This document shows, piece by piece, positions 1 to 42,908 of a DNA stretch of 42,908 nt. The notes beneath the pieces were generated by a model. The model was not told the origin of the DNA and did no database searches. It saw only the letters and a program-made list of their open reading frames with translations. Source of the DNA: Candidatus Hermodarchaeota archaeon (GTDB lineage Archaea; Asgardarchaeota; Hermodarchaeia; Hermodarchaeales; Hermodarchaeaceae); assembly GCA_016839365.1 (NCBI GenBank), contig JAEOUH010000004.1:1-42908 (forward strand), in the 5' to 3' direction. Position 1 is the first letter of the stretch; every line of letters begins with the position of its first letter. The position numbers and the translations under genes are program-made.

Positions 1-1
1 A

Positions 2-268
2 CGAGCTGAACTCAAAGGCATCACTTCGAATATCGAAGACATCATCGCTTACATCCTTTTCCCACAGCCTGCCCTCGAATTCTTCGAGCACCGCAAAGAC
101 CAAGAAGCCTTAAGCAAGCTAACTCCTGAGTTGCAGGCCGCAATAACTGCCGCACTACTCGAAATGCAGCCTGAACCACTGAAGATGCCGACAATCCGTC
201 GATCTAATAAAAATGGATCGAATCCTTGGGTGCTTACTGGACGTCGAGAAGCTATGGGTTATGATTAA
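2..268 (+). CDS. Carboxyltransferase subunit, PycB/OadA type (3' end only)
   Basis: The visible 88 C-terminal residues run in frame from the window edge to TAA. They resemble the end of the conserved carboxylase domain of pyruvate carboxylase subunit B and oxaloacetate decarboxylase alpha: an IEDIIAYILFPQPALEFFE-like helix, an acidic stretch, then NPWVLTGRREAMGYD at the tail. In this family the subunit moves CO2 between biotin and an oxo-acid. The biotin carrier follows 25 nt later, so the two probably form one complex. With the mutase genes downstream this could be pyruvate/oxaloacetate carboxylation feeding propionate metabolism, or the 5S-like subunit of a transcarboxylase. The catalytic HMGL-like barrel lies outside the window, so the exact substrate is unknown. 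Confidence 0.75.
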   Translation, partial: RAELKGITSNIEDIIAYILFPQPALEFFEHRKDQEALSKLTPELQAAITAALLEMQPEPLKMPTIRRSNKNGSNPWVLTGRREAMGYD

Positions 269-293
269 AGAAAATAGCGTGGAGGAGCCCTAA

Positions 294-875
294 TTGACAC
301 GAAAATATAAACTCACCATCAACAACCAAACAATCAACGTTGAAGTTGATGGGCCCACCAATGGGATCCTCTCTATCACCATCGGTGAAATCACCTTCCC
401 CGTCCAAGTGACGGACACTAATTCAGATTCAGGGAAATATAATGTCAAAGTCGGCGACAACAAGCACACACTCCACTTGAAACCTCAGCCTAGTGTTCCA
501 GGATATTCTGTTAAAGTGGAAAAGAATACCTATGCTGCTCAACTCATATCGCTTACTCATTCAACGACTCGTCCAATTTTGGCTCCAACTGTTTCCACTG
601 AACCCACAGCCATTACACCATCTACTAGACCACCAAGTGCTATAGCCCAAGAAGCGAGTGAACCGGGTACTGTAGCCGCCCCGTTGCCAGGACGCGTTCT
701 AGAAGTTCGCGTAGTAGAAGGCGCAGCTGTTAAAGCGGGCGATGTTCTGCTGGTCTTAGAAGCCATGAAGATGGCAAACGAAATACTGGCCCCACAGGAT
801 GGTACAGTGAAAGCAGTTCACGTCAAAGCCGGAACTGCGGTGGAAAAGGGACAACCTATGGTGAGTATCATATAA
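294..875 (+). CDS. Biotin carboxyl carrier protein
   Basis: This 193-aa protein carries CO2 on biotin between carboxylase and carboxyltransferase active sites. Residues 1-65 form a beta-rich N-terminal module of the KYKLTINNQTINVEVDG kind. Residues 95-125 are a Thr/Pro/Ala-rich flexible linker. Residues 126-193 are the biotinyl domain, with the EAMKM motif at 156-160, so Lys159 is the predicted biotinylation site. The TTG start is set by a perfect GGAGGAG at 281-287 with a 6-nt spacer. It directly follows the carboxyltransferase gene and precedes the methylmalonyl-CoA mutase genes, suggesting a propionyl/methylmalonyl-CoA or transcarboxylase role. The biotin carboxylase subunit and biotin ligase are not in the window. 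Confidence 0.9.
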   Translation: MTRKYKLTINNQTINVEVDGPTNGILSITIGEITFPVQVTDTNSDSGKYNVKVGDNKHTLHLKPQPSVPGYSVKVEKNTYAAQLISLTHSTTRPILAPTVSTEPTAITPSTRPPSAIAQEASEPGTVAAPLPGRVLEVRVVEGAAVKAGDVLLVLEAMKMANEILAPQDGTVKAVHVKAGTAVEKGQPMVSII

Positions 876-926
876 TGGGAATTGCGGTTTAATCAAAGCT
901 AACAAAACCGTTTCTGGGTTCGGAGA

Positions 927-938
927 AGTATTTAATAG
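927..938 (+). promoter_or_regulatory. TATA-like box before the Cys-rich small ORF
   Basis: AGTATTTAATAG lies about 40 nt before ATG 976. An archaeal TATA box here would place the transcript start near 960. It is the only clear promoter-like site between the biotin carrier gene and the small ORF. Confidence 0.4.
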
Positions 939-975
939 AGAAATTAGGGCACCTTTTTTTGGGGTATCGTTAGAC

Positions 976-1110
976 ATGGCTTGCCCAATGCATGATGCTA
1001 CAAATAATGTGTGTCAACAACTCCAGCGGAAATTTCCGGAAGGTGCCCGAACTCCTTGTGAGTTCGTAAATGATCCTGCTCAGTGTCCCATCTGTATGAT
1101 GTCTTCCTAA
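976..1110 (+). CDS. Small Cys-rich protein, 44 aa, unknown
   Basis: An open frame from ATG 976 to TAA 1108-1110 encodes 44 residues with five cysteines (3, 13, 28, 37, 40), the last two as CPIC near the C-terminus. The spacing suggests metal or Fe-S binding, which is inference. It sits in the 363-nt gap between the biotin carrier and mutase genes and has a TATA-like box about 40 nt upstream but no Shine-Dalgarno. I do not recognise the family. A pyrimidine run (1127-1142) follows, and the remaining 100 nt before the mutase gene show nothing clear. Low-complexity chance ORF remains possible, though the Cys pairs and promoter argue against it. Confidence 0.45.
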   Translation: MACPMHDATNNVCQQLQRKFPEGARTPCEFVNDPAQCPICMMSS

Positions 1111-1238
1111 TCCGCAGGTGGGACCCTTTTCCTTTTCACCCAACAGTCTTCTATGAGCTAGTATAGAGTAGCATTTAGGCAAGATTGTAAAGTGCCAAAA
1201 CCATTAAAGCACCTGCACCCTAACTGAACAAGCGAATC

Positions 1239-2933
1239 ATGGGATGGCGAAGTCCAATGGGTACGAAAGAGAAACAATCTGTGTCGCAAACGAAACGAGA
1301 CTGGGAAAACAATACCCTGAAAGAGACTCTTGACAAATCCCCCGAACGTCGCGAACGATTCATCACAACATCGAGTCGTCCAATTGCCCGAATATACACT
1401 CCAATTGACATTGCAGATTTTAATTATGAAGAACACTTAGGATTTCCTGGTCAATACCCGTATACACGTGGCGTCTACCCCACGATGTACCGTGGTCGAT
1501 TATGGACTATGCGGATGTTTTCGGGGTTTGGTACAGCAGAACAGACAAATACCCGGTTCCGATATCTCTTGGAGCAGGGACAAACCGGACTTAGTGTCGC
1601 GTTTCATCTTCCAACTATCCAGGGGTACGACTCTGATGACCCCATGTCCAAAGGAGAAATCGGTGTCTGTGGCGTTGCAGTCGATTCGCTGGCTGATATG
1701 GAGATTCTTTTCTCGCACATTCCACTGAATAAAGTAACAACTTCGATGACCATCAACGCCCCTGCAGCAGTTCTCCTTTGCTTCTACATCGCTGCAGCAG
1801 AAAAACAGGGCGTTTCTTCGACCCAAATCGGTGGCACCATCCAAAATGACATCTTGAAGGAGTACCAAGCTCAAAAGACTTGGATATTTCCCCCTGACCC
1901 ATCCATGCGGATTATCACCGATATTCTTCAGTTTTGTACGAAAAAAGTGCCCCGATGGAACACCATTAGCATCAGTGGGTACCATATCCGCGAAGCAGGG
2001 GCTACTGCTGTGCAAGAAGTTGCTTTTACCCTCGCAAATGGTCTAGCGTACGTCCAAGCAGGGGTCGATGCGGGTTTGAAGGTGGATGATTTTGCCCCTC
2101 GGCTCTCCTTCTTCTTTGATAGCCATCTGGATTTGTTCGAAGAAATTGCGAAATTCCGAGTTGCTCGACGGGTCTGGGCACGAGAAATACAGGACCGCTT
2201 TAAGGCAAAGAATCCACGGTCTTATCTGCTACGATTTCATACACAAACGGCAGGTGTCAGCCTTACGGCACAACAGCCCGAAAATAACATTGTGCGAACC
2301 ACCATTGAAGCCCTAGCGGCGATTCTAGGGGGCACCCAATCACTTCACACCAACTCTATGGATGAAGCGTGGGCACTCCCAACAGAGAAGGCAGCTACCA
2401 TTGCCCTTCGCACGCAACAGATACTTGCGCATGAAAGTGGTGTTGCAAACACCATCGACCCCCTCGGGGGCTCATATTTCATTGAAGCGTTAACCAACGA
2501 AATGGAAGAAGAGACTTACAGATACTTCGATCGCATCGAAAAGCTTGGAGGCGTGGTGGAAGCCATCAAGAAGGGATTTTTCCAGCGCGAAATCTCTGAT
2601 TCCGCTTTTCGATTCCAACGTGAAATTGAAGAAAAAGAGCGTATCATCGTTGGCGTCAATGAGTACGTTACTGATGATCAATTGGAAATCCCTGTCCTCA
2701 AGATTGATCCTGAAGTGGAACGAACCCAGCTAGCAAGGCTGCAGAAGACACGGAAAACGCGGAATAATCAGAAAGTCGACCAACTTCTAGGCCAATTACA
2801 GCGTGCTGCAGAGGGAACTGACAACCTGCTACCCCATATCCTTGCAGCTGTTCGTGAATACGCCACTGTTGGGGAAATTTGTAACGCGCTGCGAGACGTT
2901 TATGGTGAATATCAAGAACCTATCATATTCTAA
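1239..2933 (+). CDS. mcmA1: Methylmalonyl-CoA mutase, large (catalytic) subunit
   Basis: The 564-aa TIM-barrel subunit interconverts (R)-methylmalonyl-CoA and succinyl-CoA with adenosylcobalamin. Family hallmarks are the N-terminal [20 protein letters not shown] region, the substrate-binding [25 protein letters not shown] segment (in two parts), [21 protein letters not shown] and [13 protein letters not shown]. Length matches archaeal split mutases that lack the fused cobalamin domain, which is encoded by the next gene 29 nt downstream. There is no Shine-Dalgarno before ATG 1239. ATG 1257, six codons in, is an equally plausible start. With MeaB following, this is a classic mcmA1-mcmA2-meaB order. 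A methylmalonyl-CoA epimerase is not evident in the window. Confidence 0.96.
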
Positions 2934-2962
2934 CTATACAAATTATGAAGAGTTGAACGCCA

Positions 2963-3361
2963 TTGACAGAAACTAGAAAAATTCGGGTGTTGATTGCCAA
3001 GCCAGGACTAGACGGACACGACCGTGGCGCCAAGGTTGTGGCACGAGCCTTACGCGATGCCGGCTTTGAAGTCATCTATACGGGGTTGCGCCAAACACCA
3101 GAACAAATTGCAGAAACCGCTCTGCAAGAGGATGTCGATGTTGTTGGGCTAAGCATTCTCTCAGGAGCCCACATGCGGTTATTCCCAGAGATAATGCAGC
3201 TCCTCAAAGAACGCGAGATGGCTGATGTACTTGTTATCGCCGGAGGTATTATCCCTGAAGATGATTTCGAACCCTTGAAGAAGCTCGGTATTAAAGAAAT
3301 TTTTGGGCCAGGGACACCAACTGGTGAAATCGTCGATTTCATTCGAAAACATACCAAATAA
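2963..3361 (+). CDS. mcmA2: Methylmalonyl-CoA mutase, cobalamin-binding subunit
   Basis: This 132-aa Rossmann-like protein supplies the B12-binding half of the mutase. The DxHxxG motif that provides the lower axial His is present as DGHDRG at residues 18-23, and SILSGAH and GGIIPEDD follow as in the family. Full length for a stand-alone subunit. The start is TTG: the only upstream in-frame ATG (2945) runs into TGA after three codons. Shine-Dalgarno is weak (GAAGAG at 2947-2952). It lies between the catalytic subunit and the GTPase gene and is almost certainly co-transcribed with them. Confidence 0.95.
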
Positions 3362-3378
3362 TCAACGGAGTGAGCTGT

Positions 3379-4344
3379 ATGGCTCCAGATACGACAGAAC
3401 TGGTCAAACATGTGCTAAAGGGTAATCGTCGAGCCGCAGCTCGGCTCATGACCCTTACCGAATCCTTGTCACCAGAAGCCCATGCAGCAATTAAGCAACT
3501 GTACCCATACACTGGGAAAGCTCATATCATTGGAATTACCGGTCCACCTGGTTCTGGGAAAAGCACTCTTGTGGATAAGCTCATTGAAAAGTACCGCTCC
3601 CATAATCTATCAGTAGGAGTGGTTGCCGTTGATCCCAGTAGTCCATTCACAGGTGGTGCCCTCCTTGGTGACCGCATCCGAATGAACCGTTTTGCCAGCG
3701 ACCATGATGTCTTCATTCGAAGCATGGGATCTCGAGGTCATCTCGGAGGTCTAGCCTGGGCTACTATGGATGTTGTCCATATTTTGGATGCGATGGGCAA
3801 AGATATCATTATGGTTGAGACAGTTGGTGCCGGCCAAGCGGAAGTAGACATCGTTCAGCTGGCAGAAACTGTTGTCTTACTCTCCGTACCTGGTTTAGGC
3901 GATGATATTCAAACTATCAAAGCTGGAATAATGGAAATTGGTAATATTTTCGCAATTAACAAAGCGGACCTCGACGGAGCCGATCGCCGTTTTGTCGAAC
4001 TTCAATCGGCCCTCAGTTTGGGGCAGGAAGGTGACGGGTGGGAACCGCCCATCCTCAAAGTCGTTGCAACAACTGGTGAAGGTATCGAAGACCTTGTGAA
4101 AGCCATCCAAGACCACCATGAATACCTTGTTGAAAGCGAGGAGATTGTTAAAAACCGAGAAAGACGCTGCTACGCACAGCTCGAAACAATCATAGAACGC
4201 AGTTTTATTAGGAAATTACTGATGGATCCTGATGAACGGACCCTATTCGATAAACTAGTCGCGGAAGTAGATCAACGAAAAACCGACCCATACACCGCAG
4301 CCGAACGACTCATTCTTCACCTAATAAAAACACCAAAAAAATAA
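3379..4344 (+). CDS. meaB: MeaB/ArgK-type P-loop GTPase (mutase chaperone)
   Basis: MeaB-family G3E GTPases protect and reload methylmalonyl-CoA mutase with adenosylcobalamin. Seen here: Walker A GPPGSGKS at residues 55-62, the VVAVDPSSPFTGGALLGDR switch region, the ETVGAGQAEVDI segment and the NKAD base-recognition motif. At 321 aa it is typical length. I chose ATG 3379 because CGGAG at 3366-3370 sits 8 nt before it; the GTG at 3370 would overlap that Shine-Dalgarno. It closes the mutase cluster and converges with the next gene across 11 nt. Confidence 0.95.
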   Translation: MAPDTTELVKHVLKGNRRAAARLMTLTESLSPEAHAAIKQLYPYTGKAHIIGITGPPGSGKSTLVDKLIEKYRSHNLSVGVVAVDPSSPFTGGALLGDRIRMNRFASDHDVFIRSMGSRGHLGGLAWATMDVVHILDAMGKDIIMVETVGAGQAEVDIVQLAETVVLLSVPGLGDDIQTIKAGIMEIGNIFAINKADLDGADRRFVELQSALSLGQEGDGWEPPILKVVATTGEGIEDLVKAIQDHHEYLVESEEIVKNRERRCYAQLETIIERSFIRKLLMDPDERTLFDKLVAEVDQRKTDPYTAAERLILHLIKTPKK

Positions 4345-4355
4345 ATGGAGTAACT

Positions 4356-5243
4356 CTATGGGTTCCGGCTACGTCCTATCTCAAGGGGCGTTCCCAACCC
4401 AACAGTCGGTGTGCCACCACGAATTTGATAGGGAACCTTCAAATAAGTCGTCACTTCATCAGGAGCCGTAGTTTTAAGAATCTGCACGAATTTAGATGGC
4501 TGCTTCAACCCTGGCACGTCGCCATAGCCCCACCGTAAAACTTGGTCCGCCATGCGTTCACAAGCTGTATGAACCTCAGGAACTGTTCCTCGCCATCCCA
4601 TGAAAAGAACCAGAGTATGTCCGAACTTACGCATGAGGCTGATTAGACGCCGAAAATAATCTAGCGCGGGTTGGGGACCCACACCATCAATGAAATCATC
4701 CACATACGCCATTACCATTCGGATGGTTCCTTTCCCATGCAGTGACGATGTAATATTACTGATCGCAGCGGGTAAACCATCTACTGAGTGAATTTCATCC
4801 GGTTTGCGAGGTGATACCAATAGATTTGGGTTTCCGCCCATACTTTTGATTCGCTGTTGGTATGACGTTCTTACTAATTCCCGTTCAGGATCGCCAAAAC
4901 CTCGATAAGTGAAGATATCCACCCAATGGAATCGATTTACATTACTCGTTTCTAAAAACACCTTGAAAGCGTTGGGCAGTTTTCGCTCACACCATAATGC
5001 AATAGCCACAGGGTCAGCATAAGTGGTTACTAAAAGAAGTGTTTCCCTGTCACGGACATCGTTGGTTAACCACTCAATGGTCAAGCTAGTGGGATCTGTG
5101 AAGGTTTGGTTTTGTACATACATAATTGTCGAGGTGCCTGACATCACGCCAAAATACTGATCAAAACTTTTATTTCCTGTATATAGACGGTATCGGTCTT
5201 CTATACCATCCAAGACGATTCTTGGAGCAGGCCTTTCATTCAT
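4356..5243 (-). CDS. Degenerate KaiC/RecA-like protein without P-loop
   Basis: The 295-aa product has the outline of a KaiC/RadA-type RecA fold: an N-terminal FDQYFG-type strand/helix, a core beta strand where Walker A should be (SGTSTIMYVQNQTF, no GxxGxGKT), and a hydrophobic strand ending in VDDF like Walker B (VMAYVDDFIDG). The missing P-loop lysine argues against ATP hydrolysis, so a regulatory or scaffold role is more likely. ATG 5243 was chosen: a TATA-like TATAATTAT at 5263-5271 lies about 25 nt upstream (near-leaderless), and GGGAG is 10 nt before it. The longer frame from 5273 has no ribosome site. It lies convergent to meaB and divergent from etfB. Function unknown. Confidence 0.7.
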   Translation of the reverse strand: MNERPAPRIVLDGIEDRYRLYTGNKSFDQYFGVMSGTSTIMYVQNQTFTDPTSLTIEWLTNDVRDRETLLLVTTYADPVAIALWCERKLPNAFKVFLETSNVNRFHWVDIFTYRGFGDPERELVRTSYQQRIKSMGGNPNLLVSPRKPDEIHSVDGLPAAISNITSSLHGKGTIRMVMAYVDDFIDGVGPQPALDYFRRLISLMRKFGHTLVLFMGWRGTVPEVHTACERMADQVLRWGYGDVPGLKQPSKFVQILKTTAPDEVTTYLKVPYQIRGGTPTVGLGTPLEIGRSRNP

Positions 5244-5365
5244 TGAAACACATCTCCCACCATAATTATACATTAGCTACTAGGAGGTAAGCATTTAATG
5301 GGTTTCCCTCCAGTTTGATGAGCTGTTTTTTTCTTCGCGATTTCTGTAATCTCCACGGAGAAGAA

Positions 5366-5372
5366 CTTTTAA
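5366..5372 (+). promoter_or_regulatory. TATA-like box for the ETF operon
   Basis: CTTTTAA sits 65-70 nt before the etfB start, placing transcription start near 5395 with a leader of about 40 nt. It shares the 190-nt divergent region with the promoter of the degenerate KaiC-like gene. Confidence 0.35.
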
Positions 5373-5436
5373 GCAGAGCAGTTTCGTGTAACCGCCATTC
5401 AAGACGCCTGTCACCTGAGCCATGGGGGCAATCCAT

Positions 5437-6234
5437 ATGAAAATTATCGTCCCGATCAAACAGGTTCCCGAAATTGCTGAGGTCAAAATAGATCCAGAAA
5501 CGAAAACCCTAGTTCGTGCAGGAGTTCCCTCGATTCTCAACCCCTTTGATGAATTCGCCATTGAAGAAGCTGTTCGCATCAAAGAACAGCTTGGTGAAGG
5601 TGAAGTCATTATCATTACTATGGGTCCTCCGCAAGCGGAAGAAGCTCTGAAAAAATGCCTTGCGATGGGCGGAGACAGGGCCATCCACCTCTCTGATCGC
5701 GCTTTCGCTGGTGCAGATACTTGGGCTACGGCCTATACCATTGCCCAAGCCATCAAAGCCGAAGCCCCCTATGATCTCATTATTTGTGGCAAACAAGCGA
5801 TTGATGGTGATACAGCGCAAGTTGGTCCTGAAATCGCTGAAATTCTGGGTATTCCACAGGTGACCTATGCAGTAAATGTTGAACTCACAGAGAGTAAAAA
5901 GCGCATCAGGGTAAAACGAGAAACAGATGAAGGATTTGAAGTAATAGAATGCCGCTTTCCTGCGCTCCTCACAGCGACTAAAGGGCTTAACGAACCCCGG
6001 CTACCCAGCTTAATGGCCATCATGAGTGCCAGCAAGAAAGAAATCAGACTCGTCACTGCTGAAGCCCTCGGTGGAGATCAAGAGCAGTATGGGCTTCCGG
6101 GTTCACCCACACAAGTGGTGGAAGTTTTCACGCCTGAACAACGTACAGGTGGCATCAAAATCGATGGCACAGAAGATCCTGAGAGCGCCGCGAAGCAACT
6201 CGTTGAGTGGTTGCTGAAAAAGGGGGTCATCTAA
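5437..6234 (+). CDS. etfB: Electron transfer flavoprotein, beta subunit
   Basis: ETF beta (265 aa) binds AMP or FAD and forms a heterodimer with ETF alpha to pass electrons from acyl-CoA dehydrogenases. The canonical N-terminus MKIIVPIKQVPE, GVPSILNPFDEFAIEEAVRIKE, the CGKQAIDGDTAQVGPEIAE nucleotide-binding loop and the late FPALLTATKGLNEPRLPS segment are all present. ATG 5437 matches family N-termini and has a G-run 8 nt upstream; ATG 5422 adds five atypical residues. The alpha gene begins 16 nt after the stop. Partner is probably the acyl-CoA dehydrogenase at 13715. Confidence 0.95.
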   Translation: MKIIVPIKQVPEIAEVKIDPETKTLVRAGVPSILNPFDEFAIEEAVRIKEQLGEGEVIIITMGPPQAEEALKKCLAMGGDRAIHLSDRAFAGADTWATAYTIAQAIKAEAPYDLIICGKQAIDGDTAQVGPEIAEILGIPQVTYAVNVELTESKKRIRVKRETDEGFEVIECRFPALLTATKGLNEPRLPSLMAIMSASKKEIRLVTAEALGGDQEQYGLPGSPTQVVEVFTPEQRTGGIKIDGTEDPESAAKQLVEWLLKKGVI

Positions 6235-6250
6235 GGTAGGGTGGCTTATC

Positions 6251-7444
6251 ATGTTGAACATCAAAAAAGAAGAATGTACGGGCTGCGGTTTATGTGTGAA
6301 AGTCTGCCCCTTTGATGCCATACACCTTGTCAACGAGAAGGCAGAAGCTGATGAGAAATGCACCCTCTGCGGTGCCTGTGTCAAAGTCTGTCCAGTTGAT
6401 GCCATCTCAATTGAACGCAAACGGGTAGATCCCTCCAAATTCACTGACTACAAAGGCGTGTGGGTATGGGCCGAACAAATCAACGGTGAACTTCGCAACG
6501 TCGTTTTAGAACTGTTGGGAAAGGGCCGAGAACTTGCCGATAAGCTTGGTGAACCCCTTGGCGCAGTTCTGCTTGGGCACAATGTCGGAAATCTCCCGGA
6601 AATCCTCATTCAACATGGCGCGGATGTTGTCTATGTAAGTGATCAAGAAATCCTCGCCCAATACACCACTGAAGCTTATACTGATGTTATCGCCGCCCTC
6701 ATTGTCACCGAGAAACCCAACATTATCCTATATGGAGCCACTGCCAATGGCCGAGATCTCGGACCCCGAATCGCCGCCCGCTTAATACTTGGACTCACTG
6801 CTGACTGTACAGGGCTAGATATTGACGACAAACGGCAACTAGTCCAAACCCGTCCTGCCTTCGGAGGCAATATTATGGCTTCCATCCTGAGCCCATATAC
6901 TCGCCCCCAGATGGCTACCGTCCGACCCAATGTATTCAAAGTCCCCGAACTCGATACTTCCCGGAAGGGCGAAACCAAAAAGGTGGATATCAAGGTCAAC
7001 AAGGCTGCGGTACGCACCAAAATCGTGGACACTATTGTGGAAATGGAGGAAGGCGAACTCAAAGTTGACGAAGCCGAAATGGTGGTCACCTGCGGACGTG
7101 GTATCAAAGACCCCCAAAACATCGATATTGTCGCTAAACTAGCAGATGAACTCAATGCTGCCCTTGGTGGTTCCCGTCCCATTGTCGACCAAGGATGGAT
7201 GAAGCACCATCAGCAGGTCGGCCAATCTGGTCGAACAATCGCTCCGAAACTCTATATCGCCTGTGGGATTAGCGGTGCAATCCAACACCTCGTTGGCATG
7301 CGTACCAGCGATACCATCGTTGCCATCAACAGCGACCCTGACGCCCCCATCTTCACCGTTGCCGACTACGGGATTGTTGGCGATCTTTTCAAAATCGTTC
7401 CTGCCCTTGTTAATGAAATTAAACGGGTCAAAGCACAGAAGTAA
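6251..7444 (+). CDS. etfA: Electron transfer flavoprotein alpha with N-terminal 2x[4Fe-4S] ferredoxin domain
   Basis: The 397-aa protein joins a bacterial-type ferredoxin domain (Cys 9, 12, 15, 19 and 37, 40, 43, 47, two CxxCxxCxxxCP motifs) to a full ETF alpha subunit. The C-terminal FAD domain shows the standard SRPIVDQGWM, QVGQSG, LYIACGISGAIQH and FTVADYGIVGDL motifs. Ferredoxin-fused EtfA is known from caffeyl-CoA reductase and related electron-bifurcating or confurcating ETF systems. Here it may couple acyl-CoA/enoyl-CoA chemistry to ferredoxin, the same carrier used by the AOR at 28327. That coupling is inference. Start ATG 6251 has GGTGG about 6 nt upstream. Confidence 0.95.
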   Translation: MLNIKKEECTGCGLCVKVCPFDAIHLVNEKAEADEKCTLCGACVKVCPVDAISIERKRVDPSKFTDYKGVWVWAEQINGELRNVVLELLGKGRELADKLGEPLGAVLLGHNVGNLPEILIQHGADVVYVSDQEILAQYTTEAYTDVIAALIVTEKPNIILYGATANGRDLGPRIAARLILGLTADCTGLDIDDKRQLVQTRPAFGGNIMASILSPYTRPQMATVRPNVFKVPELDTSRKGETKKVDIKVNKAAVRTKIVDTIVEMEEGELKVDEAEMVVTCGRGIKDPQNIDIVAKLADELNAALGGSRPIVDQGWMKHHQQVGQSGRTIAPKLYIACGISGAIQHLVGMRTSDTIVAINSDPDAPIFTVADYGIVGDLFKIVPALVNEIKRVKAQK

Positions 7445-7537
7445 TTCCAATAGATACGGCCTTTCATCTACATCTATTAGAAATAGAAAGGGATAATTTG
7501 TCACAAGGGTTTCTGAAAGGTTGATTATCAGAGTAGG

Positions 7538-7975
7538 CTAAGCTTCGAGTGGTTTTTGGGCAATGAGTCCACCGAGGATGGCAAGGAAACCGGGGAGCCA
7601 GCTGGTCAAGAGAAGGCCTAGCCAGAGTTGTGGCCAGGTCAAGCCGAATAAAGAATAGGCGAGGAAGGCTGGAACAATGCCTCCGATGATGAGGGCGAAA
7701 ATGCCGATGATAATCAGCCAAATCCTGAACCGGCCAGGACTGCTGGCGAAGACGAAGAACAGAATCATGAATATGAAACCGGTGATAGCGCTAGCGAACA
7801 TTGATGCCATCGTCATGACGGCAAGATCTCGAAGGGGATCACCAGGAGCAAAAATTGCTGCAAGGAGGACGAGAATGAAGATAATGAAGCCAAAGAAGCC
7901 ATTAGTCACCAAGTAGACGAGTTGGAGCACTGCACCTAGAATGACAAGAATTCTGGCTATGGAGTTTCTTTCCAT
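7538..7975 (-). CDS. Membrane protein, about four TM helices, unknown
   Basis: A 145-aa hydrophobic protein with TM segments near residues 8-25, 27-45, 60-80, 88-108 and possibly 115-138. There are no catalytic or transport motifs I recognise. The layout resembles small DUF4064-like or other archaeal four-helix membrane proteins. ATG 7975 follows GGGAGGTGA with a 5-nt spacer; the GTG three codons upstream lies inside that ribosome site. It is convergent with etfA and has its own promoter region. Confidence 0.75.
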   Translation of the reverse strand: MERNSIARILVILGAVLQLVYLVTNGFFGFIIFILVLLAAIFAPGDPLRDLAVMTMASMFASAITGFIFMILFFVFASSPGRFRIWLIIIGIFALIIGGIVPAFLAYSLFGLTWPQLWLGLLLTSWLPGFLAILGGLIAQKPLEA

Positions 7976-8067
7976 ATAAATCACCTCCCAAAGCCATGGA
8001 TTATAGCTGAATATCCAGCTTAGGGTGTATTAAAATTACAGGGATAGAGCCCTAGACCGCACCTAGT

Positions 8068-8838
8068 TCATCGTTGAGCAAGCGTGATTAGGTTACGGCT
8101 CTCCAAAGCCGAAAACGGCTGCCTTGAATATGAACTAAACAGCTCAATACGAGTGAAATCAAGGCTGTGGAGTTGTCCTTCCATGATGTGCTGGGAGAGT
8201 TGAAGCACCTGCTGCGAATGAGTCTGAGTTACCCAGGTGTTTCCACGTTTGATGAATCCTGTGAAAACAAGGTGCGCAATCGAGGAACTGGTGAATGGTT
8301 CAAAGAAGCGGACAAAGACTACTTCGTCTCCACCAAGAGTCTTGCCAGATTTTAAGGGAAAGAAGCGGAACTGGGAGTGCTGGATTTCTTCGAAGTTGAG
8401 GATTTGTGAAATGAAGTACCCACCCCTAGAAAGCAACATGTACACGCCTTTAAGGGTCTGTTGTAGAGATTCAAGAGAAGGAAGTAGTGCTAATGAATTA
8501 CCAAGACACAAAATTAAATCAAAAGGACCTTTTACCGTAGTATTTGCTTTCTCCATGTTAGCCACATAGAATTGGACCTGGACATCATTTTCTTGGGCAC
8601 AGACTTGTGCCGCAGAAATCATTTGGGAACTAAAATCGAGGCCAATAACCTCGTGACCCTCTCTTGCCAAGGCCACGGCGTGACGTCCGCTTCCACAGGC
8701 TAGATCAAGAATGCGTGCTATTTTCTTATCATGAATCAAGTTTCTGAGTAGAGGAAGCTCTCGTTGAAGTCGTTGAGCCCAGTTAATAGATTGGTCATAA
8801 ATCAGTGCTAACTCGTCAAAAGCAGTCATGGGTATCAT
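8068..8838 (-). CDS. Class I SAM-dependent methyltransferase
   Basis: The 256-aa protein has a Rossmann methyltransferase core: motif I ILDLACGSGRHAVALA (residues 43-58), an acidic motif II (VIGLDFSSQM) and LILCLGNSLALL as motif IV/post. The substrate cannot be read from the sequence. Its ATG overlaps the TGA of the upstream RdhA-like gene (ATGA), indicating translational coupling. A second ATG three codons in (8829) is possible. It is last in the kynureninase - RdhA-like - methyltransferase run on this strand. Confidence 0.88.
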   Translation of the reverse strand: MIPMTAFDELALIYDQSINWAQRLQRELPLLRNLIHDKKIARILDLACGSGRHAVALAREGHEVIGLDFSSQMISAAQVCAQENDVQVQFYVANMEKANTTVKGPFDLILCLGNSLALLPSLESLQQTLKGVYMLLSRGGYFISQILNFEEIQHSQFRFFPLKSGKTLGGDEVVFVRFFEPFTSSSIAHLVFTGFIKRGNTWVTQTHSQQVLQLSQHIMEGQLHSLDFTRIELFSSYSRQPFSALESRNLITLAQR

Positions 8839-9908
8839 CTAGTCGCTTGTTGGTTAGAATTACTCCAAAAGGCTTCGGAGTCGAATGGAATGTGGTTAAA
8901 CGTGCGTCTGGTGAACGGGCAGACAGCAATGCAGGTTGAGCAGTCACCTCCATTATCACACCAGAACTCATAACATCGTTCGGAGTTAACGGGCCATTTC
9001 AAAACTCCAGGACTATTCGACTTACATGTGGACGTGAAGGTAGGCTCATCCGTGCTGGAGATGGCGTCAACTTCGCACGCTTCGACACACAGTTTGCACC
9101 GACAGCAGAATTCTGTAACACCAAAGTCGATGGGCTTGTCGACTTGGAGGGGCATGTTGGTGAAGATTTTACACAAGCGAACCCGGGACCCAAATTCGGG
9201 GGTAATAAGGAGCCCGTGACGTCCTAGTTGTCCAAGCCCAGCATCGATAGCTAGGGGAACACTAAGGCCTGTGTCATTGGCACATTGAATCGCATCATAA
9301 CCTAAGTTCCGAATGAACTCGCCAAGTAGCGCGAGAACGAAGGCCATGCGCGAATACCCAACACCCGTTGCAGCAGCAGCAGGGATGGCTGGGGAGGTAG
9401 CGATACCTTCAGGTTCCATTTCAATAGCTATTACAATAGCCATGTTGCAATATTCGGGGATATCGACGTTCGAATAGATCCAATTAGAGTTAACCGAACA
9501 TATGCCAGTCATCGAAGCACCAAATAGCTTAGCCGCTCGTTTAACGTAGGAACTCATCTTAGCCGGAGCTTCAACCTCGAAGGGGATTTGAGCAAGATCA
9601 TGGTCAAATTCTGCTACCGGTTTACGGAATTTGGGTATACGGGAGTGGGCAAAGGTGCCATTGTAAGTGTCATGGAGAGTCCAGGCTGCTTCTTCGAGGG
9701 CAAAATCAATGTGTGTATATCCAGGTTTCGGGTTCCGAATATAGTCGGGGATCCGTTCATCGATCATCCGCTGATGACCTGGCCAGTGAGGGTCTGAATG
9801 GACACGATTGAAAATTAAATTGTCTAGGTTATATCGTCGAAGTTGGCTTGGATCAATCGTGTAGGAGGGCTTGTCGAGTCGCCGTATTTGTAGTCGAGTG
9901 AGTCCCAT
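8835..9908 (-). CDS. Reductive-dehalogenase-like corrinoid/Fe-S protein, cytosolic
   Basis: The 357-aa protein matches the plan of RdhA (and, more distantly, epoxyqueuosine reductase QueG): a corrinoid-binding region in the first two thirds and a C-terminal double [4Fe-4S] ferredoxin domain. Cluster 1 is C-x2-C-x2-C-x3-C (CCRCKLCVEAC), and the second ends in CSTCIAVCPF preceded by CYEFW, as in RdhAs. There is no Tat signal and no RdhB-like membrane anchor nearby, so it should be cytosolic and not a classic respiratory enzyme. ATG 9908 has AAGGTGG 7 nt upstream. It lies 51 nt downstream of kynureninase and overlaps the next methyltransferase. The corrinoid contacts cannot be verified by eye, so the substrate is open. 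Confidence 0.8.
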   Translation of the reverse strand: MGLTRLQIRRLDKPSYTIDPSQLRRYNLDNLIFNRVHSDPHWPGHQRMIDERIPDYIRNPKPGYTHIDFALEEAAWTLHDTYNGTFAHSRIPKFRKPVAEFDHDLAQIPFEVEAPAKMSSYVKRAAKLFGASMTGICSVNSNWIYSNVDIPEYCNMAIVIAIEMEPEGIATSPAIPAAAATGVGYSRMAFVLALLGEFIRNLGYDAIQCANDTGLSVPLAIDAGLGQLGRHGLLITPEFGSRVRLCKIFTNMPLQVDKPIDFGVTEFCCRCKLCVEACEVDAISSTDEPTFTSTCKSNSPGVLKWPVNSERCYEFWCDNGGDCSTCIAVCPFTRRTFNHIPFDSEAFWSNSNQQATR

Positions 9909-9959
9909 AGTTTTTACCACCTTAAGCGTTATTTGCCCGTTGAGCCTTTTGAAGGTTCA

Positions 9960-11228
9960 CTAATGACAACACGCCACTTTAACAATTTCCGCGAATCGAT
10001 ATACTTCGGTAAAGGTGTTATAGAAGGGAGTTGGGGCGACCCGTATAACATCGGGTTCTCGCCAATCACAATATATTCCGGCCTTTGTGAGATGTTCAAA
10101 GAGGGTTTTCCCGTTTTGATGGGTTTGGATTGAGAGTTGACAACCGCGTTGATCAGGGTCACGGGGTGTGAGAATGGTGAATTGATCAGTTCCGATTTGG
10201 TCGAGAAGAAATTCTAAGTAACCTGTAAGCTGGAGAGATTTTTCGCGGAGCCGTGGTAGAGTCACTTGATCAAACATTTTCAAGGAGGCATCAAGTGGAG
10301 CAAGCAGAAGGGGAGAGAAGCTGCTGATTTGCCAACCCGCAGCTCCAATGCTTGCATTAATTTCAGGTTCCATAAGGAAGCGGCTTTGAAGTTTATTACC
10401 CCACCATCCTTCAAATCGTGGACGGTCCTGTTCAGAAAAATGGCTTTCGTGTACAAAGCAACCACCAGGACCCCCTGGACCCCCATTCAAATACTTATAA
10501 GTGCACCAAACCGCAAAATCCACTTTCCAATCGTGTAATTTTAATGGAATATTTCCTACAGCGTGCGCCAAATCATATCCAACGATGGCACCATGCTCAT
10601 GGGCCAGATTAGCAATTTCTTTCAACTTGAAGGCTTGTCCGGAATAATAGTTAACACCACCTAAGAGAATGAGTGCCACGGAATCCCCTGTTTCCTCAAA
10701 GAGTGCCTTGAAATCACCAAGGGTAATAGTGGTTCCCCTCTCAGGAGTTACCTTTAACAAAGCATTAGCTGGGTCGATGTGATGAAAGCGCATTTGGGAT
10801 TTGATGGCATACTCATCGCTAGGGAAGGTTTTCTCTTCAATGATGACTTTATAACGGTTTTTTGTTGGTTGATAAAAAGAGACCAGCATTAAATGAAGAT
10901 TAACAGAGAGGGCATTCATCAAGACAACTTCGGATGTTTTTGCCCCAACAATTTTAGCCATGCTTGATTGAAGAGAATCTCCATAAGTAATCCAAGGAGC
11001 ATCAGCTTTGGTGTAGGCTTCAACACCCCACATCTCCCAATCTTTCAGAATTTTTTCAAGGTGCGCCCGTGTTGTTTTTGGTTGTAATCCTAAAGAATTT
11101 CCTAAGAAATAGGTGGCAGGTTTACCTCTGACATCTTTAGGGAGATGAAAGTCATTTCGGTAGTTGGAAAGGGGATCCTTGGCATCCATCTTCGATGAAA
11201 AGGTTTTACTCGCTTCGAATTGTGTCAT
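9960..11228 (-). CDS. kynU: Kynureninase
   Basis: PLP enzyme that cleaves kynurenine to anthranilate plus alanine, or 3-hydroxykynurenine to 3-hydroxyanthranilate in de novo NAD synthesis. The 422-aa length fits. Diagnostic segments are YFLGNSLGLQP near residue 40, WITYGDSLQ, the PLP-contact GYDLAHAVGN (Asp219) and the Schiff-base Lys245 in CTYKYLNGGPGGPGG. ATG 11228 follows GAGGACAG. No other kynurenine-pathway gene is in the window. It heads an apparent operon with the RdhA-like gene and a methyltransferase, an odd pairing. Confidence 0.95.
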   Translation of the reverse strand: MTQFEASKTFSSKMDAKDPLSNYRNDFHLPKDVRGKPATYFLGNSLGLQPKTTRAHLEKILKDWEMWGVEAYTKADAPWITYGDSLQSSMAKIVGAKTSEVVLMNALSVNLHLMLVSFYQPTKNRYKVIIEEKTFPSDEYAIKSQMRFHHIDPANALLKVTPERGTTITLGDFKALFEETGDSVALILLGGVNYYSGQAFKLKEIANLAHEHGAIVGYDLAHAVGNIPLKLHDWKVDFAVWCTYKYLNGGPGGPGGCFVHESHFSEQDRPRFEGWWGNKLQSRFLMEPEINASIGAAGWQISSFSPLLLAPLDASLKMFDQVTLPRLREKSLQLTGYLEFLLDQIGTDQFTILTPRDPDQRGCQLSIQTHQNGKTLFEHLTKAGIYCDWREPDVIRVAPTPFYNTFTEVYRFAEIVKVACCH

Positions 11229-11364
11229 ATTCTGTCCTCACCCAGCTTTTCTGAAGAAGTATGTGAATTCTTGCAGATTGAAGAAGTTGGTGACTTAAGA
11301 CTATCACATTGAAGGGAGTATGAAGCACAATCCTTTGTTATAGGACTTTGGTTTTGATAATCGT

Positions 11365-12471
11365 TTAGAAGAAGAAGGTGTCTTTGTCCTCGTCATCGGG
11401 TTCTTTGGGTTCTTCTGATTCCTCTTCCTGTTCAGGTGTTGTTTCTGGTGGTTCTTCAGTAAAAGTTGGTTCCTCAAAGATTATCGGTTCTAATGGCGTT
11501 CTAGGTTCGTCTTCGGAAGTGTCTGGTTCGGGTTCGGTAACTGGCTCAGCTTCAGGAGCTTCTTCGGGCTCAGGAACCGGTGGAACAGGCGGGGGTGTCG
11601 TTTCGAGTTCGCCAGGTTCTTCTTCTACTTCGGTTGAAATCTCCTCTTCATCTTCCTCTTCCTCCTCTTCCTCCTCTTCCTCCTCTTCCTCCTCTTCCTC
11701 CTCTTCCTCCTCTTCCTCCTCTTCCTCTTCGTATTCGAGTTCCGAAAAAGGAGTTAGTGTGATATTTCCATCTTCGACTTCGTATAGATAAAGCAGAGGA
11801 ACAAAATCAACGCCACGCATTTTCTCAATTTGGCAACCGATTTGCCAGCCTTCTTCGTCATAGATTTTGTAGAGAGCGATGACTCCATCGGCAATATGCT
11901 CAAGCAGGCGAAGGTCCTCCTCATCGTGAGCCTCACGGGCGAGAGTGTAAAGGAGAATATTCCCATGAGCCTTTTGCTCACGTATTTGATGATGCACGTA
12001 GTTGATGGTATCATCCACTTCACGAGCAGAATGCAGGATAGAGGTGAGAGAATCAACCACACCGCGCAAGTTATCCTTGGGCTTCGTTGTCAAGACCGCC
12101 TTACGGATTGTGTCATGGACGTGCCGTGAATTACCCAGGTCATGTACCGAGAACTCGCTTTCAGGTTCAAACTCACCCCATCCAAATGCATCGGTAAACG
12201 CATCAATGCCAACGAGCTGTTTGGATTTCAGAGCTTTGTCCACATCGATACCTTTGTTGCGAAGTTGGTCGTAGGGAATTCGGAGTGGATATTCCGAACA
12301 GAAAAGATAAGCAAATTCGCCTTTGTTCAAGCCCGTGGCCAGGAAGGTTGTAATGAACGCATCAGGGCGGGTGCCACTATCAACTTCTAGTAAAATCACG
12401 TATCCCCGTGGGACACCGCCGCCTAGCGCCTCGTCGAGTTCAGGAATGCCAAGTGGTGTTTTATCCGACAT
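11365..12471 (-). CDS. KaiC-like domain with degenerate P-loop and long acidic tail
   Basis: Residues 1-240 look like a KaiC/RecA domain: GIPELDEALGGGVPRGYVILLE, then DSGTRPDAF where the Walker A GxTGTGKT should be, and a RGVVDSLTSILHS Walker-B-like strand. The P-loop Lys is lost, so ATP hydrolysis is doubtful. From about residue 245 the chain is almost only Glu, Asp, Pro and Thr: 26 consecutive Glu codons (11653-11730), then Pro/Glu-rich sequence to a DTFFF end. Such tails often act as disordered, charged tethers. ATG 12471 is preceded by GAGTGG; GTG 12480 is the alternative. Codons in the Glu tract alternate as a 9-nt repeat, so its length may vary between strains. Confidence 0.75.
   Translation of the reverse strand: MSDKTPLGIPELDEALGGGVPRGYVILLEVDSGTRPDAFITTFLATGLNKGEFAYLFCSEYPLRIPYDQLRNKGIDVDKALKSKQLVGIDAFTDAFGWGEFEPESEFSVHDLGNSRHVHDTIRKAVLTTKPKDNLRGVVDSLTSILHSAREVDDTINYVHHQIREQKAHGNILLYTLAREAHDEEDLRLLEHIADGVIALYKIYDEEGWQIGCQIEKMRGVDFVPLLYLYEVEDGNITLTPFSELEYEEEEEEEEEEEEEEEEEEEEEEEEEEDEEEISTEVEEEPGELETTPPPVPPVPEPEEAPEAEPVTEPEPDTSEDEPRTPLEPIIFEEPTFTEEPPETTPEQEEESEEPKEPDDEDKDTFFF
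11653..11730. repeat. Nonanucleotide CTCTTCCTC tandem repeat (poly-Glu codons)
   Basis: Tandem copies of CTCTTCCTC on the + strand (GAGGAAGAG on the coding strand) cover 78 nt and encode 26 Glu. Slippage at such a repeat would change tail length by multiples of three residues without shifting frame. Confidence 0.9.
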
Positions 12472-12572
12472 GTTTTCCACTCAATTGTCCGAAGACAATT
12501 CACTATCAAAAACCTTCTGGTCAAAAATTCTGCTCACTGAAGAAAGTAAGAATTAATTAACACAACCTTACA

Positions 12573-12584
12573 AGCATTTTAAGG
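12573..12584 (+). promoter_or_regulatory. TATA-like box for the small zinc-ribbon gene
   Basis: AGCATTTTAAGG lies about 30 nt before the CTG start at 12610, placing the transcript start just before the GGAGGAG ribosome site at 12599-12605. Confidence 0.4.
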
Positions 12585-12609
12585 ATACTTCAGTAATTGG
12601 AGGAGAAGA

Positions 12610-12792
12610 CTGTCAAAACTGGATTTAGTATGCCCGCTTTACGGTGGAACGAAGTTACGCATTCAAACGATGCGCCTAGGAATGGTTTTTCCTGGTGATG
12701 TGTTTATTCGTTTAGATTGCCTTGATTGTCGGCTTGTGCTCCTATTTTCAGAAGGTGAATCCCTTTTCAGCCATGTATTTGATGATCAATAG
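12610..12792 (+). CDS. Diverged small zinc-ribbon protein with CTG start
   Basis: This frame aligns end to end with the zinc-ribbon protein at 12942. Both read SK-x3-L/V-CPL-x-G at the N-terminus, have a C-x2-C pair mid-chain (here LDCLDC), then LLFSEGESLF against MQFSKGRSIF, and end in an Asp-rich tail. The alignment puts Met1 exactly on CTG 12610, 4 nt after a perfect GGAGGAG. No ATG, GTG or TTG lies in frame before ATG 12670. The second Cys of the first knuckle is Tyr (CPLYG instead of CPLCG), so only three of four zinc ligands remain. It is either a real 60-aa protein with a rare CTG start or a recently decaying paralogue. Confidence 0.55.
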   Translation: MSKLDLVCPLYGGTKLRIQTMRLGMVFPGDVFIRLDCLDCRLVLLFSEGESLFSHVFDDQ

Positions 12793-12941
12793 ACAGAATC
12801 ATTTGAGTAATTAGATTTAGAAGATGCTATTAGGTAAAATTTGATAGTCTTAGTATTTATCGTAATAGCGGGCAAGGTTTAATTATCCAAATTCTGCTAG
12901 TCAAAGTGCAGTAAACGGATATGCTGGAGGCTACAGAAAGT

Positions 12942-13118
12942 ATGTCTAAGCAACAATTAACATGTCCTTTATGTGGAAATACTGAATTTAAGAAAGAAGA
13001 AGGCCGAATGGACAGCCGTTGGGGCGTCACAAGCCACAAGATTACTCTAATGATTTGTACTCATTGTCGATTCATTATGCAGTTTTCGAAAGGTCGGTCC
13101 ATCTTCGACTTTGACTAA
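12942..13118 (+). CDS. Small zinc-ribbon protein, 58 aa
   Basis: A 58-aa protein with CPLCGN near the N-terminus and a CTHC pair about 30 residues later, a four-Cys zinc ribbon as seen in many small archaeal proteins of unknown role. ATG 12942 is preferred because it matches the paralogue at 12610 and follows GGAGG (12 nt spacer); ATG 12921 would add seven residues. It overlaps the tail of the convergent VOC gene by 4 nt. Confidence 0.75.
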   Translation: MSKQQLTCPLCGNTEFKKEEGRMDSRWGVTSHKITLMICTHCRFIMQFSKGRSIFDFD

Positions 13119-13555
13119 GAATAATCCCGTGTATAATGCTCGGGATCTTCGACAACATTGTATCGATTGCCATCGAGGTCTTCAAACCCAGCCATATAGC
13201 CACCCCAAGGCATTTCCTCAGGGAGCATATGGAAATGAACTCCACGCTCCTTCATCTTCTTGTAAAACGCATCGAGGTCATGGACTTCGAAGGTGATGCC
13301 TGTATCACGCCCGATTTGGTTGAGCTGCCACTCATACCTGATGGGATCTGCATCAGGGTTAGGTTCAACGAGGGCGATTTTTGCCCGTTCATCCGGAGGT
13401 CCAAGTTCCACCCACCCAAACCGTGGTGCATCCAAAATCACCGGAAATTCTAAGATGTCTTGGAAAAATTCTATCGCTGATTCTTGGTTGGAGACGAAGA
13501 CACGAACGGTCCAAACCCGATATATCGCATCTTTTGTTCCTTTTTTGGTTGTCAT
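13115..13555 (-). CDS. VOC-superfamily (glyoxalase/bleomycin-resistance fold) protein
   Basis: The 146-aa protein has two beta-alpha-beta-beta-beta units of the vicinal oxygen chelate fold: VRVFVSNQESAIEFFQDILEF at the start, WVELGPPDERAKIALVEP mid-chain, ITFEVHDLDAFYKKMKERGVHF opening unit two, and GGYMAGFEDLDGNRYNVVED at the end, where the family metal Glu usually sits. Members isomerise, cleave or sequester diverse substrates, and the specific one is not evident. It lacks the residues I expect of methylmalonyl-CoA epimerase (an N-terminal HxGIAV segment), so I do not assign that role. Confidence 0.85.
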   Translation of the reverse strand: MTTKKGTKDAIYRVWTVRVFVSNQESAIEFFQDILEFPVILDAPRFGWVELGPPDERAKIALVEPNPDADPIRYEWQLNQIGRDTGITFEVHDLDAFYKKMKERGVHFHMLPEEMPWGGYMAGFEDLDGNRYNVVEDPEHYTRDYS

Positions 13556-13714
13556 AAAGGGTCACTGCAGGTGCTTTAAATCTTAGGTGACATAACTCTT
13601 ACTCTATTGTATAGTCAAGGGAAATAAAACCCTGAAAAGATTCGAATACAAAGGCTTTAATAACCTAAAAACCGGAGTGCCGCTATCAACCCTCGAATGT
13701 GAGGAGGAAACAAC

Positions 13715-14944
13715 ATGGACTTTGAATTTTCCCAAGAAGAAGAAATGTTCCGACAAACAGTTCGGGACTTTGCCCAAAAAGAAATCCGTCCCTACACACG
13801 GGAAATGGATGAAACGGGCAAACTACCCAAGGGACTTGTCAAGAAGATGGCCGACCTTGGACTCCTGGGTATCACAATTCCAGAAAAATACGGCGGACCC
13901 GGCGGCAATTTCATGCTTGCCTGTATTGCAGCAGAGGAACTTGCACGCGCGGATCTTAGTATCGCGATTCCAGTCTTTTATCTTGTCGAAGCTAGCTGGG
14001 CGTGGGTTTTTGCCCGACACGGCACAGAGGAAGCCAAACAAGAAATACTTCCCAAAGTTGCCAAAGGTGAATACTTCTTTGGTATTGCCACCACTGAACC
14101 CGGTGGAGGTAGCGATATTGTAGGTGCAACCAAGACGACGATCACTGAGGAAAGTGACAAGTACGTGGTGAACGGAGAAAAGGTCTACATTAGTGGCGTC
14201 CGCGAATCAACAACCGAAATGAAAGGCCGTTACTTCACCACGGCCTACTTAGATAAGAAAGCATCACCCAAACATCGTGGAATCGCGGCATTCATCCTAC
14301 CGGTAGAAAAAGACACCCCTGGTTTGACTCCAACCCTCTTTGAAGACTGGGGACGGATGGGTATTAGCACCGGTGGCTTCGCCATGGACAACGTGGAAGT
14401 CCCCAAGCACTGGTTAATCGGCGATCCCAAAAAAGGGTTCGTCTACTCCATGGAAGGCTTCTCCGCGGCGCGAGTCATCATCGGCGCCACTTGCATCGGA
14501 TGTGCCCTCGAGGGACTCGAAATCGGCATGAACTACATCCGCCAACGCAAAGCCTTCGGCAAAGAGCTCGGTAAATACGAAGGTATCAGCTTCCCACTTG
14601 CTGAATGGTACAGTAAACTCATGGGCGACCGCCTTGTCATGTACAAGGCTGCATGGCTCATGGACCAAGTTTATGCCGGCAAAACTAAGTACAGCCACTT
14701 CGATGTCGCGCTCTGGACCGCCATGGCTAAACTCCGCGCTCCTATTGACGCCTTCGGCATCCTTAACGAAGTCGCCGACTGGCACGGAGCTTTTGCATAC
14801 ACAAAAGATAGTGAACTGGATCTCGGAATCCGGGGTGTGCGATCATATAGTATCGGTGCTGAGGGCGGTATGAACATCATGCGGCTAATCATTGGTCGTG
14901 AGCTACTCGGCAAAGAATTTGTGCCCTACGATCGTCCGAAATAG
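13715..14944 (+). CDS. acd: Acyl-CoA dehydrogenase
   Basis: The 409-aa FAD enzyme oxidises acyl-CoA to enoyl-CoA and passes electrons to ETF. N-terminal helices (MDFEFSQEEEMFRQTVRDFAQKEI in two parts), the EPGGGSDIVGATKTT FAD/substrate loop, KVYISG and the C-terminal RSYSIGAEGGMNIMR region are standard. The Glu of GAEGG is the likely catalytic base. The start is set by GAGGAGGAAACAAC right before ATG. A TATA-like CTTTAATAAC lies near 13655. The gene stands alone, but the ETF at 5.4-7.4 kb is the obvious electron acceptor. The exact chain-length preference is unknown. Confidence 0.95.
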   Translation: MDFEFSQEEEMFRQTVRDFAQKEIRPYTREMDETGKLPKGLVKKMADLGLLGITIPEKYGGPGGNFMLACIAAEELARADLSIAIPVFYLVEASWAWVFARHGTEEAKQEILPKVAKGEYFFGIATTEPGGGSDIVGATKTTITEESDKYVVNGEKVYISGVRESTTEMKGRYFTTAYLDKKASPKHRGIAAFILPVEKDTPGLTPTLFEDWGRMGISTGGFAMDNVEVPKHWLIGDPKKGFVYSMEGFSAARVIIGATCIGCALEGLEIGMNYIRQRKAFGKELGKYEGISFPLAEWYSKLMGDRLVMYKAAWLMDQVYAGKTKYSHFDVALWTAMAKLRAPIDAFGILNEVADWHGAFAYTKDSELDLGIRGVRSYSIGAEGGMNIMRLIIGRELLGKEFVPYDRPK

Positions 14945-14950
14945 AACAGT

Positions 14951-14982
14951 GAGTGCAGTTTCGGCACTCCATACCTTTTTTT
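14951..14982 (+). terminator. Hairpin plus T-tract terminator after acyl-CoA dehydrogenase
   Basis: GAGTGC (14951-14956) and GCACTC (14964-14969) form a 6-bp stem with a 7-nt loop, followed within 6 nt by a run of seven T. It begins 6 nt after the stop codon of acd. Confidence 0.6.
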
Positions 14983-15137
14983 CTTGTACGTATTACGCTA
15001 GGCTCTATTCAAGCCTTTGGGAAGAGTTTTAGAAAATAGTACCCTTGCAACGTAGACCATAATACGAGGCTATATACCGCGACTTTTTGCATGGTCGCAC
15101 TGCTGAAAATCGGTACATGGGCAATGATGCCAACGAA

Positions 15138-15641
15138 TTAAGCAAAAGCTAGGATGCCGATGATGATGCCGATCAGCCCGAAGAGGTTTGAATACTCACT
15201 GTTGAGAAATATGGCAACAGAGTAGATGATGATCGCGATGGCAATGAGAAAGAAGAACACCTGTGTAGCGATGCCATGTTGGAATGGGAAGGCGTCGACG
15301 GCGAAGATGGCAAGGGCCGAGAGGAAGGGCATTGCAGCGAGGCCGAGGATGGTTCCAATCCCGCTGATGATGAGGAGTGGAGTTGTTTTGGTGAAAAGGG
15401 TTCGCAATGCGAGAAAGAACGGGATGCTGGCTACTGCTACAAATGTGCAGGTTATCGCGAAGAGGATGTTATGGTGGGGAGTAGGCGCACCGTTGGTGAC
15501 TGTGAGTCCGAGTGAGCTGAAAGTGTTTACGAAGAAGTTGTATCCTGGGAATGGGTAGATGGTCATGAGGATAGCGGTAATGATAATGAACTGTATGGGT
15601 CCGATTATTCCAAGGTAGGCTCCAATTCGTTTCCATGACAT
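15138..15641 (-). CDS. DUF998-like membrane protein
   Basis: A 167-aa protein with about five TM helices. The short NTFSSLG motif after TM1 and PTPHHNILF before TM2 are the conserved loops of the DUF998 family, whose function is unknown. A TATA-like AAATATAAC at 15668-15676 (- strand) places transcription start almost on the ATG, suggesting a leaderless message; no Shine-Dalgarno is present. The 195 nt between it and acd hold only the acd terminator and a small GCGAC/GTCGC hairpin near 15080-15100. Confidence 0.8.
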   Translation of the reverse strand: MSWKRIGAYLGIIGPIQFIIITAILMTIYPFPGYNFFVNTFSSLGLTVTNGAPTPHHNILFAITCTFVAVASIPFFLALRTLFTKTTPLLIISGIGTILGLAAMPFLSALAIFAVDAFPFQHGIATQVFFFLIAIAIIIYSVAIFLNSEYSNLFGLIGIIIGILAFA

Positions 15642-15881
15642 GGTCAGGTTACATCACCATCCAGTGTTATATTTGAGGTGATCTTTATCTTTCGTGCTGT
15701 TCTCCATTAAATACGGTAATACTGCGTACTAATATTGACACGCTGGTGACTACTTGCAGGAAGATTAGGTTGAAATAGATTTTTGTTGATTAACCAGTTG
15801 TCTTGTTGTAGTTTGATTTGAGAGTTTACAATCATCAAAGAAAAGCTAACCTTTTTCAACAACTTTAACAAAATATTACAA

Positions 15882-16028
15882 CTGGAGGGATTCTCAATAT
15901 CATATCCAACTTGGACTAATTTATATCCAGTAGATGGTCCTTCAATCTGGCAATACTTGATTACTTTTCTTCTGATCGCGATCTTCATAATTGAGCTCTA
16001 TCGTCTTTGGAAATGCAGGCGACCCTGA
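15882..16028 (+). CDS. Possible single-TM small protein without standard start
   Basis: Within the 620-nt gap before the protease, this frame reads a short N-terminal segment, then a clear TM helix of about 18 residues (15950-16002) and a basic tail ending in CRRP. A GGAGGG at 15884-15889 would suit an ATA start at 15897, and CTG 15882 is another non-standard option. There is no in-frame ATG, GTG or TTG before the helix. The lack of a normal start makes this doubtful. Confidence 0.2.
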   Translation: MEGFSISYPTWTNLYPVDGPSIWQYLITFLLIAIFIIELYRLWKCRRP

Positions 16029-16060
16029 GTCAACGAACAGGCCAAAGAATAGAAGAATAT

Positions 16061-16107
16061 TCAAGTAACCAGTACTTGAGACCAATCACCCTCCATCCTC
16101 TTTTTTT
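16061..16107 (+). terminator. Possible hairpin followed by T7
   Basis: TCAAGT (16061-16066) pairs with ACTTGA (16074-16079), and a pyrimidine run ending in seven T follows at 16101-16107. It could end transcription upstream of the protease gene. The T-tract is rather far from the stem. Confidence 0.3.
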
Positions 16108-16196
16108 CTACTTCCAAAAAAAGTCTAGAACCGATACTACAAGAAATGACTACAGCTCCTAACAGAAAGGATTCTTCTATCTTCCCCCAATCGGAT

Positions 16197-16209
16197 ATAT
16201 ACTTTAATA
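16197..16209 (+). promoter_or_regulatory. TATA-like box for the subtilase gene
   Basis: ATATACTTTAATA lies about 60 nt upstream of the protease ATG, giving a leader of about 30 nt that holds the GGAGGGAG ribosome site. Confidence 0.4.
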
Positions 16210-16263
16210 GAAGTACTTACCAGAAAGAATGTTCCTTATCGTAATAGATTTGGAGGGAGACAA

Positions 16264-18126
16264 ATGGCACTAGTTGACAAAGCTCTATTTCAAAAATTAA
16301 AGGTTACAGCTATTGTGACACTTAAATCAAAAACAAACAAATCATTAATTAATAAAGTTCATAACGAAACAAACTTCGCACAATTTGACCCCCCAGATGG
16401 TGCAATTGACAAAGTCGCTAATCTGCTAAAAGGAAAAGGATTCATCGTAGGACCTAAAGGCCGTTTCAGCATAGTGATTTCAGGATTATTATCGCTCTTC
16501 CATAAAAGATTCTCTGTTAACTTCGCCCGCGAGGAGCTCTCTATCAAAGTACCACCAAAAAACCAGCAATTAAGAATGAGGCATCCAAGACTTCATTATA
16601 TTGTACCAAAGGGTAAACTTGACCCGAAAAAACTAGGAGCTTGGGGAAAACATATTGCCGATATAACAATGGCAGGTGTCAGCCCCATTCAATGTCAAAT
16701 CCACGTGTTCCCACCACATATACCGCCACCACCTTTGGTGCCACCACCGCCTCCACCAATGCCATATGGTCGAATCACACCTCCGAGCGATATATCTCGG
16801 TTATTGAACGCTGATCTTATTCATCCGAAATACACAGGAAAAGGCGTTCATGTAGTCATGATTGACTCAGGATTCTGGCACGTCAAAGAGGATACAAAGA
16901 ACAATTTTCATCTATTTTATGAGTACAATTTATCCAGGCAAGTCCTTAATGAAATCGATGTAATCTTAGCTCCAAATTCAGCGGGTGGGATTTCTTGGAC
17001 TGATGCACAATTAGATGAGGGGGGACATGGTACTGCGATAGCTTCTGGATTGTTTTCAATAGCCCCTAATATCACGTTCACGATGATAAAAGCAGGTGCG
17101 ATTGCATTTAATTTCTTAGACTTAGCTTACTACAGTGGCATTCATCTGGTTGATGGTTTCTTATTAGCTCAAAATATACCGAATAGACCAAAACCAGATA
17201 TAATTCTATTTTGTGCTGGTGCACCTGAAGAATGGTGTGTGCCCGGGCAGACCCAAGGTAATCTGAAACAAGCATTAGAAGGCGCAATAGCCGATGAGTT
17301 GAATAAAGGGACAGTCATTGTTGCGGCATCAGGAAATACCCAAGAACCAGATGGAACTAGTCAAAATTGGGGACCAATCGTCTGGCCTGCTACGTACCCC
17401 GATGTTATTGCTGTAGGTGGTGCCTATCCTGAAGATCCAACACTTGCCCATTCGGATTTAACATGGATAGCCTCCGATGCAGCTTCTAGTGGCACCTCAG
17501 TTCTGCATCCCCCGCGTAAAGTCCCTGATGTGTGTGGATTATGTGGTCCTGTGGTAATAGAGGATTTGTTTGATAGATTTGGGAATCAAATTAAGGTCAG
17601 GTATCCTGCCCCCTATCAAGCCATGCCCACACAATGGGGCTGTATGGCAGATGATAAGATTGGCCAAGGTAATTGTTCATATGATGGGTGGGTTTATACT
17701 ACTGGAACCTCTTGTTCGGCGCCCATGGTGGCTGGTGTTGTAGCGCTGATGCTTGAGAGGATAAGGAAAATTAGTGGGCTAATACTAAGAAGGACCTCAG
17801 GAATTGGACTACGATTACCCCAAGTCTTGCTAAAACAGATCCCATTAGTGCAAGCCACTTACTGGAATAGTGCATCTATCCTGCTTCCACGCTATATAAA
17901 GGAGGTTCTGAAAAGAACTGCGATTGATGTACAACAGGGTGTTAGTGCGAATAACGAACCGACGGGACCAAATGAAGATCCTGCAACAGGTGCTGGTGTA
18001 GTCAATGCTGCTGAAGCCTGCAACTATATCAACTACCGTAATATGAGAAACTCCCTTACTTCAAGATATATCAACTTTAAAGCCTTTGATGGCAGTGCGT
18101 TCCAGTATGGTGATTTCTTCACATAA
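16264..18126 (+). CDS. Subtilisin-like serine protease with kumamolisin-like prodomain
   Basis: The 620-aa protease shows the subtilase triad: Asp201 (VVMIDSG), His255 (GGHGTAIAS), oxyanion Asn358 (AASGNT) and Ser483 (GTSCSAP). Residues 1-145 resemble an activation peptide of the pro-kumamolisin type (VANLLKGKGFIV, SGLLSLFHKRFSVNF). A Pro-rich linker at about 155-170 separates it from the catalytic domain. No signal peptide is visible, so it may act inside the cell or use an unrecognised route. Start ATG follows GGAGGGAGACAA. Codon use is visibly AT-richer than neighbouring genes (many AAA, ATA, TTA), a hint of horizontal transfer. An S8 subtilase is preferred over S53 sedolisin because of the GTS-Ser and His in the HGT motif. 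Confidence 0.92.
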   Translation: MALVDKALFQKLKVTAIVTLKSKTNKSLINKVHNETNFAQFDPPDGAIDKVANLLKGKGFIVGPKGRFSIVISGLLSLFHKRFSVNFAREELSIKVPPKNQQLRMRHPRLHYIVPKGKLDPKKLGAWGKHIADITMAGVSPIQCQIHVFPPHIPPPPLVPPPPPPMPYGRITPPSDISRLLNADLIHPKYTGKGVHVVMIDSGFWHVKEDTKNNFHLFYEYNLSRQVLNEIDVILAPNSAGGISWTDAQLDEGGHGTAIASGLFSIAPNITFTMIKAGAIAFNFLDLAYYSGIHLVDGFLLAQNIPNRPKPDIILFCAGAPEEWCVPGQTQGNLKQALEGAIADELNKGTVIVAASGNTQEPDGTSQNWGPIVWPATYPDVIAVGGAYPEDPTLAHSDLTWIASDAASSGTSVLHPPRKVPDVCGLCGPVVIEDLFDRFGNQIKVRYPAPYQAMPTQWGCMADDKIGQGNCSYDGWVYTTGTSCSAPMVAGVVALMLERIRKISGLILRRTSGIGLRLPQVLLKQIPLVQATYWNSASILLPRYIKEVLKRTAIDVQQGVSANNEPTGPNEDPATGAGVVNAAEACNYINYRNMRNSLTSRYINFKAFDGSAFQYGDFFT

Positions 18127-18190
18127 TCATGTACATTCATATTTTTATGATGCTGTTAACTTAAGATGCCATAGATTGGGAACATTAGAT

Positions 18191-18209
18191 GCTGCATGGG
18201 TGGTGCAGC
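18191..18209 (+). promoter_or_regulatory. Conserved dyad in leader of first Lrp gene
   Basis: GCTGCA-TGGGTGG-TGCAGC is a perfect 6-bp inverted repeat with a 7-nt centre, 76 nt before the ATG. A TATA-like GTTAACTTAA at 18155-18164 would start transcription near its left edge, so it may be a 5'-leader hairpin or an operator overlapping the start site. The same element precedes the paralogue at the same distance. Confidence 0.6.
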
Positions 18210-18266
18210 GATGTTTCATAAATCCCTCCACCTTCAGGAAATCTAGGAAAGTTTAGCGTGACAACT

Positions 18267-19238
18267 ATGGACGAGATTGATAAGAAACTCATATTCGAAC
18301 TACTCGTTGATTATCGGGCTTCTTATCAGTCCATGGCGAAGAAACTCGATTTATCTGTGAACGGTGTGAAGAAACGGTTTGAACGGTTGAAAAGTGTGGG
18401 TATCATTCGTGGTGGGCTTTTGGTACCTGTGCCTAGGATGCTAGGGAGTGAGGAGTGGGTGGCGATTTTACGCATGGAAGGATCGAGTACCTCAGAAGAA
18501 CAGCTGGGTAGAGTGGGCGCACACCGTTTGGTTCGAGCAGGGAGTATTTTAACCGATGGAAGCATGCTATGCTTTGGTAGTGTTGGAGGAGCAAAAGACC
18601 TTCAGGAGATTGGGAGTTATTTGCGCCAAGTCCCTGGAGTAGTAACTGTAGAATTTCACACCGTTTTGAATGATCCAGGAAAGAAGTGTGAGTTGACTAT
18701 GGCTGATTTGAAAGTCCTCCGCTGTTTGCGCGAAGAGCCGCGAATACCAATCAGCGAGATTGCCCAACGAACTGGGTTGACACCACGTCGCATCCGGAAA
18801 ATACTTGTAAATTTATTTGGGGAAAACGGTTCGGAGATAACTTTTTACTTGAATTGGGAACCGCGAGGCGTGGCGCACCCCAATGAGGTGTGTTTTCGTC
18901 TGATGGTTTCGTGGAATTTAAACGCCGGCGGATATACGGCATTCATTATTAGGGTTAAGCATGCAGAAGGCAGTGAAGCCCGAAGTCAGATTGTCAATTG
19001 GTTGAAACGCTCATATCCGTTTGAGTTCTGGTATGCTTATGCGTCGGCCTTCGAACCTGTGATTTTTTGCATATTCATGGTTGAGCATTTACGTGAATCA
19101 ATTGACATAGCGAGTGCTGTGACACAATTACCGGAAGCCACTGATGTGTATCCGATTTTCGGATATCCCACGAAAGTCTTTCGAAGCCAAATAGATGACT
19201 ATTTTGAAACACTCTTCAAACAGCTAGATGCGAAGTGA
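18267..19238 (+). CDS. Lrp/AsnC-type regulator with two HTH domains
   Basis: The 323-aa protein starts with an AsnC-type winged helix (MDEIDKKLIFELLVDYRAS, SVNGVKKRFERLKSVG, IIRGG wing), followed by a linker domain. A second HTH follows at about residues 135-175 (ADLKVLRCLREEPRIPISEI, GLTPRRIRKIL). The C-terminal domain has the WNLNAGGYTAFIIRVKH and FWYAYASAFEPVIFC segments that it shares with its neighbour. It lacks a clear RAM effector domain of bacterial Lrp. ATG 18267 is chosen over GTG 18258 because the paralogue has MDEIDK at the same point. Probably a DNA-binding regulator, perhaps autoregulated through the upstream dyad. Confidence 0.85.
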   Translation: MDEIDKKLIFELLVDYRASYQSMAKKLDLSVNGVKKRFERLKSVGIIRGGLLVPVPRMLGSEEWVAILRMEGSSTSEEQLGRVGAHRLVRAGSILTDGSMLCFGSVGGAKDLQEIGSYLRQVPGVVTVEFHTVLNDPGKKCELTMADLKVLRCLREEPRIPISEIAQRTGLTPRRIRKILVNLFGENGSEITFYLNWEPRGVAHPNEVCFRLMVSWNLNAGGYTAFIIRVKHAEGSEARSQIVNWLKRSYPFEFWYAYASAFEPVIFCIFMVEHLRESIDIASAVTQLPEATDVYPIFGYPTKVFRSQIDDYFETLFKQLDAK

Positions 19239-19371
19239 TGGACCTGGTTACTCATCATCGAATCGATTTTTGTACGACTTTTTCTTGTTGAGTATTTCTA
19301 GTAATATCCAGTCTAGGGCTTGTATTTTTAGGTAAGGACCTTATAGTAAATCTGGATTCGGACATTGGAAC

Positions 19372-19390
19372 GCTGCATGGGTGGTGCGGC
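19372..19390 (+). promoter_or_regulatory. Conserved dyad in leader of second Lrp gene
   Basis: GCTGCA-TGGGTGG-TGCGGC repeats the dyad at 18191 with one A-to-G change that keeps RNA pairing through a G-U wobble. It is again exactly 76 nt before the ATG and about 25 nt after a TATA-like CTTATAGTAA (19340-19349). Identity extends to ACATT before and TTTCA after the dyad. Confidence 0.6.
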
Positions 19391-19447
19391 GGTGGTTTCA
19401 CAACGTCATCAAATCGATGTAAACCAGATTAGGTAGGTTTGGGAAGT

Positions 19448-20416
19448 ATGGACGAAATTGACAAGAACATCATCTTCGAGTTGTCTGTCAATTATCGTGT
19501 ATCATACCAGACTATTGCAAACAAATACAACCTCTCGGTGAATGCGGTAAAAAAACGTATACAGAAGCTCAAAAGTGACGGGATCATTCGTGGGGGGTGG
19601 TTAGTTCCGATGAATGCAATGTTGGGGATGGAATCTTGGGTTGCGCTGGTAAGAACGGAGGATCCGATTCCCTCGGATGCATTCTTGGATGGTATTGGAG
19701 CACACAAGTCGATCGATTCAGCAAGTATTCTCACGGATGGAAGCATTCTCTGCTTCGGACATTATGCTGGTGCCAAAGGTCTTGAGGAAATTGGTACATT
19801 CTTACGTCAAACTCCAGGTGTTATATCGGTCGATTTTCACACAATCTTATCTGAACCAGGTATGCGTTGTGAATTATCCTTATCAGATTTGAAGGTATTA
19901 CAGTGTTTACGACAGGACCCAAGAATGTCTATCAGTGATATATCTCAAAACACCAGGCTTACACCTCGTCGAATCCGAAAAATCATCCAAAATTTGATTG
20001 ACGAAAAAGGCTCCGAACCAGAACTCTATCTGAACTGGGACTCACGGGGTGGAAGCCGGCCTGATCAAGTGTCCTTCAAGCTTAGTGTGAATTGGGACTT
20101 GAATGCAGGAGGTCACACGGCCTTTATGATAATCATCCGTCACGAAGAAGGTAGAGAATTCCGATCTAAGATTGTTGATATTCTTAAAGAGACCTATCCA
20201 TTTTGGTTCTGGTATTCGTATGCATCGGCCTTTGAACCAGTCATTTTTTGCGTATTTGTGGTTGAGCACATGAGGGAAGCAGGCGATATAATTGAGACCT
20301 TGCGGCAAACACCCGAGGTTGTTTCCGCTAATGCAATTTACGGATATCCAAGCCGACGATATCATAGTGTCATTGATGAGTATTTTGAACAACTATTCAA
20401 ACGCCTAGAAGGCTAG
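19448..20416 (+). CDS. Lrp/AsnC-type regulator with two HTH domains (paralogue)
   Basis: The 322-aa product is a tandem paralogue of the protein at 18267 along its whole length. Shared landmarks are MDEIDK, SVNAVKKRIQKL, IIRGGWLVP, SILTDGSILCFG, LSDLKVLQCLRQDPRMSISD, TPRRIRKI and FWYSYASAFEPVIFC. ATG 19448 is preceded by GGGAAG; TTG 19439 is the alternative. The recognition helices differ slightly (GVKKRFERL versus AVKKRIQKL), so the two may read related but distinct sites or form mixed oligomers. The 140 nt downstream hold no gene. Confidence 0.85.
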   Translation: MDEIDKNIIFELSVNYRVSYQTIANKYNLSVNAVKKRIQKLKSDGIIRGGWLVPMNAMLGMESWVALVRTEDPIPSDAFLDGIGAHKSIDSASILTDGSILCFGHYAGAKGLEEIGTFLRQTPGVISVDFHTILSEPGMRCELSLSDLKVLQCLRQDPRMSISDISQNTRLTPRRIRKIIQNLIDEKGSEPELYLNWDSRGGSRPDQVSFKLSVNWDLNAGGHTAFMIIIRHEEGREFRSKIVDILKETYPFWFWYSYASAFEPVIFCVFVVEHMREAGDIIETLRQTPEVVSANAIYGYPSRRYHSVIDEYFEQLFKRLEG

Positions 20417-20485
20417 GCAGAACAGGTCGGTTTTTGCCAACTATTGTCAGAATGAATCGTTATTTACCGCCACCAACCTTGTGAG

Positions 20486-20496
20486 GAGATATATAG
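20486..20496 (+). promoter_or_regulatory. BRE/TATA-like box for the 20520 structured element
   Basis: GAG-ATATATAG preceded by GTGAGG forms a purine-rich BRE plus TATA box centred near 20492, 25-28 nt before the first base of the 14-bp stem at 20520. Confidence 0.45.
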
Positions 20497-20519
20497 CTTG
20501 ACTATTATAAAAAAATCAA

Positions 20520-20641
20520 CCGGGTCTTCAAGGTTCCTTCCCCTCCATTTCGGCACTTCCCGGTCCAAAGAAAATGGGTGGCAATGGACCTTTTTAGGAC
20601 AACGGATTCGGAGTTTACGTTCGATTTCCTTGAAGACCCGG
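20520..20641 (+). ncRNA. Candidate structured RNA, 122 nt, 14-bp closing stem
   Basis: CCGGGTCTTCAAGG (20520-20533) and its exact reverse complement (20628-20641) enclose 94 nt. Inside, CCATTT/AAATGG (20545-20550 with 20572-20577) capped by CGG/CCG forms one arm. GGTCCA/TGGACC (20562-20567 with 20585-20590) could form a pseudoknot with it, and AACG/CGTT a weak third arm. A TATA-like box sits at the right distance for transcription to begin at 20520. It matches no RNA family I know (no 5S loop C, RNase P or SRP core). The strand is inferred from the TATA box only. Confidence 0.45.
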
Positions 20642-20704
20642 CTTTGGTCAGTGTCCAAGGTCCGTGTCCCTGGTGTCAGTGTCGCTCCCTAACAGTAAGT
20701 GTGA

Positions 20705-20848
20705 TTAGCGTCGTGATGTGACGATTGCAAAGTTGATTCGATCGCGGGGAGTGCCTCGTGGGTTCTTTGCTCCTGTCACAGCGCGTTCTGCAACAGGCAT
20801 TTCGACAATTTTCTTCTTTGTGTGTCCGGTTTCTTTCTTTTCGACCAT
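20705..20848 (-). CDS. Small basic protein, 47 aa (twin A), unknown
   Basis: ATG 20848 follows GGAGG with a 10-nt spacer and opens a 47-aa frame ending TSRR. It is Lys/Arg-rich with a KKKIVEMPVAERAVTGAKNP core. It aligns with the protein at 21203-21340 through M-x2-A/C-ER-x-V-x-G-x-K/R-NP-x5-R-x2-F/Y-A-I/V and the S-K/R-R end. Two independent genes sharing this pattern with good ribosome sites argue that both are real. The family is unknown to me. The charge suggests nucleic-acid binding, which is inference. Its 5' leader holds a TCCTGC/GCAGGA hairpin overlapping the Shine-Dalgarno. Confidence 0.7.
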   Translation of the reverse strand: MVEKKETGHTKKKIVEMPVAERAVTGAKNPRGTPRDRINFAIVTSRR

Positions 20849-20900
20849 TTTCTATCAACCTCCTGCCCATGCAGGACAATGATGTATAACCCAGAAATTG

Positions 20901-20991
20901 CCTATTATTCGATGGGAGCTCGTCAGTGCAAAAATTCGATGAAAAGAGAAGAAGCGAGCCAACTTTTGCACTCCTTGGTGCAAAAATTCGA
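20901..20991 (-). promoter_or_regulatory. Promoter region of twin A with three GTGCAAAA boxes
   Basis: A TATA-like GAATAATAGG (- strand of 20901-20910) lies about 55 nt before the ATG. Just upstream are GTGCAAAAATTCGA at 20926-20939, TTTTGCAC at 20964-20971 and a second GTGCAAAAATTCGA at 20978-20991. The last two form a perfect 8-bp inverted repeat with a 6-nt centre. Confidence 0.5.
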
Positions 20992-21021
20992 AAAAAAAGG
21001 ATTTTAGGAAATAAGGGGGGA

Positions 21022-21144
21022 ATTGGGCCCGCACAAGCTCCAAACGGAAGGAACTAAGAAGTGTGGACATCCGCTGCCGGAACGCTGCTACGCCGATCCC
21101 CCGTCAACGGATGAAGAGGTGATCGGAGGTTCTGCAGGCCCAAT
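21022..21144 (+). ncRNA. Candidate structured RNA, 123 nt, long interrupted closing stem
   Basis: Bases 21022-21041 pair with 21125-21144 register for register: ATTGGGCC/GGCCCAAT (8 bp), C-A mismatch, GCA/TGC, C-C mismatch, AA/TT, G-G mismatch, CTCC/GGAG. That is 17 pairs with three 1x1 mismatches. Inside, GATC-CC-CCG-TCAA-CGG-(10 nt)-GATC (21095-21124) forms a second hairpin, competing for two bases with the end of the main stem. ATTTTAGG at 21001-21008 is a possible TATA box at about -20. Size resembles 5S rRNA but the conserved CCGAAC-GGAAG loop is missing. The family is unknown and the orientation is inferred. Confidence 0.45.
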
Positions 21145-21202
21145 GTCTTCGCTGCGAGCTGAATCTGGTGATCGTGTGTTCACCATGAGAATTCCTCACA
21201 GC

Positions 21203-21340
21203 TTAGCGTTTGCTTAACGCCAGCATGACTGCGTACCGAGTACGAGGTTTCGCAGTCGGGTGGGGGTTGCGGCAGCCAGCGACAAGGCGCTCACAAGCTG
21301 ACATGTTTTCGAGTTTCTTGTGTTTGTAGGATTTGGCCAT
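21203..21340 (-). CDS. Small basic protein, 45 aa (twin B), unknown
   Basis: ATG 21340 is preceded by GGAGGG with a 7-nt spacer and opens a 45-aa frame ending LSKR. Basic and Lys/Arg-rich, with HKKLENMSACERLVAGCRNP followed by a TRYAVML tail. It is a paralogue of twin A (20705-20848), adding two Cys. The gene lies directly downstream (on the - strand) of a GC-rich leader with CCCCGGGG and GGGG/CCCC pairings at 21374-21396. I do not recognise the family. Confidence 0.7.
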   Translation of the reverse strand: MAKSYKHKKLENMSACERLVAGCRNPHPTAKPRTRYAVMLALSKR

Positions 21341-21412
21341 CTCAAATCCCTCCAATTGTGTTTGTCACCGGAATCCCCGGGGGGGAACCCCGTTGCAATG
21401 AGATATGGGTAA

Positions 21413-21541
21413 GGATTTGATATGAATCGATGGGAGTAAAATAGTGCAAATGTCCGCGGTTCAAGCTCAGAAATCAAGAAATTTTGAACCGTTGTGTGCA
21501 AAATAATGTACCAAAATCTGGCATTTCTCCGTTTTTTGCAC
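21413..21541 (-). promoter_or_regulatory. Promoter region of twin B with three GTGCAAA boxes
   Basis: ATTCATATCAAAT (- strand of 21416-21428) is a TATA-like site. Upstream of it are GTGCAAA at 21444-21450, GTGCAAAA at 21496-21503 and TTTTGCAC at 21534-21541, the same octamer found before twin A. A separate inverted repeat CGGTTCAA/TTGAACCG spans 21457-21491. Apart from these the 303 nt between twin B and the next gene hold no ORF that I can support. Confidence 0.5.
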
Positions 21542-21643
21542 CAGATTGGCATAATTTTAGTTTTGCAGAACCCATTTGAATAATGTCAAACGAGGTTTCC
21601 GAAAGTTTTTGGGATGTTTTTCTCCCTATCAACTGGTGGTGTT

Positions 21644-22165
21644 ATGCCAAAACAAGATGTCAAGCCGATCGAGGGTCTACAAGCATTACCCCCATTTCCT
21701 GTAGTGTTTGTCTCCGTGCAAGAGAACGTAATGACAGCAGCAGCGTTTCATTTCTTTTCATTCAATTCCCTTTGCGTGATGGTATGAATCCGACCACAAA
21801 CACACACCTTTAGCTTACTACAGCAGGCTAAAGAATTCGGAATAAATATTCCAACGATAACCCAGCTAGAAGAGGTACGTGTCTGTGGGTCCGTGTCAGC
21901 TCGGGATGAAGGCAAATTTGAGAAAACCGGATTAACCAAGATGAAAGGGAAAGTCATCGATACCGTCCTCGTGGCGGAGTGCCCTGTGAACTTGGAGTGT
22001 CGCGTCGTACACGAAGTAGAGTTTGAAGGGAGCCATCGATGGTTTGTCGGTGAGGTCGTTGCAGCTCATGTAGCCGAGGATTACCAGCGGGATCAGGCCC
22101 TGATGTATTGGATGCGAGAGTATCGCCGCGTTGGCCAAGTTTTACTCACCATCAAAGGGCAGTAA
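21644..22165 (+). pseudogene. Flavin-reductase-like (FMN-binding split barrel) gene with in-frame TGA
   Basis: One frame from ATG 21644 to TAA 22165 encodes a full-length (174-codon) flavin reductase-like protein interrupted by a single TGA at 21785-21787. Before it: PPFPVVFVSVQENVMTAAAF and FSFNSLCVMV; after it: IRPQTHTFSLLQQAKEFGINIPT, VRVCGSVSARDEGKFEKTGLT and AECPVNLECRVV. Family members read VGIRP at the interruption, so the TGA replaces a Gly codon (GGA to TGA, one base). The rest is undamaged, meaning a very recent nonsense mutation, a sequencing error or readthrough. These proteins reduce flavins or act as FMN-binding oxidoreductases. GGTGG lies just before the ATG. Confidence 0.75.
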
Positions 22166-22239
22166 GAGAGTTTAGTGAATGGAAAGAGCTTTTCACCACT
22201 AACTAATTGGATAACATAGAAGGCGGAGTTGTTAGCGAT

Positions 22240-22677
22240 ATGAATCCGTTAGAGGAGTTTCCATTCAAGAATATGCGAACGATCGTCGAGTTGGTTGAAG
22301 AAGGCGAAGTTGATGTGAGTGCGATTCGTTCCGCGACGGGACTGTGCAGTTTTGATTCCACCGAGGTGTCGGATATGCTCGCATATCTCACGAGCTTTGG
22401 TCGCGTAGAAGCCGAGGAGGGAGGTTGGGTGCTTCAGAATGCAGAGGTGGAAGCCGTTTATGAGCGGTTCCGGAAGAGTTTTCTTGAGGCAGCTGTAGCG
22501 CTTCTTTCAAAATTAGCAGAAAAAGCAAAGTCGAGTGAACAACTCTCGAAGGAGACAGGTCTTGCACTGGAGACCGTTGAGTTGTACTTACCGTTTCTTG
22601 CCGACATCACTAGGTTAGGTGTTATTAGCCGGTGTTCGACTGAGTATCCTATCATTTGGTGCCAGAAATCAAAGTAG
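22240..22677 (+). CDS. Putative winged-helix-like protein, unknown
   Basis: A 145-aa soluble, acidic protein. Two regions look like short helical HTH units: FKNMRTIVELVEEGEVDVSAI ... VSDMLAYLTSFGRVE near the N-terminus and AKSSEQLSKETGLALETVELYLPFL near the C-terminus. Both fit tandem winged helices of the ArsR/MarR kind, but no family is certain. ATG 22240 follows GGCGGAG with an 11-nt spacer; TTG 22207 is the alternative. It converges with the sirtuin gene with a 9-nt overlap. A GTGAA/TTCAC hairpin near 22175-22195 separates it from the flavin-reductase gene. Confidence 0.6.
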   Translation: MNPLEEFPFKNMRTIVELVEEGEVDVSAIRSATGLCSFDSTEVSDMLAYLTSFGRVEAEEGGWVLQNAEVEAVYERFRKSFLEAAVALLSKLAEKAKSSEQLSKETGLALETVELYLPFLADITRLGVISRCSTEYPIIWCQKSK

Positions 22678-23391
22678 CTGATCGAGCTGGGGCAGGATTT
22701 CACCTGCTTTCCCAGAGAGATGCACGTCAGCTGCGAAGGTGAGTGGCGTTTCTTCGATGTTCACCTCAAGAATTCGTCCCCCCTGTCGTTTTACGAGCAA
22801 AGGGAATGAGGCAGCGGGTTGGACCAAAGCAGAAGTTCCGATTACTAGGATTGTATCAGCTTTTTGAAGTTCAACAAATATTTGGTCCATGATCATTGAT
22901 GGCAGACTTTCTCCGAACCATACAACGTCTGGTCGGAGATTAGCATTACAGGTCGGGCATGTAGGGATGCCTTCTGCGGGTTCTGTTTTCCTTGAATGAA
23001 AGGAGCAGCGAGTGCATTTCAGTGTCCAGATGTCGCCGTGAACCTCTATAACCTTGGTTGAGCCAGCTTTTCGGTGCAGTCCGTCGACATTCTGGGTGAT
23101 TAATGATTTGAGGGTACCATTCTTTTCCCAATTGGCTAAAGTGTGGTGTGCGGGATTTGGTATGCAGGTGGCGATGAGTTTTTGACGCCAGGTATACCAT
23201 TCCCAGACGAGTTGGGGGTCCTGGCTGAAGGCTTGGGGGGTGGCAAGGTCCATGGCATTGTATTGTTTCCACAAGCCATCTTTTCCCCGAAAGGTGGGAA
23301 CATTCGATTCTTTGGAGATGCCTGCACCTGTGAGGACAATGAGGTATTCGGCGTTAAGTAGAAGGTCGGCGGCTTTTTGGAGATGATTCAT
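22669..23391 (-). CDS. cobB: Sir2-family NAD-dependent protein deacylase (sirtuin)
   Basis: The 240-aa sirtuin removes acyl groups from lysines using NAD. Motifs in order: TGAGISKESNVPTFRG (21-36), QNVDGLH (100-106), catalytic His118 in EVHGD, zinc ligands Cys126/129 and Cys145/148, and VIGTSALVQPAASFP for NAD binding. Length and motif spacing match class U/III archaeal sirtuins. It could regulate acyl-CoA enzymes nearby, which is speculation. The start ATG 23391 lacks a clear Shine-Dalgarno. Confidence 0.95.
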   Translation of the reverse strand: MNHLQKAADLLLNAEYLIVLTGAGISKESNVPTFRGKDGLWKQYNAMDLATPQAFSQDPQLVWEWYTWRQKLIATCIPNPAHHTLANWEKNGTLKSLITQNVDGLHRKAGSTKVIEVHGDIWTLKCTRCSFHSRKTEPAEGIPTCPTCNANLRPDVVWFGESLPSMIMDQIFVELQKADTILVIGTSALVQPAASFPLLVKRQGGRILEVNIEETPLTFAADVHLSGKAGEILPQLDQLL

Positions 23392-23521
23392 GATGAAGCC
23401 TCTACGGTTCCTTGGGTTTTATGTAGTTGGCTTTAATTATTGATCTATTGTTTGGGCAAACGGGGGAAGGATACAGCTTTTATAGGAGAAGTGGTGGATG
23501 CGGCAGGAGAGCTGATTCATC

Positions 23522-24067
23522 ATGTCGGAAGTTAGGTTACCATCTTGGCTTCGTTGGCTGAACTTCATTATTGGAATAGTCGCAATCATTGTCGGTGTTT
23601 CAGTGATTCTATATCCGAGTACCTACGTTGCTTGGGGTCTTGTTATCCTAGGAGCCATTTATCTTTTGAAAGTCATTATCCGTTTGTACGGCGGGGTAAA
23701 ATACGCTCAGTTCCCCCTATGGCAGCAAGCCTTGGGCATCATCATTGGGCTAGTCTTGATTTTCCTTGGGTTGCCGGTCATTCTTATTCCAGGATTTGGT
23801 GACGCATGGTTAAGCATTCTCATCTTAACTGCCCTCCTCTTAGTTGGTGTAGACCAGATTATGACAGGTTTCTTCGTTAAGACGAATACGTCAACTCGAC
23901 GATTCCTGCACATCATCTTTGGCATTATCTTGGTGATTTTGGGATTAGTGAATTACCTATTTGTCGGGTTGGGCATTTGGGTTACCCTGTACATCATCGC
24001 CTTCACACTCGTGATCATCGGTCTTGATTCGCTCATCCAAGGACTAACAGGATACCGCTCCATGTGA
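23522..24067 (+). CDS. DUF308/HdeD-like membrane protein
   Basis: A 181-aa protein with six predicted TM helices in three similar hairpins, as in the DUF308 (HdeD-like) family. Characteristic segments are GIVAIIVGVSVILYPS, LGIIIGLVLIFLGLPVILIPG and FGIILVILGLVNYLFVGLG. Role unknown; bacterial HdeD is linked to acid resistance, which need not apply. A TATA-like CTTTTATAG lies near 23480. It begins a run of three membrane-protein genes. Confidence 0.8.
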   Translation: MSEVRLPSWLRWLNFIIGIVAIIVGVSVILYPSTYVAWGLVILGAIYLLKVIIRLYGGVKYAQFPLWQQALGIIIGLVLIFLGLPVILIPGFGDAWLSILILTALLLVGVDQIMTGFFVKTNTSTRRFLHIIFGIILVILGLVNYLFVGLGIWVTLYIIAFTLVIIGLDSLIQGLTGYRSM

Positions 24068-24093
24068 AACAACATGATTTGGGAGGTTGGTAT

Positions 24094-24645
24094 ATGGGAG
24101 AAGCACTTCGTCGAATAACAAAGGGGCGGGCAATCATTGTTATCTTGCCCAATATCCTCTACTTTGTGATACTTGCCATTGGCCTTGTGATGACTTGGTA
24201 TTTCCCGCAGATACCATGGCAATTCCTACCAGGGACTAATCTGTTATTTCCGTGGCGCCTTGTGGAACTTCTGGGAGGAACAATCCTGTTAATCCTTGCA
24301 GTCATGTTCATCGTATGGGGTGTAATTTCGCTAGGGCGGGACCGATCTTCAGGGACCGAGATAGGGGCAACTCGTCGCTCTTCAAGCCTTGTAATCAGTG
24401 GAGCCTACGCCTATTGCCGCCACCCGCAAACCCTAGGTTTCATTCTCGCGACACCAGCATTTGCCTTGATATTCGACTTTGTACCACTCCTCATTGTTGC
24501 TCTTTTATACACTCCCTTACAGCTCGCCTTACTTGGTTATGAGGAAGTGGAACTACTCCGGCGATTTAGTGACCCCTATGGCACCTACCGTGACGCCGTG
24601 CCGTTTATTATCCCTCGCCGAAAACGGATAGTACCAAGTACATGA
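24094..24645 (+). CDS. Isoprenylcysteine carboxyl methyltransferase-like membrane protein
   Basis: The 183-aa protein has about four TM helices and the C-terminal signature of the ICMT/PEMT fold: GAYAYCRHPQTLGFIL, then EEVELLRRFSDPYGTYRDAVPFIIPRRKR, the SAM-binding RHPxYxG-like and E-x-R-F-x2-Y-x2-Y motifs. Substrate could be an isoprenoid or phospholipid. ATG 24094 is chosen because GGGAGG is 7 nt before it; GTG 24064 would overlap the previous stop. Confidence 0.85.
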   Translation: MGEALRRITKGRAIIVILPNILYFVILAIGLVMTWYFPQIPWQFLPGTNLLFPWRLVELLGGTILLILAVMFIVWGVISLGRDRSSGTEIGATRRSSSLVISGAYAYCRHPQTLGFILATPAFALIFDFVPLLIVALLYTPLQLALLGYEEVELLRRFSDPYGTYRDAVPFIIPRRKRIVPST

Positions 24646-24659
24646 AAAGTGACTAGCCA

Positions 24660-25064
24660 ATGACTTCATTGCCCAAGATTCTGCGATGGACCATCTTAGT
24701 CCTAGCACTGATTCTACTGATTGAAGGCGCCGCCCTCTTTATCGGGATGAATCTTCTCAGCCCAGGAGCTGAGTGGACCCTCCTCAATAACGTCTTGTTA
24801 ATCATCGACATATTCGTTGCTGCAGGACTATTTCGACTCGTGCTCCGACAAACTAATTTCGATAGGTCAATTGGCCTCTTTGTCCTATTAGTCATTTCCA
24901 TCATAACCCACGCCTACCGGACCATTGAATACTTCCTACCAGTTCCCTCGAAATTTATTTTCAACGAGGCTTTGTTTCTCGTCAATGCTCTTAAACTTGG
25001 ATTGGCTATCGCCACATTGATAATCGGTATCTATCTTCAAATCAAGTCGAATCACGAGGATTAG
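24660..25064 (+). CDS. Small membrane protein, four TM helices, unknown
   Basis: A 134-aa protein with four hydrophobic helices (about residues 9-30, 42-62, 70-88, 105-127) and no recognisable motif. It follows the ICMT-like gene by 14 nt and is probably in the same operon. It converges with the HIT gene. Confidence 0.7.
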   Translation: MTSLPKILRWTILVLALILLIEGAALFIGMNLLSPGAEWTLLNNVLLIIDIFVAAGLFRLVLRQTNFDRSIGLFVLLVISIITHAYRTIEYFLPVPSKFIFNEALFLVNALKLGLAIATLIIGIYLQIKSNHED

Positions 25065-25082
25065 CTGCAGAGCAGAGTATCT

Positions 25083-25529
25083 TCATTCAAGATCTTTAAG
25101 CGCCTGGCGAATCTTCTTGCCTTGCTCCTGCATTTCCTCAGCTGGTGGTGTGGTTCCATAATCGGGACCAGCCTGAATGCGTAGGCCATCGCCCTCGAAT
25201 CGGGGAATGACGTGGATGTGAATGTGGGGGATCTCTTGAAACGCTGCTTTCCCATCAGCCAACCACACATTGATGCCCTCACTACGGATATCAGATTTTC
25301 GCAGGGCGGCAGCAATACGGCCGGCGACTTGGAATAGACGCCCCCCCAGTTCGGGATCAAGATCCTCTAAGCCTGCGGAATGATGTTTGGGGATAACGAG
25401 TGTGTGGCCAGGATTGATGGGACGAACGTCTAGGAAAGCAATGATTTCTTCATCCTCATAGACGATTGTGGAAGGGATTTGTTTGTTAACGATCCTGCAG
25501 AAGATGCAGTCGGCGGACGATTCACTCAT
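25083..25529 (-). CDS. HIT-family nucleotide hydrolase
   Basis: The 148-aa protein belongs to the histidine-triad family that hydrolyses nucleoside phosphoramidates or dinucleotides. N-terminal CIFCRIV (one zinc pair), DVRPINPGHTLVIPKHH and the triad HIHIHVIPR at about residue 115-123 are clear. Typical length for an HinT/HIT hydrolase with a C-terminal extension. Start ATG 25529 has no clear Shine-Dalgarno. Confidence 0.93.
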   Translation of the reverse strand: MSESSADCIFCRIVNKQIPSTIVYEDEEIIAFLDVRPINPGHTLVIPKHHSAGLEDLDPELGGRLFQVAGRIAAALRKSDIRSEGINVWLADGKAAFQEIPHIHIHVIPRFEGDGLRIQAGPDYGTTPPAEEMQEQGKKIRQALKDLE

Positions 25530-25586
25530 AAGGATGACTTAGGACAGCCTATTCATAAATGCCTTTGGTCTGAATATTCGAATAGG

Positions 25587-28172
25587 CTATTCTTCTGATC
25601 GGGCTTGGTTGAGGATGGGATAGATCTGTTCTGCGTTGATTATCGCTTCTCCATCGACTTCATAGTCGGTGGGATGGACAAAGATGGCATGGGTTTGGTT
25701 GCCTCCGACGCCACCATGGTTGCCGATTAATTCTTCATAAGCGGCAACGGAACCGTCAGGATAAACTGGGCTTATAAGTGTGAGATCACCAGCACTTGGG
25801 AACTCGGCCAGTCGCAAGAGTTGTTTGATGCGGATTTCAGGTCGCTCATAAGGAATCAGAGGGTTTATTCCATCTATATTACCGGTTCGTAGTTCAACAG
25901 CCCCTTTTTCTGATAAGAGGATTGGACCACGATTTTGATCCAAGACAATAAGGAAGCCAACTCCTTCATGGGCGACGAGTTTCGAAATAAAGCCAGGAAA
26001 TTGTTTTTCAAAGTCTTGTAAGGTTAGGCGTTCTTTTTGTGTATTGAAATAGACTTGTGCCAGATTACCTGATGCACATACTATGACATCATTTTCACTG
26101 ACCTCTTCACGCATATCAACTCGTTCTTTCTCAGCTTTTTGTCGATAGAAATGGCGTAGTGCAGTTTCGCCCTTCTTACCCTCCACTTCCGCTTTTCCAG
26201 CGTTTAGGTCATCGACGAGTCCACCGACATATCCGACGTGGGCATCTAAGGCTTCAATTTCTCCAACAGATAATTGACCTTCTAGCAAATTTTCAATGAA
26301 GTCTTTAATGGAGATGTTATATCGTTGTTTAAAGGTCCACCCCACAGACTGACCATGGTCTGAGAGGACAAAGAGATGATAGGGGCGAGGAGCTAGATGC
26401 TCGATAGCATGGAGCACTCGCCGAATCTGTTTATCAAGACCCCTAAGAGCCTTCAAAGCATCGCTGGTCATAGGCCCCGAATGATGAGCTATCTCATCGT
26501 ACCCAAGATAAGTAACATATACTCCGGGTACACCCCGGATGATGTCCTGTATCACCATGGAAGTCGCAATGTCACGCATGAAGATGTTCGTCGCTGCCCG
26601 AACCCCAGGATAGAATTTGTGAAACCGATTCATTCGTGGCTTCCGTCGAGTAATAGTTTGTTTGATTATCTGCCCAATTTCTACAATAAGATCCCAGATT
26701 GTATAGATAATACTCCGGTTCATCGCCCAAGGATTGAGTAAATAATAGTAGAGATCTTTACTTCGTCGTTCGCTGGCTTCCGTGTCTTTTTCTTGAAGCG
26801 TTGACATTGTGAAAAAGGAATAGGTGGCATCACCGCTTACTAGGTTACTCACACTGGACCCTCCGTTGCGGAGAATCCCCTGCCCATCGGATGCGCGTTT
26901 ATCGATGAAATGTGCATCTGTCTGTTTGTTTGAGGTCAACATGCGGTCTTCGTTTTTAATGTACCAGCGAAACGCAGGAATATCGTAGTTGTTCCCGTGG
27001 AGAATGCCAGCTTGACAGGAGGAGGTCATTGAGGGGATTCCGCAGTCCCATCCAGTGAGCTCATGGCTGCCACGGTCCAATAACTTCTGAATAGTGGGCA
27101 TATTTTCACGTTTTAGTGCCGCTTGCAGAGCGGGATAGCTTAGCCCATCGATTTCCAAGGCAACGACGCCAGGAGTTTGAGGGATATCTTCGGTTGCTAT
27201 TTCTTTCTGGATTTGTTTAGCAACGTATTGATTAAAGAAGCTACTATCATCATCGAGCCCTACAAGATTAACAATAATCGCATTGAATGCAGCAAAAATA
27301 AGCCCACCAATGAGGGCAGCCGGGATATTAACGACTACAAACCCAGGCAAAAAGACAGAGAGAAGATAAAGTATGAGTCCATTAACAAGGAACATAACCA
27401 CAAAGGAGACGGCAAATCCGATCCACCAGCGGGCAATCCATGAGGCGACTTTGGTGAAGACTGGGCGAATTAGCACGTTGACAAGAGCAATCAAGGCTAC
27501 GACAATATAGATTACCCCTAAAGCTGTGAGAATGTCACCAGAAAACACGCCAGCAACGATAATTCCATTGTACAATATCGTTGTTAAAAGCAGAGCAAGT
27601 GCATTGAGATTCCAGACCAAGATGAAGCGCCCTAGTCGGATATTACCATAGGGTTGATCTTCTAGCTGCCAGATAATAAATGCACCAACAAAGAACACGT
27701 TAATTGCCAACACAATAAAGAACACACCTAATGCCACATCAAGAAAAATAAGAGGGCCGATGACGGTCACAGGATGAAAGAGGTTGAACACATAACTGAG
27801 AACTCCACCAGTTATTGCTAGAAGAGACACAGCGATACCAAGAGGAACAGCCCATTTCTTCCGATACGCTGTCCCCAGGGCTACGATCATGCCAATAAGT
27901 GCAACAAAGGTAAGAGAAACGCCTATTGTAAGAAAAAGGCTGAGAATCAACTGAACGGTGAGACCAGCATTCGTAATTGCTGTCATAATTTGAGCATATT
28001 GGGTAGGATTAGAAACAGCAAGGAGGTTGAGATAATCTACGAAACTGGCGGGGAGTAAACTGATGATCCCACCAATTATCGTGAAAGTAAACATCAGTAC
28101 AAAGTCAATGCCAGCAATGACGCGAACTACTCGAGGGGCTAGGTGCTTTCTTACGGTCTGAGTTTCTGCCAT
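25587..28172 (-). CDS. Membrane-anchored type I phosphodiesterase (alkaline phosphatase superfamily)
   Basis: Of 861 residues, the first 330 form about nine TM helices; the last two resemble the phage-holin-4/YvlD fold (FVVNIPAALIGGLIFAAFNAIIV). From 345 onward lies a phosphodiesterase/nucleotide-pyrophosphatase domain: metal Asp in GVVALEIDGLSYP, the nucleophile region SMTSSCQAGILHG, YLGYDEIAHHSGP, LFVLSDHGQS and a final NHGGVGGNQTHA metal site. Substrate (lipid head group, polyisoprenoid or nucleotide) is unknown. ATG has GGAG 8 nt upstream. The stem with holin-like helices suggests an outward-facing catalytic domain. Confidence 0.85.
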   Translation of the reverse strand: MAETQTVRKHLAPRVVRVIAGIDFVLMFTFTIIGGIISLLPASFVDYLNLLAVSNPTQYAQIMTAITNAGLTVQLILSLFLTIGVSLTFVALIGMIVALGTAYRKKWAVPLGIAVSLLAITGGVLSYVFNLFHPVTVIGPLIFLDVALGVFFIVLAINVFFVGAFIIWQLEDQPYGNIRLGRFILVWNLNALALLLTTILYNGIIVAGVFSGDILTALGVIYIVVALIALVNVLIRPVFTKVASWIARWWIGFAVSFVVMFLVNGLILYLLSVFLPGFVVVNIPAALIGGLIFAAFNAIIVNLVGLDDDSSFFNQYVAKQIQKEIATEDIPQTPGVVALEIDGLSYPALQAALKRENMPTIQKLLDRGSHELTGWDCGIPSMTSSCQAGILHGNNYDIPAFRWYIKNEDRMLTSNKQTDAHFIDKRASDGQGILRNGGSSVSNLVSGDATYSFFTMSTLQEKDTEASERRSKDLYYYLLNPWAMNRSIIYTIWDLIVEIGQIIKQTITRRKPRMNRFHKFYPGVRAATNIFMRDIATSMVIQDIIRGVPGVYVTYLGYDEIAHHSGPMTSDALKALRGLDKQIRRVLHAIEHLAPRPYHLFVLSDHGQSVGWTFKQRYNISIKDFIENLLEGQLSVGEIEALDAHVGYVGGLVDDLNAGKAEVEGKKGETALRHFYRQKAEKERVDMREEVSENDVIVCASGNLAQVYFNTQKERLTLQDFEKQFPGFISKLVAHEGVGFLIVLDQNRGPILLSEKGAVELRTGNIDGINPLIPYERPEIRIKQLLRLAEFPSAGDLTLISPVYPDGSVAAYEELIGNHGGVGGNQTHAIFVHPTDYEVDGEAIINAEQIYPILNQARSEE

Positions 28173-28326
28173 TAATTGTCTCCTCGGTTACTGAATTTGG
28201 CGTGCTTTGTCATTTGGTTCCTATTATCTTATTACTTTTCTCTAATATCGATGTCTGTGAAGTGCGAAAGCTATTTGTGGAGTCTTCACTGACTGAGTGT
28301 AAGATTCGGTGTTAGGTGTGTTCACC

Positions 28327-30159
28327 ATGAAAGGCTGGACTGGACAGCTATTACGCATTAATCTAACAACAAAGAACGCCACTCCGGAAGCGTATTCGAA
28401 AGATTTTGCCCTCCAATTTGTAGGAGGTCGTGGCTTCGCTGCTAAGATCCTTTGGGATGAGGTGCCACGCGGAACCGATCCCTTATCGCCTGGTAACAAG
28501 TTCATTGCCGCAGCTGGACCTCTTTCGGGACTTTCAATGCCGAATGTTGGAAAGACGGTGGTCGCCGCTAAGAGTCCCCTAACAGGTATGTATGGAGATG
28601 GTAACTTGGGAACCCACTTTGGTTCCCAACTCCGTCGGTCAGGCTTTGACTTGGTTGTCATTGAAGGGAAGGCAGAAGATCCATGCTATGTTCTCATTGA
28701 AGATTCAGATGTCAGCATCCTTGATGCTGATTACCTCTGGGGAATTGGGGCTTTTGAAGCGGAACAGAAACTTGAGGATAGGCATGGCAAAAACATCGGT
28801 ACCCTCATGATTGGTCAAGGTGGCGAAAATCTTGTGAAATACGCCGTGGTTCGGTCAATGATGGGTCGTGCTGGTGGTCGCCCAGGTATGGGTACGGTGA
28901 TGGGGTCAAAGAATTTGAAAGCCTTAGTTGCGAAAGGCAGCAGAACACCTGAAATAGCGGACGTTTCTGCGTTTCGACAACTTGGTCGTGATGGCTTCAA
29001 AGATATTCGTGAAAAACCAGGTTATGACCATTGGATGACTCAAGGGACCATGTTGATTCATGCATGGTGCCAAGAATACAGCGTCCTGCCTAGTTATAAC
29101 TTCAAGGAGGGCCAATTTGAACACGCAGATGCCCTCAACGGCGATACTATGGAGTCTATGAAAGAAAAGACCCGGGGTTGCCCATCATGTACCATGCAAT
29201 GCGGTCACTGTATCAAAGATTCTGAGGGGAAATCAGCGGAATTGGATTATGAGAATGTGGCTCTTCTTGGATCCAACATTGGGCTACGTGACTTGCGTGA
29301 AGTTGCAACATTGAATCGGTTGGCTGATGAATATGGCCTCGACACGATTTCGCTAGGTAACACTATTGGGTTTGCCATGGAGGCGTCTGAGAAAGGCATC
29401 CTCAAGGAGAAACTCGATTGGGGCGATTACCAGGCAACTAGGGATTTAATCCAAGAGATAGCTTTTCGCAAAGGCCCTTTAGGCTCGATGCTTGCAGAGG
29501 GAACACATCAGGTTGCGAAAAAACTTGGTAAGGGTACCATGGACTTCGCTATGCAAATCAAAGGACTCGAAGTGTCCGGATATGATTGCCATGCTGCTCC
29601 GGGAATGGCTCTCGCATTCGGGGTTTGCTCCATTGGAGCGCATCATAAGGAGAGCTGGATAATTACCTACGAAGTAGATGTCGGACGAGAAACTTATGAT
29701 GAAAGTAAGGTAGATAAAATCATTGAATTACAGCGGATTCGTGGCGGGATGTTTGAACAACTGGTTAGTTGTCGCTTCCCATGGATTGAAGTTGGTTTCG
29801 ACCTTGAATGGTATCCGAAGTATTTCACTGCTGCAACCGGGTTGAAATGGAAGCTTGATGATTTCTGGAGCCTTGCCGATCGAGTTTATTCGTTAGTGCG
29901 TGCTTACGCTGTGCGTGAATACAACGGTGAATGGGATCGAACGATGGATCACCCTCCAGCCAGATGGTTCGAGCACCCCCTATCGTGTGGGCCACTGACA
30001 GGTGCAACGCTTGACCAAGACGGTTATGAGAAGATGCTTTCATGGTACTATCAAAAGCGGGGTTGGGATGATCGGGGAATCCCTAAGAAGAAACGACTAG
30101 CTGAGCAAGGATTAGACTGGGTAATCCCCGAGCTTGAAAAGGTCACGACCCTAGAATAA
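28327..30159 (+). CDS. aor: Aldehyde:ferredoxin oxidoreductase (tungsten)
   Basis: AOR oxidises aldehydes to acids and reduces ferredoxin with a tungsten bispterin and one [4Fe-4S] cluster. The 610-aa protein has MKGWTGQLLRINLTT, FVGGRGFAAKILWDE, GNLGTHFGSQLRRSGFD and the cluster cysteines C285, C288, C292 (CPSCTMQC) plus a distal Cys near 554 (SCGPLTG). ATG 28327 follows AGGTGTG; GTG 28309 is the alternative. Ferredoxin made here could be used by the ferredoxin-fused EtfA, an inference. Confidence 0.95.
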   Translation: MKGWTGQLLRINLTTKNATPEAYSKDFALQFVGGRGFAAKILWDEVPRGTDPLSPGNKFIAAAGPLSGLSMPNVGKTVVAAKSPLTGMYGDGNLGTHFGSQLRRSGFDLVVIEGKAEDPCYVLIEDSDVSILDADYLWGIGAFEAEQKLEDRHGKNIGTLMIGQGGENLVKYAVVRSMMGRAGGRPGMGTVMGSKNLKALVAKGSRTPEIADVSAFRQLGRDGFKDIREKPGYDHWMTQGTMLIHAWCQEYSVLPSYNFKEGQFEHADALNGDTMESMKEKTRGCPSCTMQCGHCIKDSEGKSAELDYENVALLGSNIGLRDLREVATLNRLADEYGLDTISLGNTIGFAMEASEKGILKEKLDWGDYQATRDLIQEIAFRKGPLGSMLAEGTHQVAKKLGKGTMDFAMQIKGLEVSGYDCHAAPGMALAFGVCSIGAHHKESWIITYEVDVGRETYDESKVDKIIELQRIRGGMFEQLVSCRFPWIEVGFDLEWYPKYFTAATGLKWKLDDFWSLADRVYSLVRAYAVREYNGEWDRTMDHPPARWFEHPLSCGPLTGATLDQDGYEKMLSWYYQKRGWDDRGIPKKKRLAEQGLDWVIPELEKVTTLE

Positions 30160-30183
30160 CATCCAAGTCTGAGCGATAAAGCA

Positions 30184-30741
30184 CTAGTCTGTCTTATCTG
30201 AAAAAAGGATTCGGAAGACACATTGTGGATCACCTTGTAGGCGTCCTGCGGTTTGCGTAACTCGAGCCACATAGGGGATTTCGAGATTATCAATCCAATG
30301 TTGTAACAGTCCTTCCAGCAAACCTGAAACTAGCTCACAGTACCGTAAATCCATCTCCGCTTCGAAGGTGTCTTGTGAGCAAATGGGACACAAGTCTGTG
30401 CGAAGAAGCAGTGTTCTATCGTCTGTGAATTCTAATGAAGTGGGTGGTTTTCCGGTTGCCAGTGTCCAATTACGTTCTAGATATTCGTCGACCCGGTTTA
30501 GAAATAAATCTGGCGAATTAGGGAAGAAGTCTTCTTGTGGTTTACCATAGCGACTGACGAGCCCTAGGAGGAGTGGGGTTGTCATAGTCTTTCCAAGGGA
30601 ATGAAGGGCAGCCTCAATAGCGGTGGGATTTCCGGCATGTTCAACGGATAAGGCTTCAACTAGACGCAAATAGAAAATAGGCATTAGTGGACCGGAGAAG
30701 AGGGATGGTTTTGGTTCGGGAGTAGGTTCGTTCGGTGTCAT
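30184..30741 (-). CDS. V4R-like domain protein with CPxC knuckle
   Basis: The 185-aa protein ends in a segment resembling the V4R small-molecule-binding domain: ELVSGLLEGLLQHWIDNLEIPYVARV and RLQGDPQCVFRILF, as in vinyl-reductase-like domains. A CPIC pair precedes it. N-terminal 20 residues are Pro-rich. ATG 30741 has GGAGGAAAAC 4-8 nt upstream. It immediately follows the SPFH-like gene and is probably co-transcribed with it. V4R assignment is moderate; ligand unknown. Confidence 0.55.
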   Translation of the reverse strand: MTPNEPTPEPKPSLFSGPLMPIFYLRLVEALSVEHAGNPTAIEAALHSLGKTMTTPLLLGLVSRYGKPQEDFFPNSPDLFLNRVDEYLERNWTLATGKPPTSLEFTDDRTLLLRTDLCPICSQDTFEAEMDLRYCELVSGLLEGLLQHWIDNLEIPYVARVTQTAGRLQGDPQCVFRILFSDKTD

Positions 30742-30779
30742 GCTGTTTTCCTCCGGATAGTTGGATTGAGTTCCTCCGT

Positions 30780-32024
30780 TCAATCGTCGTCATCAGATTC
30801 TGTTTCAGCGGATTCTGCTTTAGCTGGTTTGCCCGTAATTGCAGCCTTCACCTTCTCTCTGCGAGAAGCCTTTGCAGGAACTCGTTCACGAAGCTGCTGT
30901 TCGGCTTCGGCCAGGGGACCCATGGGAATAGTTGCAGGTAATGTGGGTGCTTGTCCGGTTAATTGAGCGATTTCAACTGATTTTTCAGCCCAGAGCACTT
31001 GCGCTGGATGAACTCCAGCTACGCGCCAATAGAAGAAACGATCCCACAACTTTTCTTCGATAGATAATACGCCAGCGGAAAGCGAAACGAGATTTAAGCC
31101 AAGCCGGTTAAATGCTTTAGCTACAATCTTGCGTACTTCGTCACGGATTTCTGCTTCATCCCGTAATGCACTCATAAAATCGTGCTCTGAGAACTTATCG
31201 CGCATCACGTTATCAATTAGCGTTTTAAGATACTCGACGAGTTCTTGTGAGTTCATTGGAATTCGTTGTTCGTGAAGCGTGGAAATCAGTTCCCGAGCAT
31301 CTTCAACATCAAAGGCGAAGAGCAACCCATAGGGTTCTTGGAGTCGGATTGACCGATTGTACACTGTCTTAGCTTCTTTCCCCTCCCCAGTTGTCACTGG
31401 AACATCAAATTCTTCACGCCGCCAAGATTTTCCAGTCCAAGTGAGTCGCGCTAAATCGGAAGTCTGAGTTACGCCAGTATTGGCATATACATGAACCCTA
31501 CCAGTGTAGATGTATACAATATTGGCTTTGAACCCTTGACCCCGCCATCCTGTCTTAATTAAGGGTGAAGGAAAGGTTTCAATGGAATAGGGAGTCTCAC
31601 TGGGTTCCCAAACTTCGTAGACTTTGAACTCTCGATTGCCATTGTGGAATTCCTCGCCATATGCACAACAAAGCCAGTCTGGAGGAACGTAGACCTTTGC
31701 GTCTTTTTCGAGGATTTCGATTTGTTCCATGTCCCGTTCCAAATCCGGTGGATGGTAGATAAACTGGGGGAGGCGTGCATCGGATTCTTGGATTTCGGTT
31801 CCTGTGGCGAGTTTTCGGACAATGGTTTTTCCTGTTGTGAACCCACCAAAGGCTGCAAGCCTGGTTAGCCGGCGTATTGCCCGGATTGCTTGGGCACCCC
31901 GATCCTTATGAGGGGCTTGGATCATTTGCGTCCAATAATTTTGACTACCTACATCTCCAATTGGGATACTGGGATGAGGACCCAGTTGTGGGTCTGGTGC
32001 CATTAAACAGATTGTTTTTGCCAC
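30780..32024 (-). CDS. SPFH/band-7-like protein
   Basis: The 414-aa protein has a central part (about 200-330) resembling the SPFH domain of virion-core/YdjI-like proteins: LLFAFDVEDARELISTL, SQELVEYLKTLIDNVM, EIRDEVRKIVAKAFNRLGLNLVSLSAGVLSIEE. The last 60 residues are charged and low-complexity, ending in poly-Asp. SPFH proteins oligomerise on membranes, but there is no obvious TM here. Start is GTG 32024, preceded by GGAGG at an 8-nt spacer. The next gene upstream and Cdc48 are on the same strand. Confidence 0.6.
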   Translation of the reverse strand: MAKTICLMAPDPQLGPHPSIPIGDVGSQNYWTQMIQAPHKDRGAQAIRAIRRLTRLAAFGGFTTGKTIVRKLATGTEIQESDARLPQFIYHPPDLERDMEQIEILEKDAKVYVPPDWLCCAYGEEFHNGNREFKVYEVWEPSETPYSIETFPSPLIKTGWRGQGFKANIVYIYTGRVHVYANTGVTQTSDLARLTWTGKSWRREEFDVPVTTGEGKEAKTVYNRSIRLQEPYGLLFAFDVEDARELISTLHEQRIPMNSQELVEYLKTLIDNVMRDKFSEHDFMSALRDEAEIRDEVRKIVAKAFNRLGLNLVSLSAGVLSIEEKLWDRFFYWRVAGVHPAQVLWAEKSVEIAQLTGQAPTLPATIPMGPLAEAEQQLRERVPAKASRREKVKAAITGKPAKAESAETESDDDD

Positions 32025-32086
32025 GATGAAAGCCTCCGTCTCATATCTGCGAATACTTCTAGCTTCAAATAACTATTGGTGGATGG

Positions 32087-32935
32087 TTAAAACCCGGTTA
32101 TCTCATACCGGTCACCAAGTCGTTGTGCCTTTGCTTCTTCTTTGCTCCTCCATTCTTCAATGAATTGCTGCGTCTTCTGTTGGATTGCTGAATTGGCTGA
32201 TTGGGCAATCCAATCCATAGAGATATGGACATGATCCTCTCGAAGGGCGATGGTACGGGCTACAGCATCATAATAGCCTCCCTGCCCTTTCTTTCCGAGG
32301 TATGATATAAACGTGGTAAATAATTTCTGTGCCTTGTTGTTATAGCTTTGAAGCATACTTTCTGGAACAATGGGGATTTGTTTGATGATGCGTTTTCCGA
32401 TGAGATCATAGATGGCCGTTTCTGTTGTTTTTTCGTGTTTGACCCCGCTTTCAAGCAGTGTATAGAAGTCTATGGGTCCTGTGAAGCAACTCTTAAAGAA
32501 CTCATGGCTCGTGCGTTGGAAATCAAGGAGTTCGCCTGTTGCTTTGATGTAGACGACCTCTTGTACGCCATCGGAACGTTCCACCGCCAAGTTGATGTGT
32601 TTTTTCCATTTGGTGTACCCCTGGGGATTTTCCTGCAGTTCAGGAAGAAATACGAGGGGTACATTGAAGAAGACCTTGCTGTGTTTGAGGGCTTTTTCTA
32701 ACTCTCCCTTGTATGGTTCAGTGGGTGGTAGACCTTCGACTTCTGCTACAAATGCGGCGCGATAGCTTGTTAAAATGAAATGGCCGTCCTGCCCCTTCAC
32801 CATGAGGGGGTCGGTGCCAGCCCGGACGCCCTTGGCGATTTTGACTTTGGCCACCAAGAGCAAGGTTTCGTCAGCCTTGGGGAGGATGCTCTTGGCGATG
32901 GTCAGTTTTTCTGTTGGTTCGAGTTCCCAAGTCAA
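32087..32935 (-). CDS. Unknown soluble protein of the Cdc48 cluster
   Basis: A 282-aa protein with no family I can name. It has a beta-rich N-terminal part (WELEPTEKLTIAKSI, DGHFILTSYRAAFVAEVEG reminiscent of a PH-like or SHOCT-associated fold) and a helical C-terminus from about 170. TTG 32935 is chosen because GGAAGG is 9 nt before it; the longer frame begins with TTG 32959. It sits between Cdc48 and the SPFH-like gene and shares their strand. Confidence 0.6.
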   Translation of the reverse strand: MTWELEPTEKLTIAKSILPKADETLLLVAKVKIAKGVRAGTDPLMVKGQDGHFILTSYRAAFVAEVEGLPPTEPYKGELEKALKHSKVFFNVPLVFLPELQENPQGYTKWKKHINLAVERSDGVQEVVYIKATGELLDFQRTSHEFFKSCFTGPIDFYTLLESGVKHEKTTETAIYDLIGKRIIKQIPIVPESMLQSYNNKAQKLFTTFISYLGKKGQGGYYDAVARTIALREDHVHISMDWIAQSANSAIQQKTQQFIEEWRSKEEAKAQRLGDRYEITGF

Positions 32936-32985
32936 TGCGGTTAACCTTCCTGCTTTCAATCTATTGTAGGATTTGGATTATTTGA

Positions 32986-35136
32986 TTATTGTCCAAGAAA
33001 ACGGTTGGCGAATTCAGCAAACTGTGCCATGGTTTCCTTGGTGATGCTGGGTTTTGTAGCTGCGATGGCTTCTTTGAAGTGTGACATACTTACACTGGAC
33101 GCTTCCAGGTTCTTGCGTAGAACTGCTAGAACTGCCTTTCGACACACATTCTGGATATCTGCACCAGAATAACCTTCCGTTACTGAGGCAAGTTGATCGA
33201 GTCTTACATCATCGGCAAGAGGCATGTTGCGAGTGTGGACGGCGAAAATAGCTTGTCGAGCCATCTGATTGGGAGGAGGAGTAAAGATGAAGATGTCGAA
33301 TCGACCGGGTCGTAGCAGGGCAGTATCAATCATATCCGGACGGTTAGTGGCGGCTAACACTACCACGCTTTCAAGTTCTTCCATGCCATCCATTTCAACC
33401 AAGAGTTGGTTTACAATGCGTTCGCTAACACGGCTATCGTATCCCGATCCTCGGCGTGGAGCAATATTGTCGAGTTCATCGATAAAGAGAACCGAGGGAG
33501 CGGCTTGGCGGGCACGTCGGAAGATTTCGGCGATGATTTTTTCGGATTCACCAACCCATTTACTCATCACTTCAGCGCCACGAATACTGATGAAATTCGC
33601 CTGACTTTCCGTAGCAACAGCTTTTGCAATAAGTGTTTTCCCGGTGCCAGGGGGACCAAAGAGAAGAATCCCTTTGGGTGGTGTGATGTTGAACCGGGAA
33701 AAAATATCAGGTCGACTGATTGGTAATTCGACGGCTTCGTGAAGAGCCTGTCTAGCTTGTTCCATTCCACCGATATCATCCCAACAAACCATAGGGATTT
33801 CAACGGCAATTTCCCGTAAGGCGGATGGTTCGACCACTTGTCGGGCAGTTTTGAAATCAGTTGCATTGACCACAATTTGGTTGATCATGTCAGGGGGAAC
33901 TTGCATGTGCTGATCTTGGATTTTCGGCAACACACGGCGTAAAGCACTTAGAGCAGCCTCCTTGACCAGGAAGGCTAGGTCAGAGCCCACAAACCCATGG
34001 GTTCCCTGTGCGAGTTGGTGTAAATCAACGGAGTCATCCAAGGGAACACCCCTTGTATGGACGCGAAGAATGTCATATCGACCATTTGCGTCAGGTACGG
34101 AGATATAGATTTCACGGTCAAACCGTCCTGGGCGTCGAAGGGCGGGGTCAACGGCATCCAACCGGTTAGTTGCCGCGAGGACATAGACCTGGTCTCGGTC
34201 TTGGAGCCCGTCCATGAGGGTCAAAAGTTGGGCAACTATGCGACTTTCCATACCTCCTGATTCGCGTTTAGCAGCAATGGCATCGATTTCATCAATGAAG
34301 ATGATGGCCGGTTTGTTTTTCTCGGCTTCTTGAAAGGCATCTCGAAGGAACTTTTCTGATTCGCCATAGTATTGGCTGACAATTTCAGGACCGTTTATAG
34401 CACGGAAGAAGGCTTCGCTTTCTGTCGCAACCGTTTTTGCCAAAAGAGTTTTTCCACATCCCGGAGGTCCATGCAGAAGCACACCATGTGGTGGTTGAAT
34501 TTTAAGACGGGCAAAGAGTTCCGGATGGCGAATAGGCAGCTCGACGATTTCACGGATTCGTGCTATTACATCGTCTAACCCGCCAACATCATCATATGTA
34601 GCTGTAGCTATCGCGGGAGTTTCTTCAGGGGCAGTTTTTTGAAGTTGAATATCAGTATTGGCTTGGACTATCACGTTTCCAGCAGGAACTGTTTTCGCCA
34701 CATAGAACTTCGCTTCGCCCAGGGCAAACGCTGCACGACCCACTGCAATGATGATATCCTTCTTAATGGGTTTGTTTAACAAATTTGATCTCAGCAAAGA
34801 CGTAGCAAGTTCTTGTCGGTATTCAATTTCTTCGCCTTTGAGCGGTGTTAATACAATACTACGAGCCGGTTGCGCCTCTATGCCATGAAGTGTAACGATA
34901 TCTCCGATGCGAACACCAGCATTCAATCGAGTCAATCCGTCCATTTTAATAACGTTCTGACCATGAAGAGCAGAATCACGTACAGCTAGCGCCGAGACAC
35001 TCTTCTTCCCGACAATTTCAAGCAATGCTCCATCTGCTAGTTGCAGTTGGTCTAATACTGCTGGATCAACTCGAACTGTGAATCGTCCAACATCCACAGC
35101 ACTTGCTTCAGTCACGCGTACCGATGCTGCACTCAT
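32986..35136 (-). CDS. cdc48: Cdc48/VCP-type double AAA ATPase
   Basis: The 716-aa unfoldase extracts and unfolds proteins, acting as a hexamer. An N domain (1-170, double-psi barrel type: [20 protein letters not shown]) precedes D1 (Walker A GPPGCGKT at 223-230, Walker [11 protein letters not shown]) and D2 (GPPGTGKT near 493-500, [10 protein letters not shown]), each with arginine-rich RPGRFD second regions. Complete length for the archaeal form. It heads a - strand run (unknown, SPFH-like, V4R-like) and is divergent from the GIFT-like gene. A TATA-like GTTATAAC lies near 35174-35181. Confidence 0.96.
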
Positions 35137-35224
35137 GGCTATACACCCACTATGACTCGACAGATGAGGACTCGTTATAACCCTCGCGAGTAGGATATTT
35201 AACTCCGGCGCCTGATAGGAGAAT

Positions 35225-36115
35225 ATGGGTCGAATGACTATGACGTCCCCAAAGCCACCTACTATTCATTTTAACACGGGCCATAATGAAGAGCTTGCTA
35301 TCGATGAACCGGAATTAACCCAGTTGGTGCGTCTACTCGAATTAAATGGTATGCAACCTACAAAGTTGACTACAGCCCTAACACACGAATCCCTTGCAGA
35401 ATGTAAGGTTGTGGTGCTTGGCAATCCTAGGGATTCTCTATTTACTTCAGATGAAGTTTCGGCTCTCGTTTCCTTTGTAGAATCTGGTGGAGGGCTCCTC
35501 ATTGTAAGCGGTGCAACCATTTTTGGGAGAGGAGGGGATATGGCGCGAAAGACAAATCTCAATGAAATCGCAAAGCATTTCCAATTTGAGTTTGCAACCA
35601 AAGCCCTCGCACAGCCAGTAGATGTTTCTGATGAGGTGATTAAGGCCGTTCCCACACACGATCATCCTATACTAGTTGGCATTGGGCCGCTACTTCTGGC
35701 ATCAGGAGTCAGCCTACTGGCAGAAGATACGGAAACACATCTTTTTCGGGCTGCAAATATACCAGGTACACAAACGGTTGCCATTATCACCGAGAAGAAG
35801 GAAGGACGCATAATCGCTTTTGGTGGTGGAACCTTCTTCTTTAACGATTATATTCAGTTAAGTGATCATGAACATCTTCTTGTACAGATTTTTCGATGGC
35901 TTTCAGGTGTCCCCTTGAACCTCCCAGTCCAAAGGCTTTCACCCCAAGGACCCATCTTAGATGAAGCATCTGCTACAGAAGCAATCGCTGTCTTAAGACA
36001 GCAACTGGACAAAATAGAGACAGAACTTTCGAACCTTAAAGAGGTAATTAATACTAGCGTCAAGGAAATGGAAAAACTCGTACGTCTATGTCAAGACGAA
36101 GAAAAAGAGACCTAG
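35225..36115 (+). CDS. GIFT/ThuA-like (GATase1-type) protein with C-terminal coiled coil
   Basis: The 296-aa protein has a Rossmann-like glutaminase-type fold of the GIFT/ThuA group: PPTIHFNTGHNEEL, a VVVLGNPRDSLFTSDEVSALVSFVESGGGLLIVSG core, and HDHPILVGI. No nucleophile Cys is present, so it is probably non-enzymatic. Residues 250-290 form a coiled coil (AVLRQQLDKIETELSNLKEVI). GIFT domains occur in eukaryotic IFT52, so this is of interest if the host is Asgard. A TATA-like GATATTTAAC (35195-35204) lies at about -25, giving a near-leaderless start. Confidence 0.6.
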   Translation: MGRMTMTSPKPPTIHFNTGHNEELAIDEPELTQLVRLLELNGMQPTKLTTALTHESLAECKVVVLGNPRDSLFTSDEVSALVSFVESGGGLLIVSGATIFGRGGDMARKTNLNEIAKHFQFEFATKALAQPVDVSDEVIKAVPTHDHPILVGIGPLLLASGVSLLAEDTETHLFRAANIPGTQTVAIITEKKEGRIIAFGGGTFFFNDYIQLSDHEHLLVQIFRWLSGVPLNLPVQRLSPQGPILDEASATEAIAVLRQQLDKIETELSNLKEVINTSVKEMEKLVRLCQDEEKET

Positions 36116-36774
36116 TCCTTTGGGGAAACTAGCACTTCAATTCGTAACCGTCGTTCTAACTGGACGGCTTGAAGGTGCTGTAGCCTGAAGTACTCTAGCA
36201 TCACCTGAAACACGGGTTGTCGAAGTTCTTTGGCAAGTTCTTGAATTGATCGGTTTCCATCAATCACATCGAGGAGTGCATGCAGTTCCTCGGGTGTTTG
36301 ACTCTTGGGAACAGTGTGAACACGGACTGGAACATATCGTTCTGCAACAGCATACGGTCGAAACAGTAAATCGATTTGTGGTGCAATTTCACGAAAGTGA
36401 CTTAGATCACCCAGCCAGTTCTCTAATAGCTCGCCATGTTGGCGCTCCATGATGTTAATCAGGGTACGCATACGGTCACGGATGGCAGGCAGGTCATCAG
36501 TGGAGAAGACTGCAACATAGATGTTTTTTCCATATTCTAAGAGGATTTTGACATCTTCACGGTCAATAATACGGAGGCGCCCATCTTCACGTTCAAGAGT
36601 CCGTAATTTTTTTCCATCCTCGGAAATACGACCAATTAAGTCAGAAAGAAACATACTCACCGCAGAGAGGAATCCAGTGACTAAATCAGGCTCCATGTTT
36701 TCGATCTGGAAGTCCTTTTGGAGTAATGTTCGTCCATCTCGATAGACAACATAGAGACTATACAGTTGGGCCAT
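36112..36774 (-). CDS. Longin-like domain protein
   Basis: The 220-aa protein has an N-terminal five-strand/helix layout typical of longin or roadblock-like folds: LYSLYVVYRDGRTLLQKDF, a helix of VTGFLSAVSMFLSDLI, then LRIIDREDVKILLEYGKNIYVAVFS and an RDRMRTLINIMERQHG helix. Residues 170-210 look like a short HTH-like region (RSIQELAKELRQPVFQVMLEYFRLQHLQ). Such longins often serve small GTPases and membrane trafficking in Asgard archaea and eukaryotes. That role is inference. It overlaps the convergent GIFT-like gene by 4 nt. Confidence 0.6.
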   Translation of the reverse strand: MAQLYSLYVVYRDGRTLLQKDFQIENMEPDLVTGFLSAVSMFLSDLIGRISEDGKKLRTLEREDGRLRIIDREDVKILLEYGKNIYVAVFSTDDLPAIRDRMRTLINIMERQHGELLENWLGDLSHFREIAPQIDLLFRPYAVAERYVPVRVHTVPKSQTPEELHALLDVIDGNRSIQELAKELRQPVFQVMLEYFRLQHLQAVQLERRLRIEVLVSPKD

Positions 36775-36836
36775 CCGAACTCAACCTTAAATGATAGTTC
36801 ACTGAAGACGCGAAAAGAGAAAAGCTTTCCGAGACC

Positions 36837-39425
36837 TCATCGAATCCGTTGTGCAATCCGATGGATTTCGCTTATAATTTCCGTTGGTGATGTGAGTTCA
36901 GCACCTAGATAGGTGCGCCCGTGCGTGATATAAGCCATGTAGAAACCTAAGAACGGTATTATCTTGTCTTCTTTTATTCCCACTTCAATGAGATTCGGCG
37001 TATTTAGTTCTTGGGCGCGTTTATGTGCCCAATCAAGAATAACCTCGTGATGCTTTTTCTGTCTTATTGGAAAGAACTCATGGTGAAGGTTGATAGTCAC
37101 AAGAGGGATTCGGTTGTTATTCATCAGGTGACACTGATGAAGCACGTCAGCAATCGCTTCAGGTAACCCAATATCAGGTGTATCGGAGTTAGTCAATTGA
37201 ATATTGGGCAGGAAATCACTAAACACAACAACAATGGGTAAGACATTGGAGTTTCGACGGCGTTCACGTTTAATGGTTTCATGGGCTCGTTTCACTCCTG
37301 CAGCTAAGGGGGTATATCCAGAGAGGCGAAGTGACATTAGCTTGGCGACCAACCGGGTCCAATTCGTAGTAGGTGCTTGTACTTCCACAGCGCCCCAATC
37401 TTTGAGGGCAATGAGTCCAACCCGATCTCGGGTACCTTCTAAACAATTCTTGAATGCAATCAAAGAGAGCTGAAGTTTATCAAAACTGCGAAGCATGGAT
37501 ACACTCAGGTCCACCACAAAGATGATGGTAAGTGGAGTCCAGCTCTGAAACCGTTTTTCCCGAACATCTGGAGGTCGAATACGAACTCTGGGTTTTTCCC
37601 GAAGAGAAAGATCTGTATGAAGAGCAGCGGCTTTAATGGTGGCAGGAATGTGAATATTTCGAGGAGAGCCTCGAGGAAGTCCGGAGCCAAGGAGCACTCC
37701 ACCTTCAGTTTCTCGGGATTGCAGAGACCCAGCCCGTCGTCCAACCTGGCGAATTGACCATTTGGGTGCCCGTTGTCGACCAAAATATCGAGGCTCAAGA
37801 AAATCTTCCAAGTCAAAGAGCGGTTTCCCTTCATCCATTCGAATGAAAGAGGAGGTAACCGATGGTGAACTTGGACTAGAGGGTTGAGAGGAAGATTTCG
37901 CTAACTTTTGTGGTGTGGAACTAACGGCAGCAGGACCTGTTGAATCACCCTCATGTTTCGCTCGACGATACTTTCCTGTAGTGTCAGGAGGTTGGCTGCC
38001 TTGGGCCAGTGCAGGCATCACTGATCCAGGGCGTTTATGATAGCGGTAAATACGTTCCAGTGCCATGACGAATCCGACTGCAATTACTCCGCCGATAACG
38101 AAATTAATGGGCCATGGAAGTGGTATAAGGAGGCCGATGGCAGCCGCGATAACCATATAGAAACATACGAACCCAGTATATGAGCAGCGTCCCCCAGGAC
38201 CACGCCTGGGTGGGGTTCCAAAAAAACGCTCACCGTCGTGACTACTGTCCAAAGGATGGTGTTGCTTGAACTTGCTGGTAAGTTTTTGATATTCATCCTT
38301 CGTGTAAGGCGCTTTGTCTTTAGCTTGGGGATTTTGCGTCTTCGTCTTTTTTCGCGCTTCCTTCATTGCATCTTGAATGTCATTTCGGTTAGGAGGTTCG
38401 AGAATACCACGCTGCCGAGTGCGATGACTGAGCGCAAGGGGCGCTACAATTTCCACATCTTCGGCTGTGATGGATGTCCGTCCATCAAACGCAGCAAAGG
38501 CCATCGCAGTCTTGGCAATCACAATATCTGGGCGAGCCCCATCAACTTGTAGTCGAGTGGTCAACTGGGCAATGACCTGCATAACTTCATCTGAAATCTC
38601 CACGGTCTTCATCTTTTCTCGAGCGGCAATGATTTCAGCTTGGAGTTTTCCTTCTTGTTCAGCCCATTTTTTATGAAGTTCTTGGGGATTCCTTTCAAAT
38701 TCAATATTTAATCGGATGATTTCAACGCGTTCTTCAGGAGAAAAGGGGCGTTGGATTGCAACGTGAAGGGGGAATCGGTCCAGTAATTGAGGACGTAGTT
38801 CTCCTTCTTCTGGGTTCATTGATCCAACAAAGATGAATCGAGCAGGATGGCTGACTGAGATGCCTTCTCGTTCAACAACATTGACACCAGTTGCTGCTGC
38901 ATCAAGAAGTGCGTCCACGATGTGGTCAGGGAGAAGATTGACCTCGTCTACATAAAGGATATTTTGGTTTGCATCAGCAAGAATTCCAGGTTTTAGAGCC
39001 GCTTCTCCTTCACGGATAGCCCGTTCTACATCTAAACTTCCGACTACACGGTCTTCAGTGGCACTTAGCGGGAGATTTACCACACGCATTTTTTGCATTT
39101 GAGTGTTCAGTTTTTTATTCTTCGCAAGTTTTGCCATACAAGTGCCACATAGTCCAGTGGGGTCATTAGGATCACAACGAAACTGGCAGTCGGTTACGAC
39201 AGGAATATCAGGCAACAGCGCAGCAAGAGAGCGAACAACGGTAGTTTTTCCTGTACCTTTTGGACCTGTAATGAGAAGGCCTCCAATGTTAGGGTTGATA
39301 GCATTGAGTAGAAGAGCGAGTTTTAGTTCGTCATGATTAACGAATGCCGTGAAGGGCAGAACGCTACGTGTAGTGTTGCTCGCTTCTGGTACCAACCCAA
39401 GAACCTCTACCTCTCCTGCCCTCAT
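36837..39425 (-). CDS. Fused AAA (ChlI/BchI-like) and VWA (ChlD-like) protein with membrane hairpin
   Basis: The 862-aa protein starts with a magnesium-chelatase-type AAA module: Walker A GPKGTGKT (54-61), a Cys set (80, 84, 93, 96), Walker [11 protein letters not shown] and the LLDRF region. Two adjacent hydrophobic segments (about 410-455) form a membrane hairpin. A Pro/Ser/Thr-rich linker leads to a VWA domain with MIDAS motif DLSVSM. In chelatases, I and D subunits drive metal insertion by an H subunit. No H subunit (ChlH/CobN) is here, so this may instead be a MoxR/VWA-type chaperone. It lies 62 nt upstream, on the - strand, of the longin-like gene. Confidence 0.85.
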
Positions 39426-39499
39426 TCCACTTATAGAATTTTGGGAAGATGCACCACTTCCAAAGAATAGGTGATAGAAGAAGGTGAAGACATTTGGGC

Positions 39500-39509
39500 A
39501 AAAGCTTTA
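39500..39509 (+). promoter_or_regulatory. TATA-like box for the DinB-like gene
   Basis: GCTTTAGTTT centred about 30 nt before ATG 39535 would put the transcript start at or next to the ATG, a leaderless arrangement. Confidence 0.35.
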
Positions 39510-39534
39510 GTTTTCTGAAGTCCTCCTTTTATCC

Positions 39535-40053
39535 ATGTCAGCCCAGCCCTCGAAGGATCTCCGCAGTGGTTTAGCCGCAGCATACGAGGCAGCACGTAAC
39601 TACCTACGTTATATCCTCACCGAGCTCACCCCTGAACAAGCTTCAAAAGAGCCCGCCCCTGAGTCCCGCACGATTCTGTATTATTTAACACATATCGCCA
39701 ATTCCGAACTGTATTGGCTGGCAGCATCAGGTCGTAAAGTTGTGGTGTACGCAAAAACTGTTCCGCTAGATATTGCCAAAGACCGCTTAGAAGATGTTTG
39801 GAAACGCATCCTCAGAGAGCTTAGGGAATGTCCAGAAGAGGAACTAGTTTTTCAACCGCCAACTCAGAAAGAAAAACCGAGTCTAGGCTGGGTGGTATCT
39901 CACATCACCTTACATACATTGTATCATTCTGGTGAGATTATCTATGCACGTTATGCTGTTGGAGGATCTGATCTTCCTAACGATGAGCTTGAAGAGTATT
40001 GGGGAAAAATGATAGACTCCATTGTGTATCTAACATTTTTTACAAAACAATGA
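39535..40053 (+). CDS. DinB-like four-helix-bundle protein
   Basis: The 172-aa protein follows the DinB/YfiT metalloprotein pattern: an N-terminal helix, HIANSELYWLAA with the first His, and the C-terminal SHITLHTLYHSGEIIYARY with two more His, giving the three-His metal site. The family includes thiol transferases; here the substrate is unknown. The gene stands alone and starts without a ribosome site but with a TATA-like box near -30. Confidence 0.85.
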   Translation: MSAQPSKDLRSGLAAAYEAARNYLRYILTELTPEQASKEPAPESRTILYYLTHIANSELYWLAASGRKVVVYAKTVPLDIAKDRLEDVWKRILRELRECPEEELVFQPPTQKEKPSLGWVVSHITLHTLYHSGEIIYARYAVGGSDLPNDELEEYWGKMIDSIVYLTFFTKQ

Positions 40054-40087
40054 AGTTTCCTCTTCCCTTTTCGGTCCAATCCCTTGA

Positions 40088-40618
40088 TCAAGGCACCAGC
40101 TTTTTCAGCGTTTTTTCAAATATCGAGTAAGAAGCGGGATCGAAGAGACAAAAGACAATATGGCGAAGTGTCGATTTTGTGTTCTTCACATGATCAATTG
40201 TTGTTGAAAGAATTAGATTTGCTGCTTGCGCCTTGGGAAACCCGAAAATCCCAGTGCTAATAGCAGGAAATGCGATGCTGCGTAATTGTTTACTTTCAGC
40301 AAGCTTTAACGCGTTTTCAACTGCGCTAATCAGTTTAGGCTCTTCATCTCCTTCACCCCAGCGGGGACCAACGGCATGAATTACGTACCGTGCTTTCAAA
40401 TTACCACCAGTGGTCAGGATTGCTGTCCCAACTGATGTGCCCCCAATATCATCGCATTCCCTTTGGATTGCTGGTCCTCCTCTTCGTCGAATGGCACCCG
40501 CCACACCTCCTCCCATTTGTAACGATTCATTGGCAGCATTAACAACCGCGTCAGTTGCTAGGTCAGTAATATCCCCTTGAACAAGTTCGATGGTGACTCT
40601 GTTGACCAGCTTTTGCAT
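40088..40618 (-). CDS. Macrodomain protein (ADP-ribose/O-acetyl-ADP-ribose hydrolase type)
   Basis: The 176-aa protein is a single macrodomain: VELVQGDITDLATDAVVNAANESLQMGGGVAGAIRR in parts, GTAILTTGGNL, VIHAVGPRW and AFPAISTGIFGFP. These are MacroD-type residues that bind ADP-ribose and remove it from proteins or hydrolyse O-acetyl-ADP-ribose. The latter is the product of the sirtuin encoded at 22669, a plausible but unproven link. ATG 40618 has no clear Shine-Dalgarno. Confidence 0.94.
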   Translation of the reverse strand: MQKLVNRVTIELVQGDITDLATDAVVNAANESLQMGGGVAGAIRRRGGPAIQRECDDIGGTSVGTAILTTGGNLKARYVIHAVGPRWGEGDEEPKLISAVENALKLAESKQLRSIAFPAISTGIFGFPKAQAANLILSTTIDHVKNTKSTLRHIVFCLFDPASYSIFEKTLKKLVP

Positions 40619-40709
40619 ACTCCAACACCCATCTGACCAACCACTACGCGCAAACAGCCTAATATCTCGGATTAAAGGTTTCCCCCAATGAGAAAACAGC
40701 CCTTCAAAA

Positions 40710-41375
40710 TTACGGGAATAGGGGGAGCATTCCCCATCCAGTTATTCCTGAAATGAGTATGAACACCCAGCTGATAGCGATGAATACACCACCAGTGACA
40801 AGGAAGCCACGTTTGGCGCGAGGATCGACTAGCCCTAAATGCGCATCGAGGTATTCAGTTTTGAAGCTTAATCGCACATAATAGATGGCAGCAATTGCCA
40901 CAGGAACCCAGATGATATCAACGAAGGTGAAGAGAACAGCAATAGCTCCAGCAATTCCGAAGAGCCAGAAGTCTGCTATGACAAAGCCGACCGTTTCCCA
41001 GACTACGCCCACTATCATTGCGAGGGGTTCACGAATTCGTCCCAAAGATTTAGAGCGTCCGATGTAGCCAACGATGAGGGCTTCTGGTGCACGAACAGCA
41101 ACAATTCCAGGGATGAAGATTGCAGGTAGGCCCACCGCGGTGATCAAAACCCCTTTCCCGATGAGTTGCCCAATGGTTGTGATGATGAGTCCGAATGCTG
41201 GCCCGTAAAGAATGGAAACCGCGAAAATCAGAACTGACGAGGTATCAATTGAGCCAATAGGTGGTGGCAGCACAACGGCAAACATCGCCATAAAAGCCAT
41301 CAGAGCGCCTAGTACACCAATAGTCGCTACATACAGGGAACGGGGGGCGTGCTTTTCCGCTAGTAAATCGTTCAT
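40710..41375 (-). CDS. ECF-transporter S-component-like membrane protein
   Basis: A 221-aa protein with about six TM helices. YVATIGVLGALMAFMAM and IDTSSVLIFAVSILYGPAFGLIITTIGQLIG match vitamin-binding S components of ECF transporters. The energising EcfA and EcfT are not in the window. Its divergent partner is ThiN, so thiamine or a precursor (thiazole or HMP) is the most likely cargo, by context only. ATG 41375 follows GAGGAG with a 9-nt spacer. Confidence 0.75.
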   Translation of the reverse strand: MNDLLAEKHAPRSLYVATIGVLGALMAFMAMFAVVLPPPIGSIDTSSVLIFAVSILYGPAFGLIITTIGQLIGKGVLITAVGLPAIFIPGIVAVRAPEALIVGYIGRSKSLGRIREPLAMIVGVVWETVGFVIADFWLFGIAGAIAVLFTFVDIIWVPVAIAAIYYVRLSFKTEYLDAHLGLVDPRAKRGFLVTGGVFIAISWVFILISGITGWGMLPLFP

Positions 41376-41413
41376 GGTGATTGGCTCCTCAACAAAATCC
41401 TGATTCTATACAT

Positions 41414-41427
41414 GGCGTATATAAGCC
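41414..41427. promoter_or_regulatory. Near-palindromic bidirectional TATA region
   Basis: GGCGTATATAAGCC is almost self-complementary (12 of 14). It lies 39 nt before the S-component ATG and 79 nt before ThiN, so one TATA core could serve both divergent genes. Confidence 0.4.
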
Positions 41428-41505
41428 TTGTGTAAAATGCCGTAGACTCAAAAAGGAAGAATTATCTAGAACTTTACAGGTTCAACCCAGTGAGGGATTG
41501 TTGTA

Positions 41506-42051
41506 ATGGACGACAATTCTGACAAACTCATTCACCAGCTATTTACTAACATCTCTGCTCTAACTCGCACTCGTAATTTTGGTCGATTAGTTCCAGAAGT
41601 AGGAGGGAATTTTGTGGCGTGTGAAACTGGGGCAACTAAACTATCCCAGGTTGCAGGATTGACCGGGCGTATCATTTTAGTACGAGGTGAACCAGAGCCG
41701 ATCGGTGAAGTCGAACTGGGCTGGGCACCCTTTATGGGGCGAGTCCTATTGAAAGCTCATAGCCTGAATAACACTATCCATTCAGCTGTGTCATTGAAAT
41801 ATTCTACAATTATTGTCGATGCAGCGCGTCAAGCAGAGTTACAGGTTGTGGGATTCCGTCTAGGAGAAAACAAGCCTATTCCCAATTGTATGACGTTGGA
41901 GGCACTCAATAAGTTGGGATTCGTACCAGAGGTATTATTTGACTGGGGAGCCCATGGAATCGAACCGCTCGTTGTTGTGTTTGGCGAGACCCCTGCTGTT
42001 GTCACCAAACGTGTACGAGCGATCCTATCGAAATTAGCCATTGATGAGTGA
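41506..42051 (+). CDS. thiN: ThiN-domain protein (thiamine-phosphate synthase type)
   Basis: ThiN joins HMP-PP and thiazole phosphate to thiamine phosphate in archaea, often fused to ThiD or to an HTH (ThiR regulator). The 181-aa protein is a near stand-alone ThiN domain: LVPEVGGNFVACETGATKLSQVAGLTGRI in parts, LGWAPFMGRVLLKA, and FDWGAHGIEPLVVVFG near the C-terminus. The N-terminal 25 residues are too short for a winged helix, so synthase seems likelier than repressor. ATG 41506 has GAGGGA upstream. The methyltransferase gene overlaps its end. Confidence 0.82.
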   Translation: MDDNSDKLIHQLFTNISALTRTRNFGRLVPEVGGNFVACETGATKLSQVAGLTGRIILVRGEPEPIGEVELGWAPFMGRVLLKAHSLNNTIHSAVSLKYSTIIVDAARQAELQVVGFRLGENKPIPNCMTLEALNKLGFVPEVLFDWGAHGIEPLVVVFGETPAVVTKRVRAILSKLAIDE

Positions 42052-42811
42052 CAGGAGCTTGACCAACAATCCAAGAAAAAAATCAGAACATACAAATGAA
42101 GTGAGTCAAGCGTTTGGTGCAATTGCTCCATTCTATGATGCCTGGTACCAGTCGCCCGTCGGAGGTTATGTCTGGGCTGTTGAAACAGAAGCGATACAAG
42201 CCCTACTTCCAGAACCCCAAGGTGGAGTCGCGTTAGAAGTAGGTGTTGGAACTGGAATGATAGCAACTTTTGTCCAAAACCCCTTACTACAATTTGTGGG
42301 TGTTGATGTTGCCTGGCAAATGCTAGCTGTCGCTCATCAAAAACTCCAAAAAACGGAAAACCTACATCTAGTGCAGTCCGATGGAGAACATCTTCCTTTT
42401 CGAAAGAAATGTTTTGACCTAGTATTAGCCATGACCGTGCTTGAATTCGTTCCAGACCCGGAACAAGTTCTATCCGAGATTCATCAATGTCTACAGCCTT
42501 TTGGGCATCTTCTATTGGGAATACTCACATCAACAAACCTATGGGCCGTTGAACGACGAATCCGGAGTTTCATTCAACCTGATGTCTTCAGGTATGCCCA
42601 GTTTCCAAGCCCATGGCAGGTTATCCGCTTACTGTATCGGAATGGATTTTCACAGGTTCAGTACAGGGGCTCTGTGTATGCACCTACATTTACACCGACA
42701 CGCTTGCTTCCAAGGTTTGCTTCCTTGGAATCGACATTGGGAACAAGGTGGTTGAGTCGTGCCCTAGGTGCTTTCCTTGTGTTTTCCGCTAGACGAAGTG
42801 TGATCAGGTGA
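42044..42811 (+). CDS. Class I SAM-dependent methyltransferase
   Basis: The 255-aa UbiE/Methyltransf_11-type protein has VALEVGVGTGMIATF (motif I), FVGVDVAWQMLAVAHQK (motif II), SDGEHLPFRKKCFDLVLAMTVLEFVPD and a C-terminal lid. Substrate unknown. ATG 42044 overlaps the end of thiN by 8 nt (TTG 42041 is one codon earlier), indicating co-translation. It converges with the truncated gene at the window end. Confidence 0.9.
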   Translation: MSDRSLTNNPRKKSEHTNEVSQAFGAIAPFYDAWYQSPVGGYVWAVETEAIQALLPEPQGGVALEVGVGTGMIATFVQNPLLQFVGVDVAWQMLAVAHQKLQKTENLHLVQSDGEHLPFRKKCFDLVLAMTVLEFVPDPEQVLSEIHQCLQPFGHLLLGILTSTNLWAVERRIRSFIQPDVFRYAQFPSPWQVIRLLYRNGFSQVQYRGSVYAPTFTPTRLLPRFASLESTLGTRWLSRALGAFLVFSARRSVIR

Positions 42812-42908
42812 TTTGATCTGTATAGCGTGTATACGGGTCTTCTCCAGGTTTGAGACGCTCTGACTTTTCATCAGTCTCAATAATCACATGCTTCTTTTTA
42901 GTGAAAGC
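42804..42908 (-). CDS. 3' end of an unidentified gene
   Basis: The - strand is open from the window edge to TGA (42804-42806), giving 34 residues that include KKKHVIIETDEKSERL and end in YTRYTDQIT. Composition looks coding, but the piece is too short to assign. It overlaps the methyltransferase end by 8 nt in convergent orientation. Confidence 0.45.
   Translation of the reverse strand, partial: AFTKKKHVIIETDEKSERLKPGEDPYTRYTDQIT

Follow-up and report, generated by a model that had tools for sequence, protein, structure and literature searches.

A conserved structured RNA family of Hermodarchaeia, probably the 3′ part of operator-controlled micro-protein transcripts

Bacterial dual-function small RNAs such as SgrS/SgrT and SR1/SR1P combine a regulatory RNA with an encoded small protein. 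The Hermodarchaeia locus described here resembles them in that a short predicted transcript joins a conserved small open reading frame (ORF) to a conserved structured RNA domain. It differs from them in having no sequence relation to them and no known target or phenotype, in that the RNA also occurs without its 45-aa ORF, and in being found in Hermodarchaeia only. Small RNAs derived from mRNA 3′ untranslated regions (3′UTRs), for which the glutamine synthetase mRNA provides an example (PMC9731577), offer a second likeness, i.e., a structured RNA at the mRNA 3′ end beside the terminator; those compared are bacterial, and release from the mRNA is only putative for the Hermodarchaeia element. Archaeal U-tract termination with aCPSF1 has been reported (PMC8716108), and the T-tract directly after the element recalls it, but such terminators are not known to require a conserved 120-nt structure. 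The small proteome of Methanosarcina mazei (PMC11456600) serves as the archaeal reference, and Candidatus Hermodarchaeota is an Asgard lineage described in PMC8163825. Open-access literature searches returned no account of structured RNAs specific to any one Asgard lineage.

The window, i.e., the whole 42,908-nt stretch of Candidatus Hermodarchaeota DNA that was analysed, carries two cassettes on its minus strand. Reading from position 21700, these comprise an operator, a 45-aa gene, a spacer of ~60 nt in which a hairpin can form, element 2, a T8 tract, a second operator, a 47-aa gene, element 1, and a T7 tract. The relevant features are as follows.

18258..19238, plus strand: Lrp/AsnC-type regulator with two HTH domains (Pfam)
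19439..20416, plus strand: another two-HTH regulator of the Lrp/AsnC type, its gene convergent with the cassettes (Pfam)
20509..20515, minus strand: T7 tract 3′ of element 1 (sequence)
20520..20641, minus strand: element 1, the first element and a paralogue of element 2 (covariance model match; alignment A3)
20705..20848, minus strand: gene 1, encoding a 47-aa basic protein, paralogue of gene 2 (dN 0.17-0.18 versus dS 1.0-1.2 to orthologues)
20964..20985, no strand assigned: perfect palindromic putative operator TTTTGCAC-N6-GTGCAAAA upstream of gene 1 (sequence search)
20991..20998, minus strand: T8 tract 3′ of element 2, probable transcript 3′ end (sequence; sense-side T-runs)
21022..21033, minus strand: 3′ arm of closing stem P1 of element 2 (stem of 12 bp; comparison of three orthologues shows three pairs with both bases changed)
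21022..21144, minus strand: element 2, structured RNA, predicted 3′ domain of the transcription unit of the 45-aa gene (fold z −3.81; covariance model; homology to 12 other elements)
21071..21110, minus strand: conserved inner hairpin of element 2 (kept in orthologues)
21133..21144, minus strand: 5′ arm of closing stem P1 of element 2 (same 12-bp stem, with the same three changed pairs)
21203..21340, minus strand: gene 2, encoding a 45-aa basic protein, ~60 nt upstream of element 2 (26-locus family with invariant E, R, N, P)
21482..21503, no strand assigned: the same putative operator upstream of gene 2, here with one mismatch (sequence search)

The arms ATTGGGCCCGCACAAGCTCC (21022-21041) and GGAGGTTCTGCAGGCCCAAT (21125-21144) pair in register at 17 of 20 positions, and the three 1x1 mismatches counted by an earlier note on this DNA are indeed there, at arm positions 9, 13, and 16; the one at position 9 is a G-U pair when read on the minus strand. 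The note was also right that the repeat lies 380 nt from the first element and between the two small-protein genes. Nowhere else in the window do two 20-base arms match at 17 or more positions over a span of 60-200 nt, and 12 shuffled windows held three such pairs altogether. At ~0.25 per shuffled window, the repeat by itself is only mildly surprising, and comparison decides. The minus strand of 21022-21144 folds to −53.1 kcal/mol (z −3.81, 0 of 200 shuffles as good), versus −43.3 kcal/mol for the plus strand (z −1.71, 11 of 200 as good), so that the folding check came out in favour of a structured RNA on the minus strand and against one on the plus strand. Among 150 random 123-mers of the window (mean z −0.1), none had z ≤ −3.8. 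The element is also conserved in relatives when read on the minus strand, from which the RNA is apparently transcribed.

Homologous elements are located 53-188 nt past the stop codon in 13 of 26 micro-protein loci and in 7 of the 8 Hermodarchaeia genomes, which are metagenome assemblies of 74-86% completeness. Their usual closing stem is CGGGUCUUC/GAAGACCCG. Over the 13 sequences, pairing holds in 96.5% of closing-stem cells, both sides are changed in 5 of 11 pairs (20 cells), and shifting the partner by 1 to 3 columns lowers pairing to 24-53%. Shuffling reached the cell count of 20 in 0 of 500 trials and the pair count in 11 of 500, figures that are not probabilities because this control leaves relatedness in; the covariation counts themselves are inflated by related sequences, with few species and incomplete assemblies behind them. 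MAFFT alignment A4, in which the 3′ arm of copies lacking the 45-aa gene is misplaced, was excluded from the pair counts. The closing-stem changes preserve G-U pairs of the sense RNA. Element 2 shares the covarying closing stem of ~11 bp that marks the family, and, within it, helices CYGUUG/CARCRG (21105-21110 with 21071-21076) and GAUCG/CGWUY (21094-21098 with 21080-21084) are largely retained in its orthologues, unlike the CCGATC/GATCGG hairpin. The inner GATC/CCG hairpin noted earlier can form in element 2 itself, but each of the two orthologues disrupts it. Comparison shows that the minus strand of 21022-21144 specifies a structured RNA, closed by a covarying stem of 12 bp and containing an inner hairpin that is conserved. 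Over 16 copies, the sense reading has a mean z of −4.6 and the antisense reading one of −3.8; the antisense strand likewise folds well in several of them. Folding of the whole interval from stop codon to T-tract, done without a control, was not significant for long-spacer loci and has been superseded by the element folds set against random 123-mers.

Strand is also marked by what follows the elements. The longest T-runs average 5.4 on the sense side versus 2.5 on the other side. Like the family in general, element 2 has a T-tract (T8) shortly after its 3′ arm, whereas the runs are just 3-4 in three copies without the 45-aa gene. Because U-tract termination has been reported in archaea (PMC8716108), these tracts are plausible 3′ ends.

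Covariance model R1 recovers all 13 training sequences, among them element 1 (20513-20647, minus strand, 88.8 bits) and element 2 (21016-21149, minus strand, 58.7 bits), and adds the three copies without the 45-aa gene; its E-values are rough. The two elements had been taken for unrelated sequences, which does not hold given that both score against this one model, albeit as training sequences, and their similar lengths mainly reflect common descent. The proposal of a size-constrained RNA class survives as to the class, which is backed by covariation, fold energies over 16 copies, and exclusive genomic association, while size is constrained only loosely, the distance from stem to stem being 119-138 nt in one genus, 99-104 nt in the other, and ~150 nt where the 45-aa gene is missing. 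Elements 1 and 2 are thus almost certainly members of one structured RNA family, to judge from these comparisons, and one found so far in Hermodarchaeia only. The family core, AUCCGUUGUCC ... AGUAGGUCC ... ACCUCUUGG, is strong in the c33/c66/c27/c177 and c7/c446/c85 copies; element 2, among the more diverged ones, retains AUCCGUUG and not the remainder. The three added copies (L141, L142, and L143) are mutually orthologous, have a different closing stem (ACGGCUCCCC/GGGGAGCCGU), and retain the family core AUCCGUUGUCCACC...AGUAGGYCC and ACCUCUUGG within a near-identical stretch, AUCCGUUGUCCACCAGCAGUAGGYCCCCAAGC plus ACCUCUUGGUCC. Two of them sit after an Lrp-type gene plus a putative 18-aa ORF; the third comes after the end of a larger ORF that by eye resembles a beta-lactamase-type protein. 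Retention of the core in copies lacking the 45-aa gene suggests that the RNA has a role apart from the 45-aa protein.

A gapped stem pattern matched only micro-protein loci in the 8 Hermodarchaeia genomes (each match on both strands, because the pattern is palindromic), and its reversed control gave one match in total. By comparison, members of the family most often appear to form the 3′ portion of transcription units for micro-proteins. The covariance model found no convincing copy in the other 219 Asgard genomes; weak matches in two of these (G188 and G152), stems of 61-67 nt that miss most of the model, were taken as chance. Rfam 15 gave no match in the element at the gathering score or at E up to 5, and a sub-threshold C/D-box match 3′ of another copy was taken as chance. 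Neither the micro-protein nor the RNA core was matched in viral contigs, which makes a viral origin unlikely.

The associated micro-proteins share the core xERAxTGCRNPxPTPxxRxA, with E, R, N, and P invariant, and their C-termini follow the pattern [TS]R[RKH]. Their 26 loci, 1 to 4 per genome, cover 8 of the 8 Hermodarchaeia genomes examined. The remainder of 227 Asgard genomes yielded no convincing member, the weak matches outside the class (E ≥ 0.002, several with internal stops) being rejected. Over 11 pairs of ORFs, dN was 0.016-0.18 and dS 0.16-1.16, with dN/dS of about 0.04-0.26; judged by these ratios, the ORFs are under purifying selection at the protein level, as the small ORF of a dual-function RNA should be. 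Neither the 45-aa nor the 47-aa protein has anything credible in Pfam, NCBIfam, PADLOC, or the PDB sequences, PDB matches being at chance level, and AlphaFold gives no informative model for the 45-aa protein (pLDDT 63, pTM 0.31). The remaining 13 of the 26 loci carry other 3′ hairpins in place of the element, so the micro-protein does not need it. At loci c85, c90, c13, and c6 (L060, L063, L065, and L067), a different compact 3′ element, CATTCACCCGTTGTGGACGCACAGCGGGTGAATG, separates the micro-protein gene from an ORF of ~340 aa. Another one, around GGGCTGAACCCGAGAGGGTGTCGGGACAGCCC, follows micro-protein genes of the other genus at loci c2, c39, c59, c110, and c17 (L069, L071, L075, L076, and L077), and c2, c59, and c17 also carry GTAGGTCC, a motif of the Hermodarchaeia RNA class. 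More tiny ORFs lie by L059, L062, L064, L066, L071, and L076; their C-termini are similar (hydrophobic-[TS]R[RK]), as in MENKKQNLQMNGSNKDTFLYTLLFTRR and MNTKQRKPTQTPHQVRNAFANGLILTRK.

Allowing at most one mismatch, the palindrome TTTTGCAC-N6-GTGCAAAA has six sites in the 8 genomes, versus none for its reversed control. Five are upstream of micro-protein genes, namely both window genes, the gene-1 orthologues in two genomes, and one relative in the other genus; the sixth (L167:1242-1263, i.e., G000:C44:16641-16662) is just 3′ of another Lrp-type gene with two HTH domains. Similar Lrp-type genes, judged by eye, stand near several other cassettes. From position, one may guess that the neighbouring two-HTH Lrp/AsnC-type proteins read the operator. 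Another palindrome, GTCAC-N6-GTGAC, occurs upstream of a different subset of micro-protein genes at loci c22, c107, and c60 (L068, L070, and L074), hinting at a separate regulator.

Our main reading, to which we give a probability of roughly 0.6, is that of a conserved Hermodarchaeia RNA family borne on an operator-controlled transcript of the dual-function or 3′UTR-derived kind. Both cassettes would be under the control of a regulator that binds the palindrome, perhaps the two-HTH Lrp-type protein encoded next to them. Each cassette transcript would end at its T-tract and be translated into the micro-protein, and the folded 3′ domain would persist as a stable RNA, as part of a dual-function mRNA or as a 3′UTR-derived small RNA, whose conserved unpaired core may act in trans or bind protein. 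Conservation of this core even where the 45-aa gene is missing favours such an RNA; the dual-function mechanism taken on its own falls slightly short of even odds on the sequence comparisons. A more specific idea, which we regard as unlikely though worth stating, is that the paralogous micro-proteins (ERAxTGCRNP core) each bind the RNA of their own transcript, i.e., a class-wide Asgard ribonucleoprotein with co-diverging RNA and protein and a dedicated palindrome-binding regulator. No target was found for the RNA, and its rRNA complementarity was at chance level. Specifically, a role as rRNA guide was rejected because the longest complementarity, 10-13 nt, was no better than with shuffles (rRNA found in 3 of 8 genomes).

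The most serious rival is a purely cis-acting 3′UTR structure without any trans role, the stem of which protects the 3′ end of the micro-protein mRNA or aids 3′-end formation at the T-tract. We consider it unlikely, but clearly ahead of the other alternatives. It accounts well for the invariable position of the element directly before the T-tract, and it stays in contention because the other 13 micro-protein loci have unrelated hairpins at that place, as if any stem would serve. However, conservation in the unpaired core and closing stem goes beyond pairing to the sequence itself across paralogues, and copies without the 45-aa gene exist.

An attenuator, with the small ORF as leader peptide and the structure governing read-through to a downstream gene, is very improbable. 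The order of small ORF, structure, and T-tract would suit it, as would the same-direction gene that comes next at some loci, but downstream genes vary among loci and the ORFs show protein-level selection along their length. Moreover, there is nothing to attenuate at element 1 because a convergent gene comes after it in the window. Hardly any credence is left for the earlier note's proposal of an RNA on the plus strand with a promoter of its own. The plus strand can fold too, but far less well relative to its shuffles; its longest T-run on that side of element 2 is 2, with no T-tract; and the TATA-like box seen near −20 falls in an unconserved spacer that is in fact downstream of the minus-strand RNA. 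We find a DNA-level feature, for instance an attC-like site of an integron or a mobile-element end, equally hard to credit. A small ORF with an imperfect inverted repeat of ~120 nt behind it does recall a gene cassette, and integrons have been reported in archaea (PMC9668308), but the GTTRRRY/RYYYAAC core boxes are absent near the ends of 16 of 16 copies on both strands, the loci are stably syntenic between species rather than arrayed, and covariation is of the RNA type, keeping the G-U pairs of the sense RNA. Finally, a functionless chance repeat, for all that shuffled windows yield ~0.25 such repeats each, is contradicted by covariation in the orthologues and by conservation of position and family.

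The conserved Hermodarchaeia RNA thus comes with covariation, an assigned strand and a predicted 3′ end, together with a new protein family linked to it and a putative operator of its own, which makes its transcription, processing, and partners directly testable in metatranscriptomes or in a heterologous archaeon. Two further observations concern the same genomes. The rRNA genes look intron-rich: the SSU gene of G001 extends over ~3,594 nt for a model of 1,478 positions (L154, G001:C71:619-4212), and SSU/LSU matches are split in G001, G005, and G006 (L154-L160 and L148-L151). In the window, positions 25587-28172 of the minus strand encode an 861-aa protein that combines a holin-like domain with four TMS (PF04020, just below the cut-off) and a type I phosphodiesterase domain.
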